Below, piece after piece: positions 1-64,000 of a DNA stretch of 64,000 nt. The notes under the pieces were generated by a model. The model was not told the origin of the DNA and did not search any database. It saw only the letters and a program-made list of their open reading frames with translations. The stretch's first letter is position 1. Every line of letters starts with the position of its first letter. This DNA comes from Gammaproteobacteria bacterium. Lineage in GTDB: Bacteria; Pseudomonadota; Gammaproteobacteria; Pseudomonadales; Azotimanducaceae. The stretch spans positions 32,071-96,070 of the forward strand of contig JAPOYI010000031.1 of NCBI GenBank assembly GCA_026706665.1, in the 5' to 3' direction. The position numbers and the translations under genes were made by a program.

Positions 1-2082
1 CGCCGCTTCGAGGTCACTGGGCTGGTGGTTGACGGCACGGTCGACTATCACGTCGACTGGCCGCCCGCGGAGGGCTTGCACGGAAGCGTCACGATTACCG
101 GCGAAGAGGCGCGGGGACGCGTCGCCGAGGGCGTGTTGTTCGGGGGCGAAATCCGGGATTCGGATATCCGGGTGCCGTTGCGCGGGGGATATGTGGACAT
201 GACGCTGCATGCGCGGGCCGCCGCCGCGCGCGCTCTCGACTTCGTGCGTACCACGCCGCTGGCGGAGGAACTGCACTTCGTCTCGGAAAGTTGGCGAGCC
301 GACGGTGCGTTGGGCATCGTCGGAGACCTGCGGATCCCCATCGACGATGCCTCGGGTCCCGCGAACCTCGACCTCGGTTTCGAGGTGGACGACGTGACGC
401 TCGACCTGGTTGACCTGAAACTGCTGTTTCGCGGCCTGAACGGGAACGCGCGATTTCAGTCTCCGCATCACTTTTCTTCAGCCGGGATAGACGGATTGCT
501 GTTTGGCTTTCCCGTCGAGATAACGGCTGCGGCTTCCGAAGATGCGAACGTCCTCGACTTTCGCGGAAGAGGTGCGGTGGCGGACATCTACCGCATTCTC
601 GAAACACACGAGGTTCCGATAGCGGCGGGCGTATTCGGCTTTGATGCGCGGCTGCGCGCGTTTGCCGATCCATCCCGCGCCCTCGAACTCGACGTGGATT
701 CGGACGGGGTGGGAATCGCCGTGAATCTGCCTCCGCCCCTGCACAAGTCTGCCAGGCAGCCGGGGCGGGTTGATGTCGAAATGGTCTTCGACGATGACTA
801 CACCCGCGCCGTCGTGCTGGGCGAAGCGTTTGAAGGGTGGTTGCACCTGCGTGACGGTGTCCTGTCGCGCGGTGCGATCGGCATCGGCGTGCCGCCCGGA
901 CCGCAGGACACTACTTCGTCGCACGTGCGCCTGTCTGGACACCTGGAGACGATTCGGCTCGAAGGGGATGCCTCCGACGTGATGCCGGAGACAGTGCCCT
1001 GGCGGCTTGATCGCCTGTCGGCGGGGAGCGTCTGGCTGGGCGACATCGAACTTAACCACGTCGCGCTCAACGGCATCGTCGGCAAGGACGGGGTTGCCAT
1101 TGGCATCGACAGCAACGAGGTGCGCGGCACCGTTGTCCTGGAGGGCGAGGAACCCGTTCTGCTGTCGCTGGACGAGGTCCGCGTCTCCGGGGAGGAATCC
1201 GATGGTGATCTTCTGGATGTTTCCATATTCGACCAGGTGCCTGCCGCCGACGTCACGATTGCCAGGGTTCTCCTCGGAGACGATGACTACGGCGCGTGGG
1301 CGTTCGGCGTTCGTCCCGACGACGGCGTCATTCGCCTCACGGGACTTGTGGGCAGTATCAAGGGCATGCGCATAGAGGCCGCGGACGACCTGGTGTGGGC
1401 AGGGGAATCCGATGCGTCCCTGTTCCGCGGACGGGTTACGGCCGCGGACCTGGCGCTGGTCTTGCCGCAGTGGGACTATGCGCCGAGCGTCGAGAGCACC
1501 AGCGTCGATATCGAAGCGGCAGTGGAATGGCCCGGCTCGCCGCTCAACTTCGAACTGGGCGAACTGACCGGCAGCATGCGAATGGCGATAGAAACGGGCC
1601 GGTTCCTTGAAGTGGACGAAGCGGCGGGCGCGAGAATCCTGTCGTTGCTCAACTTCGCGAACATCGCGCGACGGCTTCAGCTCGACTTCTCCGACGTGTT
1701 CGACAAGGGGATCGGCTTCGATCACGTCCGTGCCGATGGCGAACTCGACCGGGGCGTGCTGTCGTTTACCGAACCGATGGAAATACACGGTCGAGGTTCC
1801 GACTTCAGGATCAACGGCACGGTGGACCTGGCGGATGGCGCGCTGGACAACGAGATGATCGTCACGTTGCCCCTGTCGTCCAACTTGCCGTGGTACGCAT
1901 GGATTGCCACGGCCGAGCCCGCGACAGCGGTGGGCGTACTGGTGGGAAGGGAGATATTCAAGGAGCAGATCCAGACGCTTTCCAGTGCCAGGTATCGGAT
2001 CACGGGCACCATCGAGGACCCGAACCTGGAATTCGTTGGTATATTCCGAAGTGAAATGGATCGCCCCGGAGAAGAGGAGTGA
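1..2082 (+). CDS. yhdP: YhdP/AsmA-like (DUF3971) envelope protein, C-terminal part; 5' end lies outside the window
   Basis: Frame is open from base 1; AsmA-type C-terminal region ([19 protein letters not shown]-like ending) directly upstream of tldD, the usual yhdP-tldD order. Confidence 0.75.
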
Positions 2083-3527
2083 CGCAGCTCATCGAAACCG
2101 CAAAGCGGGAACTGTGGGAGGCTGGCGAGATCGGCGAGAGGGACGTGTCGCGGCTCATCGGGAGGCTGATGCACCGGCAGGTGGACGCGGGTGAGCTGTT
2201 CTTCCAGCAGAGGAGGATGGAGTCCTGGACCCTGGAGGACGGACTGGTCAAGGACGGTACGTTCAGCGTCGACCGGGGGGTGGGAGTGCGTGCCGTCAGC
2301 GGCGAGAAGACGGGGTTCGCCTATGCCGACGACATCGTCCTGCCGGCGCTCGGGAAGGCTGCGGACGCGGCGCGCACGATCGCCCGTTCCGGCGGCGACG
2401 GGTCGATTCAGGCGTACCGACGGCGCGAGGTGGCGCCCCGCTATGCGGGCACGGATCCGCTTGCGTCGTTTCCGGAACGGGACAAGGTGGCGCTCCTCGG
2501 CCGCACGGACGCGTTCGCGCGAAGCCTCGACCCGCTCGTGACGCAGGTCACGGCCCGGCTCGCGGCGAGTTTTGAGACGAACCTGGTGGTGGGGAGCGAC
2601 GGCACCTTCGCCGGCGACGTGCGACCCCTGGTGCGCTTCGACGTATCCGTGATCGTCGAGAAGGACGGCCGCAGGGAACGGGGTTTCGCCGGCGGCGGCG
2701 GCCGGCACGACTTCTCCTGGATACTGTCGGGCGATGCCGACGGGCAAGCGCGGCGGTACGTGCGCGAAGCGGTCCGCCAGGCACTCACGAACCTCGAGGC
2801 GGTGGATGCGCCCGCAGGTTCCATGCCGGTGATACTGGCCCCGGGGTGGGCCGGGGTCCTGTTGCACGAAGCGGTCGGGCATGGGCTGGAGGGAGACTTC
2901 AATCGGAAGGGAACGTCGGCCTACGCGGGAAGGGTCGGCGAGAGGGTGGCGTCGGAACTGTGTACGGTCGTCGACGACGCGACGATGAAGGACAGGCGCG
3001 GATCGCTCAACCTCGACGATGAAGGTACGCCGGGCCAGCGCACCGTGCTGATCGAAAACGGGGTGCTCAGGGGATACATGCAGGACAAGCTCAACGCGCG
3101 CCTGATGAAAGCGGCTCCCACCGGAAACGGACGCAGGGAGTCCTACGCCTGCCTGCCCATGCCGCGAATGACGAACACGTTGTTGCTGGCGGGGGAATCC
3201 GATCCCGGGGAGATTCTCGCGAGTGTCGCCGACGGCGTGTACGCGGTCAGTTTCGGCGGTGGACAGGTGGACATCACGTCGGGACGGTTCGTCTTCTCCG
3301 CCACCGAGGCATACCGGATCGAGAAGGGCAGGGTGACACGGCCGGTCCGGGGAATGAGCCTGGTTGGCAGCGGTCCCGAAGTCATGACCCGGGTCTCGAT
3401 GGTGGGGAACGATCTCGCGCTCGACCAGGGTGTCGGCACGTGCGGGAAGGAGGGGCAGAGCGTTCCCGTCGGCGTCGGGCAACCGACCGTGAAGATCGAC
3501 GAGATCACCGTCGGCGGCACGGCCTGA
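2079..3527 (+). CDS. tldD: Metalloprotease TldD
   Basis: 482 aa; [30 protein letters not shown] motif typical of TldD; followed by pmbA. Confidence 0.93.
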
Positions 3528-3539
3528 GGCGTGGAACCC

Positions 3540-4868
3540 ATGGGCGCGTCCGACCTGGAGTCGGATCTCAAGCACCTCGTCGGCGACATCCTCGACGAAG
3601 CGAAGAGGCAGGGCGCCACCGCCGCGGAGGTCTCGGTGGGCGACGACGAGGGATTGACGATCGCGGTGCGGCAGCGCGATATCGAGACCATCGAGTTCAG
3701 CCAGGATCGAGGTTTCGGCATCACGGTGTATGCGGGCGCCCGCAAGGGGACCGCCACGACGTCGGATAGCCGGCCCGAAGCCGTGCGCGCGACGGTAGGG
3801 GCGGCCCTCGGCATCGCGCGCCACACCGAGGACGACGAATGCAACGGTCTCGCCGACCCGGAACGAATGGCGAGGGATCTGCCGGACCTCGATCTCCACC
3901 ACCCGTGGACGATGGACGCCGACGCGTTGCGGGACCTGGCCCTCGAAACGGAGGCCACGGCGCTCGACTACGACGGCCGGATCGTCAATTCCGAGGGTGC
4001 TGAAGTTGCGACGCAGCGTTCGTGCCGCGTCTACGGCAACTCCCACGGTTTCCTGGGCGCCGTGACGGGGACGCGGCACAGCGTTCACTGCGCGGTGGTG
4101 GCCGGGGACGACGCGGGAATGGAGCGGGATCACTGGTACAGCATCGCCCGCGACCCGGAAGAACTCGACAGCCATGTCAGCGTTGGCGAGGAGGCCGCCC
4201 GGCGCGCCCTGGCCCGGCTCGGCACGAAGCGATTAAGGACCGGAAACTGGCCGGTACTGTTCAGTCCACGCATGGCGGCGGGATTGATCGGGCATCTCGT
4301 CGGTGCCATCAGCGGGGGTGCCCTGTATCGGCGTGCCTCCTACCTCACGGACTCGCTCGGCAAGCCCGTTGCGGCGAAGGGCATTACCCTCGCCGAGTAT
4401 CCGCACCTGCCGAAAGGTCTCGGCAGCGCGGGTTTTGACGGCGACGGCGTCGCGACGGCCAGCAAGGCGTTCGTGCACGAGGGACGCCTCGATCACTATG
4501 TCCTCGGGTCCTACTCGGCCCGGCGGCTCGGAATGGAAACGACCGGTAACGCAGGGGGCGTGTTCAACCTTCGGCTTGAGACCGATACGGTGTGCCCCGC
4601 GGCGCTGATGCGGGAAATGGGGACCGGCCTGGTCGTGACCGAACTGATGGGCCAGGGCGTCGACCTGGTTTCCGGACACTATTCGCGCGCGGCGGCCGGG
4701 TTCTGGATCGAGAACGGCGAACCGGCGTATCCGGTGGAGAAGGTGACTATCGCCTCGACGCTGAACGAGATGTACCACGGCATCGTGGCCGCCGGCGACG
4801 ACATTGATCGCCGCAGCAACATACACACGGGATCGATACTGGTCCGATCCATGACCGTGGCGAACTGA
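3540..4868 (+). CDS. pmbA: Metalloprotease subunit PmbA/TldE
   Basis: Typical PmbA sequence (RDIETIEFSQDRGFGITVYAGARKGTATTSD; NIHTGSILVRSMTVAN C-terminus). Start chosen at the ATG at 3540; an upstream GTG is possible. Confidence 0.9.
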   Translation: MGASDLESDLKHLVGDILDEAKRQGATAAEVSVGDDEGLTIAVRQRDIETIEFSQDRGFGITVYAGARKGTATTSDSRPEAVRATVGAALGIARHTEDDECNGLADPERMARDLPDLDLHHPWTMDADALRDLALETEATALDYDGRIVNSEGAEVATQRSCRVYGNSHGFLGAVTGTRHSVHCAVVAGDDAGMERDHWYSIARDPEELDSHVSVGEEAARRALARLGTKRLRTGNWPVLFSPRMAAGLIGHLVGAISGGALYRRASYLTDSLGKPVAAKGITLAEYPHLPKGLGSAGFDGDGVATASKAFVHEGRLDHYVLGSYSARRLGMETTGNAGGVFNLRLETDTVCPAALMREMGTGLVVTELMGQGVDLVSGHYSRAAAGFWIENGEPAYPVEKVTIASTLNEMYHGIVAAGDDIDRRSNIHTGSILVRSMTVAN

Positions 4869-4869
4869 A

Positions 4870-6070
4870 TCGGCGCCCGCGCCGGCGCGCTGGGAGCCTT
4901 CAGCGCTCCACCCGCCGCCGAGCGCCTGATAAAGATCCAGGATGGCGTTGACGTAGGAGCTCTTGTTTCCGAGCATCGCATTGCGCGCCGAATACAGCGA
5001 TTGCTGGGCGGTCAGCAAGCTCAAGTAGTCGATCACCCCTTCGCGGTATCGAACTTCGGCGATCCGCAGTGTTTCCTCGGCATTGGTTAGCTGTTCCCGC
5101 AACAGCTTTTCCTGCGATTCCAGCAACTCGATGGCACCCAGGATCACGTCGATGTCACTGAACGCCCGTATCACGGTCTGGCGATAGTTCGCGAGCGCGG
5201 TTTCCATTTCGAGCCTGGCAGTTTCGTTGGCTCTCCCGCGGCGCCCGAAATCAAACACTGTCTGGACCAGCGAAGATGCCACCGAAACCGACAGGCTGCC
5301 GGCGGCAACCAGATCGCGCAACGCATCGCTGGAGCGGCGCGCGGAGCCGGTGAGCGAAATGCGTGGGAACAGGGCATTGCGTGCCATTGTCACGTTGGCC
5401 CGCGCTTGGCGCAGGCTCAATTCGGCCTGAACGATATCCGGCCGTCGCCTCAGCAGGTCCGACGGCATCCCCGGAGCGATACGAGGCGTGCGCAATCCCT
5501 CCAAGGTGGTGGCCCGCACCGCAAAGTCCCGCCCGGACTCGGCCATCAATGCGGCGAGCGCCGCGCGTGCGGCGAACTCCTGATGGCGCAACTGGGCCAG
5601 CGCATAACGCTGCTGCTGCACCTGTATTGCCTGCTGTAGCGCATCGATGGGCGTCAGAACTCCCGCATTCACGCGCGCTTGGGTAATGCGCGCGATCGCC
5701 TCGGCCCGCTGCAGGTTGCTCCGCGCCGCCTGGATCTGATCGCGGCTCAGCAACACCCGAAAGTAGGCGGATGCCGCCGTAACAAAGGTCGACAGACGAA
5801 TGCTGGCGCGGGTCGCCACAGCCGACTCGTATCCGATGAGAATCGACTGATGGCGAGCTGGCACATGAATCACATCCACCATGCCGGAACTCACTGAAAG
5901 ATCGGTGCCGACCTCCGCTGCGCTGTCGGCGAACTCGCCGTCTGCGGTCTTGGAACCTGCCCACGACGTGCCAGTCGAAAGCTCCGCCCTGGGCACTCCA
6001 AAAAGGTCGAGACTCGCATCGGTCAGCGCAATCTGGGCCGGCGTGTCGTTCACTACCTTGGGGAGCGGTG
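4870..6070 (-). pseudogene. NodT/OprM-type outer-membrane efflux protein, both ends apparently lost
   Basis: Minus-strand frame (within ORF 4233..6128) has ...AYFRVLLSRDQIQAARSNLQRAEAI... LLRRRPDIVQAELSLRQARANVTMARNALFPRISLTGSA... LDLYQALGGGW. No signal peptide, lipobox or N-terminal helix; the frame runs on antisense into pmbA instead of stopping after GGGW. Confidence 0.75.
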
Positions 6071-6072
6071 TC

Positions 6073-6444
6073 CGGCGCTGGCGGGGCGAGCTGGAACGGA
6101 TCATTCCAAAAGCCGCAAACGTCAACAACGTGGTTAGCTACACCGCCGTATTCGAAGTGGAGAACCCGGACGGCGCATTGCTGCCGGACATGACCGCGCA
6201 GGTGTTCTTCGAATTGTCCGAGCCGCGCCGGGTGCTGTCCGTCCCGGTGGACATGCTGGCGAACTTCGGCGGCGCCGTGCCGGGCGGTGGTCGCGCCGCC
6301 AAGGCGCGCCTCCTGCGCGATGACGGCGGCATTGAGTTGCGCGAAGTCATCGTCGGCGAAATCGGCAGCAGTTACGCCGAAGTGTTGGAGGGTCTGGGGG
6401 AAGGCGACAGGGTGGTCGCGCCGGAATCCGATCGCTCGCAGTGA
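6073..6444 (+). pseudogene. MacA-like periplasmic adaptor, C-terminal fragment only
   Basis: WRGELERIIPKAANVNNVVSYTAVFEVENPDGALLPDMTAQVFF... is the C-terminal barrel/MP domain of MacA; no hairpin, lipoyl domain or membrane anchor upstream. Confidence 0.75.
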
Positions 6445-8429
6445 ACGATGCCGCGCTGATCGAGCTCGAAGGCATCAGCCGGCGCTACAAGGGACAGGGC
6501 GGCGCTTCGACAGTCGCCCTTCGCGATGTCTCACTGCGCCTTCATGCGGGCGAATTCGTCTGCATCACTGGTCCGTCGGGCTCGGGCAAGTCGACGTTGA
6601 TGCACGTGCTGGGCTGCCTGGACAGTCCGGACAGCGGCGTATACCGGCTGGCGGGCCGCGAAGTATCCGACCTTGGAGGCGACGGCCTGGCCTGGCTGCG
6701 CCGGCATTTCTTCGGCTTCGTGTTCCAGAGCTACAACTTGCTAACCTCCGCTACCGCTGCGGAAAACGTGGAGCTGCCCGCCGTTTACGCTGGCCTGGCG
6801 CGCAAGCCGCGACGCGCGAGAGCACTTGATCTGCTGGCGGCGTTCGGCCTCGAGGCGCGCGCCAGTCACCGTCCAGCCGCGTTGTCGGGGGGCGAGCAGC
6901 AGCGCGTTTCCATCGCCCGCGCCCTCATGAACGGCGGTCGGGTGGTCTTGGCGGACGAACCTACCGGTGCGCTGGACCGCAGGAACGGCGACGAAGTTCT
7001 GCGGATGCTGGAGGTGTTGGCTCGCCGCGGGCACACGGTGGTTCTGATCACGCACAATCCCGAAGTGGCCGCGCGAGCAGGACGGCGCATCGAGCTCTTG
7101 GGCGGCCGCGTTGTTGCCGATTCCGGGCCAGGCGCCGAATACCGAAACCGCCTACCGGAAGCAGACGCGCCTGCCATCGAGCGCGTTTCCATGGGCGCGG
7201 GGGCGCGGGCGGTCGAATGGCTGCGCTCCGGCGTGGTCTCGCTCCGCGCCAACCTGCTGCGCACGCGGCGCGTTCGCGCGGTCTTGTCCGTGTTTTGCAT
7301 CATGCTGGGGGTGTGGTCCGTCGCGACGCTGTTGATGATCGCGGAAGGCGCCTACCGGCAGACTGTGCAACAAGTGTATCGATTGGGTGCCGACCAATTC
7401 GATGTCCACCCCGCGGCGCGGGAAGGGGCGGCGGCGAACCCGCTGGCGATGGAGGACGCCGCGGCGATCGCCGCGCAGGTGTCGAATGTGCGGCATGTGG
7501 CGCCGGAGTTCAGCCAACGCATGACGGTCCGTCGCGGTGCGGCCGATATGCAGGCGAACGTGGAGAGCATTCTGCCGAAAGCGTCGGGGCCTCCAAATGG
7601 ATCGGAGTTTCGGGTCCTGAGAAAGGGGGCAATCATTAGTGAGCGGGACAACGAACATCGTGAGCAGGTCGCGCTGATCGGGTGGGGGATAGAGCGCGAA
7701 CTCTTTCCGCCGGACGTGGATGCCGTGGACCGGCATATGTTGATCGGGAACGTGCCGTTCAGGGTGAAGGGGGTGCTGTCCGGACCGAATGCGACTGCGA
7801 AGGAGCGAAATTGGCGCACGGGTCGGGACTCCGATGTTGTGCTCATACCGTTTCGAACCGGCGCCGCGCTTCTGCACGGCACGGACAAGCCGCAGTTGCT
7901 GAGCGTGTTCGTGGAAGACCCGCAGGAAATGGGCCAGACCGTCGCCGAAGTGCGGGAGCTCCTGATTCGCAGGCACGGCGGCGCGGATTTCCGCTTCGAC
8001 TTCGACCCGGACCGCGCTAGACGGGCCGGCGAAACACGCAGGCAGCTTTGGCTGGGCTTCGGTTCGCTCGGCGGCATTGCGCTTTTGGTCGGGGGCATGG
8101 GCGTGATGGCCATCATGCTGATGTCGGTGAAGGAGCGCACGCGCGAAATCGGCATCCGAATGGCAGCCGGCGCACGGCGAAGGGACATAACGCAGCAGTT
8201 CGTCATCGAGGCGGCGGTGCTCGCCACGGTGGGGGGGATACTGGGCGTGGCGGCTTGCATTGCGACCGGGCCGCTGCTTCGCCTGTTTGATTTTCCCGCC
8301 GCGTTCGCGCCGGAAATCGCACTTGCGGCGCTGGCATTCTCGATGGCGACGGGGCTTATATTCGGCGTCGTTCCGGCTCGACGCGCTTCGGGGCTGGATC
8401 CGGTGGCCGCGTTGCGAACCGCAGAGTAA
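6441..8429 (+). CDS. macB: MacB-type ABC transporter (ATPase-permease fusion)
   Basis: 662 aa; Walker A GPSGSGKST, signature LSGGEQQR, Walker B VVLADEPTGALD, MacB_PCD plus FtsX C-terminal domain. Confidence 0.88.
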   Translation: MNDAALIELEGISRRYKGQGGASTVALRDVSLRLHAGEFVCITGPSGSGKSTLMHVLGCLDSPDSGVYRLAGREVSDLGGDGLAWLRRHFFGFVFQSYNLLTSATAAENVELPAVYAGLARKPRRARALDLLAAFGLEARASHRPAALSGGEQQRVSIARALMNGGRVVLADEPTGALDRRNGDEVLRMLEVLARRGHTVVLITHNPEVAARAGRRIELLGGRVVADSGPGAEYRNRLPEADAPAIERVSMGAGARAVEWLRSGVVSLRANLLRTRRVRAVLSVFCIMLGVWSVATLLMIAEGAYRQTVQQVYRLGADQFDVHPAAREGAAANPLAMEDAAAIAAQVSNVRHVAPEFSQRMTVRRGAADMQANVESILPKASGPPNGSEFRVLRKGAIISERDNEHREQVALIGWGIERELFPPDVDAVDRHMLIGNVPFRVKGVLSGPNATAKERNWRTGRDSDVVLIPFRTGAALLHGTDKPQLLSVFVEDPQEMGQTVAEVRELLIRRHGGADFRFDFDPDRARRAGETRRQLWLGFGSLGGIALLVGGMGVMAIMLMSVKERTREIGIRMAAGARRRDITQQFVIEAAVLATVGGILGVAACIATGPLLRLFDFPAAFAPEIALAALAFSMATGLIFGVVPARRASGLDPVAALRTAE

Positions 8430-8524
8430 CGCCCAGCTCTTCGCCTCCTTTGGCGGACTTCCCGGGGTCGCGATCGCCCCGCTGTCCGGCGCATAGGCGA
8501 TGCGATCTTTGCGTTCAGCGAAAG

Positions 8525-8794
8525 CTACTGCTCTTCGCCGAAACGATCCCCAATCAGGCGGGAGATCGCGGCAAACGCTTCCTCCTCCTCGCCGCCGCTG
8601 GTACGCAGCGTCAGGACGGTACCTTGACCGGCGGCAAGCATCATCACCTTCATGATGCTCTTGGCGTCGACGTTCTTCTCGCCGACGCAGAGCTCGATGC
8701 TGCAGGTGAAGGTCTTGGCCAGATTGACGAGCTTCGCCGCCGCGCGCGCGTGAAGCCCCAGGGCGTTGACGATGACGACTTCTCCATCGGTCAT
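8525..8794 (-). CDS. ptsO: HPr-family phosphocarrier (NPr)
   Basis: IVNALGLHARAAAKLVNLAKTF with the HPr His motif; 89 aa. Confidence 0.92.
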   Translation of the reverse strand: MTDGEVVIVNALGLHARAAAKLVNLAKTFTCSIELCVGEKNVDAKSIMKVMMLAAGQGTVLTLRTSGGEEEEAFAAISRLIGDRFGEEQ

Positions 8795-8842
8795 GGGTGT
8801 TGCCGAAAACAGGTCACGTGGCCTGTCGGGAACCAGGAAAGT

Positions 8843-9322
8843 TCACGCGGCCGCCGCGCCATCGAGCATGGCCATCACTTCACGGAACAGCTCGCCGTCA
8901 TCCTGGGCGCGGCGCAATCGAATCGGATTGGCCGGTTCGTTCAGCACGCTGACCAACACGCCGAGGATGTCGAGGTGAACCTGCGCGGCATCGCGGGGAA
9001 CCACGAGCGTGAAAACGAGATCGACGCGGCGGTCGTCCGGCGCATCGAAGTCGATGGGTTGCGCCAGGCGCATGAAAGCCGCGAGGGGCCGCTCGCACTG
9101 CATGCGGCAGTGCGGGACCGCCACACCGTCGCCCAGACCGGTGCTGCCGAGGCGTTCGCGCGCGAGCAACTCGCGAAGCAGGAGCCTGGCGTCCACGTCG
9201 GGATTCTGCGCGGCAATAAGCTGTGCGGCCCGTTCGAGGGCCGATTTCCTCGAAGCTGCATGTAGGTCCGTTCGTGTGCAGCCGGGGTGGAGGACTGATC
9301 GAAAGTTGATCATGGTGCTCAA
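8843..9322 (-). CDS. ptsN: PTS IIA-like nitrogen regulatory protein
   Basis: LGDGVAVPHCRMQC active-site motif; located between npr and hpf. Confidence 0.9.
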   Translation of the reverse strand: MSTMINFRSVLHPGCTRTDLHAASRKSALERAAQLIAAQNPDVDARLLLRELLARERLGSTGLGDGVAVPHCRMQCERPLAAFMRLAQPIDFDAPDDRRVDLVFTLVVPRDAAQVHLDILGVLVSVLNEPANPIRLRRAQDDGELFREVMAMLDGAAAA

Positions 9323-9346
9323 GTCCTTGAGGCATCCGAGCCGGGG

Positions 9347-9649
9347 CTACACCGTCCGCGTGCGGTGATCCGAGATCTTTTCCTTGTGTTTGAGCACCTG
9401 GCGGTCGAGCTTGTTCGACAACGCGTCGATGGCGGCGTAGAGGTCCGAGTCGTCGGCGCTGGCGAAGAGTTCGACGCCGTTCGCGTGGACGGTGGCCTCG
9501 GCCCGCTGCACCAGCTTGTCGACGGACAGGACCACGCGGACATTGGTGATGTGGTCGTAATGACGTTCCAGGCGTCCGATCTTGTTCTCGGCATAGGCCC
9601 GAATGGCATCGGTGACCTCCAGGTGGTGTCCGGAAATGTTCAGTTGCAT
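9347..9649 (-). CDS. hpf: Ribosome hibernation promoting factor
   Basis: MQLNISGHHLEVTDAIRAYAENKIGRLERHYDHITNVRVVL...; start set at 9649. Confidence 0.92.
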   Translation of the reverse strand: MQLNISGHHLEVTDAIRAYAENKIGRLERHYDHITNVRVVLSVDKLVQRAEATVHANGVELFASADDSDLYAAIDALSNKLDRQVLKHKEKISDHRTRTV

Positions 9650-9730
9650 GAAGACTCCCTGTCTGGTTTGCGGTTGACTTCTCGAGAATGTTCGGTGTCC
9701 CCCGAACCATTGGAACGCGGGGACTTCCGA

Positions 9731-9850
9731 GTGCCCCACAGCCGGTGCCTTCGGCTCCGGGTGTGGCCCGGCCCCACTCGACTCCCATGCAACAACCGCA
9801 TCCGGTCGCTGACGCTCCTTGGATGCGTTTGTTTCATGAGAGGGGTTCCC
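9731..9850 (+). repeat. R2 repeat copy between rpoN and hpf
   Basis: GTGCCCCACAGCCGGTGCCTTCGGCTCCGGGTGTGGCCCGGCCCCACTCGACTCCCATGCAACAACCGCATCCGGTCGCTGACGCTCC...GTTTGTTTCATGAGAGGGG aligns with the ftsI-internal units. Confidence 0.85.
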
Positions 9851-9857
9851 ACGACGG

Positions 9858-11345
9858 TCAAACCAATCTCCGCCGGTCGTTGGAGGAAGGTATCGCCATG
9901 GACTCCCGGTACTTTGCGACGGTTCGGCGCGCCACTGCTATGTTGCGTTCGCGAAGCATGGACGCAATCCTGCTGTCGCTCAATGGCCTGTTCGGATTCT
10001 CCTCGCCGACGTATCGCCTGATGAGTGCGCGGATAGCGGTGCTGGACACTTCTCCCCCGGTCGCGGTGCCGACATGGCTTGAGAAAAAGTACTTGAGCTC
10101 GAAGATTCCGCGCGGTGTCCGCATGTACTTGCGAGTCGTAACGCGCGAAATCGTCGACTCGTGCATCCCCACGGCATTCGCGATGTCCGCGAGGACGAGG
10201 GGTTTCATCGCCTCTTCGCCATGGTCGAGGAAACCGCGCTGGCGCTCGACGATCTGGGTCGCGACCTTGAGCAGCGTTTCATTGCGGTTCCTCAAGCTCT
10301 TCAGAAACCAGCGGGCATCCTGCAGGTTGTTGCGCAGAAACGCGTTGTCGGCGCTCGAATCCCCACGCCGCACCAGGCTGGCGTATTCGTCGTTGATGCG
10401 TAGCGTCGGCAGGGACTCGGTATTGAGTTCCACCAACCAGCGCCCCCTGTCCCCGTTAAAGTCCTTGCGCACGAACACGTCGGGCTCGATGTACTCGCAA
10501 TCGAAGTCGCCGACCGCCGCACCGGGACGGGGGTTCAGCGATCGGATCAGTTCCATGGCCCGCCTTAGCATGTCCACTTCGAGCCCGGAACCACGCGCGA
10601 GGGCGTTGAGGTCGCCCCGTGCGAGCGTGTCGAAGTGTCGCTCGACCAGCGCGACGGCATCGTCGCGCGAGGGCGTGTCCGCGGGCAACTGGTGGAGTTG
10701 CAAAAGCAGGCACTCGCGCAGATTCCTGGCGCCGACTCCCGCCGGCTCGAACTGCTGCACGCGCGCAAGCACCGCCTCCACGCCCTCGGCGGAAACGTCC
10801 TGCCCACCGAGTGCGCCGGCGATGGATTCGGCGATGTCCTGGAGGTCGACCTGCAGCATCCCGTCGGCATCGATGGCTTCGATGATGGCTGCGGCGACAA
10901 GCTTGTCCCGTGGCGGCATCGGCGAGAGGTTCAGTTGCCACAGGAGATGATCGGCGAGGGATTCGGAAGCGGGGTTGTCGAAGTCCACGCCTTCGGGCAA
11001 GGCAAGCGATGTCGGAGTCGACGCCTGGTAGACGTCATCCCAGCTCGTGTCGACCGGGAGTTCGTCGGGAATGCCCAGATCTTCGATTGAGCCATCGTTT
11101 TCGACGTCACCTTCCGGCGCGGATTCTTCGCGGCGTTCCCATTCGGGATCGCTCCCGAGATCTTCCGTCGCGATGTCGCCGAGGCCGTCGTCTTCGGCCA
11201 GTTCGAGCATTGGATTCGTTTCGAGGGCTTCGCGTATCTCGAGGTTCAGTTCCATGGACGAGAGTTGCATCAGGCGAATCGCCTGCTGCAACTGCGGCGT
11301 CATCTTCATCTGCTGGCCGAACCTGAGCGAAAGGGACTGTTTCAT
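9858..11345 (-). CDS. rpoN: RNA polymerase sigma-54 factor
   Basis: MKQSLSLRFGQQMKMTPQLQQAIRLMQLSSMELN... and RpoN box ARRTVAKYRESM. Start set at 11345; the longer ORF start (11420) would use repeat-derived sequence. Confidence 0.95.
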   Translation of the reverse strand: MKQSLSLRFGQQMKMTPQLQQAIRLMQLSSMELNLEIREALETNPMLELAEDDGLGDIATEDLGSDPEWERREESAPEGDVENDGSIEDLGIPDELPVDTSWDDVYQASTPTSLALPEGVDFDNPASESLADHLLWQLNLSPMPPRDKLVAAAIIEAIDADGMLQVDLQDIAESIAGALGGQDVSAEGVEAVLARVQQFEPAGVGARNLRECLLLQLHQLPADTPSRDDAVALVERHFDTLARGDLNALARGSGLEVDMLRRAMELIRSLNPRPGAAVGDFDCEYIEPDVFVRKDFNGDRGRWLVELNTESLPTLRINDEYASLVRRGDSSADNAFLRNNLQDARWFLKSLRNRNETLLKVATQIVERQRGFLDHGEEAMKPLVLADIANAVGMHESTISRVTTRKYMRTPRGIFELKYFFSSHVGTATGGEVSSTAIRALIRRYVGEENPNRPLSDSRIASMLRERNIAVARRTVAKYRESMAIPSSNDRRRLV

Positions 11346-11350
11346 TCGGC

Positions 11351-11395
11351 GTTCAGCGGTTGTTCCATGGACGGCGAGCGGGGACGGGCCACAGG
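11351..11395 (-). repeat. Partial R2 copy upstream of rpoN
   Basis: Minus strand GGCCCGTCCCCGCTCGCCGTCCATGGAACAACCGCTGAACGC vs R2 GGCCCGGCCCCGCTCGTCGACCATGCAACAACCGC. Confidence 0.6.
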
Positions 11396-11417
11396 TGGCG
11401 GCAGAGGGCGCGGCTTG

Positions 11418-11503
11418 CATGGAAGTACGCCTCCGCCGCCGGGGTGACGGCTAGCACTTTCTCACGCGTCAGCGGTGGGGGAACCTTCCCCGGCTGAGGG
11501 CTC
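11418..11503 (+). repeat. R1 repeat copy between lptB and rpoN
   Basis: CATGGAAGTACGCCTCCGCCGCCGGGGTGACGGCTAGCACTTTCTCACGCGTCAGCGGTGGGGGAACCTTCCCCGGCTGAGGGCTC. Confidence 0.92.
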
Positions 11504-11507
11504 CCGG

Positions 11508-12269
11508 TCACAGTTCGAACCGTTCTCCAAGGTATACGCTTCTCACGGTCTCGTCGGATAGTATGGCGTCGGCATCGCCGGCCGCAATAACGTGCCCGTC
11601 GTTTACGATGTAGGCGCGATCGCAGATGTCGAGTGTTTCCCTGACGTTGTGGTCGGTGATGAGGACGCCGATCCGGCGCTCCGCAAGGTCACGGATCTCG
11701 TCCTTGATGTCGGCAACGGAGATCGGGTCGACGCCGGAAAAGGGTTCGTCAAGCAGCATGAATGCGGGCTCCGCCGCGAGCGCCCGGGCGATCTCGACGC
11801 GGCGGCGCTCTCCTCCGGACAACTGTTCGCCCCTGGCGGCCTGGACGTCCGTCAGGCGAAACTCGTCCAGCAGGCGATCTACGAGCTGTCGCCGCGCCTG
11901 GCGGTCCAGATCACCTCGCAGTTCCACGACCGCCCTCAAGTTGTCCTTCACGGACAGCTTTCTGAACACGCTCGCTTCCTGTGGCAGGTAACCGATGCCG
12001 GCGCGCGCCCTCGCGTGCATCGGGGCACGGCTCAGGTCCGTCCCGTCGAGGAGGATCGACCCGGCGTCCATCCGGACCAATCCGACGATCATGTAGAAGC
12101 AGGTTGTTTTTCCTGCACCGTTCGGCCCGAGTAGCCCGACGATCTCTCCACTGGACAGGGCAATGTCCAGACCTTCGACGACGGTGCGGCCGCGATAGCG
12201 CTTTGTCAGGTTGGTTGCGGCGAGTCGGGAACTGCCGCCTGAACCGTGGTCGGGGGGGGACGTGGACAC
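11508..12269 (-). CDS. lptB: LPS export ABC transporter ATPase LptB
   Basis: [37 protein letters not shown]. Confidence 0.95.
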
Positions 12270-12272
12270 GCG

Positions 12273-12953
12273 TTACGGGCTGTTTTCTTGCGAGGGGTAC
12301 CCCCTCGCGCTCCCCGGCTGAATGATCATTTCGACGCCTTCGTGCTCGCCGGTGGCTACCACTTTGCCCTGGCGGATGTCGTATGTGATGACGTCGCCGC
12401 GGAACTCGTCGCTGTCGCGGGTGAGGAAGGCGCGTCCGATCAGCTCGATGCGCGCATCGGCCGGGCGATAGACGATATTGGACGCGCGGGCCTCGATGAA
12501 TCCTGCGCCGGGTCCCGCCTGCTGCCGGTAGTGGGCGGGGTCACCCCGCGCGTCCATCAGGGTGATCCGGTCGCCCTCGCTCTCGATGACCACCCGGTCC
12601 GCCGTTAGGCGCATCGACCCCTGGCCGATTTGCACGGAACCCGTGGCCACCACCCGTTTGGCCGGGGAGTCAGCAGATGCGCCGTCGGCCGTGGAAGACG
12701 AGAGCCCGCCGACGAGAAGATCGCCCTCCACGTTGTCGGCGCGGAAATGAATCGGTTCATCGGCGTCGTCCGGCAGGGCATGCACCTCTGCCGTGAACCC
12801 TCCCGGGGACCCTCCCGGGGACCCGAAAAGCAGTAGGGCGCACAGGAGAGGTCCGCGCCGTGCAGAAGACGCCGGTGGTTTCAGGGAATCCGTCAGTCTG
12901 GCTCGATAACGCCGTGGACCTGTCGGCCCGGTCCCGATAGCAGCTTCATCCAT
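12273..12953 (-). CDS. lptA: LPS transport periplasmic protein LptA (C-terminus formed by repeat R1)
   Basis: OstA/LptA-type strand pattern (ISFRADNVEGDL..., TGSVQIGQGSMRLTADRVVIE) between lptC and lptB. N-terminal start uncertain. Confidence 0.85.
   Translation of the reverse strand: MDEAAIGTGPTGPRRYRARLTDSLKPPASSARRGPLLCALLLFGSPGGSPGGFTAEVHALPDDADEPIHFRADNVEGDLLVGGLSSSTADGASADSPAKRVVATGSVQIGQGSMRLTADRVVIESEGDRITLMDARGDPAHYRQQAGPGAGFIEARASNIVYRPADARIELIGRAFLTRDSDEFRGDVITYDIRQGKVVATGEHEGVEMIIQPGSARGYPSQENSP
12283..12322 (+). repeat. R1 45-bp subunit, isolated copy forming the lptA 3' end
   Basis: TTTTCTTGCGAGGGGTACCCCCTCGCGCTCCCCGGCTGAA vs CTTCTGCGAGGGGCATCCCCCTCGCGCTCCCCGGCTGAA in murD. 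Confidence 0.88.
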
Positions 12954-13486
12954 CCGCGTTCCATGTCGGCCTCGAATCCCGATGCCGTCGTCTTGCTGCC
13001 GGAAGTCTCGATCATAACAGCTTGGTCCGTGCGGGCGAATTGCCGCGCCGGATAGACATCGAGCACCGCCGTTGTCAGTGCGAACAGGCGTCCGTCGTCG
13101 TGCCGTCTCGTCAGTTCCACGTTATCGCGGAGCAGCAGGTGCTCTTCCGTTTCGACATCGTCGACGACCCGCTCCCGGATCTCCCCGCGCGAGGCGTTTG
13201 CCTCCCAGGGCGGCCCCGACTTCTGGCTCAGGCGGATGACCGGGTTCTCGAAATAGGTGACGCTGCGTTCCTCGAACTGCTTGATCCGGTCGGCCCGGAG
13301 CCGGTAGCGAACACCCCCGTCGGCGCCGTACCTGGTTATGGTCGCACCTTCCATGTAGATGTCGGGTTCATCCGCAAGTTCCGGGGGAAGGGGGGGAGGT
13401 GCCCGTTCGCCGGAATACATGTAGACCAGCGTCAGCACCAACGCGGATATGCCTGCGGCGGCGTATCGGCGAATCACCGGGGCCAC
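12893..13486 (-). CDS. lptC: LPS export system protein LptC
   Basis: Single TM then YMEGATITRYGADGGVRYRLRADRIKQFEERSVTYFENP; GTG start near 13486. Confidence 0.82.
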   Translation of the reverse strand: MAPVIRRYAAAGISALVLTLVYMYSGERAPPPLPPELADEPDIYMEGATITRYGADGGVRYRLRADRIKQFEERSVTYFENPVIRLSQKSGPPWEANASRGEIRERVVDDVETEEHLLLRDNVELTRRHDDGRLFALTTAVLDVYPARQFARTDQAVMIETSGSKTTASGFEADMERGWMKLLSGPGRQVHGVIEPD

Positions 13487-14070
13487 GCATCCGCCTCGGC
13501 CAGGGCGGACGCCCAGAGTCCCTTGGCGACCAGGATGAGGTGGCAGATTTCCCGCACCGCGCCGGCGCCGCCGCCGGCCGCAGTGACGTAGTCCGCTCGC
13601 GCGGCGACTTCCGGGTGGGCCTCCCGAACCGACAGCCGCATGCCGACGCGATCGAACAGCGGCAGGTCCGGTATGTCGTCTCCGGCATGGGCCATTCGTT
13701 CCGCCATGATGCCGGACTCGCTGCACAGCCTGCCGAGGGCCGCGGTCTTGTCTTCAACGCCCTGGTAGGCGTGGGCGATACCTAGTTCGGATACGCGTCG
13801 CGCCGTGGCCCCGGAAGAGCGGCCCGAGATGACGGCGACGGGGATGCCCGCCGCCTGGAGCATCTTGATGGCCGCTCCATCCTGCGCGAAAAAAGCCTTC
13901 ATCTCAGCCGCTTTTTCAGCCGCCCCTGCTCCCGCCGACAGGCCTTTGGAATCCGCGTAGTAGATGCGACCGTCCGTCATCACGCCGTCCACATCCAGGA
14001 TCAGCAGGTCGACGTCCCGCGCGAGCGCGAGCGCGGACGCAGGAAAGATCTCGGTCCCGGGGTGTTTCAT
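13474..14070 (-). CDS. kdsC: 3-deoxy-D-manno-octulosonate 8-phosphate phosphatase KdsC
   Basis: DVDLLILDVDGVMTDGRIYY HAD motif, GDDIPDLPL. Confidence 0.93.
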   Translation of the reverse strand: MKHPGTEIFPASALALARDVDLLILDVDGVMTDGRIYYADSKGLSAGAGAAEKAAEMKAFFAQDGAAIKMLQAAGIPVAVISGRSSGATARRVSELGIAHAYQGVEDKTAALGRLCSESGIMAERMAHAGDDIPDLPLFDRVGMRLSVREAHPEVAARADYVTAAGGGAGAVREICHLILVAKGLWASALAEADAWPR

Positions 14071-15026
14071 GCCTGGGTGTATAGCAGCACGTTGTAGCCG
14101 ATCCAGGCGAGCGCCATGACGCATCCTTCAAAGCGCGTGATGATCGGTCGCGAGCCGAGTCCGTAGGCGAACAGGACGAGCAGCAGGGTCAGCGCGGCCA
14201 TCATCCCGTAGTCCCGCCACAGCACCTGGATATCGAGGCCGACGGGCGCTATCAGTGCCGGCACCGCAAGTACCGCCACGATATTGAGAATGTTGGAGCC
14301 GACGACATTTCCGATGGCGATGTCCGGATGCCCCTTGATGGCCGCGGCGAGGGTTGCCGCGAGTTCCGGGAGACTGGTGCCGATCGCGATCACGGTGAGG
14401 CCGATGATCAGTTCGCTGACGCCGAGATACTCCGCGACCTCAGTGGCCGCCCAGACGAGGGTCTGCGCCGATGCGAGCAGTACGCCGAGGCCGACGATCA
14501 GGTACACGAGCGCACGCCCCATGGGCATGCCCTCGAGTCCTTCCAACTCCTCCTGGATCGCTTCGGGCAACTCAGGTTTCCGGCGCTGCGAGCGCACCAG
14601 GTGATGGATGATCAGGCTTAGTCCGGCCACCAGCAACAGCCCGTCGACCACCCCCAGGTGCAAGTCGTGAAGACACCACAACGCGAGCAGTGTCACGCCG
14701 ATCAGCCAGGGCAGTTCGACTTTCAGCACTGAGGCCGCGAACGGCAGAGGCGCCAGCATCGCAGTGACACCGAGCACCAGCCCGATGTTGGCGATGTTGG
14801 ATCCGATCGCGTTGCCAACTGCCAGGATGGGAGTCCCCTCGATGGCGGCGGCGAGGGCCACCAGGATTTCCGGCGCCGACGTGCCGATGGAGACGACGGT
14901 GAGGCCGATGAGTATCTTCGATGCCCCGAGGTTGTTCGCCGTCGCCGCTGCGCCCGCCACGAATCGGTCCGCACTCCATACCAGAGTGATGAAGCCGACG
15001 ATCAGACCCAGGACGGGAAGCCACAT
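14067..15026 (-). CDS. Calcium/sodium antiporter (CaxA/YrbG)
   Basis: Two alpha repeats: GTSAPEILVALAAA...GNAIGSNIAN and GTSLPELAATLAAA...GNVVGSNILN. Confidence 0.92.
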   Translation of the reverse strand: MWLPVLGLIVGFITLVWSADRFVAGAAATANNLGASKILIGLTVVSIGTSAPEILVALAAAIEGTPILAVGNAIGSNIANIGLVLGVTAMLAPLPFAASVLKVELPWLIGVTLLALWCLHDLHLGVVDGLLLVAGLSLIIHHLVRSQRRKPELPEAIQEELEGLEGMPMGRALVYLIVGLGVLLASAQTLVWAATEVAEYLGVSELIIGLTVIAIGTSLPELAATLAAAIKGHPDIAIGNVVGSNILNIVAVLAVPALIAPVGLDIQVLWRDYGMMAALTLLLVLFAYGLGSRPIITRFEGCVMALAWIGYNVLLYTQA

Positions 15027-15152
15027 AGAGGATTTCGCGGAGTGGTGACCTCAAGCATTGCAACATTGGCACTGTTGCGTCAATCGGGCGGGTCGCCGCT
15101 CGGTCCGGCAACCGTGGACGATGGGTGGACCGTGATAACCTCAACGCCGAAC

Positions 15153-15392
15153 ATGAACGCGCCCGTAGAACAATCGACGCTTGCAGACAGGATCCGCGAT
15201 CACCTCGGTGCGGCCGAGGTCGAGGTCGCCGGCGAGGGGAACCGTTTCGACGTGTTTGTCGCAAGCGCGGCCTTCAGGGGCCTGAGCCGCGTCAGGCAGC
15301 AGCAACTCGTTTACGAGGCCATTGGCGACCTGATCCGCGACGGGACCGTTCACGCGGTTACCATTCGCACCGTAGTCGCGGGCGATCCCTAG
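15153..15392 (+). CDS. ibaG: BolA-family protein (IbaG-like)
   Basis: FDVFVASAAFRGLSRVRQQQLVYEAIGDLIRDGTVHAVTIRT. Confidence 0.85.
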   Translation: MNAPVEQSTLADRIRDHLGAAEVEVAGEGNRFDVFVASAAFRGLSRVRQQQLVYEAIGDLIRDGTVHAVTIRTVVAGDP

Positions 15393-15395
15393 TCC

Positions 15396-16700
15396 ATGAT
15401 CAACCGCCTGGACACGGCATCACGCGACTTCGATGATGCGCTGGAAAGGCTTATCCGTTGGGATGATCCGTCCCGGCGCGAAGCCGAGGAATCTGTCGCC
15501 GCAGTGCTGCGGGATGTGCGGGAGCGCGGCGACGCGGCCCTGCTCGACTACACGGCACGATTCGATGGAGTGGCCGCGCCCGCCGTAGACGCGCTGCGGA
15601 TCGACGCCGGGATGCTCTCCGACTGTCGACAGCGCTTGCCCGAACCGCAGGCTGAAGCTCTCGTCACGGCAGCGCGGCGCATCCGGCGCTACCACGAACT
15701 GCAACTCCGGCAAGGTGGAGCATTCGAGTACGAGGACGGTCTGGGCAATCGGCTCGGTCAACGCCTCATGCCGCTTGACCGCGTTGGCGTTTACGTGCCC
15801 GGCGGGCAGGCCGCGTATCCGTCCACGGTCCTGATGACGGTGATTCCCGCGCGGGTGGCGGGCGTTCGCGAGGTGGCAGTCACGGTGCCGGCCCCGAACG
15901 GCGAGCGGAACGAACACGTCCTGGCGGCGCTTGACATCGCCGGCGTGGATGAAGTCTTCGCCATCGGCGGGGCGCAGGCCATCGCGGCCCTGGCCTTCGG
16001 TACCGAGACGGTTGCCAGGGTGGACAAGATCGTCGGTCCCGGGGGCGCCCATGTCGCTGCCGCCAAGCGCCAGGTGTTCGGTCCCGTGGGGATCGACAGC
16101 ATCGCCGGTCCGAGCGAGGTGCTGATCGTTGCCGACGGCAGCGTGCCGGTGCACTGGACGGTGCTCGACATGTTCTCCCAGTCCGAACACGACGCGGCGG
16201 CGCAGGCACTGCTGCTTTGTCCTGATGCCGGCTACCTCGACGCCGTGGCGCACCGGATGGAAGCAGCGCTGCCGGAAATGGCGCGCGCCCGGATCATCGG
16301 GGCCTCGCTCGGCGCCCGGGGCGCGCTGATCAGGACCCGTGACCTCGACGAGGCCGTGGCCATCGCGAACCGCGTCGCGCCGGAACACCTGCAGCTCGCG
16401 GTGGCCGATCCCGAGGCGTTGCTGCCTCGCGTACGAAACGCCGGAGCGATCTTTCTCGGCGGCTATTCCGCGGAAGTATTCGGCGACTACAGCGCGGGAC
16501 CGAGTCATGTGCTGCCGACGTTCGGCACCGCGCGGTACGCCTCGCCCCTGGGCGTCGCAGACTTTCTCAGGCGCAGTTCGGTCATCCGAATCGGTCGCCG
16601 GGGCGTGCCGGAGCTGGCGAGAACCGCAGCCACCATCGCGGAGGTGGAGGGGCTCGGGGCCCACGCCCTGGCGGCGCTGGCGCGACTCGACGAAAGCTGA
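15396..16700 (+). CDS. hisD: Histidinol dehydrogenase
   Basis: Characteristic HisD sequence (YVPGGQAAYPSTVLM, KIVGPGGAHVAAAKRQVFG, IAGPSEVLI, SEHD). Confidence 0.96.
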   Translation: MINRLDTASRDFDDALERLIRWDDPSRREAEESVAAVLRDVRERGDAALLDYTARFDGVAAPAVDALRIDAGMLSDCRQRLPEPQAEALVTAARRIRRYHELQLRQGGAFEYEDGLGNRLGQRLMPLDRVGVYVPGGQAAYPSTVLMTVIPARVAGVREVAVTVPAPNGERNEHVLAALDIAGVDEVFAIGGAQAIAALAFGTETVARVDKIVGPGGAHVAAAKRQVFGPVGIDSIAGPSEVLIVADGSVPVHWTVLDMFSQSEHDAAAQALLLCPDAGYLDAVAHRMEAALPEMARARIIGASLGARGALIRTRDLDEAVAIANRVAPEHLQLAVADPEALLPRVRNAGAIFLGGYSAEVFGDYSAGPSHVLPTFGTARYASPLGVADFLRRSSVIRIGRRGVPELARTAATIAEVEGLGAHALAALARLDES

Positions 16701-16711
16701 CGCCGCGCGGC

Positions 16712-17788
16712 ATGTCGCCGGGGGAAGCGCATGACCGGAATATCGTCTCCCGGGGCTTGATCCGGGATTCCGGACAGGCGGAGGCAGTGGCGGCGCTGGA
16801 CGACGTGCACCGGCGTGTCGCGAACGCCGAGACCCCGTTCTGGCCCCGGATTCTGGGACGTCGACGGAACGCCGCACCCACGGGCCTCTACCTGTGGGGC
16901 GGCGTCGGCCGCGGCAAGACCTACCTGATGGACCTGTTCTTCGAGTGCCTGCCATTCGAAGCGAAATACCGGATGCACTTTCACCGTTTCATGCGTCGCG
17001 TGCACGACGACCTCAAATCGCTGGATGGTGTGGCCAACCCGCTTAAGCATGTCGCGGAGCGCATGGCGGGGGAGGGCCGCGTGCTCTGCTTCGACGAATT
17101 CTCGGTTTCGGACATCGGCGATGCAATGATCCTCGGCGAACTGCTGGGGGGCCTGTTCGACCGCGGTGTCACCGTGGTGGCGACGTCGAACACCGAACCG
17201 TCCCGGCTGTATGAGAATGGCCTGCAGCGGCGCCGCTTCCTTCCTGCTATCGAACGCATTCGGTCGCACATGCGGACACTGCACATCGGTGACGGGGTCG
17301 ATTACCGGTTGCAGGTGCTTGCGGCCGACGACACCTACCTTCACCCGGCCTCGGACGAAACGGAACGGCGCCTCGCCTCATCGTTCACCTCCCTTGCGCC
17401 CCGCGGACAGGTGGACTCGTCGATCGAAATCAACGGCCGCCTGATTCCTGCCAGGGGTTCGGGTGACGGCGCCGCCTGGTTCGACTTCCTCGATATCTGC
17501 GGCGGTCCCCGCAGCGCGAACGACTATATCGAGGTCTCACGGGAGTTCCACACGGTCCTGGTAAGCGGCGTACCGCGTTTCGACGCCGGCAGCGAGGACC
17601 TGGCGCGGCGCTTTGTTGCCCTCGTCGACGAGTTCTACGACCGGCGCGTCAATCTCGTGTTGTCGGCCGCCTGCGAAATCGGCCGTCTTTACCGTGGACA
17701 CCGCCTGGAAGTGGAATTCGAGCGCACCCGGAGCCGCCTGCGCGAGATGCGTTCGGCCGATTATCTCGGACGCACCCACAAGCCCTGA
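16712..17788 (+). CDS. zapE: Cell division protein ZapE (AFG1-like ATPase)
   Basis: GLYLWGGVGRGKTYLMDLFFE; CFDEFSVSDIGDAMIL. Confidence 0.94.
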   Translation: MSPGEAHDRNIVSRGLIRDSGQAEAVAALDDVHRRVANAETPFWPRILGRRRNAAPTGLYLWGGVGRGKTYLMDLFFECLPFEAKYRMHFHRFMRRVHDDLKSLDGVANPLKHVAERMAGEGRVLCFDEFSVSDIGDAMILGELLGGLFDRGVTVVATSNTEPSRLYENGLQRRRFLPAIERIRSHMRTLHIGDGVDYRLQVLAADDTYLHPASDETERRLASSFTSLAPRGQVDSSIEINGRLIPARGSGDGAAWFDFLDICGGPRSANDYIEVSREFHTVLVSGVPRFDAGSEDLARRFVALVDEFYDRRVNLVLSAACEIGRLYRGHRLEVEFERTRSRLREMRSADYLGRTHKP

Positions 17789-17894
17789 GCGCGTATCCCT
17801 GAACCCGCCCGGGAACCCGCCGGGAACGTGCACGTTGGTTGCGATTGCGGGGGTCGGCCGGTAAAATCGCGCCTCCGAAATTCAGGCCCTCCGG

Positions 17895-18332
17895 ATGAAG
17901 ACCCTGAGCGCGCGTCCACAGGACGTCCAGCACGACTGGTATGTCGTGGATGCCGAGAATCAGACGCTTGGGCGTTTGGCGGCGGCGGTCGCGCGACGGT
18001 TGCGCGGCAAGCACAAGGCCTCGTATACGCCCCATGTGGATACCGGGGACTACATCGTGGTGGTGAACGCGGAGAAGGTTCGCGTCACGGGCAAGAAGCA
18101 CACCGACAAGGTCTACTACCGGCATAGCGGCTACCCTGGCGGCATCAAGGCGGCACGTTTCGAAGAGATGATTGAGAAGCACCCCGAGAGGGTGATCGAG
18201 AAGGCGGTCAAAGGCATGCTCCCCCGCAATCCGCTCGGCCGGGCCGTACTCCGCAAGCTCAAGGTCTACGCGGGGTCCGAGCACCCCCACTCGGCGCAGC
18301 AGCCGAAGCCGCTGCAGTTGCAGGTCCGATAA
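17895..18332 (+). CDS. rplM: 50S ribosomal protein L13
   Basis: [54 protein letters not shown]. Confidence 0.97.
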
Positions 18333-18378
18333 GGCTGGTGGATAGGACTGGTGGATAGGACTGGCGGAGAGTAATCGA

Positions 18379-18771
18379 ATGGCAGAGCCTTACAGCTATG
18401 GCACGGGTCGGCGCAAGACGTCCACGGCGCGGGTGTTCATGTCTCCCGGCAACGGCCGCATCATCGTCAACGGTCGGCCCATCGACGAGTACTTTGGTCG
18501 TGAAACAGCCCGCATGATTATCCGGCAGCCGCTGGAGGTGGCCGGCGTCGTGGATCGGTTCGATATCAGGGTTACGGTGAAAGGCGGTGGCGCATCCGGA
18601 CAGGCGGGTGCGATTCGTCACGGCGTGGCGCGCGCATTGGTGGAGTACGACGAGACGATGCGCGCGGATTTGCGCCGAGCGGGTTTCATTACGCGCGATG
18701 CGAGAGAAGTGGAACGCAAGAAGGTGGGCCTGCGCAAGGCCCGCAAGCGTCCGCAGTTCTCCAAGCGTTAG
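18379..18771 (+). CDS. rpsI: 30S ribosomal protein S9
   Basis: [15 protein letters not shown]...; [19 protein letters not shown]-terminus. Confidence 0.97.
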
Positions 18772-18835
18772 TGCCGTTTCCCGTTATGGGAAAGCAACGC
18801 AACGCGCCGGTTGAGTTGAGGGAGAGGTCTCCTCT

Positions 18836-19447
18836 TTGAGTGATGTAGAGTCTGACGACGGCTGCCCGAACGAGGGTGACGCGGGCAACGTGGACAAGGC
18901 GCGGCGCCGTTTGCTGGTTGGATCGACCGCGGTCGTCGGTGGTATCGGCGTCGCCGGGGCGGCAGTGCCGTTTATCGCTTCCTGGAATCCCAGTGCCAGG
19001 GCACGTGCCCTGGGCGCGCCCATCGAGGTGGATATCTCGAAGTTGAAGCCGGGAGAGATGCTGGGTCCGATACCTGCCTGGCGAGGCCGCCCCGTATTCG
19101 TGGTACGGCGAACAGCCGAAACCGTTGAACGTCTTGTTTCGGAAGATGCCGACCTCGCCGATCCGGATTCGAAAAACGCCGAGATGCAACCGGTGTACGC
19201 GAAGAACGCATGGCGTTCACGGCGCCCCGAGATCGGCGTGTACCTGGGACTCTGTACCCACCTCGGCTGCTCGCCGAAGTTCCGCGGCGAGGAGGGGACG
19301 TTTTTCTGCGTTTGTCACGGGTCGATATTCGATCTGGCGGGGCGGGTGTTCAAGAACAAGCCGGCGCCGGACAACCTGCCGGTGCCGCCCTACCGTTTCG
19401 AGACGGACAACCTGATCGTCATCGGAGAGGACGAGGAGACCGCTTAG
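18836..19447 (+). CDS. petA: Ubiquinol-cytochrome c reductase iron-sulfur (Rieske) subunit
   Basis: CTHLGCSP...FCVCHGSIFD Rieske motifs; TTG start at 18836. Confidence 0.95.
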   Translation: MSDVESDDGCPNEGDAGNVDKARRRLLVGSTAVVGGIGVAGAAVPFIASWNPSARARALGAPIEVDISKLKPGEMLGPIPAWRGRPVFVVRRTAETVERLVSEDADLADPDSKNAEMQPVYAKNAWRSRRPEIGVYLGLCTHLGCSPKFRGEEGTFFCVCHGSIFDLAGRVFKNKPAPDNLPVPPYRFETDNLIVIGEDEETA

Positions 19448-19448
19448 C

Positions 19449-20726
19449 ATGGCGGAGTCTGCCGGGCGCCCGGGGAGATTACCCCTCGCAGAACGCTGGG
19501 TTCGTTTCGTCGCCTGGCTCGATGAGCGCATGCCGCTCACGGAGACCGTCGAGTACCACGCCACGAAGTACTACGCCCCGAAGAACCTGAACTTCTGGTA
19601 CTGCTTCGGCGTCTTCGCCCTCTTTGTTCTCGTCGTTCAGATCGTCAGCGGTATCTGGCTGGCCATGATGTATGTGCCGGACGGGGACGGCGCGTTCGCC
19701 TCCGTCGAGTACATCATGCGCGACGTGGACCATGGATATCTCCTTCGCTACATCCACTCCACGGGGGCCTCGGCATTTTTCCTGGTCATCTACCTGCACA
19801 TGTTTCGCGGGCTGGCATACGGTTCCTACCGGCAGCCGAGGGAACTCCTCTGGCTGATCGGCATGGCGATCTACCTGGTCCTCATGATGGAGGGGTTCTT
19901 CGGCTACCTGCTGCCCTGGGGGAACATGTCGTACTGGGGGGCGCAGGTGATCGTCTCGCTGGTCGGCGCGGTGCCGGTGATCGGCCCGGACCTGATGCAG
20001 TGGGTGCGAGGCGACTACCTGATGTCGGAAATCACGCTGAACCGTTTCTATTCGCTGCATGTCGTCGCGTTGCCCCTGCTGCTCGTGGGCCTCGTGTTCC
20101 TGCACGTAGTCACGTTGCATCACGTCGGTTCGAACAATCCGGACGGCATCGAGATCAAGGATCGGAAGGACGCATCAGGAAAACCGCTTGACGGCATTCC
20201 CTTCCACCCCTACTACACGGTGCACGATTTTCGTGCACTCATCGTGTTCCTGTTCGCGTTCTGCGCGGTCATGTTCTACGCGCCGGAGATGTTCGGCTAC
20301 TTCATCGAGAAGCCGAACTTCGAGCAGGCCGACCCTCTGAAGACGCCTGAACACATCGCGCCGGTCTGGTACTACACGCCCTTCTACGCGATGCTGCGGG
20401 CCACCACCTTCCCGCTGTTCGGCTTGCCCGCCAAGTTCTGGGGGCTGATCGTGATGGCGGGCGCCATATTGATCCCAGCGACACTGCCCTGGCTCGATCG
20501 CAGCCGTGTTCGCTCCATTCGTCACAAGGGCGCGCTGTCCAAACTGATGCTGGCGATCTTCGTGGTCAGCTTTCTCATCCTCGGCTACCTGGGAACGATC
20601 CCCGCGTCGACCCCTGCCACGGTGGCGGCCCAGGTCTTCACGCTGCTTTACTTTTCGTACTTCCTTCTCATGCCGTGGTATACGCGCGTCGAGCGCACCG
20701 GGCCGGTTCCGGATCGGGTGACGTGA
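19449..20726 (+). CDS. petB: Cytochrome b (bc1 complex)
   Basis: Typical cytochrome b (GYLLRYIHSTGASAFFLVIYLHMFRGL; LPWGNMSYWGAQV). Confidence 0.96.
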   Translation: MAESAGRPGRLPLAERWVRFVAWLDERMPLTETVEYHATKYYAPKNLNFWYCFGVFALFVLVVQIVSGIWLAMMYVPDGDGAFASVEYIMRDVDHGYLLRYIHSTGASAFFLVIYLHMFRGLAYGSYRQPRELLWLIGMAIYLVLMMEGFFGYLLPWGNMSYWGAQVIVSLVGAVPVIGPDLMQWVRGDYLMSEITLNRFYSLHVVALPLLLVGLVFLHVVTLHHVGSNNPDGIEIKDRKDASGKPLDGIPFHPYYTVHDFRALIVFLFAFCAVMFYAPEMFGYFIEKPNFEQADPLKTPEHIAPVWYYTPFYAMLRATTFPLFGLPAKFWGLIVMAGAILIPATLPWLDRSRVRSIRHKGALSKLMLAIFVVSFLILGYLGTIPASTPATVAAQVFTLLYFSYFLLMPWYTRVERTGPVPDRVT

Positions 20727-21598
20727 GCCTGCGAACGACCGGTTTCCTTCCGGGACCATCGGGTTTCCGCCTGTTCGGGTTGCGAGGCGTTGTCCTGGCG
20801 CTCTCCCTCATGTTCGGTGCGGGTGCCGGCGCCGCCGAGTCGGACTGGCCGTTGCGGTCGATGCAGCCGGACCTTCACGACGCGGCTTCGCTCCAGCGGG
20901 GGGTCAAGTACTACGTCAACTATTGCCTCGGGTGCCACTCGTTGAAGTTCCAGCGCTACGAACGCACTGCGGTCGACCTCGGCGTACCCGAAGAGCTCTT
21001 CCTGGAAAACCTGGTCTTCACCAACCAGAAGATCGGCGAGTTGATGGCCACCTCGATGCCCGCCGAAGAGTCCAAGGCCTGGTTCGGCGCAGCGCCGCCG
21101 GACCTCACCATGGTGGCGCGCGTTCGGGGGGTGGACTGGCTCTACAACTACCTGATGACGTTCTACATCGACGAAGATCGACCGTTCGGCGTGAACAACA
21201 AGGTCTTCCCCAATGTCGGGATGCCGAACGTCCTGATGGAACTTCAGGGAGAGCAGCGGGAAGCCGGATGCGGCCCGGAGCCTTTTGACCTGCTGGCCGG
21301 TGAAGAGGCGGTGCTGGGCGGGTTCCTGGCGTTGACGTCGGAGGATCGACAGAAGCGGGAAGAAGAGATCGGGCGGCGCAACCGCTGCGACAGCCTCGCG
21401 GTCGAGGCGGGGACGGGGATCTTGAGCGAAGGAGATTTCGACCGGGCCGTATACGACATCGTCAACTTCCTCTACTACGTGGGCGAGCCGACGCGCCTGG
21501 AACGCGAGCGACTGGGAGTCTATGTCCTCCTGTTCCTGGGTCTCCTGTTCGTGTTCGCCTACCTGCTCAATCGCGAGTACTGGAAGGACATCCACTGA
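20723..21598 (+). CDS. petC: Cytochrome c1
   Basis: CLGCHSLKF heme site; C-terminal TM anchor. GTG start at 20723 overlapping the petB stop. Confidence 0.92.
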   Translation: MSLRTTGFLPGPSGFRLFGLRGVVLALSLMFGAGAGAAESDWPLRSMQPDLHDAASLQRGVKYYVNYCLGCHSLKFQRYERTAVDLGVPEELFLENLVFTNQKIGELMATSMPAEESKAWFGAAPPDLTMVARVRGVDWLYNYLMTFYIDEDRPFGVNNKVFPNVGMPNVLMELQGEQREAGCGPEPFDLLAGEEAVLGGFLALTSEDRQKREEEIGRRNRCDSLAVEAGTGILSEGDFDRAVYDIVNFLYYVGEPTRLERERLGVYVLLFLGLLFVFAYLLNREYWKDIH

Positions 21599-21609
21599 TC
21601 CTGCGCGAG

Positions 21610-22248
21610 GTGCCCATGAGTATTGTCACCAGGCGATCGTCGATGACACTGTTTTCTGATGCGGCGGACCACTACAGCCATCGCGTGCGGATGGTCGTCG
21701 CGGAAAAGGGCGTGAACGTCGACATCGTAGACGTCAGTCCGAGCAAGAAACCCGAGGACCTGGCCGAGATCAATCCCTACAACACGCTGCCTACGCTGCT
21801 CGACCGCGAACTGGTTCTGTTCGAGAGCACGGTCATCATGGAATACCTCGACGAGCGTTTCCCCCACCCGCCGCTGCTACCGGTCTATCCCGTCGCGCGG
21901 GCGCAGAGCCGTTCGCTCATACACCGCATCGAGAAGGACTGGACCAGGAACGTCGATCTCCTCATGTCCGGAAGAAGCCGTGAGCCGACGTTGGCCAGGG
22001 CGCGCAAGGAGTTGACCGAGAGCATGATCACCGTCGCGCCGATATTCGCGGACAAGCCGTTCTTCATGAGCGACGAATTCACCCTGGTCGATTGTTGCGT
22101 GGCGCCCATCCTCTGGCGGCTGAAGTACATGGGCGTCAAGCTGCCGGAGCGCCAGGCGCGCCCGATGCGCAGGTACATGCGCGAGTTATTCGCCCGCCCG
22201 TCGTTCCGGGGAAGCCTCACCGAGACCGAAATGGAAATGTACGACTGA
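21610..22248 (+). CDS. sspA: Stringent starvation protein A (GST fold)
   Basis: TLFSDAADHYSHRVRMVVAEKGVNVDIVDV...NTLPTLLDRELVLFESTVIMEYLDERFPHPPLLP; upstream of sspB. Confidence 0.93.
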   Translation: MPMSIVTRRSSMTLFSDAADHYSHRVRMVVAEKGVNVDIVDVSPSKKPEDLAEINPYNTLPTLLDRELVLFESTVIMEYLDERFPHPPLLPVYPVARAQSRSLIHRIEKDWTRNVDLLMSGRSREPTLARARKELTESMITVAPIFADKPFFMSDEFTLVDCCVAPILWRLKYMGVKLPERQARPMRRYMRELFARPSFRGSLTETEMEMYD

Positions 22249-22249
22249 C

Positions 22250-22633
22250 GTGAATTCCTCCCGGCCCTACCTGGTGAACGCGCTCATCGACTGGATCTCG
22301 GACAACGACTGTACCCCCTTTGTCGTCGTTGCCGCCGATGTCGATGGTGTGGAGGTGCCCGCCGGCTACGTGGAAGCAAATCGAATCGTGCTCAATATCT
22401 CTTCGCGCGCGGTTCGCGATTTCGGCATTGCCGACGGGTTGATGACGTTCGACTCCCGCTTCGGCGGAACCCCTTTTCGCGTGGTCGTGCCTCTCGATGC
22501 GGTGATTGCCGTCTATGCCAGGGAGACGGGGCAGGGCATGGCATTCGAAGTCGGGACGGCAAACCTGCGTCCGACCGGGGATATCCCCGATACGCGTGGC
22601 CGGAAGCGACCGACCCTCACGGTGGTTCCCTGA
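22250..22633 (+). CDS. sspB: ClpXP protease specificity factor SspB
   Basis: RPYLVNALIDWISDNDCTPFVVV...FGGTPFRVVVPLDAVIAVYARETGQGMAF. Confidence 0.93.
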   Translation: MNSSRPYLVNALIDWISDNDCTPFVVVAADVDGVEVPAGYVEANRIVLNISSRAVRDFGIADGLMTFDSRFGGTPFRVVVPLDAVIAVYARETGQGMAFEVGTANLRPTGDIPDTRGRKRPTLTVVP

Positions 22634-22660
22634 GCCGTCGCCCGGAGTCCGCGCGGCTTG

Positions 22661-22795
22661 CATGGAAGTACGCCTCCTCCGCCGAACGGGGGAACGCTGG
22701 CACTTCCTTGCGCGTCAGCGGTCGGGGAAGCTCCTTTTCTCATGAGGGACACCTCTTGTGAGGGACACCCTCTCGCTCCCGGGGCTGAAGGCTCT
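22661..22795 (+). repeat. R1 repeat copy between sspB and dolP
   Basis: CATGGAAGTACGCC...GGCACTTCCTTGCGCGTCAGCGGTCGGGGAAGCTCC...CTCGCTCCCGGGGCTGAAGGCTCT. Confidence 0.92.
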
Positions 22796-23318
22796 AATCG
22801 ACGTACTCGAACACCTTGACGACTTTCTGGACGCCGAAGACCGACCGCGCGATTTCGGCCGCCGCGTCGCCTGCCTGCCGGGGGAGGGTACCCATGAGGT
22901 AGATGACGCTGTTTTCGACCACCACCTTGATAAGGTTCGCGTCCACGTTCTCGTCGCTCAAAAGTGCCGTCTTGACCTTTGTCTTCATCCACTTGTCGTT
23001 GGTCCGGACGCCGATGTTGGTGGGCGGCGCCACCTCGATTTCATTGTGGATCTTCCGCACTTTCCGTACCCGCTCGGCAGCCTCCTGTGCCGCGGTCTTG
23101 AGTTCCTCCGTCGGGAGTTGCCCCGCCAGCAACACCACCCCGTCCACGCTGACGACGATGAGGTGAGCGGGCTTCAGGCGCTCGTCAGCCTTGATTTCCC
23201 GCATGACGACGTGCTCGATACCGACATCGTCGATCAACGCGCCGGTCGTGCGTTTGCGAAGGTCTTCGCTTGCGCAGGACGTCAGCAACAGCAGGCCGGC
23301 GCAGAAACTAGCCCGCAT
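22794..23318 (-). CDS. dolP: BON-domain lipoprotein (DolP/YraP-like)
   Basis: Lipobox LLTSCAS; two BON-like domains; adjacent to yraN. Confidence 0.85.
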   Translation of the reverse strand: MRASFCAGLLLLTSCASEDLRKRTTGALIDDVGIEHVVMREIKADERLKPAHLIVVSVDGVVLLAGQLPTEELKTAAQEAAERVRKVRKIHNEIEVAPPTNIGVRTNDKWMKTKVKTALLSDENVDANLIKVVVENSVIYLMGTLPRQAGDAAAEIARSVFGVQKVVKVFEYVD

Positions 23319-23328
23319 ATCCCGCCAA

Positions 23329-23697
23329 TCAGCTTCCCGTGAACGCATCTGCCACCCATTCGATTCGTCTGCCAAAGTTTGTCCTCGACACCGATACCAC
23401 GTCAAACCGCGTCGGATCGGTGTCGTATTCCGGGTGCGCCTGGAGGAAGGACGCGGCGGTCCTCGTCAGGCGCCGCCGCTTCGCCGCGTCGACGGAATGA
23501 ACCCCGTCGAGCCACGACCCGGGACCCCGGTAGCGTACCTCGATGAATACCACCACCGGCCCGTCGCGCATGACGAGATCGATCTCGCCGTACGGCCGCG
23601 AATAGTTCCGGGCGATGGTCTCGAGGCCGTGCCGTTCGAGGTGACGCCGCGCCTTGCGCTCGGCACGTTTACCGGCCCGCTGTCGCCAGGTCCGCAT
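23329..23697 (-). CDS. yraN: YraN/UPF0102 endonuclease-fold protein
   Basis: ARRHLERHGLETIARNYSRPYGEIDLVMRDGPVVVFIEVRYR. Confidence 0.93.
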   Translation of the reverse strand: MRTWRQRAGKRAERKARRHLERHGLETIARNYSRPYGEIDLVMRDGPVVVFIEVRYRGPGSWLDGVHSVDAAKRRRLTRTAASFLQAHPEYDTDPTRFDVVSVSRTNFGRRIEWVADAFTGS

Positions 23698-25513
23698 TGC
23701 CCGGTTCGGTTGCTCCAACCGGCGCGAGGGGTTCGAACCGGCCGTTCTTGACGAGCGCCCACACGGGCTCCCGCCGGATGACGCCGTCGGTGCCCAGCGC
23801 AAGAATGCCGGTGCTACCCATGATCCTGGTGTCCGTGAAGGTGGTCAGCCGGGTCATCTGGTTGACCAGTCGGTAAGCGTCCAATCCGAATGCGAACAGC
23901 GTATCCGCGGTGCCGTGATTGTTCGGAAACGCCTCGCGCAACTCCGACTTGATCTGCGGTGGAAACAGGCGCCAGGGCATGTCGCAGATTCGAAGAAGTT
24001 CCAGGTCGTCCGGGTTTGTCACGTCGCGTCCTGCCTGGGAGGACACGTAGACCGGCAGGTCTGAAGCGAAGTGGAAGGCGAGCGCCGGCTTGAGGGATGC
24101 CAGTTGGCTGCCTTCGACCAGGGCGATGACCGCGTCGACATCCGACCGGCGCCGGGGCGTGAACTCGATCTCGTCTCCAACAAGGCGCTCGATTTGTGCA
24201 TGCCGTTGCTTGCTTGCTTCGATGAGAAGCGTTTCTCCCACGACCGCGGTCACGTCACTCCCCTCCACAAAAACGCCGGTACTCACCAATCGCGATCCTT
24301 CGCCATTCACTGGCCGTTGTCGTTCCGCCCCTGCCGGCCGGGGCCCGAGCTGCTCGGACAGCACCGCAAATGCCCGGGCAGTCCAGTTCTCGGGGTTGCG
24401 CAGCACGATCACGCGGCGCCAGCCGTCCGCCACGACGCGATTCGCGATCGCCCGCGCCTCGTCTTCCACGGTCAGTGCGAACTGGATCGGATGCGCTCGC
24501 CTCGTCTCCGAGACTGCAACGGTATTCAGGGTGAGCGTGGGTATGACCGGGTCGAGTGTCCACATGTCGGCAACGTGCTCCTTCGACAACGGGCCAACCA
24601 TGGCGTCCGCGCCGTCCCGCTGCGCTTCACGGTAGAGCGCCGCAATGGGCGCCGTGGTGGTGTCGTACAGATGGATCGACTGTCGGGACGTCGCCCCCGA
24701 AAGGAAGTAGGCGGACAGGAATCCGTCGCGGACGGTTTCCCCGGCACTCTTCAGGCGGCCCGCGAACGGGAGGAAAAGGGCGATGCGGGCAGGGCCGGGA
24801 TCCGTGCCGGCGAGCGTTGGCGGAACGAAACGCGCGGCGGCATGGTTCGGGTGATCCAGGCGCCAGCGTCGCCAGGCAGTCCGCTGGCCCTGGGTCGTGA
24901 GCGCCCCGTTGACCGCGTCGACGAGCCGCCACCACGCCCTTTCCGAAGGGTCCCGGGCCTCACGAAGGCGGCCGGCAACGCGGTGTCCCGGAACGCGTCG
25001 GGCGTGGTGCCACGCCGCTGCGATCATTGATCTCGCCAGGTCGCCGTTGGTGGCGGATGCATCGACATCCTGCGCCGCAATAGCGAGCGTCGCCGATGCG
25101 GTGGCATAGTCTCCCCTGGCGGCGTGGATTCGGGCGAACAGCAAAGCGAGACGCGAGTGTTGTCCCGCGTTCCCGGGTTTGGCCGCCGCGGCCCGTTCTT
25201 CAGCGGCCGTGAGTCTCCCCAGGCTGAGCAGGATCTCGGCGTCGACGAACGTCCACTCGAATCGTCGGAGGGGAGAGACGGACTTCTCGGCATCGACCCG
25301 GCGCAGCTCTGCGGCGGCCGCCGCGGGGTCTCCCCGCGCCAGTAGCTGCCGGGCGCGCTGGATCGGGTCTGCGACGATTTCCCGCTCGTCGGTGACATCG
25401 TCGACGCTCGGCACGCGTGGCCCGTCTTCGCCCTGTGATTGACAGCCCGCGATTGAGACAATCACGCAGGCCGACAGGCAGATCGCTAACGGGATCTGGA
25501 GCGGGACGATGAC
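23669..25513 (-). CDS. lpoA: Penicillin-binding protein activator LpoA-like lipoprotein
   Basis: Lipobox VSIAGC; periplasmic binding-protein-like domain (ALFLPFAGRLKSAGETVRDGFLSAYF); between rsmI and yraN. Start 25513 or 25507. Confidence 0.85.
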   Translation of the reverse strand, partial: VIVPLQIPLAICLSACVIVSIAGCQSQGEDGPRVPSVDDVTDEREIVADPIQRARQLLARGDPAAAAAELRRVDAEKSVSPLRRFEWTFVDAEILLSLGRLTAAEERAAAAKPGNAGQHSRLALLFARIHAARGDYATASATLAIAAQDVDASATNGDLARSMIAAAWHHARRVPGHRVAGRLREARDPSERAWWRLVDAVNGALTTQGQRTAWRRWRLDHPNHAAARFVPPTLAGTDPGPARIALFLPFAGRLKSAGETVRDGFLSAYFLSGATSRQSIHLYDTTTAPIAALYREAQRDGADAMVGPLSKEHVADMWTLDPVIPTLTLNTVAVSETRRAHPIQFALTVEDEARAIANRVVADGWRRVIVLRNPENWTARAFAVLSEQLGPRPAGAERQRPVNGEGSRLVSTGVFVEGSDVTAVVGETLLIEASKQRHAQIERLVGDEIEFTPRRRSDVDAVIALVEGSQLASLKPALAFHFASDLPVYVSSQAGRDVTNPDDLELLRICDMPWRLFPPQIKSELREAFPNNHGTADTLFAFGLDAYRLVNQMTRLTTFTDTRIMGSTGILALGTDGVIRREPVWALVKNGRFEPLAPVGATEPGNADLATAGR

Positions 25514-26342
25514 AGCTTTGCGAAACACCGGTTGCCTGTTCGTTGTGGCGACCCCTATTGGAAACCTTTCGGACATCACCGCGCGAGCGGTCGATGCCCT
25601 CAAGAAGGTTGAGATTGTGGCCTGCGAAGATACCAGACGTTGCCGTACCCTGTTGCGCCAGGTCGGTGCCGTGCCCGCCGAACTCGTCAGTCTGCACGAT
25701 CAGAACGAAACGGCGGCGAGCCGCCGCGTCCTGGCACGACTGGAGGGCGGTTCGGACGTCGCGTTGGTATCGGACGCCGGGACTCCCCTGCTGTCGGACC
25801 CCGGATTCGAACTCGTGCGCCTGGCGTTTGGCGAGGGTATCAGGGTGATCCCCATACCGGGTGTCAGCGCGGTCACGGCTGCCGTATCGGCATCCCCCGT
25901 CGCCACCAGCCGCTTTACGTTTGAAGGGTTCCTCCCGGCGCGGCCGCAGCGCCGGCGCGCAGTGTTGTCGAGCATGCTGGCGCGGTGCGAGGCGACGGTA
26001 TTCTTCGAAGCGCCGCATCGCATAGGAGACACCCTGGGCGACCTGCTCGACCTGGGGGCAGAGGAACGCGAGATCGTCGTCTGCCGGGAACTCACGAAGA
26101 TGTTCGAAACCATCGTTCACGGTACGGTTGCCGAGGTCGCCGACGAGATCGAGACGCATAAGGGAGAGTTCGTCTGCATCCTCGCTGGCGTTGGCGAAGA
26201 GAGCCCGTTGCTGTCTGCCGGCGAGGTCCTTCGCGTGCTGCTGGAGGAGTTGCCTCCCTCACGCGCCGCGCGCGTCGCCGCGCGGCTGACGGGCGCCGAC
26301 CGGGCGGAGTTGTATCGGCAGGCCGTCACGCTGACCCGGTAG
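25509..26342 (+). CDS. rsmI: 16S rRNA (cytidine-2'-O)-methyltransferase RsmI
   Basis: LFVVATPIGNLSDITARAVDALKKVEIVACEDTRRCRTLL. Confidence 0.96.
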   Translation: MTALRNTGCLFVVATPIGNLSDITARAVDALKKVEIVACEDTRRCRTLLRQVGAVPAELVSLHDQNETAASRRVLARLEGGSDVALVSDAGTPLLSDPGFELVRLAFGEGIRVIPIPGVSAVTAAVSASPVATSRFTFEGFLPARPQRRRAVLSSMLARCEATVFFEAPHRIGDTLGDLLDLGAEEREIVVCRELTKMFETIVHGTVAEVADEIETHKGEFVCILAGVGEESPLLSAGEVLRVLLEELPPSRAARVAARLTGADRAELYRQAVTLTR

Positions 26343-26377
26343 GCCCGGCCTTGCGCGACTCAGTGGTATCGTAGGCC

Positions 26378-26730
<353 letters not shown>

Positions 26731-26805
26731 CTTCCATTTCAAGTTGCGCGACGCGCTTTTCCGCTTGACGCCCCTGCGCATGGGATTTATCGTCGGGGGC
26801 TTGAG

Positions 26806-26830
26806 TAGGAAAAAGTGGGAAAAAGTAGGC
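26806..26830 (+). promoter_or_regulatory. MraZ operator: three TRGGN direct repeats at 10-bp spacing
   Basis: TAGGAaaaagTGGGAaaaagTAGGC upstream of mraZ, matching the known TGGGN-N5-TGGGN MraZ-binding pattern. Confidence 0.75.
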
Positions 26831-26891
26831 TAAATGCGGTATACAGGGTACACGATGTGTACTGAAGGGTAGCCGACGCTCGTTAACTACC

Positions 26892-27356
26892 ATGTTCCGG
26901 GGCAGCAATTCAGTCACGCTCGACGCCAGGGGCCGCATGGCTCTGCCGGCGCGTTTTCGCCAGGTCGTGCTCGAGCGTTTCGACGGACAGGTCGTCGTCA
27001 CGATCGACCTGCACGAGCGATGTCTGCTCCTGTATCCGCTCCCCGAGTGGGAGGAAATCGAATCCAGCCTGCAGTCGCTGGCCAACATTCGGCCCTCCGC
27101 GCGCGCCATCCAGAGGCTTCTCATCGGTCACGCCACGGATGTCCAGCTCGATGGCCATGGCCGGGTGCTGCTGCCTCCGACCTTGCGCGAGTTCGCCGCA
27201 CTGGAGAAGCGGCTTATCGTGTTCGGGATCGGCCGGAAGATCGAAGTCTGGTCCGAGGAGCGTTGGCGCGACCGCGAAGAAAACTCGCGCTCCATGGCCT
27301 CTGAGGTGACCTTGGAATTGACGGATTCGGCTGGTCTGGATGCCCTGTCCATCTGA
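26892..27356 (+). CDS. mraZ: Transcriptional regulator MraZ
   Basis: MFRGSNSVTLDARGRMALPARFR; first gene of the dcw cluster. Confidence 0.96.
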   Translation: MFRGSNSVTLDARGRMALPARFRQVVLERFDGQVVVTIDLHERCLLLYPLPEWEEIESSLQSLANIRPSARAIQRLLIGHATDVQLDGHGRVLLPPTLREFAALEKRLIVFGIGRKIEVWSEERWRDREENSRSMASEVTLELTDSAGLDALSI

Positions 27357-27371
27357 TGCGGTCGTGATGCA

Positions 27372-28310
27372 ATGCCCCATACCCCCGTATTGCTGGACGA
27401 GATCGTGTCGGCGGTGACGACGGACGTATCGGGCAGGTACGTCGACGCGACCTGCGGCGGCGGCGGTCACAGCCGGGCGCTGCTCCGCGGCCTGAGGCCG
27501 GAGGCGAGACTCCTGGCGTTGGACCGCGACGAGGAGGCGGTCGCTCGGGCGCGAAGCCTGGCCAGGCTGGATTCCCGCGTGGCGGTCGAGTGTGCATCGT
27601 TCTCGCGCATCAACGAGGTGACCCGCCGGCGCGGGTTTCAGCCGGTCACCGGCGTCATGATGGACATCGGCATCTCGGGATACCAGTTGGAGGATCCCGA
27701 TCGCGGGTTCAGCTACATGCGTGACGGACCGCTCGACATGCGGATGGACCGCAAGCAGGGCGTGACCGCCGCGCAGTGGCTCAATTCCGCGGAAGAGGAA
27801 GACCTGGCCGAAGTGTTTCGACGCTACGGCGAAGACCGCCACGCGGCCCGCATAGCGCGCGCGCTTGTCAGGAGGCGACCGCTGGCGAGGACCCTGGACC
27901 TTGTGAGCGCGATCCGGGAGGGGGCCACAGGGGAGAGAGTGGTCCGGGAGAGGGTGATGGGGCGCCAGTTGCATCGCCAGACGCTCGCACGCGTGTTTCA
28001 GGCGGTACGGATGCACGTGAACGACGAGGTTGACCAACTCGACGAAGGATTGAACGCGGCGTTCGAGTGTCTCGACCTGGGGGGCCGTCTCGGAGTGATT
28101 TCCTTCCATGGCATCGAGCACCGCATGGTGCGGCGACGTTTTCGCGCCTGGGTGCAGGGCGATCCGGTGTTGAGGCGCGTGTCAATTCCGGGGGAACCGG
28201 GCGGCGGTGCCCGTCACATCCTGCGGAATGCGCGGCCATCGGGGGCGGAGGTCGCGGCCAACCCCCGCGCGAAGAGCGCCATGTTGCAGGTAGTGGAGAA
28301 GTGCGCTTGA
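27372..28310 (+). CDS. rsmH: 16S rRNA (cytosine1402-N4)-methyltransferase RsmH
   Basis: HTPVLLDEIVSAV...YVDATCGGGGHSRALL. Confidence 0.96.
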   Translation: MPHTPVLLDEIVSAVTTDVSGRYVDATCGGGGHSRALLRGLRPEARLLALDRDEEAVARARSLARLDSRVAVECASFSRINEVTRRRGFQPVTGVMMDIGISGYQLEDPDRGFSYMRDGPLDMRMDRKQGVTAAQWLNSAEEEDLAEVFRRYGEDRHAARIARALVRRRPLARTLDLVSAIREGATGERVVRERVMGRQLHRQTLARVFQAVRMHVNDEVDQLDEGLNAAFECLDLGGRLGVISFHGIEHRMVRRRFRAWVQGDPVLRRVSIPGEPGGGARHILRNARPSGAEVAANPRAKSAMLQVVEKCA

Positions 28311-28582
28311 AGCGGGCGAAAGCAAGGCAATGGATCTTCGGGGCGGTGATCTGCGCGGCGGCGGCTGCTTCTGGCGTGCAAGTCGCCGGCAAGGCCAACG
28401 AAATGCGGGCCGCCTATACGCGGTTAAGTGAAGAGCAGGCGCGTCGGGATGCATTGCTCGAGGAATACAGCCGCCTGATATTGGAGCGCGGAACGCTTTC
28501 GTCGTACCGAAACGTGGATCGAATCGCGAACGATGTGTTGTCCATGCATTTCCCGGAGGAGGTCAACTGGATCCCGCAGTGA
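28307..28582 (+). CDS. ftsL: Cell division protein FtsL
   Basis: Short single-TM protein between rsmH and ftsI; TTG start overlapping the rsmH stop. Confidence 0.85.
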   Translation: MKRAKARQWIFGAVICAAAAASGVQVAGKANEMRAAYTRLSEEQARRDALLEEYSRLILERGTLSSYRNVDRIANDVLSMHFPEEVNWIPQ

Positions 28583-30570
28583 AGTGGCGCCACTACATGC
28601 TGGTCGCGTTTTTCATGATTTCGGTCGTGGGGCTGCTGGCACGTGTCGCTTACCTGAGCGTGACCGAACGGCGGGATTTCCTCAAGCAGAGGGGCGAGGC
28701 CATTGCCGTGCGAACAGTGAGCATCCCTGCGCATCGGGGAGTCATCTACGACCGGCATGGCGAACTCCTGGCGGTCAGTACGCCGGTCCACTCGATCTGG
28801 GTGGATCCTGGCGAGACAGCCCTCTCGGCCAATGAGTTGGCCACGCTCGGTGAGGTCTTGAGAGTTTCGCCCGCGGCGCTCGAACGCCGCATGGCCAACT
28901 CGGGCAGGCGATTCGCGTATCTCAGACGACACGTCAGTCCGGAGATCGACCGGGCCGTCCGGGAACTGGGCATCGACGGGGTGCGATCCCTTTCCGAGTA
29001 CAGGCGCTTCTATCCCGCCGCCGAGACCACGGCGCACATCGTGGGCATGACGAACATCGACGATGTCGGCCAGGAAGGCATCGAGTTCACGTTTGACTCT
29101 CTGCTCAAGGGAAAGCCGGGCAGCAAACGGGTATTGCTCGACAACCACCGCCGCACCGTGGAGGAACTGGGATTTCTCGACCGGGACATCGGCAATGACA
29201 TCACCGTGAGCCTCGATCTCCGACTGCAGTTCTCGGCCTATCGCGAATTGAAGTCGGCAGTCGAACACAACAACGCGGAGTCAGGGTCGCTGATCATGCT
29301 CAATGCCCGCACCGGAGAGATCCTGGCGCTCGCGAACCAACCTTCCTACAACCCGAACAATACGGCGGAACGGGGATCGAAGGGTGTTCGCAACCGGGCC
29401 GTGACAGACGCGTATGAGCCGGGGTCGACCGTCAAGCCGCTCACCGCCCTGGCCGCCCTGGAAAGCGGTCGATATACGTCGGCAACAACCGTGGATACGT
29501 CGCCGGGCCATGTCCGGGTGGGAAGGAAACTGATCGAGGATCCCAGCAATCGCGGCGTGATCACGCTTTCACAGGTGCTGGCGAAGTCGAGCCAGGTCGG
29601 GATCACGAAGATCGCCCTGGATCTGCCTGAGGACGCGGTTTTCGACGTCATGGTACGCGCGGGATTTGGCGAGTCACCGGGATCGGGCCTGCCGGGAGAG
29701 ACGTTCGGCGTGCTCACTTCCCAGGACCTGGACAAGCCGATCGGCCGCACCACCCTGGCATACGGGTACGGCCTGACGGTCACACCGATGCAGCTTGCGC
29801 GGTGCTATCTGACGCTGGCGTCGGGCGGCGTCAGGCGTTCGGTGGGCGTGCTCAAGCAGACGGTGGACCTGGCGGGCATCCGGGTGTTCGAAGAGGGTCA
29901 TGCGCACGAGGTCTCGCGGATGCTGGAGCAGGTCGTGAGCACAGTGGGCACAGCGCCGAAGGCGGCGGTCCGCGGCTATCGCGTAGCGGGAAAGACGGGA
30001 ACCACGCGCAAGGTTTCCGCGGGCGGATACGATGACGGACGGCACGTTGCCCTGTTTGCGGGTTTCGCGCCGGTGGCCGATCCGAGAATCGTCCTGGTCG
30101 TGGTCATCAATGAGCCCCGGGGCGTGGCGATCGGCGGCGGCAGCGTCGCGGCACCGGTTTTCGCGCGGGTCATGGCGCGCGCGCTGCGCATTCTTGGCGT
30201 TGCCCCCGACCATCTCGCTCCGGCCACCCCACAGTCGACGCTCGCGGCATCGCTTCTGGCCCGGCCCCGCTCCCCGACCGCGCAACAACCGCCCGCGGTC
30301 GCTGGTGCTCCCGAGAGGCGTTCGTTCCGTAAAGGCGCCCCGCGGCCGGCGCCGATCGGCGCCGCCCGCGGCCCGGACCAACTCGTCGACCATGCAACAA
30401 CCGCCCCCGGTCGCTGGCGCTCCCGGACACGGTTGTTCCATGCGAGTGCCCCGCGGCCGGCGCCTTCGGCCCCGCCCGCGGCCCGGCCCCGCTCGTCGAC
30501 CATGCAACAACTGCCCCGGCTCGCTGAACGCTCCCCGAGACACTTGTTCCATGGAGGTGGCATGGCATGA
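28579..30570 (+). CDS. ftsI: Peptidoglycan D,D-transpeptidase FtsI (PBP3) with repeat-derived C-terminal extension
   Basis: SXXK region EPGSTVKPLTALAAL, KSSQVGI, KTGTT; last ~110 aa encoded by R2 repeats. Confidence 0.95.
   Translation: MKWRHYMLVAFFMISVVGLLARVAYLSVTERRDFLKQRGEAIAVRTVSIPAHRGVIYDRHGELLAVSTPVHSIWVDPGETALSANELATLGEVLRVSPAALERRMANSGRRFAYLRRHVSPEIDRAVRELGIDGVRSLSEYRRFYPAAETTAHIVGMTNIDDVGQEGIEFTFDSLLKGKPGSKRVLLDNHRRTVEELGFLDRDIGNDITVSLDLRLQFSAYRELKSAVEHNNAESGSLIMLNARTGEILALANQPSYNPNNTAERGSKGVRNRAVTDAYEPGSTVKPLTALAALESGRYTSATTVDTSPGHVRVGRKLIEDPSNRGVITLSQVLAKSSQVGITKIALDLPEDAVFDVMVRAGFGESPGSGLPGETFGVLTSQDLDKPIGRTTLAYGYGLTVTPMQLARCYLTLASGGVRRSVGVLKQTVDLAGIRVFEEGHAHEVSRMLEQVVSTVGTAPKAAVRGYRVAGKTGTTRKVSAGGYDDGRHVALFAGFAPVADPRIVLVVVINEPRGVAIGGGSVAAPVFARVMARALRILGVAPDHLAPATPQSTLAASLLARPRSPTAQQPPAVAGAPERRSFRKGAPRPAPIGAARGPDQLVDHATTAPGRWRSRTRLFHASAPRPAPSAPPAARPRSSTMQQLPRLAERSPRHLFHGGGMA
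30250..30560 (+). repeat. Repeat family R2, three tandem-like ~110-bp units within the ftsI 3' end
   Basis: Recurring block CCCGCGGCCGGCGCC..GCCCGCGGCCCGG(C/A)CC..CTCGTCGACCATGCAACAACnGCCCCnGGTCGCTGGCGCTCCC..GTTGTTCCATG; a further copy at 9731-9850. Confidence 0.85.
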
Positions 30571-31997
30571 CATCAGCCAGAACCCTCGACCAACTCCTGG
30601 GCATGGGTGGGGCGACTGTCGTCACGGGCGTCGCCAACGACTCGAGGCGGGTATCGGCCGGGAATCTGTTCCTCGCATGTGCGGGTGACGTGGATGACGG
30701 GCATCGCCACGTCGAAGAAGCGGTTTCCCGCGGCGCCGCGGCGGTGTGTTCGGAGCGGCCTGTCGCCGCTTGTGTACCAAACGTCGTGATGAGCGACCTC
30801 CGGGTTCGCCAGGGAGAAATAGCGGCACGCTACTTCGGCGATCCGAGTGCCGCCCTCACCTGCATCGGCGTCACGGGCACCAACGGAAAGACATCGGTCG
30901 CCTATCAGTGCGCTTCGCTGCTGGACGATACGGCATACATGGGCACCATCGGGTGGGGCGACATCGCGCGCCTGTCTCGGAGCAAGTTGACCACGGAAGA
31001 CGCGGTCACCGTCCAGCGTCGGCTCGGGGCCATGCGAGGCGGAGGCCACACGCGCGTGGCGATGGAAGTCAGTTCGCATGCGCTGGAACAGAATCGCGTC
31101 GCGGCCGTGCGTTTCGACATCGCGGTGCTCACCAACCTGACGCGCGATCACCTCGATTACCACGGCACGATGGAACGCTACGCGGCGGCGAAGCGCCGGC
31201 TGTTCGAGATGCCCTCCCTCGGCACCGTCGTCCTCAATCTGGACGACCCTTTCGGTCGAGGCGTGGCCGCGGAAGTCGAGGCCAGGACGATTGGCTACGG
31301 CCTGTCGCCGAATGCTGCGGTCTCGTGGTCGGAACCAGGCTTTCATCCGCACGGCATAACGGGTCGATGGCACACGCCCTGGGGCGATAGCCGTTTCTGG
31401 TTGCCGCTTCACGGGGAGTTTTCCCTGTACAACGCTGCCGCAACCCTGTCTGTGGTGTGTCTCGCGGGCAAGCCGTTCGACGACGCCGTGGCCCAGATGC
31501 GTTGCATGATGCCGGTGCCGGGCCGGATGCAGCGCGTGGCGTCACCGAACTGTTCGGGTCCGGTGGTCTTCATCGACTACGCCCACACGCCGGCGGCGCT
31601 CTCTGCGGCGCTTGCCGCAGTGCGCCAACACCTTCGGGGCCGTCTCATATGTGTATTCGGCTGCGGCGGGAATCGCGATCCGGGCAAGCGGCCCATGATG
31701 GCGATGGCCGTGGAGGAGGGCGCGGACTCGGCGATCGTGACGTCGGACAATCCCCGTACCGAGAATCCGGAGTCGATCATCTCGGATATCGTGGCCGGCT
31801 TCACTTCGCCCGGCTTCTACACCGTCGAGCCGAACCGGACGGCAGCGGTGAGGATGGCCGTCGAGCGCGCCGGGGCTGGCGATGTCGTGCTGATCGCGGG
31901 CAAGGGCCACGAGGACTTCCAGGACCTTGGGAACGAACGGATCCCGCACAGCGACCTGCGTTTCGCGCAGGCCGCCCTCGATGGGAGGAGGGTGTAG
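30567..31997 (+). CDS. murE: UDP-MurNAc-tripeptide ligase MurE
   Basis: GVTGTNGKTSVAYQ; meso-DAP-type DNPRTENP motif. Confidence 0.95.
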   Translation: MTSARTLDQLLGMGGATVVTGVANDSRRVSAGNLFLACAGDVDDGHRHVEEAVSRGAAAVCSERPVAACVPNVVMSDLRVRQGEIAARYFGDPSAALTCIGVTGTNGKTSVAYQCASLLDDTAYMGTIGWGDIARLSRSKLTTEDAVTVQRRLGAMRGGGHTRVAMEVSSHALEQNRVAAVRFDIAVLTNLTRDHLDYHGTMERYAAAKRRLFEMPSLGTVVLNLDDPFGRGVAAEVEARTIGYGLSPNAAVSWSEPGFHPHGITGRWHTPWGDSRFWLPLHGEFSLYNAAATLSVVCLAGKPFDDAVAQMRCMMPVPGRMQRVASPNCSGPVVFIDYAHTPAALSAALAAVRQHLRGRLICVFGCGGNRDPGKRPMMAMAVEEGADSAIVTSDNPRTENPESIISDIVAGFTSPGFYTVEPNRTAAVRMAVERAGAGDVVLIAGKGHEDFQDLGNERIPHSDLRFAQAALDGRRV

Positions 31998-33080
31998 GTG
32001 CTGCTGCGCTTCACCGAGTACCTGGCCGAGTACGTTGGCGTCTTTGGCGTGTTCCAGTACATCACGTTCCGCACCATGGTGAGCGCCTTGACCGCGCTGG
32101 CGGTATCGCTCGCGGTCGGGCCGCTCATGATTCGCAAGCTCGCCCATTTCCAGATCGGCCAGACCGTGCGCGAGGAGGGGCCGGAGACCCACTTGCAGAA
32201 GGCCGGCACCCCGACGATGGGCGGTGCCCTGATTCTCGTGACGACGTTGCTGACGACGGTCCTGTGGTGCGATCCGTCCAACCGGCACGTCTGGATCGTG
32301 TTGGCGGTGACGCTGTGCTTCGGCGTGATCGGCTGGTACGACGACTACCTCAAGGTGTCGAAGGGAGACGCGAAGGGCCTCTCGGCCAGGTGGAAGTACT
32401 TCTGGCAGTCCGTCGTCGGCCTCGCGGCCGCCGTCATCCTCTACGAACTCGCCGCGACCGCATCCGACACCAGCCTCATCGTCCCCTTCTTCAAGCAGGT
32501 GGCCATTCCGCTCGGCGTGGGGTTCGTCGCGATTGCCTACCTGATGGTGGTCGGCATGAGCAATGCGGTCAACCTCACGGACGGGCTGGACGGCCTTGCC
32601 ATTCTCCCCGCGGTGATGGTGAGCGCCGGACTGGGTTTCATCGCCTACCTGGCCGGACACGTCGAGTTCGCGAGCTACCTGCAGATTCCCTACGTCGCGG
32701 GTGCGGGTGAGCTGGCGGTGTTCTGCGGCGCGCTCATCGGCGCCGGTCTCGGTTTTCTCTGGTTCAACACCTATCCGGCGCAGGTGTTCATGGGTGACGT
32801 GGGTGCCCTTGCGCTGGGAGCGGCGCTTGGACTGGTCGCCGTCATCATCCGCCATGAGATCGTTCTGCTCATCATGGGCGGTCTGTTCGTGCTCGAAACC
32901 GTTTCCGTGATCATGCAGGTGGCATCGTTCAAGACCACCGGCAGACGCGTTTTCCGAATGGCGCCGATTCACCACCATTTCGAGCTCAAGGGCTGGCCCG
33001 AACCCCGGGTCATCGTGCGATTCTGGATCATTGCCCTGGTGCTGGTGCTCATCGGCCTTTCGACCTTGAAGATCCGATGA
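31998..33080 (+). CDS. mraY: Phospho-MurNAc-pentapeptide transferase MraY
   Basis: [31 protein letters not shown] start immediately after the murE stop. Confidence 0.96.
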
Positions 33081-34504
33081 CGGGGCAACGGACGCTGATC
33101 ATCGGCCTGGGGGCGACAGGATATTCCTGCCTCAAATCCCTCCATGGGCGCGTACCCGTCGCGGTCTGCGACACGCGGGCGAATCCACCCTACCTCGATG
33201 TGGCGCGGACCGAATTCGCCGACACGGCGCTTCTGGAGCCGGCGGCGGTGAATTTCGACGACTTCGATCGTGCCGTCATCAGCCCCGGCATCGGACTCGA
33301 TCATTGTCTCGCCCGGAGAGCGCGTGACGCGGATCTCGAAATCCTGGGAGACATCGACCTGTTCCTGGACCTCGCCAAGGCGCCGGTCATTGCCATCACG
33401 GGCACCAATGGCAAGAGTACCGTGGCATCGATGGTCGGGAAGCTCCTCGACTGCGGATCGGGGAGGGTCCGGGTCGGCGGGAACCTCGGCGTTCCGGCGC
33501 TCGACCTGCTCGACCCGCATGGAAGTACGCCTCCGGCGACGGAGGCAATGCCGGCACTTCCTCACGCGTCAGCGGTCGGGGAAGCTCCCCCGGCCGAAGG
33601 CTCTCTTCTGCGAGGGGCATCCCCCTCGCGCTCCCCGGCTGAAGGCTCTCAAACCGACTGGTATGTGCTCGAACTGTCCAGCTTTCAGCTCGAGCGAATG
33701 GGCGCCGGAGCGTTCGATATAGCTGCCGTGCTGAACATCAGTGCGGACCACCTTGATCGCCATGGCTCCTTCGACGCATATGTGCGGGCCAAACGCCGCG
33801 TTTATCTTGGTTGTCGCGCGGCCGTCTACGACGGCAGTGATCCCCACACGAGGCCGCCCCTGGAAATCCCCGCCATCGCCCTCAATGGATGCCCGAACTG
33901 GCGGGTGGCCGGGGATGAAGTGATCATCGACGGTGCGGCATTCCCGCTTTCGGCTTTCCAGCTCGGAGGGCGGCACAACGCCTACAACGTTCTCGCAGCG
34001 TGCGCAATCGCCTCGCTGACTGGAAGCGGTGCCGGGCCTCGGCGGCTGTTCGACTTTCCCGGACTTCCGCACCGCTCGGCGTTCGTGGGTTCGGTGGGTT
34101 CGGTGCGCTGTATCGACGACTCAAAGGCAACCAACGTCGGTGCCTGCGTGGCCGCGCTCACTGGATTCGGCGGGGAAGACCGGGACATCGTGCTCATCGC
34201 CGGGGGTGACGGCAAGAACGCTTCTTTCGAACCCCTGAAGGACCCGGTCGCGCGCCATGCGAGACACGTCGTGCTGATCGGGCGGGACGCGCCCCGCATC
34301 GAAGCCGCGCTGGCCGGCATCGTGCCCGTCAGCCGCGCCAGCGACATGGATCGAGCCGTCGCGAAGGCATTGGCGGCGGCCCGCGGGCGGGGAACCATCC
34401 TGTTGTCGCCGGCCTGCGCCAGCTTCGACATGTTCGACAGCTTCGAGGCCCGTGGCGACGCATTTCGAGCGGCGGTCGACAGAGCGGCAGGTACGCATGG
34501 TTGA
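33077..34504 (+). CDS. murD: UDP-MurNAc-L-alanine:D-glutamate ligase MurD with in-frame repeat insertion
   Basis: [29 protein letters not shown]; ~47-aa R1-encoded insert between LLDP and DWYVLELSS. Confidence 0.94.
33518..33649 (+). repeat. R1 repeat copy inside murD
   Basis: CATGGAAGTACGCCTCCGGCGACGGAGGCAATGCCGGCACTTCCTCACGCGTCAGCGGTCGGGGAAGCTCCCCCGGCCGAAGGCTCTCTTCTGCGAGGGGCATCCCCCTCGCGCTCCCCGGCTGAAGGCTC, shared with copies at 11418, 22661, 38044 (rc) and 60043. Confidence 0.92.
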
Positions 34505-35582
34505 CCGGTTCGGCACAACCGTACTGATGGCGTGGTTCACCGCGCTTGCTGCCGGCGTCGTGATGGTGGCGTCGGCCGCCACGGCGAATTCTTACGTGGT
34601 GCGGCATTGCGTCTTCGTCGCGGCGGCGCTTGCCGTGTTCGCGGCGATCGCGAACATCCCGCTCCGCCTCTGGGAAGCGTTGCATCGCTGGTGCCTGGTC
34701 GCCGCCATCGCGCTCTGTGCGGCGGTGCTCATTCCCGGGATCGGTCTCGAGGCGGGCGGGGCCCATCGCTGGATCTGGCTCGGCGCCTTCACCCTGCAGC
34801 CTTCGGAGTTGGCGAAGTTCCTGCTGGTGGTTTACCTGGCGGCGTACTTTGCCCGCACGGGGGATGCGGTACAGGACGACATCTGGGCATTCCTGCGGCC
34901 GCTGGCGTGGGCGGGCGTTCTCGCGGGCCTGGTGCTGATCGAGCCCGATTTCGGCACCACGCTGCTCCTGGTCCTGCTGACCGGAGGACTCATGTTGCTC
35001 GCTGGAGCGCGGCTGCGGCACTTCCTTGGCGTAGCGGGCGCGGCCGCGGTGGGTCTCATCGTTCTCCTGCGACTGGAGGTCTACAGGGAGGAGCGGCTGG
35101 TCGCGTTCCTGGATCCCTGGTCCCTGCCGCACAGCGGCGGATACCAGTTGACGCAGGCGCTGATCGCTTTCGGTCGCGGTGAATGGCTCGGTGTCGGGCT
35201 CGGCGAAGGCGTGCAGAAACTCGCCTATCTGCCGGAGGCGCACAACGACTTCATTTTCGCGGTCGTCGCCGAAGAACTCGGGCTGATCGGCGCCGGCGCC
35301 CTCATCGTGCTGCTTGCGTTCCTGGTGCTTTGCACGTTCTCCATCGCGCGCGCCGCCGCGGATCGGGGAAGGTTGTTCGGGGCCTACCTCGCCTATGGCG
35401 CGGGCCTCGTGATCGGTGCCCAGGTGCTGATCAGTGTCGGTGTCAACACCGGCGTCCTGCCCACCACGGGCCTGACGTTGCCGTTCATCAGTTTCGGCGG
35501 CAACAGCCTGCTCGTGTGCACGGCGCTGCTGGCGCTCGCTTTCAGGACCCATCTGGAGGGCGATAACCTTGGGAGGCGGTGA
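34497..35582 (+). CDS. ftsW: Peptidoglycan polymerase FtsW
   Basis: SEDS protein: GGAHRWIWLGAFTLQPSELAKFLLVVYLA; LPTTGLTLPFISFGGNSLLVC. The true start is probably within 34452-34500. Confidence 0.92.
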   Translation: MVDRFGTTVLMAWFTALAAGVVMVASAATANSYVVRHCVFVAAALAVFAAIANIPLRLWEALHRWCLVAAIALCAAVLIPGIGLEAGGAHRWIWLGAFTLQPSELAKFLLVVYLAAYFARTGDAVQDDIWAFLRPLAWAGVLAGLVLIEPDFGTTLLLVLLTGGLMLLAGARLRHFLGVAGAAAVGLIVLLRLEVYREERLVAFLDPWSLPHSGGYQLTQALIAFGRGEWLGVGLGEGVQKLAYLPEAHNDFIFAVVAEELGLIGAGALIVLLAFLVLCTFSIARAAADRGRLFGAYLAYGAGLVIGAQVLISVGVNTGVLPTTGLTLPFISFGGNSLLVCTALLALAFRTHLEGDNLGRR

Positions 35583-37236
35583 GTTGGACGCGAGAATGCG
35601 CCGCGTCAGGAGAATTCACTTCGTCGGGATTGGCGGTTCCGGCATGTGCGGCATCGCGGAAGTCCTCCTGAACCAGGGCTACACCGTTACGGGTTCCGAC
35701 ATGGCGCGTTCCGCCAATACGGAACGCCTGGCGAAACAGGGCATTCCCATCGACATCGGCCACGGAGGCGACAGCGTGCGGGAAGCCGACGTGGTCGTGG
35801 TTTCGGCCGCGATAAGCGGGAATAACCCCGAGGTGGTCATGGCGCGGGAGGAACGCGTGCCCGTGGTGTCCCGCGCGGCGATGCTGGGCGAACTCATGCG
35901 ATACCGGCACGGCATCGCGGTTGCGGGCACGCACGGCAAGACGACCACCACGAGCCTGATCACCGCGATTTTTCAGCGTGCGGGCCTGGATCCCACCTAT
36001 GTGATCGGCGGGCTGCTGAAGGGCGAAGGGCGCAACGCCAGGCTGGGGGCAGGGCGCCATATCGTCGCGGAAGCGGACGAGAGCGATGCCTCGTTCCTGT
36101 TCCTGCAGCCCATTGCCGCCGTCGTTACGAGTATCGACCGGGACCACCTTTCGTACTACCGCAACGACTTCGAACGTCTCAAGCGCGCCTTCCTCGATTT
36201 CGTCGGCCGGCTGCCCTTCTACGGCGTGGCGGTGGTTTGCGTGGACGACGACAACGTGCGTTCCATGATCGGCGATTTTGCCCGGCCGGTGCTGACCTAC
36301 GGGCTGCGCGAAGGTGCGGACTTCCGGGCGGTGAACGTGGTGCCAGGGGGGATGCGCTGGACCTTTGCGGCCACGCGGCCGAGCGGTTCGGACCTCGATA
36401 TCGAAATACCGATGCCGGGGATGCACAACGTTTCCAACGCGCTCGCCGCGATCGCGATCGCGACGGAGGAGGGCGTTTCCGACGACGACATCATCGACGG
36501 CCTCAAGTCTTTCAAGGGCGTGGGCCGGCGGTTCGAAGTCGGGTCTCGCGTGGTCAACGGAAAGTCCATCACGCTGATCGACGACTACGGGCACCACCCG
36601 ACGGAAGTGAGGGTGGTTATCGAAACGGCGCGCAGCGTCTGGCCCGAACGGCGCCTGGTGATGGTCTACCAGCCCCACCGTTACACGCGCACCCAGGAGT
36701 TGTACGACGACTTCGTCGAGGTGCTTCTGCTTGTCGACCTGTTGCTGGTCGTAGAGGTGTATGCGGCCGGCGAAGACGTGATCGCGGGCGCGGACGGCCG
36801 CGCGCTGTGCCGCGGCGTGCGGCGCTTCGGCGGCATGAATCCCCTGTTCGCCGCGACGCCCCAAGAGGCACTGGAACTGCTGGGGTCGCTGCTCCGGGAC
36901 GACGACGTGCTGATCGTTCAGGGCGCGGGCAACGTGAGCCGGGTCTCCCGGGGACTGGAGGAGCCTTCAGCCGGGGAGCGCGAGGGGGGCGCCGCTCGCA
37001 AGAGAGAGCCTTCAGCCGGGGAGCGCGAGGGGGGCGCCGCTCGCAAAAGAGAGCCTTCAGCCGGGGAGCGCGAGGGGGGCGCCGCTCGCAAAAGAGAGCC
37101 TTCAGCCGGGGAGCGCGAGGGGGGCGCCGCTCGCAAAAGAGAGCCTTCAGCCGGGGAGCGCGAGGGGGGCGCCCCTCGCAAAAGAGAGCCTTCAGCCGGG
37201 GAAGGTTCCCCGACCGCTGAGGCGTCAAGGAAGTGA
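35569..37236 (+). CDS. murC: UDP-MurNAc:L-alanine ligase MurC with repeat-derived C-terminal tail
   Basis: IHFVGIGGSGMCGIAEVLLNQGY; GTHGKTTTTSL; core ends VQGAGNVSRVSRGLE, followed by ([15 protein letters not shown])n. Confidence 0.94.
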   Translation: MGGGELDARMRRVRRIHFVGIGGSGMCGIAEVLLNQGYTVTGSDMARSANTERLAKQGIPIDIGHGGDSVREADVVVVSAAISGNNPEVVMAREERVPVVSRAAMLGELMRYRHGIAVAGTHGKTTTTSLITAIFQRAGLDPTYVIGGLLKGEGRNARLGAGRHIVAEADESDASFLFLQPIAAVVTSIDRDHLSYYRNDFERLKRAFLDFVGRLPFYGVAVVCVDDDNVRSMIGDFARPVLTYGLREGADFRAVNVVPGGMRWTFAATRPSGSDLDIEIPMPGMHNVSNALAAIAIATEEGVSDDDIIDGLKSFKGVGRRFEVGSRVVNGKSITLIDDYGHHPTEVRVVIETARSVWPERRLVMVYQPHRYTRTQELYDDFVEVLLLVDLLLVVEVYAAGEDVIAGADGRALCRGVRRFGGMNPLFAATPQEALELLGSLLRDDDVLIVQGAGNVSRVSRGLEEPSAGEREGGAARKREPSAGEREGGAARKREPSAGEREGGAARKREPSAGEREGGAARKREPSAGEREGGAPRKREPSAGEGSPTAEASRK

Positions 37237-37270
37237 CGGCATTCCCCGTGGTCGGCGGCGCACTTCCAGG
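36961..37270 (-). repeat. R1 repeat copy with five 45-bp tandem subunits at the murC 3' end
   Basis: GAGCCTTCAGCCGGGGAGCGCGAGGGGGGCGCCGCTCGCAAAA(G) repeated every 45 bp from 36961, then the R1 head in reverse complement (TTCCCCGACCGCTGAGGCGTCAAGGAAGTGACGGC...CACTTCCAGG). Confidence 0.92.
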
Positions 37271-37284
37271 CAAGGAGTCGGACT

Positions 37285-38010
37285 ATGCGAATTAAGTCAT
37301 TGTTGGCGGTGTCGATGCTGATTGCGGTCGTTGGAGCGGGTGCGGCCGCCGTGTGGCGCTTTCTCGACACGCCCCTCGAACTCGCGAGGATTGCGGGTGA
37401 CCTCACGGAGATCGAGCGGCAGGAGATTCGGGCCGCCGTACGCGAAACCCTGGATTCGGCCGCAACCGGCGTGGCTGACGCGGTTGAAGCGATCGACGCG
37501 CTTGGCTGGACACGGAATACCCGGGTTCGGCTCATCGGGTCGGGCGCACTTGACGTGTCGGTAGAGCGAGAGTCGCTCGCCGCCCGGTGGGGCAATGCCG
37601 AATACGTGACGGCGGCCGGAGAGGTCGTTGGGGCGCCCGGCCCCCCGGATCGGGAAGGGGCGCTCCCGAGACTGTCCGGGACCCTTTCCACCAGCGGCGA
37701 GGCGATGCAGGTATACGGCAAGTTGAACGCCCGGCTGGCGGATATCGGGCTCACGTTGAAGTCCCTCGAAGAAACCAAGGTGGGTGGTTGGCAATTGGTG
37801 GTGGAGGACGACGTCACCGTGCTGCTCGGTGCCGAGGACATCAACGACCGCCTCGAGCGGGTACTGGCCGTGTATGCGAACGCGTTGACCCAACGGATGG
37901 ACGACGTCGATCGAATCGACGCCCGCTACGGCAGTGGGGTCGCGGTTCGCTGGCGGGATGAACTGACGGAAGAAGCAGTCGCATGGAACCCGGGCCCGGG
38001 AGCGCGCTAG
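37285..38010 (+). CDS. ftsQ: Cell division protein FtsQ
   Basis: N-terminal TM, POTRA-like LGWTRNTRVRLIG..LDVSVERESLAARWGN, C-terminal MDDVDRIDARYGSGVAVRW; located between murC and ftsA. Confidence 0.85.
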   Translation: MRIKSLLAVSMLIAVVGAGAAAVWRFLDTPLELARIAGDLTEIERQEIRAAVRETLDSAATGVADAVEAIDALGWTRNTRVRLIGSGALDVSVERESLAARWGNAEYVTAAGEVVGAPGPPDREGALPRLSGTLSTSGEAMQVYGKLNARLADIGLTLKSLEETKVGGWQLVVEDDVTVLLGAEDINDRLERVLAVYANALTQRMDDVDRIDARYGSGVAVRWRDELTEEAVAWNPGPGAR

Positions 38011-38043
38011 CGATCATGGACGGAGGAAATCCCATGTGGCAAG

Positions 38044-38128
38044 GAGCCTTCAGCCGGGAGCTTTCCCGACCGCTGACGCGTAAGGAAGTGCCGGCGTCCC
38101 CCCATCTGCGGAGGCGTACTTCAATGGA
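38044..38128 (-). repeat. R1 repeat copy between ftsQ and ftsA
   Basis: GAGCCTTCAGCCGGGAGCTTTCCCGACCGCTGACGCGTAAGGAAGTGCCGGC...GGAGGCGTACTTCAATGG = reverse complement of R1. Confidence 0.9.
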
Positions 38129-38148
38129 AGCAAGACGAGGTACCGATA

Positions 38149-39372
38149 GTGGCGGACAACGGTAGAAAGAAAATCATCGGACTGGACATAGGCACGAGCA
38201 AGGTGGCTTCCCTGGTCGGTGAGGTCAGGCCCGAGGGTGGCATCGAGGTCGTGGGCATCGGTTCACACCCTTCCACAGGGCTGAGAAAGGGCGTCGTGGT
38301 GGATATCGAATCCACCGTCCAGTCGATTCAGCGAGCGATAGAGGAAGCGGAACTGATGGGCGGGTGCCGAATCGAGTCCGTCTACGCCGGCATTGCCGGC
38401 GGCCATGTCCGTAGTCTCAATTCGCACGGCATCGTCGCCATAAGCGACAACGAGGTGGGCCAGCAGGATGTCGACCGGGTTATCGACGCTGCCGGCGCGG
38501 TCGCGATTCCGGCGGATCAGAAGATACTGCACGTTCTGACGCAGGAATACGTCATCGACAGCCAGGAGGGCGTAAAGGAGCCTCTCGGCATGTCCGGCGT
38601 GCGGATGGAAGCGAAGGTCCACCTCGTGAGCTGTGCGGTGAACGCGGCGCAGAACATAGAGAAGTGCATCGGGCGGTGCGGACTTGCGGTCAACGAAGTG
38701 GTCCTGGAGCAACTGGCGTCCAGCTATTCCGTGTTGACGGAAGATGAACGTGAGTTGGGCGTGTGCCTCGTCGACATCGGGGGCGGCACGACCGATATCG
38801 CCGTCTTCACCGATGGCGCGATTCGCCACACCGCCGTCATTCCGATCGCCGGTGCCCAGATCACCAACGACATCGCGATGGCGCTCCGGACACCGACGAG
38901 GCATGCCGAGGAAATCAAGATCAAGTATGCGTGTGCCCTGAACAAGCTCGTGCATCCGGACGAGACCATCATGGTTCCGGGTGTCGGCGACAAGCCGCGC
39001 CGTGACCTTCCGCGTCACGCCCTGGCAGAGGTGGTGGAGCCGCGGTACGAAGAGTTGTTCACGCTTGTCAGGACCGAACTGCGACGCAGCGGTTTCGAGG
39101 AGTTGCTGGGCGCCGGAATCGTGCTGACGGGCGGGTCCTCGAAGATGGAGGGGGCCGTCGAACTCGCGGAGGAGATCTTCGGCATGCCGGTCTCTGTCGG
39201 CACGCCGAGGGCCGTGGAGGGATTGCCCGACATTGTGCGCAATCCTGTCTACGCGACGGGCGTGGGCTTGCTCGTGTACGGACAACAGCGGGAGAACGGA
39301 GGCCATCTCGGCGAGTCCGGCTCGCGCGGTTTTTTCAGCCGGATCGGCAAGTGGTTCGGCGAAAACGTTTGA
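38149..39372 (+). CDS. ftsA: Cell division protein FtsA
   Basis: IIGLDIGTSKVASLVGEV; LVDIGGGTTDIAVF; GTG start. Confidence 0.96.
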   Translation: MADNGRKKIIGLDIGTSKVASLVGEVRPEGGIEVVGIGSHPSTGLRKGVVVDIESTVQSIQRAIEEAELMGGCRIESVYAGIAGGHVRSLNSHGIVAISDNEVGQQDVDRVIDAAGAVAIPADQKILHVLTQEYVIDSQEGVKEPLGMSGVRMEAKVHLVSCAVNAAQNIEKCIGRCGLAVNEVVLEQLASSYSVLTEDERELGVCLVDIGGGTTDIAVFTDGAIRHTAVIPIAGAQITNDIAMALRTPTRHAEEIKIKYACALNKLVHPDETIMVPGVGDKPRRDLPRHALAEVVEPRYEELFTLVRTELRRSGFEELLGAGIVLTGGSSKMEGAVELAEEIFGMPVSVGTPRAVEGLPDIVRNPVYATGVGLLVYGQQRENGGHLGESGSRGFFSRIGKWFGENV

Positions 39373-39401
39373 ACGCATCCAGAGGAGTGAGGAGCAGGTA
39401 G

Positions 39402-40550
39402 ATGTTTGAACTGGTGGATAGCGCCCCCGAAAGCGCGGTTATCAAGGTGATTGGCGTTGGCGGCGGCGGCGGCAACGCGGTGCAGCACATGCTGCAGCAT
39501 GACGTGGACGGCGTTGAGTTCATCGCCGCCAACACGGATGCGCAGGCGCTGAAGAACGTTGCTGCGGACACGATCCTGCAGCTTGGCGCCTCGGTCACGC
39601 AGGGGCTGGGCGCGGGCGCGAATCCGGAGATTGGCAGACAGTCCGCGATGGAGGACCGGGATCGGATCGGGGAGATACTCGATGGTGCCGACATGGTCTT
39701 CATCACCGCCGGGATGGGTGGCGGCACAGGCACGGGTGCCGCGCCCGTCGTCGCTGAGGTCGCCAAGGAACTGGGCATCCTGACGGTCGCGGTGGTAACC
39801 CGGCCGTTCACGTTCGAGAAGCGCACGGAAACCGCAGCCAAGGGTGTCGCGGAACTCGAGCGCCATGTGGACTCCCTGATCGTCATTCCGAACGACAAGC
39901 TGCCGTCCGTGCTCGGTGAGAAGACGCTGGTGCTGGACGCGTTTGCGGCGGCGAACGACGTTCTCCTCGGCGCGGTTCAGGGTATTGCGGATCTGATCAT
40001 CCGGCCTGGGTTGATCAACACCGACTTCGCGGATGTTCGCGCGGTCATGTCCGAGATGGGCAAGGCGATGATGGGGACCGGCCGCGCGACCGGCGAGAAC
40101 CGCGCCCGGGACGCGGCGGAGGCTGCGATTCGCTGTCCGCTGCTCGAGGACATCGCGCTCCTGGGAGCGCGGGGAGTCCTTATCAACGTGGTGGCGGGAT
40201 CGAACCTCCAGATCGACGAGGTCTTCGAGGTCGGCGAAACGGTTGAGAAATTCACATCCAGGGACTGCCAGGTCGTCCTGGGGATGGTGGTCGATCCCAA
40301 GTGGGGCGACGATCTGAAAGTGACCGTGGTGGTCACCGGGCTGGCGGATGCCGCGGAAGAGGAGGAGGTGATCGAGGACATCGTGGACGTGGAAGATCCC
40401 GGCGGCGTGGTCGACTATTCGGAACTCGAACGTCCGGCCTACCTCCGCGGGCGGCGGGAACGGCAGTCGGACCACCTCGCGGACATCGATCGACCGGCCG
40501 AGGAAAGCTACCTGGATATCCAGAAATTCCTGGACCGTACGGGACAGTAA
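39402..40550 (+). CDS. ftsZ: Cell division protein FtsZ
   Basis: [39 protein letters not shown]-terminal [10 protein letters not shown]. Confidence 0.98.
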
Positions 40551-40687
40551 TCGGCATCCGGCGGCGCGGAGTTCGCCACCTGCCCGAACTCCACCGTCGC
40601 CGGGAGACCGGGTCGACCTGACCGCGCCGGTCGACGCGCGTCGCTGCTAGACTGGCCGACGCTTCTCAACTCGCGAAGGAACCATCG

Positions 40688-41128
40688 ATGGCGAAGTACG
40701 TTCCTGCACCGGTCCAGTGGGTCCGCGAACAGGTCGAGCTTTACGAAAGCAGCGGCGGAACGAAGGGCACGGAACTGCGCGACACGGGCCTGCCCTGCAT
40801 CATCGTCACGCACAGGGGCAACAGGACCGGTGCCATCCGCAAGACGCCGCTGATGCGCGTCAAGCATGGCGACGGTTATGTCCTGGTGGGTTCGCAGGGC
40901 GGCGCGCCCAGGAATCCGGTCTGGGTTTACAACCTGCGGGCAGACGGGGACATCGAGATTCGCGACGCCACCGAGATCTTCCGGATGCGTGCCCGCGAAG
41001 TCGTTGACGGGGAGGAGCGGGCGCAGGCATGGGCGGCCGCTGTTGCGGCATTCCCGCCCTACGCGGACTACAGCAAGCGGGCGGCGCCCACCCGAACGAT
41101 CCCGGTTTTCGTCGCCGAGCCCGTATAA
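40688..41128 (+). CDS. Deazaflavin-dependent nitroreductase (Ddn)-like protein
   Basis: LPCIIVTHRGNRTGAIRKTPLMRVKHGDGYVLVGSQGGAPRNPVWVYNLRAD matches the Ddn/F420H2-dependent pattern. Confidence 0.8.
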   Translation: MAKYVPAPVQWVREQVELYESSGGTKGTELRDTGLPCIIVTHRGNRTGAIRKTPLMRVKHGDGYVLVGSQGGAPRNPVWVYNLRADGDIEIRDATEIFRMRAREVVDGEERAQAWAAAVAAFPPYADYSKRAAPTRTIPVFVAEPV

Positions 41129-41153
41129 CCTGCAGTTCTTTCCGCCGCCGTCT

Positions 41154-42047
41154 TCAGCCGAACGCCGCCGCCAACGCCGCGATGTGCGCTGGCGTGGTGC
41201 CGCAGCACCCCCCTACCAGGAGGGCACCGCGATCGACCCAACTCCGCGCGTGTTCGACCAGGCGCTCGGGCGTCGCATCGCTATCGAATGTCCAGTTGGG
41301 CGCCACGAACTCGCCGACTTCGGGGTACACGCCGATGGGCCCCGACCAGCGTTCCCTCACCATCGCGATCGCCTCGCGCGTTGCGCCGATGTCGCTGTGC
41401 ATGATGTTGACGACGCTGGGCCCCATCGGGATGAGCGTGTCCAGTGGCCGGGCGAAGTCGACGCCGGGCAGGTCGAAACTCACGAGTCCGGTGCCGCCGG
41501 CGCGCTGCCTGCAGCTCACGCCCAGCCAGACGGGGAGGCCGGTCTCGAGCGCCGCTTCCATGGCGCGGGCCGCATGGCGGGTGTCCTGCATCATCTCCAG
41601 CGCGATGAGGTCGACCCCGCTGTCCGCCAGGATCTTCGCGAGTTCCCCGAGGCCCGCCAACTCTTCCTCGGGATCGGGATAGTTTGCGGCGTCCATTCCC
41701 GGCGGCAGGTTCGAGATCGATCCGGCAATGGCGACCTCCCTGCCGGACGCGTCCCGCGCTTCGGCGGCGAGTCGCACGGCGTTGCGGTTGATGCGCTCGA
41801 ACTCGCCGCCGAGGCCCGCCGGCTCGAGGAGAAACCGCGCGGTGCCGAACGTGTTGGTGATGATCACCTCGGCGCCGGCGGCGATGTAGGCCTCGTGCAC
41901 CGACCGCACCACCTCGGGGTGGCTGTGAACCGCGAGGCCGGACCAGGCGGCTTCGCTCATCGGCACGCCCCGGCGCTGGAGTTCGGATCCGGTCCCGCCG
42001 TCGATCACGACGATCCGGTTGTTTTCGAGTTTCTGCTGCCAGGACAC
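41154..42047 (-). CDS. Homocysteine S-methyltransferase family protein
   Basis: VIDGGTGSELQRRGV; ITNTFGTARFLL; GGCCGTTPAHIAAL zinc-site motif. GTG start at 42047. Confidence 0.87.
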   Translation of the reverse strand: MSWQQKLENNRIVVIDGGTGSELQRRGVPMSEAAWSGLAVHSHPEVVRSVHEAYIAAGAEVIITNTFGTARFLLEPAGLGGEFERINRNAVRLAAEARDASGREVAIAGSISNLPPGMDAANYPDPEEELAGLGELAKILADSGVDLIALEMMQDTRHAARAMEAALETGLPVWLGVSCRQRAGGTGLVSFDLPGVDFARPLDTLIPMGPSVVNIMHSDIGATREAIAMVRERWSGPIGVYPEVGEFVAPNWTFDSDATPERLVEHARSWVDRGALLVGGCCGTTPAHIAALAAAFG

Positions 42048-42193
42048 GGTGTTTCTGGACTCGGCACGGGACTTCCATTGACTTCCAGAGATGCTACAAG
42101 CGCGCCGGGCTATTGGCGAACCGACGCAAGCGGTCCAGCGGATGTCCCCGGGCGATTCCAATGCGTGGAAGTGCCGGGTAGGCTTTGCGCCGC

Positions 42194-43435
42194 ATGAAAA
42201 TGGAGATTCTCGACTACGATCACGCCCGCGATTTTTCGTCCGCATCGCGCATCATGTACGAGGTGGGCTGGCTCGAGGACGAGGACGACGCGAAGGCGTT
42301 CGAGTTGGAAGCGCGCGCCTCGGTGGGGTGGATCCTCCCCATCGAAGGTCAGGCCGAATGCGTCGTCTTCACCGCTCCCGGGTCCATGCGCCACGGGACA
42401 ACGGATCTTGCAATGACCGCGGTCACCGGCGTGGTCACCAGCCGCATCGCCCGCAGGCTGGGTGCCGCGAGCAAGCTCACCGCCCACGCCCTGGCGGCCG
42501 GCCGGGAAGCCGGCGGTGAGGTCGCCGCGCTCAACATGTTCGACCAGGGCTACTACGACCGGCTCGGATTCGGTACCGGTGCCTATTCGAACACCATCAA
42601 GTTCGATCCCGCCACGCTGCGCGTCGATCGTCCCTCCCGCCCGCCCAGGCGGCTGACGGCGGGGGACTGGGGAGACATTCACGAGGCGATGCGCGCCCGC
42701 ATGCGGGACCACGGCAGCATCGTCATCGACTCCGGGGGAGGCCTGCGTGCCGAGCTGTCGTCGTACGACGCAGCCAGGACCATTGGTCTCGGCTACTACG
42801 ATTCACCCGACGGCACCCTGTCGCATTTCTTTCTCGGCGAGACCAGTGGCGAAAACGGTCCCTACACGATTCGGTGGTACGCGTATCGGTCCACCGAACA
42901 ACTGATGGAGTTGCTGGCCCTGATGCGATCATTGGGCGACCAGGTATTCTCCCTGGTCATGGAGGAACCGCCCGGCATCCAGTTCCAGGACCTGCTCGTG
43001 CAGCCGCTCCGTAGCCGCGAAATCAGCGAGGGCTCGAAGCATGCCGGCAAGCACACCACGCACGCCTATTCCCAGATACGCATCCTCGACCTGGTGAATT
43101 GCCTGGCGAAGACCCACCTGGACGCAGCGAGCGTCACGTTCAATCTTCAACTGTCGGATCCCGTCGCTGAACACCTGGGGGCCCGGACGCGTTGGCGTGG
43201 CGACGCCGGCGACTACGTCGTGACCCTGGGTGAAGAGTGCTCGGCGGAGCAGGGGCAGTCCCCCGATCTCCCGACGCTGCGCGCGTCGGTGGGCGCCTTC
43301 AGCCGTCTTTGGCTGGGGGTGAGAAACGCGTCGAGTCTGGCCGTGACGGATGACTTGCGGGGGGACGATGCGCTGCTGCGGCAACTCGACCGCGCGCTGC
43401 GGCTGCCGCAGCCACATTTCGGCTGGCCGGTTTAG
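42194..43435 (+). CDS. Eis-like GNAT acetyltransferase with SCP2-like C-terminal domain
   Basis: Overall pattern EIL...SSASRIMY..., GVVTSRIARRLGAASKLTAHALAAGREAGGEVAALNMFDQGYYDRLGFG, C-terminal sterol-carrier-like region. Start near 42194 (MKMEIL). Confidence 0.65.
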   Translation: MKMEILDYDHARDFSSASRIMYEVGWLEDEDDAKAFELEARASVGWILPIEGQAECVVFTAPGSMRHGTTDLAMTAVTGVVTSRIARRLGAASKLTAHALAAGREAGGEVAALNMFDQGYYDRLGFGTGAYSNTIKFDPATLRVDRPSRPPRRLTAGDWGDIHEAMRARMRDHGSIVIDSGGGLRAELSSYDAARTIGLGYYDSPDGTLSHFFLGETSGENGPYTIRWYAYRSTEQLMELLALMRSLGDQVFSLVMEEPPGIQFQDLLVQPLRSREISEGSKHAGKHTTHAYSQIRILDLVNCLAKTHLDAASVTFNLQLSDPVAEHLGARTRWRGDAGDYVVTLGEECSAEQGQSPDLPTLRASVGAFSRLWLGVRNASSLAVTDDLRGDDALLRQLDRALRLPQPHFGWPV

Positions 43436-43480
43436 GGGGACCGCGCGGCCAACCCGGCCGCAAGCTGCCTTGACGTTGCC

Positions 43481-43807
43481 TTATGTCGGCCGGTGTGCCG
43501 TGCGGATGCGGATCTGTTCGATGTTCGAAAAGTCCTGCAGCCGCCGCAGCGCCGGCAACAGTTCCGGGACGCGAAAGCGCAGGCGGTTCGCCCAGGCGGC
43601 ACTCGTCGCGTGCACGGTCAGGATCGCCCCGCGCTTGTTCGCCACCTCGAAGCGGGGTGCTTCCTCCTGGGACAGCAAGGCCCGAAACTGGCTCGTCCAG
43701 GACGCTCGTTCCTCCGTGCGCCTCACCAGCCGCGCGAGCTGGTTCGCAGCGGAACTTCGCCCTGAATGGCGATTCGACAGGATTTCATCTATGTTACGGC
43801 TTGGCAT
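43481..43807 (-). CDS. DciA-like DUF721 protein
   Basis: LRFRVPELLPALRRLQDFSNIEQIRIRT; typical position divergent from the M23 peptidase/secA locus. Confidence 0.7.
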   Translation of the reverse strand: MPSRNIDEILSNRHSGRSSAANQLARLVRRTEERASWTSQFRALLSQEEAPRFEVANKRGAILTVHATSAAWANRLRFRVPELLPALRRLQDFSNIEQIRIRTAHRPT

Positions 43808-43820
43808 GCGCGCTCAATCG

Positions 43821-44756
43821 ATGAAAAAAACAATTCACATCATAAGCGCGGGGGACGGGCACGGTCGAATTCGCTCGCTCGGCATCCCCCAGGTCGCGGT
43901 CGTCGGGCTTGCCGTCTTCCTTGGTCTTTTCGTCATCGTCAACGCCATGCTTGCGCTTCGCCACACGGCGACGGAAGCCCTCAACGAGATGACGGTTTCG
44001 GGCTGGAGTAGTCGACTCGACCGGCAGCGCGAGGAGATCGACCTTCTGTCGCGCCAGTCAACCGAACAGGTGCTCGCGGCGGGACGGAAACTGGCGAACA
44101 TGGAGGCGCGGCTGTTGCGCATGGAAGCGCTCGGAGAACGGGTATCCGAGATGACCCGGGTCGCGGGACTCGGCGAAAGCGAGTTCCGGTTCGACCTCCC
44201 CGCAGCAACCGGTGGACCGGAAACCAGGATCGGCGATGAAGCCATTCCCGTTTCGGACTACTTCGCGAGGATCGACCATCTGTCGGCGGAACTCCGAATG
44301 CGCGAACGCGAAATGAAGGCCCTCGAGTCGATGCTTGCGCGGGGCAGTTTCAAGAACCAGATCGCGCCCGCGAAAGGGCCGCTGGAAGGAGGCTGGATTT
44401 CGTCACGGTACGGCACGCGCATCGACCCGATCTCCGGCCAGCCCGCGTGGCATCACGGCGTCGACTTCACCGGCGGGCCGGGCAGCGACGTCAGGGCCGT
44501 CGCCGGCGGTGTCGTCACGTTCGTGGGGGATTCGGGCGCCTACGGGCAGATGGTCGAGATCGAACACGGCGAGGGCATTTCCACGCGCTACGCGCACCAC
44601 GAATCCGTTCAGGTTGAACCCGGCGACATCGTCAAGAAGGGCCAGGTGATCGCGCAACTTGGGAGCACGGGGCGATCCACGGGACCCCATGTCCACTTCG
44701 AGGTGCTGAAGGACGGTCGCCGTTTCGACCCGGCGGAGTACCTCGCGCCGCGCTGA
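43821..44756 (+). CDS. M23 family metallopeptidase (intact copy)
   Basis: N-terminal TM, coiled coil, H-x-G-x-D (HHGVDF) and HVH motifs. Start at 43809 or 43821. Confidence 0.9.
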   Translation: MKKTIHIISAGDGHGRIRSLGIPQVAVVGLAVFLGLFVIVNAMLALRHTATEALNEMTVSGWSSRLDRQREEIDLLSRQSTEQVLAAGRKLANMEARLLRMEALGERVSEMTRVAGLGESEFRFDLPAATGGPETRIGDEAIPVSDYFARIDHLSAELRMREREMKALESMLARGSFKNQIAPAKGPLEGGWISSRYGTRIDPISGQPAWHHGVDFTGGPGSDVRAVAGGVVTFVGDSGAYGQMVEIEHGEGISTRYAHHESVQVEPGDIVKKGQVIAQLGSTGRSTGPHVHFEVLKDGRRFDPAEYLAPR

Positions 44757-45456
44757 TCCGCAAGGCCGGGGCGGCAAGCGCCCCGTGCAATTTGAGACAT
44801 CGCTTACCCAAGTACCGGATGGGGTCCGTATGCGTGGCGCCGCCGCCAGCCTATGGTACTGGCGATGCCAACGTTGTTCCGAAAGGAGGTCCTCGAAGCG
44901 CAGCGCCAGCGCCTGCACGGCGATGTCCTGATCGTCACGCCGCTGCCCCTCGCTGTGATCACCGGTTGGCTGTTGGTCACCTTGCTGGGTCTTGGCGCCC
45001 TGGCCGTGTTCGGAACCTACGCCCGGTCGGAGCGGGTACAGGGCTATCTCGTGCCATCGGGGGGCCTGGTCAAGGTTGCGCCGGCCCGGGCGGGAGTCCT
45101 GCGCGAGGTCCGCGTGCAGGTGCGCGAGGAAGTCGCGGCGGGGCAGGTGCTCGCCGTGGTCCGAAGCGAGGCGCCGTTGCTCGCAGGCGATACCGCGGCT
45201 TCCATCGCCCTCGAGTCCCTGAGAGATCAGGAACGCCTGCTCGAGGGTCAGATCCGTCTCGAAGGCGACCGGCTGACGCGGGAACGCTCGCGGCTCGAAG
45301 CCGAGGGGGACGGACTGGAGGCGCAGATCGCGTCGTTCGAGGAACAGCGGGAACTGCAGCGCGAGATCACCGAGACGGCGCGCTCGGCGTTTACAAGAGC
45401 GACTGCCCTGCTCGAGGCGGGCTTCGTCTCGGTGGTTGAATCGGAGACGCGAAAGC
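44045..45456 (+). repeat. Direct duplication, copy 1 (offset about 3,764 bp)
   Basis: CTGTCGCGCCAGTC(A/G)ACCGAACAGGTGCTCGCGGCGGG...GGTTGA(A/G)TCGGAGACGCGAAAGC at 44045-45456 and 47808-49220. Confidence 0.92.
44853..45456 (+). pseudogene. HlyD-family membrane fusion protein, 5' fragment (duplicate of 48617-49867)
   Basis: Near identical to 48617-49220, then diverges at ETRKR/ETRKQ into IS sequence. Confidence 0.9.
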
Positions 45457-45469
45457 GGGGTTCTGGCCA

Positions 45470-46000
45470 AGAGCCTGTCAGGAATCTTGTGGTTGTGAGC
45501 GCTAAAGCGCAGAACTGGATCATCATCTTGACCACGAGGAGGAGCAGACCAGCGGCAACCACCGCAATGGCCACAGCCGCAAACGGGTGCTCACGGACGA
45601 TGGCCGATTGGATTTGTCGATTCCCCGGGACCGGCAGGGTCGATTCGATCCGAAGCTGATCGAGAAGCACTGCCGGCGATTGCCGGGGTTCGACGACAAG
45701 GTGATCTCGATGTATGCGCGCGGTATATCGACCCGCGAGATGCAGGGTTACGTGCGGGAGCTCTACGGCATCGAGGTCTCCCCGGAGTTGATCTCCAAGG
45801 TCACCGATGCCGTTCTCGACGAGTTGGCAGCCTGGCAGTCGCAGCCGTTGGGTTCGGTCTATGCCATCGTGTATTTGGATGCCGTGCGGGTGAAGATTCG
45901 CGACGAGGGACTGGTCAGGAACAAGGCGGTCTATCTCGCCATCGGTTACACCTGCGACGGTTTCAAGCAGATCCTGGGGTTGTGGATCGAACAGATGGCT
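45470..46000 (+). mobile_element. IS256-family transposase remnant
   Basis: GNHRNGHSRKRVLTDDGRLDLSIPRDRQGRFDPKLIEKHCRRLPGFDDKVISMYARGISTREMQGYVRELYGIEVSPELISKVTDAVLDELAAWQSQPLGSVYAIVYLDAVRVKIRDEG; lacks both termini. Confidence 0.88.
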
Positions 46001-46274
46001 CCCTGGTGGCCCGAGCCGTTGGCCGGGTCTTTGGCCCGAGGCGAACTGATCGTCACGGCTTGCGCGACGGCGTCGGATGGGCGCTATCGCCGTTGGTCCT
46101 ATTGGCATAGCGGGGTTCCATGTTTCGTTTCGAGGCGATCATGCTCGACAGTTCATCCGTCGCGAGGAGTTAGAAAGTGACACTGAATTCACTCGACGAT
46201 TGGTTGAATTGACAGTCAGATATCTGAGTTGCTACGTTGGTGTTGGCGGAAACCCCACGAAAAGGAGTTGCACA

Positions 46275-46817
46275 ATGGGCATGGTGTATTTTCGAGCATG
46301 TTTGGCGCTGCTCATGGTGTGCGCCGCAGTCGCTACGACCGCTGACGATGGGATGGGCCCCAGAGAAGGAGACGATGAGCGGCCTTCCGCCGCCTTTGTC
46401 ACGCCCTCTGTTGTCATGGCCAACATGTTGATGAATGTAGGGGCGTTGACGTTTGGCCCGACGGAGGCAGAAGCTTCGGCATCCGTCGAAACCATTGAAC
46501 CGGGATTCGTGCTACTGACTTCGATTGACCGTTACCTTGAGGACACGATTGAGCGGCGCAATTCGATCACGATAACATCGCCGTGGTCGGATTTTGCCAA
46601 GTTGCACAGAGCGTTGGCAGCCGGCGCCGATGCGGAAGTGGTCCAGGCGTATGTGAACGGCACGTGCGGCGGCGCGGCGGTCAACATCATCTACTGGGGA
46701 CAGGACGGCGACCGAACTGCGGAGAATATCACCGGAAAACTCGGCTACGGTAGTTTCAAGCGGTCCCACGACTCCTCGACGTGCGAAACTGCGTATGTCG
46801 ATGCGCTGGGTCGATAG
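46275..46817 (+). CDS. Hypothetical secreted protein
   Basis: AAGGAG upstream of the ATG; signal-peptide-like MGMVYFRACLALLMVCAAVATTADD; no family recognised. Confidence 0.55.
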   Translation: MGMVYFRACLALLMVCAAVATTADDGMGPREGDDERPSAAFVTPSVVMANMLMNVGALTFGPTEAEASASVETIEPGFVLLTSIDRYLEDTIERRNSITITSPWSDFAKLHRALAAGADAEVVQAYVNGTCGGAAVNIIYWGQDGDRTAENITGKLGYGSFKRSHDSSTCETAYVDALGR

Positions 46818-46826
46818 GGAAGGGCT

Positions 46827-47135
46827 ATGCGGAGACTAAGAATGGCGTGCTTCGCGTCATTGGCAATAGCGGCGACTATCGCAGCCGCTATGTACACTGA
46901 ACGGGTAGAGGTCAGGGGTTATTGGGAGGATGACTGCGACGGGGACAGTTTTTTGATTACCATCACCAAGTACTCTCCCAATCCGGACGAAGCTGAGATA
47001 ACCGTGAGCTATATCGAGCAACAGGTTGCGTGCAATTATCGTTCTGTCAAGAGCTTCAAAATAGTGTCCGGTAGCCTTGCTGATGACACGCAATGCTACC
47101 CGGTTCCTGTGTGCAAAGAATTGCTCGGCTGGTAG
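46827..47135 (+). CDS. Hypothetical small secreted protein with four Cys in the mature region
   Basis: MRRLRMACFASLAIAATIAAAMYT signal-like N-terminus; Cys in DDCDG, VACNY, TQCYP and PVCKE; 9 nt after the preceding ORF. Confidence 0.5.
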   Translation: MRRLRMACFASLAIAATIAAAMYTERVEVRGYWEDDCDGDSFLITITKYSPNPDEAEITVSYIEQQVACNYRSVKSFKIVSGSLADDTQCYPVPVCKELLGW

Positions 47136-47499
47136 CCGTTCGCCGCAACCGGTTTCGTCAATCCTGATTGTCTGCGTGGCGACACGAGGTTGGTCAGTAG
47201 CCGTATCAGCGACCGAACCGTATGGCCCTCCGGCGGCGAGCTGCAGCGCAGCGAGACGCGCTTGCCGCTGCTCCTCCGATGTGGACATTTCCGCCAGTTT
47301 GCCGAGTTCTTGTGGGCGCTACGATGCGTTTCGCAACCAGGCGGTTGACCTCTTCTATTGGAAGAGTCATGGAATTGGATAATCGTCGCTCCAAGCCTCT
47401 TGTGCAGATCGTGATGATCAGCCCCCGAAACGAACACGACGGTAGTCACCAGCTCCAGAATTCCGGCTCGTAGCCTTCAGACCTCCGACGTCAGATGCT

Positions 47500-47706
47500 A
47501 TGCCTCGCGGTCGCCCGTCGCTCCCATATCGCTGTATATCGAAGAGAAGAGCCAACTGCTCAGCGTCGCCCGCTCGCGCTCGCTTCCGCACGGCGTCGTG
47601 CGGCGGACGCAGATCGTGCGCCGAAGGCGAGTCCAACGCCGCCATCGCCGAGCGCATGGGGCTGAGCAACGTCACCGCCGGAATGGCTTCGAGATGGCTG
47701 GCGTAG
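47500..47706 (+). mobile_element. IS630-type transposase N-terminal remnant (frameshifted)
   Basis: MPRGRPSLPYRC... with AEGESNAAIAERMGLSNVT HTH and VARSRSLPHGVVRR in a neighbouring frame. Confidence 0.6.
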
Positions 47707-47807
47707 ACCGAAACCAGCCACTTGTGATGCAAGGTCGGGATCTGCTCCATGCGAGCGCAAGCGTCCTCTATCGAATAAGCGAAGTGGTCGACAAAGAGTG
47801 GTGATCT

Positions 47808-48520
47808 GCTGTCGCGCCAGTCGACCGAACAGGTGCTCGCGGCGGGACGGAAACTCGCGGACATGGAGGCGCGGCTGTTGCGCATGGAAGCGCTCCAGAG
47901 AACGGGTATCCGAGATGAGCCAGGTCGCGGGACTCGGTGAAAGCGAGTTCCGGTTGGACCTCCCCGCGGCGACCGGCGGTCCGGAAGCCAGGCTCGGAGA
48001 CGAAGAGATCGGTGTGGCGGACTACTTCACGAGAATCGACCAGTTGTCGGCGGAACTCCGGATGCGCGAACGCGAAATGGAGGCGCTCGAGTCGATGCTT
48101 GCGCGGGGCAGCTTCAAGAACCAGATCGCGCCCGCGAAAGGGCCGCTGGAAGGGGGCTGGATATCTTCGCGGTACGGCAGGCGCATCGACCCGATCTCGG
48201 GCCAGCCCGCGTGGCACCAGGGCGTCGACTTCACGGGTGGGCCGGGCAGCGACGTCAGGGCCGTGGCCGGGGGTGTCGTCACGTTCGTGGGGAATTCGGG
48301 CGCCTACGGGCAGATGGTCGAGATCGAACACGGCGAAGGCATTTCCACGCGCTACGCGCACCATGAGTCGGTTCAGGTTGAACCCGGCGACATCGTCAAG
48401 AAAGGCCAGGTGATCGCGCGCCTCGGAAGCACCGGACGGTCCACGGGACCCCACGCCCACTTCGAGGTGCTGAAGGACGGCCGCCGTTTCGATCCGGCGG
48501 AGTACCTCGCGCCGCGCTGA
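47808..48520 (+). pseudogene. M23 peptidase, second copy, 5'-truncated and frameshifted near the 5' end
   Basis: No TM segment; GCGCTCGGAGAACGGG (copy 1) vs GCGCTCCAGAGAACGGG (copy 2) shifts frame; the catalytic domain from 47915 remains open. Confidence 0.8.
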
Positions 48521-49220
48521 TCCGTAAGGCCGGGGCGGCAAGCGCCCCGTGCAATTTCAGACATCGCTTACCCAAGTACCGGACGGGGTCCGTATGCGCG
48601 GCGCGGCCGCCAGCCTATGGTACTGGCGATGCCAACGTTGTTCCGAAAGGAGGTCCTCGAAGCGCAGCGCCAGCGCCTGCACGGCGATGTCCTGATCGTC
48701 ACGCCGCTGCCCCTCGCTGTGATCACCGGTTGGCTGTTGGTCACCTTGCTGGGTCTTGGCGCCCTGGCCGTGTTCGGAACCTACGCCCGGTCGGAGCGGG
48801 TACAGGGCTATCTCGTGCCATCGGGGGGCCTGGTCAAGGTTGCGCCGGCCCGGGCGGGAGTCCTGCGCGAGGTCCGCGTGCAGGTGCGCGAGGAAGTCGC
48901 GGCGGGGCAGGTGCTCGCCGTGGTCCGAAGCGAGGCGCCGTTGCTCGCAGGCGATACCGCGGCTTCCATCGCCCTCGAGTCCCTGAGAGATCAGGAACGC
49001 CTGCTCGAGGGTCAGATCCGTCTCGAAGGCGACCGGCTGACGCGGGAACGCTCGCGGCTCGAAGCCGAGGGGGACGGACTGGAGGCGCAGATCGCGTCGT
49101 TCGAGGAACAGCGGGAACTGCAGCGCGAGATCACCGAGACGGCGCGCTCGGCGTTTGCAAGAGCGACTGCCCTGCTCGAGGCGGGCTTCGTCTCGGTGGT
49201 TGAGTCGGAGACGCGAAAGC
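47808..49220 (+). repeat. Direct duplication, copy 2
   Basis: See copy 1 (44045-45456). Confidence 0.92.
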
Positions 49221-49867
49221 AGTCCTGGCTGGCCCACCACCTGGAGGAAAAGCGCCAGGCGCAGCGCTTGACGGAACTACGCGCGCGCTTGACGGATTTG
49301 CGCCACCGGCTGGCGATGGTTCCGCCGGAGGTCGCGTTGCGCGTCTCCAGGCTGGAGAGCCAGGCCGCCGACATCAAGCAACGCGAAGCGGAGCTGGAAG
49401 GGCGCAGGGCGTACGTCGTCAAGGCACCGGTCACCGGAACGGTCGCCTCGATCAGGGACACGCCCGGCGCGATCGTCTCGCCGCACCAGCCGCTCGCGTC
49501 CATACTGCCCGCAGGTAGCGAACTCGAGGCGGAACTGTACGTGCCGAGCAGGGCTGCCGGGTTCGTCGCGGCAGGACAGGCGGTCCGGCTGCTGTACGCG
49601 GCGTTTCCTCACCAGCGATTCGGCAGCTACGAGGGCGTGATCCGCCACGTTGCGCCAGCTATCACATCCGTCGCGGAAGCCGACGTTCCATTCAGCCTTG
49701 GCGAGCCGTGCTATCGGGTCGCGGTGCGCCTGGGGTCGCAGTCGGTGATGGCCTTCGGCCACAGTTTCGAACTGCAGCCGGGCATGTTGCTGGAAGGCAA
49801 CATCATCCTCGAGCGGCGTTCGTTCCTCGGCTGGCTGACGGAGCCGTTCCGGGCCGTGCGCCACTGA
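48617..49867 (+). CDS. HlyD-family secretion adaptor (full length)
   Basis: 416 aa; single TM, lipoyl half motifs, coiled coil (LEGQIRLEGDRLTRERSRLE); directly upstream of the C39 ABC exporter. Confidence 0.9.
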   Translation: MVLAMPTLFRKEVLEAQRQRLHGDVLIVTPLPLAVITGWLLVTLLGLGALAVFGTYARSERVQGYLVPSGGLVKVAPARAGVLREVRVQVREEVAAGQVLAVVRSEAPLLAGDTAASIALESLRDQERLLEGQIRLEGDRLTRERSRLEAEGDGLEAQIASFEEQRELQREITETARSAFARATALLEAGFVSVVESETRKQSWLAHHLEEKRQAQRLTELRARLTDLRHRLAMVPPEVALRVSRLESQAADIKQREAELEGRRAYVVKAPVTGTVASIRDTPGAIVSPHQPLASILPAGSELEAELYVPSRAAGFVAAGQAVRLLYAAFPHQRFGSYEGVIRHVAPAITSVAEADVPFSLGEPCYRVAVRLGSQSVMAFGHSFELQPGMLLEGNIILERRSFLGWLTEPFRAVRH

Positions 49868-51987
49868 TGTCCGGGGAGAACCTGAAGCACCTCAGCTTCG
49901 GTGCGCGCAGGCTGCCACTCATCCGCCAGAACGAGACGACGGAGTGCGGCCTGGCGTGCCTCGCGATGGTGGCGGGGTTCCACGGGTTCAGGACGGACAT
50001 AGCGGCGCTCAGGAGAAGGTTCCCCACCAGCGTGGCGGGGGTGACGCTGTCCGCGATCATGGAAATGGCGGCCCGGATGGAAATGAACTGCCGGGCGCTC
50101 AAGGTGCCGCTCGAGGACATCCGCAAACTGCAGGTCCCGGCCATCGTTCACTGGGACATGAACCATTTCGTCGTGCTGAAGTCGGCGAGCGCGAACAGGA
50201 TGGTGGTGCACGACCCCGCGGCGGGCGTTCGGCGGTACACCCGGGACACCTTCTCGCGACACTTCACCGGCGTCGCGCTTGAACTTCATCCGACGAAGGG
50301 ATTCGAGAGAAAGGAAGAACGCGCGAGACTTCGACTGAACCACTTGTGGACGCGCATCCGGGGCCTCAGGCGGACGCTGGCACAGGTACTGGTTCTGTCC
50401 GCAATCCTGCAGCTGTTCGTGCTCGTCAGTCCGTTCTACCTGCAACTGACGGTGGACGAGGTGCTGGTGAAGTTCGACGCGGATCTCCTCTGGATACTGG
50501 CATTCGGATTTGGCGGCCTCGCCGTCCTGAACGCCATCGCGGGATTGCTCCGTGGCTACGTGCTGCTCTATTTCGGCAACATGCTGAACTTCCAGATGGT
50601 GTGCAATCTCTTCGCCCACCTGGTCCGGCTGCCCGCGGACTACTTCGAAAAGCGCCATATCGGTGACATCGTCTCCCGTTTCGGTTCGGTGGAACCGATC
50701 CGGTCGCTGTTCACCGAAGGCCTGGTCGCAACGGCAATCGACGGCGTCATGGCAGTGGCCACGCTGGTCATGATGTTCCTGTACAGTCCCGCTTTGGGGT
50801 CGATTGCCCTCGTCGCCCTGGCTCTCTACCTGGTTCTCCGCGTCGCGTCCTATGCGCCGTTACGGGCACGGAGCGAAGACGCCATCGTCTTCCATGCCCG
50901 GGAACAATCGTTCTTCATGGAGACGGTCAGGGGCGTACTCAGCATCAAGCTCTTCGGACGGGAGGAGGACAGGCGGCGCGTGTGGCAGAACCGGTTGGCG
51001 GACGCGGTGAATGCGGACGTGCGCGTGCAGAAGCTCGCCATCTGGTTCGGCCTCGGCAACAGCGCGATCTTCGGCATCGAGCATGTCGTGCTGGTATACG
51101 TCGCTGCGAAGATGACGCTGAACGCGGAGTTCACCGTCGGCATGATCTTCGCGTACATGGCCTACAAGCGCCAGTTCACCGACAAGGCTCTCGCGCTGGT
51201 CGAGCGCCTGATCGAGTTCCGCATGCTCGAGTTGCATCTTTCGCGCATCTCCGACATCGCGTTGGCAGAGACGGAGCCGGCGACGTTGCCGTCAGGCACA
51301 GTTCGCGACGGTGCGGCATTGCGGGGCGGGTTGCGTCTCGAGGCTGTCTCCTATCGCTACGGCGAAGCGCTGCCGGAAGTGTTTCGGGGAGTCGATATCG
51401 ATATCGAGGCGGGCGAGACCATCGCTTTCGTCGGGTCCTCCGGCAGCGGCAAGACCACCCTGATGAAGATCATGCTGGGCCTGTTCGAACCCACGGCTGG
51501 CCGTGTACTGGTCGATGGGCGACCGCTCTCGGAGGTGGGTGTCGGCGAATACCGCCGCCATGTCGGCTCGGTGATGCAGGAGGACGCGTTGTTCGCGGGG
51601 TCCATCGCGGAGAACATCGCCTTCTTCGATTCCGAAATAGACATGGCGGGCGTGGTGCACGCCGCCGAACTGGCCTGCATCCATGGCGGGATCGTCGCAA
51701 AGCCGATGGGCTACGAGACGCTCGTCGGCGACATGGGCTCGGCGCTCTCGGGAGGCGAAAAGCAGCGCATCCTGCTTGCGCGGGCCCTGTACCGGCGGCC
51801 GAAGATTCTCTTCATGGACGAGGGAACGTCGAACCTGGACGTGGCGACGGAGCGCGATGTCAACGCGTCGATCAGGTCACTGGGTGTTACGCGCATCATC
51901 GTGGCCCATCGGCCGGAGACGATTCGAACGGCAGATCGGGTGGCCGCGCTGGTCGATGGCAGGCTCGTGGAAACGGACGCCGCGTGA
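49867..51987 (+). CDS. Bacteriocin-type peptidase C39 / ABC transporter (CvaB/RaxB-like)
   Basis: C39 motifs [20 protein letters not shown] (Cys), [12 protein letters not shown] (His), HDPAAG (Asp); Walker [18 protein letters not shown]. Confidence 0.93.
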
Positions 51988-52033
51988 TCGGTCCGTTATC
52001 GCGGTAGAATCGGGCCGCACCCTCAAAGGTCGC

Positions 52034-54781
52034 ATGGCGATGGATGGCGGACTCTTCAAGAAGGTCTTCGGTACCAAGAACACGCGCGAGCTGAAGCGCA
52101 TGCAGAGGACCGTGGCCCGGGTCAGTGCCCTCGAGCCGTCGGTCAGGGAACTCTCGGATGCGGACCTGAAGGCCAGGACGGCGGAGTTCAGGAACACGCT
52201 CGAGGCGGGCGCCACCCTTGACTCGCTCATCCCCGAGGTATTCGCGGTGGCGCGCGAGGCATCGCGGCGCGCGCGCGACATGCGCCACTTCGACGTGCAG
52301 ATCATCGGCGGCGTCACGCTGCACGAGGGCCGCATCGCCGAGATGCGCACGGGCGAGGGGAAGACCGTGGTCGCGGTGCTCGCGGCCTATCTCAACGCGC
52401 TCACCGGCAACGGCGTGCACATCGTGACGGTGAACGACTACCTGGCGCGCCGCGACGCCGCCTGGATGGGTCCGATCTACGAGGCCCTCGGCATCACCGT
52501 GGGCGTCATCCAGTCGGGCCAGGATGCGATGTCGAAACGCGAGGCGTACCAGGCCGATGTCACGTATGGCACGAACAACGAGTTCGGCTTCGACTACCTG
52601 CGGGACAACATGGCCTTCAGGCTGGAGGACAAGGTCCAGCGCGGGCTCGACTTCGCCATCGTCGACGAGGTGGACTCGATACTCATCGACGAGGCCCGGA
52701 CTCCCCTCATCATTTCCGGGCCGGCGCAGGAGAGCACCGAACTCTACGTCACGATCAACAGGCTCGCGCCGAGGCTCAAGCAGCAGGAGATGGTGGAATC
52801 CGATCTGCCCGTCCGTTTCGGCGGAGAGGAGGTGGAGGACACCGGCGACTTCTTCATCGACGAGAAGAACCGGCAGGTCGAACTGACCGAGCGGGGACAC
52901 GGTTTCGTCGAGGACGAACTCATCCGCCTCGGCCTGCTCGCGGAAGGGGAGAGCCTCTACGCGCCGGCGCATCTCGGCCTGCTGCACCATGTCCACGCCG
53001 CGCTGAAGGCGCACGCGCTCTTCAAGCGGGACGTGCACTACATGGTTCAGAACGGCGAGATCGTCATCGTCGACGAGCACACCGGGCGCGCGATGCCGGG
53101 AAGGCGCTGGTCGGAAGGCATACACCAGGCGATCGAGGCGAAGGAGGGGCTCAATATCCAGAACGAGTCGCAGACGCTCGCGTCGACGACCTTCCAGAAC
53201 TACTTCCGCCTGTACGGCAAGCTGTCGGGCATGACCGGCACCGCGGACACGGAGGCGTTCGAGTTCCGCCAGATATACGGCCTCGACGTCGTCGTCATCC
53301 CGACCCACGCGCCGATGGTCCGGGATGACCGGAACGATCTCGTCTATCTCACGACCGACGAGAAGTACGACGCCATCGTCGAGGATGTCAACGAGTGCAT
53401 CGAGGAGGGCAGACCGGTGCTTGTCGGCACCACCTCCATCGAGTCCTCGGAGCGCCTGTCGAAGGAGCTTCAGCGGCGCAAGATCCGCCACAGCGTGCTG
53501 AACGCGAAACAACACGAACGGGAGGCGGAAATCGTCGCCCAGGCCGGCCGCGCGGGTGTCGTCACCATCGCCACCAACATGGCGGGCAGGGGCACCGACA
53601 TCGTTCTCGGCGGCAATCTCGAAGTCGAACTCGAAGCCGCGGGGAAAGGCGAGGAAGAGGGCATTCGCGCGAGCTGGCAGGATCGCCACGAGGCCGTAGT
53701 GGGGGCGGGCGGCCTGCACATCATCGGCACCGAGCGGCACGAGTCGAGACGCATCGACAACCAGCTCCGCGGCCGCTCCGGCCGCCAGGGCGATCCGGGC
53801 TCGTCGCGGTTCTACCTGTCGATGGAAGACAACCTCATGCGCATCTTCACCACGGACCGGATGCGGGGCTTCATGCAGAACCTGGGGCTCGAGCGGGGAG
53901 AGGCGATCGAAGCCCGAATGGTGAGCAATTCCATCGAGAAAGCGCAGCGCAAGGTGGAAGGCCGCAACTTCGATATCCGCAAGAACCTGCTTGAGTACGA
54001 CGATGTCGCCAACGACCAGCGCCAGGTGGTCTACCGGCTGCGCAACGACCTCATGGGGACGGCTGATCTGTCCGAGTCCATCCAGGCCATCCGCGATGAC
54101 GTGATCGAGGACCTGATCGATGGCTACGTCCCGCCGCAGAGCATCGAAGACCAGTGGGACATCGAAGGGCTCGAGCAGACCCTCGCCGCCGAGCTGAACT
54201 CCACGCAGCCGATCAGGCGCTGGCTGGATGAAGACGATGCGCTGAGCGAAGAGCCGCTGCGCGAAAAAGTCCGCGAACAGATCAGGAGCGAGTACGAGGA
54301 CAAGGAGCAGCACTGGCGCGCGCAGGGAATCGACATGCGCGTGATCGAAAAGCAGATCATGTTGACGGTGCTCGATCAGAAGTGGAAGGAACACCTCGCG
54401 ACCATGGATCATCTGCGCCAGGGAATTCACCTGCGCGCGTACGCACAGAAGCAGCCTAAACAGGAGTACAAGCGGGAAGCGTTCGAGCTGTTCCAGGAAC
54501 TGCTCGACAACATCAACCGGGATGTCGTGAGGCTGCTCTCGAGGGTTCAGCTCGAGCGCGAAGAGGACGTGGCGGAGATGGAGCGCCGCCGTCGGGAGGA
54601 GCAGGCGCGTCGCATGCGCTTCCAGCACGCCGAGTCCAACGGGCTCGGCGGCGAAGCGGATGGCGAGCCGCTGCGGCGCCGGCCCGAGACGTTCGTTCGG
54701 GAGGAGCGCAAGATCGGGCGAAACGAGCGCTGTCCCTGCGGGTCCGGCAAGAAATACAAGCACTGCCACGGCAGGGCGTGA
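52034..54781 (+). CDS. secA: Preprotein translocase ATPase SecA
   Basis: [44 protein letters not shown] motif [18 protein letters not shown]. Confidence 0.97.
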
Positions 54782-54783
54782 CC

Positions 54784-55980
54784 ATGGCGGTCAATCTGCC
54801 ACCCGCGGGCGAACTCGGCGCGGTCCCCGGAATCCGTATCGGAACCGCGGCGGCGGGAATCAAGTACCGGGAGCGCGACGACCTCGCCCTGTTTGCCTTC
54901 GGGGAAGGCTCCGCGGTCGGCGGAGTATTCACCCGCAACAGCTTTCGCGCGGCGCCGGTCACCCTGGCGGCCGAGCGTCTCGGCGCCGCCCGGGGGTTCG
55001 TGGTCAACAGCGGCAACGCGAATGCCGCCACCGGGGAACGCGGATTGGCGGACGCGCATTCGAGCTGCGTCCTCGCGGCCGAGGTCCTGGGATGCGACGC
55101 GAACGAGGTATTGCCTTTCTCTACCGGTGTGATCGGCGAGTTCCTGCCGATGGACAGGATGGCCGATGGAATCGGGCGGGCGGGACGAGTGCTTTCCGAA
55201 GACGCCTGGCTCCCCGCCGCGCGGGCCATCATGACAACCGATACGCAACCCAAGGGCGTGTCGGGCCGTTTTGAGATCGGTGGCTCGCACGTTACCGCCA
55301 CGGGGATCGTCAAGGGATCGGGAATGATCCGCCCGGACATGGCGACGCTCCTGGCTTTTCTTGGCACCGACGCATCGCTTTCGGCGGATGCGGTCCAGGC
55401 GTTGGCCCGCGACCTGGGCGATCGAAGTTTCAACCGGTTGACGATCGACGGCGACACATCGACCAACGATTCCTTCGTCGTCGTGGCGACCGGCCGTGCC
55501 GACGTGGGCGACGAGCACTACGACGCGCTGCTCGCGGCGTTCACGCCGCTGGTGGTCGACCTCGCGGAACGCACGGTGCGCGACGGCGAAGGCGCGACGA
55601 AGTTCGTGACCGTGAGCGCGGAGGGCGGGGCATCTTCCGAGGAGTGCCTGCGGGTCGCCTACACGGTCGCGCACTCGCCGCTGGTCAAGACCGCGCTGTT
55701 TGCCGGCGATCCCAACTGGGGCCGATTCTGCATGGCCATCGGCCGCGCCGGCATCGAGGACCTCGACCCGTCGGGCGTCTCACTCCACCTTGACGATGTC
55801 TGCGTGGCCGAGGGCGGCCTGGCGGCCGCGTCCTACACGGAAGAGCAGGGGGCCGCCGTCATGGCGCGCGACGAGTTTACGGTCAGGATCGACCTCGGCC
55901 GCGGCACCTGCGCGGAGACCGTGTGGACCTCCGACCTGTCCTACGAGTACGTCAAGATCAACGCCGAATACAGGACCTGA
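54784..55980 (+). CDS. argJ: Bifunctional glutamate N-acetyltransferase / ornithine acetyltransferase ArgJ
   Basis: GMIRPDMATLLAFLGTDA; the TLLAF/autoprocessing region (KGSGMI...ATLL) and FNRLTIDGDTSTNDS. Confidence 0.95.
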   Translation: MAVNLPPAGELGAVPGIRIGTAAAGIKYRERDDLALFAFGEGSAVGGVFTRNSFRAAPVTLAAERLGAARGFVVNSGNANAATGERGLADAHSSCVLAAEVLGCDANEVLPFSTGVIGEFLPMDRMADGIGRAGRVLSEDAWLPAARAIMTTDTQPKGVSGRFEIGGSHVTATGIVKGSGMIRPDMATLLAFLGTDASLSADAVQALARDLGDRSFNRLTIDGDTSTNDSFVVVATGRADVGDEHYDALLAAFTPLVVDLAERTVRDGEGATKFVTVSAEGGASSEECLRVAYTVAHSPLVKTALFAGDPNWGRFCMAIGRAGIEDLDPSGVSLHLDDVCVAEGGLAAASYTEEQGAAVMARDEFTVRIDLGRGTCAETVWTSDLSYEYVKINAEYRT

Positions 55981-55983
55981 TCA

Positions 55984-56181
55984 TCACTCGCCGTCGACCC
56001 CGTCCGACGGCACGTCATCGAACGACGGGTCGCCCTCGATCCGGTAGCGCTCGTCGGCCCAGCCACCGAAGTCGATCAGTCGGCACCGCTCGGAGCAGAA
56101 CGGACGGAACCTGTTGGCGGGCGACCACTTGACGGGTTTGCGGCACGTGGGGCAGGGCAGGATTCGGACCGGTTCGGACAT
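55984..56181 (-). CDS. yacG: DNA gyrase inhibitor YacG
   Basis: [39 protein letters not shown]. Confidence 0.93.
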
Positions 56182-56234
56182 TGCTTTGGGACTGCGCGAG
56201 GGATGGGGCCCGCCGGGGCCTTGTGCCGGCGCGT

Positions 56235-57077
56235 TCAGGGTAATGCGATCAGGTGTTCGTGGAACATTAGCGTAACCCAACCCGCCAGGGCGAGGAATGG
56301 TCCGAACGGAATCGGTTGGTCGCGCCGCATGGAGCGGGCGAGGATTGCGACCCCCGCGTAGACCAGGCCAGCCAGGGAAGCCATGAGAACTACGGACGGA
56401 AGCGCCTGCCAGCCGAGCCAGGCGCCAAGCGCCGCCAGCAACTTGAAGTCGCCGTGGCCCATGCCCTCCCGACCGGTCAGGAGCTTGAAACCCCAGTAAA
56501 CGATCCAGAGCGCGAGGTAGCCGATAGCGGCGCCCAATATGGAATCCGCCAGCGAGACATGGCCCGTGGCGAGCGCGGTCAGCACCCCGCACCAGAGCAG
56601 AGGGATCGTGATCTCGTCGGGAAGGAGCTGCGTCCGCATGTCTATGAAGGCCAGCGCGATCAGGCACGACGTGTAGAAGACAAGGGCAGAGGTGAGCCAG
56701 TCGTAGCCGAAGACCTGCACGACGAACAGGCCGCTCGCGGCCATCGCCGCCTCCACCAGGGGGTATTGCATCGAGATCCTCGAGCTGCAATGGGGACATC
56801 GCCCGCGCAGGATCAGCCAACTCAGAATCGGGATGTTGTGCCGTAGCGCTACGGGGCGGTCGCACTCCGGACACCGCGAACCCGGCACCGCGAGGTTGAA
56901 TCGTTCGTCACCGGAGGGAGATTCAGGCGGCATCTCGAGCAGTTCGTGGGCATGCCTTCGCCAATCCCGTTCGAGCATGATCGGCAGTCGATGGATGACG
57001 ACGTTGAGGAAGCTCCCGATCGCGAGAAATACGGCGGCCAGCAGGACCGCAACCACCCAGCCGTGATCCAGCAGCAT
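56235..57077 (-). CDS. pilD: Prepilin peptidase PilD
   Basis: [70 protein letters not shown]. Confidence 0.95.
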
Positions 57078-58110
57078 CAGATTCCGCCGGCGACCGCGCC
57101 GAGCTGGAAGATCGGCAGGTACATGGCGATGACCAGTCCTCCGATCAGCACCCCCAGCACGGACATGATCATGGGTTCAAGCAGTGAGGTCAGGCCCTCG
57201 ACGGCGTTGTCGACCTGTGCTTCGTAGTGGACCGCGGATCGGTCGAGCATGTCGTCCAGGGTACCGGATTCCTCGCCGACGGCGATCATCTGCACGACGA
57301 TGACGGGAAAGACCCCGCCGTTGCGCATGGCGGCGCTGATTTGACGCCCGCCTGCAACCTCGTCTCGAACTCGGCGCATCTCGCGGGCGAATACGGAATT
57401 GCCCGCCGACGCCGCTACCGAGTTCAACGCTTCGATCAGCGGAACGCCGGCGGAAATGGTGGTCGCCATGGTGCGCGCGCAACGGGCGACGGCAGACTTC
57501 CGGGCAATTCCGCCGATGATGGGCAGGCGCAGGACGATACGGTCCATCCACTCCGTGGCGGAGCGGGATCGACGCGCCGCGAGAGTTCCGGCAAGGAGCG
57601 CGGCGGCGGCAGCCAGGACCGGCAACCACCACGCCTGCGCGGACTCGGAAACCGCGATGACGAAGCGCGTCGCGGCCGGTAACTCGGCGCCGAATCCAGC
57701 GAATATCTGTTCGAATTGGGGCACCACCTTGACCAGCAGGATACCGGATACCGCCAGGGCAACGCATATCACGGCGATGGGATAGACCATTGCCTTTCGG
57801 ACTTTCGACTTCAGGCCCTCGGTTTTCTCCCTGTGCGTGGCGATCCGGTCGAGCATCGTATCCGTGGCGCCTGCGCGTTCGCCCGCATCGACGAGGTTGC
57901 AATACAGGCTGTCGAACTGGTCGGGATGCCTGCGCAGCGCCGTCGCGAACGACTCTCCTGTCGACACGTCGTTGCGGATGTCCCTCACCAGGTTCGCCAT
58001 GGACGGCTTCTCGGCGCCGGCGGCGACGATGTCGAATGCCTGCACCAACGTGACCCCGGAGCGAAGCATCGTCGCGAGTTGCCGCGTGAAGAACGCGATG
58101 TCGGACGTTT
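57077..58110 (-). CDS. pilC: Type IV pilus inner-membrane platform PilC, 5' end apparently truncated
   Basis: T2SSF domains (MLRSGVTLVQAFDIV; VPQFEQIF; GVPLIEALNSVA). The frame upstream of the first ATG (58069) also reads RQGIRSARPRRTRKSCARLLRGHPKTSDIAFFTRQLAT, but no ordinary start and no N-terminal domain before the pilB stop. Confidence 0.8.
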
Positions 58111-58200
58111 TGGGATGTCCGCGCAGCAGGCGTGCGCAGGATTTCCGCGTGCGCCGGGGGCGCGCAGACCGGATCCCCTGGCGCCGGCGCGCGGCGCGAT

Positions 58201-59928
58201 TCAGGACGGTTGCTGCCGGTCGAGCGTGATGCGGTTGATCTCGGCGAGCGACGTCGCACCCCGCGCTACCTTTTTCAGCCCGGCGGCCCTCAGGTCGTCG
58301 AATCCATGCAGCCGCGCCTGCTCCGCTATGTCTCCTGCCTCAAGGGCGATGCGCGACATCTCCGGGGTCATTTCCACGACTTCGTAGACACCCACGCGAC
58401 CCCGGTAACCGTCCCGGCACTTGCCGCAACCTCGCGGGTTCGCCTCGAACACGTCGAATCCGCCGTCCACGTCTGCCTGGGCGAAGCCTTCCCGCAGCAA
58501 TATTCCGGCAGGGACATCGATCGGCCGCTTGCACTCCGGGCACAACAGCCTGGCGAGACGCTGGGCGATGACGAGGCTTACCGATGTCGCCAGGTTGAAT
58601 GCCGCCACGCCCATGTTTCGCATGCGGGTCAAGGTCTGGGCCGCTGAGTTGGTGTGCAGTGTGGACAGCACAAGGTGTCCGGTCTGGGCGGCCTTGACGG
58701 CCATTTCGGCGGTTTCCAGGTCGCGGATCTCTCCGATCATGACCACGTCTGGGTCCTGGCGCAGGAACGACCTTAGCGCGGTCGCGAAATCGAGGCCGAC
58801 CCTGGCGTTCACATGGACCTGGTTGATCCCGTCGATGTGCATTTCCACCGGATCCTCCGCCGTTGCGATGTTGCGTGTCGGGTCGTTGAGGAGGTTCAGG
58901 CCGGCGTAGAGCGTCACTGTCTTGCCGCTGCCGGTGGGTCCGGTGACCAGGATCATCCCCTGCGGCCTTGCCAGCGCGCTGCGATAGCGGCGTTCCTGCT
59001 CGGGTTCGAAACCGAGCGCCTCGATGCCGATCCGCGCACTGGACTGGTCGAGAATCCTGAGCACGATCTTCTCGCCGAACAGCGTTGGCAGGGTGTTCAT
59101 GCGCAGGTCCATGGAGTGCGTCTCCGACAGCGTCATCTTGATCCGGCCATCCTGGGGGACCCGGCGCTCGGAAATGTCGAGTGCCGCCATGACCTTGAGG
59201 CGCGCGGCGAGCCGATTGGCGAGGTTTTGCGGAGGGGCAGACACCTCGCGCAGGATGCCGTCGGTTCGGAATCGCACCCGGTAGCGGGACGCGTAGGGTT
59301 CGAAGTGAATGTCGGAAGCGCCGGTCCGGATGGCGTCCGTCAGCGTTCTGTTCACGAACCGAACGATGGGCGTATCGTCAACCTGCTCCGCTTCATCCAT
59401 GGGCAGCGGGTCCGTTTCGATCGCCTCCAGGGAGACCTCGTCCGTGAGATTGTCAGCCGCGTGGTCGAGTGAGAAAGGGATCGCCGGTTCGCGTGACAGG
59501 TACCGTTCGATGGCGTCGCGCAGCTTGTGCGCCGCCGCGACCACGGGTTCGACATCGATGTCGGCGGCGAACTTGATCGCGTCGAGCGCGCGGACGTCGG
59601 CGGGATCCGCGATGGCGACATGCAGGGTGTTGCCGCGCCGGACAAGCGGAAGAATGTTGTGGCGCCGTATGAGTTCTTCATCGATATCCCCGGCCAGCGC
59701 ATCCGGGTCGAGGGCCTCCATGTCGATGGCGGGGACGCCGAACTCCCTGCTTGCGGACATCGCGATCGCATCGGGTTCGGCCAGGCCGTGGCGCAGCAGG
59801 TGCCTTAGCAGGGGCTCGGCGTTTCGACGCGCCGCATCGAGTGCTTCACGCGCCGCGCGCGGGGGCAGGACGCCATCATCGACCAGGCGTTGGGCCAATC
59901 CCGTCAGCGGAGGGTGCGAGGTTGCCAT
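58201..59928 (-). CDS. pilB: Type IV pilus assembly ATPase PilB
   Basis: GPTGSGKTVTLYAGLNLLN; GEIRDLETAEMAVKAAQTGHLVLSTLHTNSA; tetra-Cys zinc motif. Confidence 0.96.
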   Translation of the reverse strand: MATSHPPLTGLAQRLVDDGVLPPRAAREALDAARRNAEPLLRHLLRHGLAEPDAIAMSASREFGVPAIDMEALDPDALAGDIDEELIRRHNILPLVRRGNTLHVAIADPADVRALDAIKFAADIDVEPVVAAAHKLRDAIERYLSREPAIPFSLDHAADNLTDEVSLEAIETDPLPMDEAEQVDDTPIVRFVNRTLTDAIRTGASDIHFEPYASRYRVRFRTDGILREVSAPPQNLANRLAARLKVMAALDISERRVPQDGRIKMTLSETHSMDLRMNTLPTLFGEKIVLRILDQSSARIGIEALGFEPEQERRYRSALARPQGMILVTGPTGSGKTVTLYAGLNLLNDPTRNIATAEDPVEMHIDGINQVHVNARVGLDFATALRSFLRQDPDVVMIGEIRDLETAEMAVKAAQTGHLVLSTLHTNSAAQTLTRMRNMGVAAFNLATSVSLVIAQRLARLLCPECKRPIDVPAGILLREGFAQADVDGGFDVFEANPRGCGKCRDGYRGRVGVYEVVEMTPEMSRIALEAGDIAEQARLHGFDDLRAAGLKKVARGATSLAEINRITLDRQQPS

Positions 59929-60042
59929 GGTGTGGAGATAGACACTGTGCCTTGCAGTTTAGGCAGGGCGGCCAGTACCGTCCGCAGGACGATTGCGGTG
60001 ATTCGCGTGCGACATCCCGGACGTTTGCCATGCGCAAACTTC

Positions 60043-60128
60043 CATGGAAGTACGCATCCGGCGACGGGGCAAATGCCAGCACTTCCTTACGCGTCAGCGG
60101 TCGGGGAACATCCCCCGGCTGAAGGCTC
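60043..60128 (+). repeat. R1 repeat copy upstream of the pilin genes
   Basis: CATGGAAGTACGCATCCGGCGACGGGGCAAATGCCAGCACTTCCTTACGCGTCAGCGGTCGGGGAACATCCCCCGGCTGAAGGCTC. Confidence 0.92.
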
Positions 60129-60269
60129 CTGCCTGCCTGCCGTCATTGCCCCGGTCAGGCAGGGACGATCTCCTACCTCAAGTGGTGGCGTTGGCCCGCT
60201 TTACCCGCTGGCGCGCGGGTTTAGCATATCGGCATGGCAGTGAATCAAGGCGCTCGCATCATGAACGAA

Positions 60270-60305
60270 ACGGAAGTACGCATCCGCCCGCGGGGGAAAT
60301 GCCGG
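60270..60305 (+). repeat. Partial R1 head at the 5' end of the first pilin gene
   Basis: ACGGAAGTACGCATCCGCCCGCGGGGGAAATGCCGG vs CATGGAAGTACGCATCCGGCGACGGGGCAAATGCCAG. Confidence 0.75.
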
Positions 60306-60773
60306 ATGGAATCGCGGCCACCACGCGGACTCAGCCTGATCGAGTTGATGATCGTCGTGGCCATCGCCGGCATCCTCGCCGCCATCGCATTGCCGCTCTA
60401 TCAGAACTACGTGCTGAGCGCCAACATGGCCAAGCTGAACACCCACTACGAGGAAGGCGCGCGGTTTGTCGAGACGGAGTTGCGCAAGATCCGCTCGGAG
60501 CTTGCGATGAGTATTCGCACGCCCGCGGAGCAGGACGGTCTGCTGTCCGATGCGTACTGGGTCTCCCAACTGTCCGGCAGCGGAGGAGGCACAGCCCCCG
60601 GCGGCGGCCCTCCCTACATCGCTGGCCTGGCCGGCGACGAGACCCTGGGGCAGGTGGGCGTTGCGGAGGCGGGCGAGATCGCCAAGGGCGACTACGCGGT
60701 GGTTCTTACCCGTCCGGCATACGGCGACTTTCCGGCGGCGGCTCAGCGAACGGTGCGCTGGTCGGAGCTCTGA
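60306..60773 (+). CDS. Type IV pilin-like protein
   Basis: Class III signal GLSLIELMIVVAIAGILAAIALPLYQNYV with E5; start at 60306 or 60261. Confidence 0.85.
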   Translation: MESRPPRGLSLIELMIVVAIAGILAAIALPLYQNYVLSANMAKLNTHYEEGARFVETELRKIRSELAMSIRTPAEQDGLLSDAYWVSQLSGSGGGTAPGGGPPYIAGLAGDETLGQVGVAEAGEIAKGDYAVVLTRPAYGDFPAAAQRTVRWSEL

Positions 60774-61174
60774 TGGACGCGGCGAACGACCGGAAGAGCG
60801 GGGCTGACGCGGGCCTGAGCCTGCTGGAACTGATGGTCGCCGTCGCCATTCTCGGGATCATTGCCGCCATTGCCCTGCCGCTCTACAGGGGCTACGTCGA
60901 ATCCGCCGCGACAGGCGCGCTCGTCAACGACATCGCGACGATGGAGGTCTTTCAGGAAGACGTCATGCTGCGTACCGGCTCCTACGCGGAAGGAACCTAC
61001 GACGCCCAGTCGGGGGTGACATCCCTGACCGATGCCACGGGTTGGCGCCCGCGGGCGGACACGCGTGTCGTCTACGTCGTCGAGGAAGCCACGCCGTCGA
61101 GCTATCGGGTCACGGCGACCGATACCGATGGCCGGAGCATCTGCCGGGTCATGCCCGCAAGGACGCCCTGTTGA
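60773..61174 (+). CDS. Type IV pilin-like protein
   Basis: GLSLLELMVAVAILGIIAAIALPLYRGYVE; C-terminal Cys pair. Confidence 0.85.
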   Translation: MDAANDRKSGADAGLSLLELMVAVAILGIIAAIALPLYRGYVESAATGALVNDIATMEVFQEDVMLRTGSYAEGTYDAQSGVTSLTDATGWRPRADTRVVYVVEEATPSSYRVTATDTDGRSICRVMPARTPC

Positions 61175-61275
61175 GTGCTCTCCGCATTGCAGTGAAAAAG
61201 GTCCATCGGTACAGTGACTTCCATGACGCCGCATGACCAGGGTGCCTTCGTCCACCGGCGAGATGGAGCACGGTG

Positions 61276-61512
61276 ATGGAGGCGTCCGTCATTTCGCTCG
61301 GCCTGTCGTTCCTCGGCGTCAACATCGCGTTCATGGCGCTGATGTGGCGTACGTTCAGCAGACAGTTCCAGGCCATCGATCGTAGATTCGACAGGGTTGA
61401 AGACAAGATCGACAACCTGGCGAGAGATCACCAGAGTCTGGCCCGGGAACTGTCGGAGTTTCGCGGCGAAGTGCGCGGGCGCCTCGGCGATCCTTCGCCG
61501 ATCACGGCTTAG
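61276..61512 (+). CDS. Small membrane/coiled-coil hypothetical protein
   Basis: One TM helix then QAIDRRFDRVEDKIDNLARDHQSLARELSEFRGEVRGRL. Confidence 0.5.
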   Translation: MEASVISLGLSFLGVNIAFMALMWRTFSRQFQAIDRRFDRVEDKIDNLARDHQSLARELSEFRGEVRGRLGDPSPITA

Positions 61513-61566
61513 TCCTGCCGGTTTCCGGTATCCTTCGCATGGATTCGGCGAACCGGCCGGACCCAT

Positions 61567-61642
61567 GCCGGGATAGCTCAGCTGGTAGAGCACCGCATTC
61601 GTAATGCGGGAGTCCGGAGTTCGAGTCTCCGTCCCGGCACCA
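61567..61642 (+). tRNA. tRNA-Thr (anticodon CGT)
   Basis: GCCGGGATAGCTCAGCTGGTAGAGCACCGCATTCGTAATGCGGGAGTCCGGAGTTCGAGTCTCCGTCCCGGCACCA folds as a cloverleaf; encoded CCA. Confidence 0.95.
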
Positions 61643-61791
61643 AACTCCCATTTTCACTGAGAATCACAACGTTTCCAATTATCAAATAGATGACTGTTTT
61701 TTATCATAAAAATACACAATCCACGTCTTGACAAGTTCGTTGGATTGTCACAGACTCTCGCAATACTAGTGGGAAAAATAGTGGGATAAAC

Positions 61792-62952
61792 GTGGGCAAG
61801 CTGACTGCAGCGAGTGTCCGATCCGTCACAAAACCAGGTCGCTACGGTGACGGCGACACCTTGTTCCTGATGATCGCAAAGGGCGGGTCGAAGTCCTGGG
61901 TACAGCGAATCACGATCGACGGCCGCCGCCACGACATAGGTCTCGGGGGCTTTCCGCTCATCTCTCTCGCGCACGCGCGGGAGCGCGCCATGGCGAACCG
62001 GCTCGCCATCGCGGATGGCCGGAACCCGTTGACGGAGAAGAAACGGGCCCGTACTCCCACTTTCCGAAAGGCCGCCGAGGCGACATTCGAGGCGAACAGA
62101 CCGCGTTGGCGCGACGGGAAAACCGCGCGGAACTGGATGCAGGGTATGGAGAGGCGCGCGTTTCCCGTCATTGGCGACATGCGTGTCGACCAGATCCGGC
62201 GCCAAGACATCCTGAGCATACTGACGCCCGTCTGGACCGCCCACCCTGACGTGGCGCGCAAACTGCGACAGCGGGTTCGCGCGACGCTCCGCTGGTGCGA
62301 AGCACACGGCTACGTGGAGCAGAACGTGGCCGGTGAAGCCATTGATGGCGCCCTGCCGGCGATGCCTGCCGTCAAGGCGCACCATCGAGCGCTCCCCTAC
62401 CGGGATGTGGGCTCGGCACTTCGGGATATCCGCGGATGCAGTGTGTCGCCCAATGCAAAATTGTGCCTTGAGTTTCTCGTCCTCACTGCCACGCGCAGCG
62501 GAGAGGCTCGCGGCGCTCGTTGGAACGAATTGGATCTCGGCGCAAGAGTGTGGCGGATCTCGGCTGACCGGATGAAAACCAATACGGAACACGTCGTCCC
62601 CTTAAGCGAACCCGCAATGGATGTCTTGAGCCAAGCGCGTGAACTTGGCAGCGGAGACCTAGTGTTTCCCTCTCCGAGGAGACCGGGGAATGCGTTAAGC
62701 GACATGACACTAATGAAGGCGTTGCACACGGTCGGACTGGGGAAGAGGACTACCGTCCACGGCTTCCGGAGTTCCTTTCGAACATGGGCGAGCGAGTGCA
62801 CCGACGCCGATCACGCCGTTATGGAGATGAGCCTGTCACATTCCGTAGGAAGCGCCGTCGAGAGGGCTTACGCTAGAAGCGACCTCTTGGAGAAGCGCCG
62901 CTCGCTCATGTACCAATGGGGCGTTGCCTGCACGACTTTTCCCGAGGCGTAG
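61792..62952 (+). CDS. Tyrosine-type integrase (P4-like, DUF4102 N-terminus)
   Basis: GDGDTLFLMIAKGGSKSWVQRITIDGRRHDIGLGGFP; R..HGFRSSFRTW..LSHSVGSAVERAYARSD catalytic motifs; ~150 bp from the tRNA-Thr 3' end. Confidence 0.92.
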   Translation: MGKLTAASVRSVTKPGRYGDGDTLFLMIAKGGSKSWVQRITIDGRRHDIGLGGFPLISLAHARERAMANRLAIADGRNPLTEKKRARTPTFRKAAEATFEANRPRWRDGKTARNWMQGMERRAFPVIGDMRVDQIRRQDILSILTPVWTAHPDVARKLRQRVRATLRWCEAHGYVEQNVAGEAIDGALPAMPAVKAHHRALPYRDVGSALRDIRGCSVSPNAKLCLEFLVLTATRSGEARGARWNELDLGARVWRISADRMKTNTEHVVPLSEPAMDVLSQARELGSGDLVFPSPRRPGNALSDMTLMKALHTVGLGKRTTVHGFRSSFRTWASECTDADHAVMEMSLSHSVGSAVERAYARSDLLEKRRSLMYQWGVACTTFPEA

Positions 62953-62996
62953 CGGTGCAGGCTGCATTCAGGCGGCGAGTTGAGAGTGCCACATAG

Positions 62997-63203
62997 GTGG
63001 AGATAATCATCGGCTTGGATGAGACGGAGAGTGGCGGGCTAGACGCCCTTTCAGGCGCTTCGCGCCGCGGATGGGGACACGGCTGCGGGAGTCCATCTCT
63101 ACTGTCACTGTCGGCCGAGGGGGACACACACGCCTCGTCTGATATTGACATCGTCGATCTGAGGCGAAACCTCGCCAGACACCTAAGGAAGGAAGCGAAA
63201 TGA
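62997..63203 (+). CDS. Small hypothetical protein translationally coupled to the next gene
   Basis: GTG start; stop TGA overlaps the ATG at 63200 (ATGA); 68 aa. Confidence 0.45.
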   Translation: MEIIIGLDETESGGLDALSGASRRGWGHGCGSPSLLSLSAEGDTHASSDIDIVDLRRNLARHLRKEAK

Positions 63204-63933
63204 CGGAACTCGAACTGCGGCCCCGGGGCATTTACTGCATAGAGACCATTTGGAATGAAATGGGGCCTCGATACGTGGAGCCTTGGATATCCTGAACTCG
63301 GCATGCCATGCACCGTACCTCTATCGACAAGCAGCCACCACGGCCGAGTTCCATGTCTGCCTGGAGGAATGGATAGATCACAGTGAGTACCCCATTCTGT
63401 ATCTTTCCTTCCATGGATCCGAGCAAGGCAAGCTGTGGTTCCGAACTATCGACGGGGGTGCGGATCTTGTGAATCATGAGGTGATCTCGGACCGGCTGTT
63501 CGAGAGATGCGAGAACAGGGTCGTGCACTTCGGAGCTTGCGGGGTGCTCCAAGAGATGGACGTCAATCAGTTCCTTAAAGACACGGGCGCGAGTGCCGTG
63601 GGCGGGTACCGGGTAGATGTGGATTGGATGCAGTCCGCCGCGTTCGATCTGCTGCTGCTGGAGTGGTTTCAGTACTACGGAAGGAAGTCCTTGACGCCCA
63701 AGGTGGCAGGGAGGGCCAGAGGGCATCTGGTCGAGGAGCCGTACAGCCAATTTGGACAGTGCGCGTTCTTGCCGGCAGCCGGGCGCGGGTGTACTCTCCT
63801 TTCCCAGATCAATCAGCCAAAAACGGTCAAACCCCTGCCGGGTTGTCCGCTGAATAAGCCGATTCAGCGTTCGGACCTGCAACCCGGACGGGCGAATAGG
63901 CGGAAATCTCAAACCGCTATCGGCGTGATTTGA
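63200..63933 (+). pseudogene. Caspase/CHAT-like protein (probably DUF6642-type), interrupted by a frameshift near 63283
   Basis: RGIYCIETIWNEMGPRYVEP in frame 1, then LDILNSACHAPYLYRQAATTAEFHVCLEEWIDHSEYPILYLSFHGSEQGKLWF...RVVHFGACGVLQ...DWMQSAAFDLLLLEWFQYYG in another frame; putative His (SFHG) and Cys (FGAC) dyad. Confidence 0.6.
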
Positions 63934-64000
63934 CCACGGCTAGGGCTGCCGAGTCATGATAAGTAGTGACTGACAACAGACTACGCATCGTGCCGCAAGG

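Follow-up and report, generated by a model that had tools for sequence, protein, structure and literature searches.

CHAT proteases (PF12770), described in forms such as SAVED-CHAT and TPR-CHAT/Csx29, act as defence effectors in type III-E CRISPR and in Borvo (PMC10952713), and SAVED-CHAT is also named in PMC11417357. The other described proteins that invite comparison are the caspases, metacaspases and orthocaspases (Peptidase_C14, p20); the definition of an orthocaspase includes cysteine protease activity after basic residues (PMC6426788). For the family DUF6642 (PF20347), we found no paper that names it among the open-access literature searched. The window analyzed here (the whole stretch of 64,000 nucleotides) carries a DUF6642 gene near its right end. 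This copy resembles its family in scoring above the curated cut-off and in keeping the HG, Cys, CIE and GY motifs, but differs from it in being split across two reading frames and in lacking the normal C-terminus. The family as a whole shares with CHAT proteins a predicted fold and order of strands, but lacks SAVED, TPR and other sensor domains, and no CRISPR neighbors were seen beside DUF6642 genes. With the caspases it shares fold matches and the arrangement of a His-Cys dyad; however, no p10 domain was recognized, and protease activity is so far a prediction. Overall, we regard the locus as a genuine copy, though probably a dead one, of an uncharacterized caspase/CHAT-fold family, carried on an element at tRNA-Thr.

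An element integrated at tRNA-Thr

The preliminary description placed the gene on a genomic island, and this was borne out by the following features, together with an empty site in a genome of the same genus and the finding of both attachment-site copies:

61567..61642, + strand: tRNA-Thr (CGU), attachment site of the element (ARAGORN)
61621..61642, + strand: attL core, the 22-bp 3′ end of tRNA-Thr, 100% identical over 22 bp to attR
61792..62952, + strand: tyrosine integrase, 386 aa (Pfam Arm-DNA-bind_3 6.7e-18, Phage_int_M 1.1e-20, Phage_integrase 6.9e-17)

The integrase begins 150 bases past the tRNA. A genome of the same genus, G005, matches the window at 97-99% identity up to the last bases of tRNA-Thr and then passes directly into a chromosomal gene, which we take from its translation to resemble nadC; attL lies at the point where synteny with G005 ends. 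The chromosomal flank of this empty site is also present in the window's own genome, on contig C71, with a second 22-base tRNA end at its junction. This is attR (L077:4228-4249), whose 22 bp are identical to attL. It follows from the empty site and from attR on C71 that the element's left end runs from position 61643 to where the contig stops and that its right end lies on C71, where it spans L077:4228-6358 including the 22-bp attR. The genome comprises 5.0 Mb in 252 contigs, with the window forming the right end of contig C115, so that the middle of the element lies between C115 and C71, outside the assembled sequence. The DNA is identified as an integrative element by the combination of a tyrosine integrase by the 3′ end of a tRNA, att sites in direct repeat and a relative whose site is empty. 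No plasmids with DNA similar to the island were found. On C71, a second integrase-like ORF, identified from its translation alone, occupies L077:5884-6357 on the minus strand and is cut by the contig end. On the other side of the tRNA, the region 56235-61174 holds genes that by translation are type IV pilus-like (prepilin peptidase, inner-membrane and ATPase components), as well as two pilin-like genes.

A DUF6642 gene in two reading frames

Beyond the integrase, the DUF6642 gene and the sequence that follows it are arranged as follows:

63200..63295, + strand: 5′ part of the gene, from ATG to a premature TGA (profile positions 7-19 matched)
63281..63285, + strand: break in the reading frame (−1 with respect to the 5′ part), with a net loss of bases relative to intact relatives (homologue alignment)
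63283..63768, + strand: 3′ part with the invariant His (FHG) and Cys (HFGAC) (PF20347 2e-7; our own profile 114.6 bits, window residues 1-162)
63769..63933, + strand: read-through tail in place of the family C-terminus (no family similarity; composition non-coding-like)
63936..64000, + strand: end of a multi-copy repeat, likely an insertion-sequence end (94-100% identity to the ends of contigs C72, C126, C191, C190, C46 and C34)

As had been proposed, the gene that starts at ATG 63200 can be read onward only if the frame changes by −1 at about 63283. A Shine-Dalgarno-like AAGGAAGGAAG lies upstream of the ATG, whose frame translates as MTELELRPRGIYCIETIWNEMGPRYVEPWIS and closes with the stop codon at 63293-63295; it is family-like as far as VEP at 63283. 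There the similarity picks up in the −1 frame at LDIL (63283) and proceeds as LDILNSACHAPYLYRQAATT..., in a second ORF of 216 aa (63283-63933, −1 relative to ATG 63200) with its stop at 63933. The 3′ part alone matches PF20347 (2e-7, 31.3 bits, compared with a Pfam gathering score of 27 bits), in agreement with the family first suggested for it. Furthermore, a family profile that we built from nine relatives, leaving the window copy out, matches both pieces, at positions 7-19 in the 5′ part and 31-186 in the 3′ part. These matches, of both pieces to one profile and of the 3′ piece to PF20347, show that the split gene is genuine rather than a chance arrangement. Base composition is coding-like across 63283-63747.

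The uninterrupted frame that a working member needs is thus broken at about 63283, whereas all 27 intact homologues have a single open frame through the break point. In all 27, moreover, a single residue separates the P from the L at this site. That residue is absent from the window copy, in which the P and L codons have one base in common where the two frames overlap, and the conserved L follows the W at a distance 7 nt shorter than that seen in the nearest relative. Since a residue and bases are absent at the break relative to these proteins, deletion fits better than ribosomal slippage. The nearest intact relatives, L014 (same genus) and L053, are about 44% identical to the window copy, and as no known relative is closer than about 45% the ancestral state of the break region is uncertain. 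The preliminary description had also raised a programmed −1 ribosomal frameshift, which would produce the full protein and would agree with the −1 relation of the frames and their short overlap. However, there is no X XXY YYZ slippery heptamer at the break, the RNA downstream of it is no more stable than shuffled sequences (z 0.31), none of the 27 intact homologues shifts here, and a −1 shift would skip a residue found in all of them; we therefore consider such a shift very improbable. A separate gene restarting at TTG 63283 was also considered and rejected, as it would lack the first strand and the sole GGAG is two bases from the codon.

The 3′ end of the gene is abnormal as well. Similarity to the family stops near 63768 and the C-terminal motif is lost; across 63748-63933, GC by codon position is 0.60/0.53/0.60. 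The read-through ORF ends a few bases before the repeat at 63936-64000, at which the window contig and six other contigs of the genome stop. This repeat probably marks where an insertion sequence ends. In each of its copies, CTAG directly precedes a common CTGCCGAGTCATGATAAG stretch, a pattern suggestive of an insertion sequence that prefers a particular target.

Decay is favored by the presence of two lesions in the same gene, the frame break and the abnormal C-terminus. We think it probable that the window holds a decayed (pseudogene) copy of DUF6642 on the tRNA-Thr element, and that intact members of the family are caspase/CHAT-fold proteins and likely His-Cys proteases. Under this model, intact DUF6642 proteins would be small stand-alone proteins of about 200 aa with a caspase/CHAT fold. 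A loss of bases from the loop that follows strand 1 would have left the first strand of the window copy in a different frame from the catalytic part; the copy's C-terminus would have been exchanged for read-through sequence extending to the repeat, and the copy would most likely yield no working enzyme. The 3′ part has all the invariant residues and a coding-like composition, which means that the gene either decayed recently or owes its break to a sequence error. Of these two, a sequence error is the less likely. A sequencing or assembly error near the contig end, masking a gene that is really intact, would accord with an assembly of 252 contigs, with the position of the gene, less than 800 bases from a contig end that lies in a repeat, and with the retention of every invariant residue. 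On the other hand, the W-to-L stretch is 7 nt shorter and lacks a residue present in 27 of 27 homologues, which a simple one-base homopolymer error fits poorly, and such an error leaves the abnormal C-terminus to be accounted for; on balance we judge it rather unlikely.

Fold and candidate catalytic residues of the family

A caspase or CHAT-like fold, with a His and a Cys that fit it, had been proposed for this gene, and both proposals stood up. Given ten aligned sequences, AF2 predicted the structure of an intact relative, L009, with good confidence (pLDDT 86.9, pTM 0.83). In the model the elements follow the order b-a-b-a-b(H)-hairpin-a-b(C)-a-b-a, which is that of the caspase fold. The invariant HG comes directly after strand 3 and the invariant Cys directly after strand 4, a placement of the dyad taken from the order of elements, without superposition; the strand order and these two positions are those of CHAT proteins. 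When the model was compared with solved structures using Foldseek, the best match was SAVED-CHAT (8tl0, 5.7e-7, probability 1.00), and nearly all of the matches listed after it were caspases, with moderate TM-scores of about 0.5. At the level of sequence, a profile match to an ancestral caspase was weak (0.025), although it aligned the HG motif. Among the profile families named in advance, DUF6642 was recovered whereas the other two were not: for CHAT (PF12770) no match rose above the cut-off, the best being 0.046 in one of ten DUF6642 members, and for Peptidase_C14 none of the ten members gave a match at E<=1.

Six features are invariant in the 27 intact homologues, namely the Glu of CIE, the Leu of P-x-L, LY, HG, the Cys and GY, and the window copy retains every one of them, including the His and Cys first singled out. 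With an invariant His predicted after strand 3 and an invariant Cys after strand 4, intact DUF6642 proteins most likely act as His-Cys cysteine proteases; we draw this as a strong inference from the modeled fold and from conservation.

Distribution, neighbors and possible role

DUF6642 relatives occur in 14 of 201 genomes of the same taxonomic family, representing 4 of its 37 genera, with up to four copies per genome, and further relatives were found in other phyla (TA06, Eisenbacteria and Opitutales). In a phylum-wide sample of 399 genomes the window copy was the single DUF6642 found, from which we conclude that the family is patchy and has multiplied in the window's lineage. Phage records and viral contigs gave no match; a search of plasmids gave one weak match, to a Brevibacterium gene annotated DUF6642. 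One further copy in the family (L060:5972-6496) is split by an in-frame stop and also looks decayed, so that decay of DUF6642 genes is not unique to the window. At L049:6132-8837, two neighboring DUF6642 genes are separated by one 430-aa ORF.

Immediately upstream of the window gene is one further ORF:

62997..63203, + strand: 68-aa ORF with a GTG start, probably not a gene (no homologue; length expected by chance)

Its TGA does share bases with the ATG at 63200-63202 (ATGA), as had been described. The interpretation placed on this overlap, that of a coupled gene, did not hold: the ORF has no homologue in the 201 genomes of the taxonomic family, no match in Pfam, NCBIfam or PADLOC and none that is significant in PHROG (best 0.049), and no comparable ORF is paired with, or found upstream of, the DUF6642 relatives. 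Moreover, when the 247-bp gap is shuffled with its dinucleotides preserved, 35% of the shuffles yield a plus-strand ORF at least as long. In all likelihood the 68-aa ORF is no gene and its ATGA overlap arose by coincidence.

These observations bear on the idea of a two-gene defense unit, in which the 68-aa product would regulate or prime a caspase-like effector and the pair would confer phage resistance. The overlap, the location on an integrated element and the use of CHAT protease effectors in type III-E CRISPR and Borvo (PMC10952713) speak for it, but the first ORF is without homologues and of a length expected by chance, the relatives lack a partner gene and lie amid unrelated, mostly housekeeping genes, and the effector in the window is broken. 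NCBIfam and PADLOC scans of both window proteins (the 68-aa ORF and the 3′ part of the DUF6642 gene) gave no match. We hold such a unit to be highly unlikely. Among 86 genes flanking DUF6642 relatives, called by simple length and base composition so that some may be wrong, no family recurs beyond three members in raw counts; most are housekeeping genes, with methylases and Uma2 scattered among them. As no neighbor recurs, DUF6642 seems to be a stand-alone gene, and these 86 neighbors included no recurring defense partner. By analogy, an immune role for DUF6642 would nevertheless be plausible because CHAT proteases serve as defense effectors elsewhere.

More broadly, DUF6642 proteins may be unrecognized small stand-alone caspase/CHAT-like proteases that have multiplied within one bacterial family, to as many as four per genome, and that act in cell death or immunity with no sensor domain fused to them, the island copy being a decayed traveler; we offer this only tentatively. 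For the family itself, a domain of unknown function gains a predicted fold and a likely catalytic His-Cys pair. Although the window copy is probably dead, DUF6642 thereby becomes a testable candidate protease.
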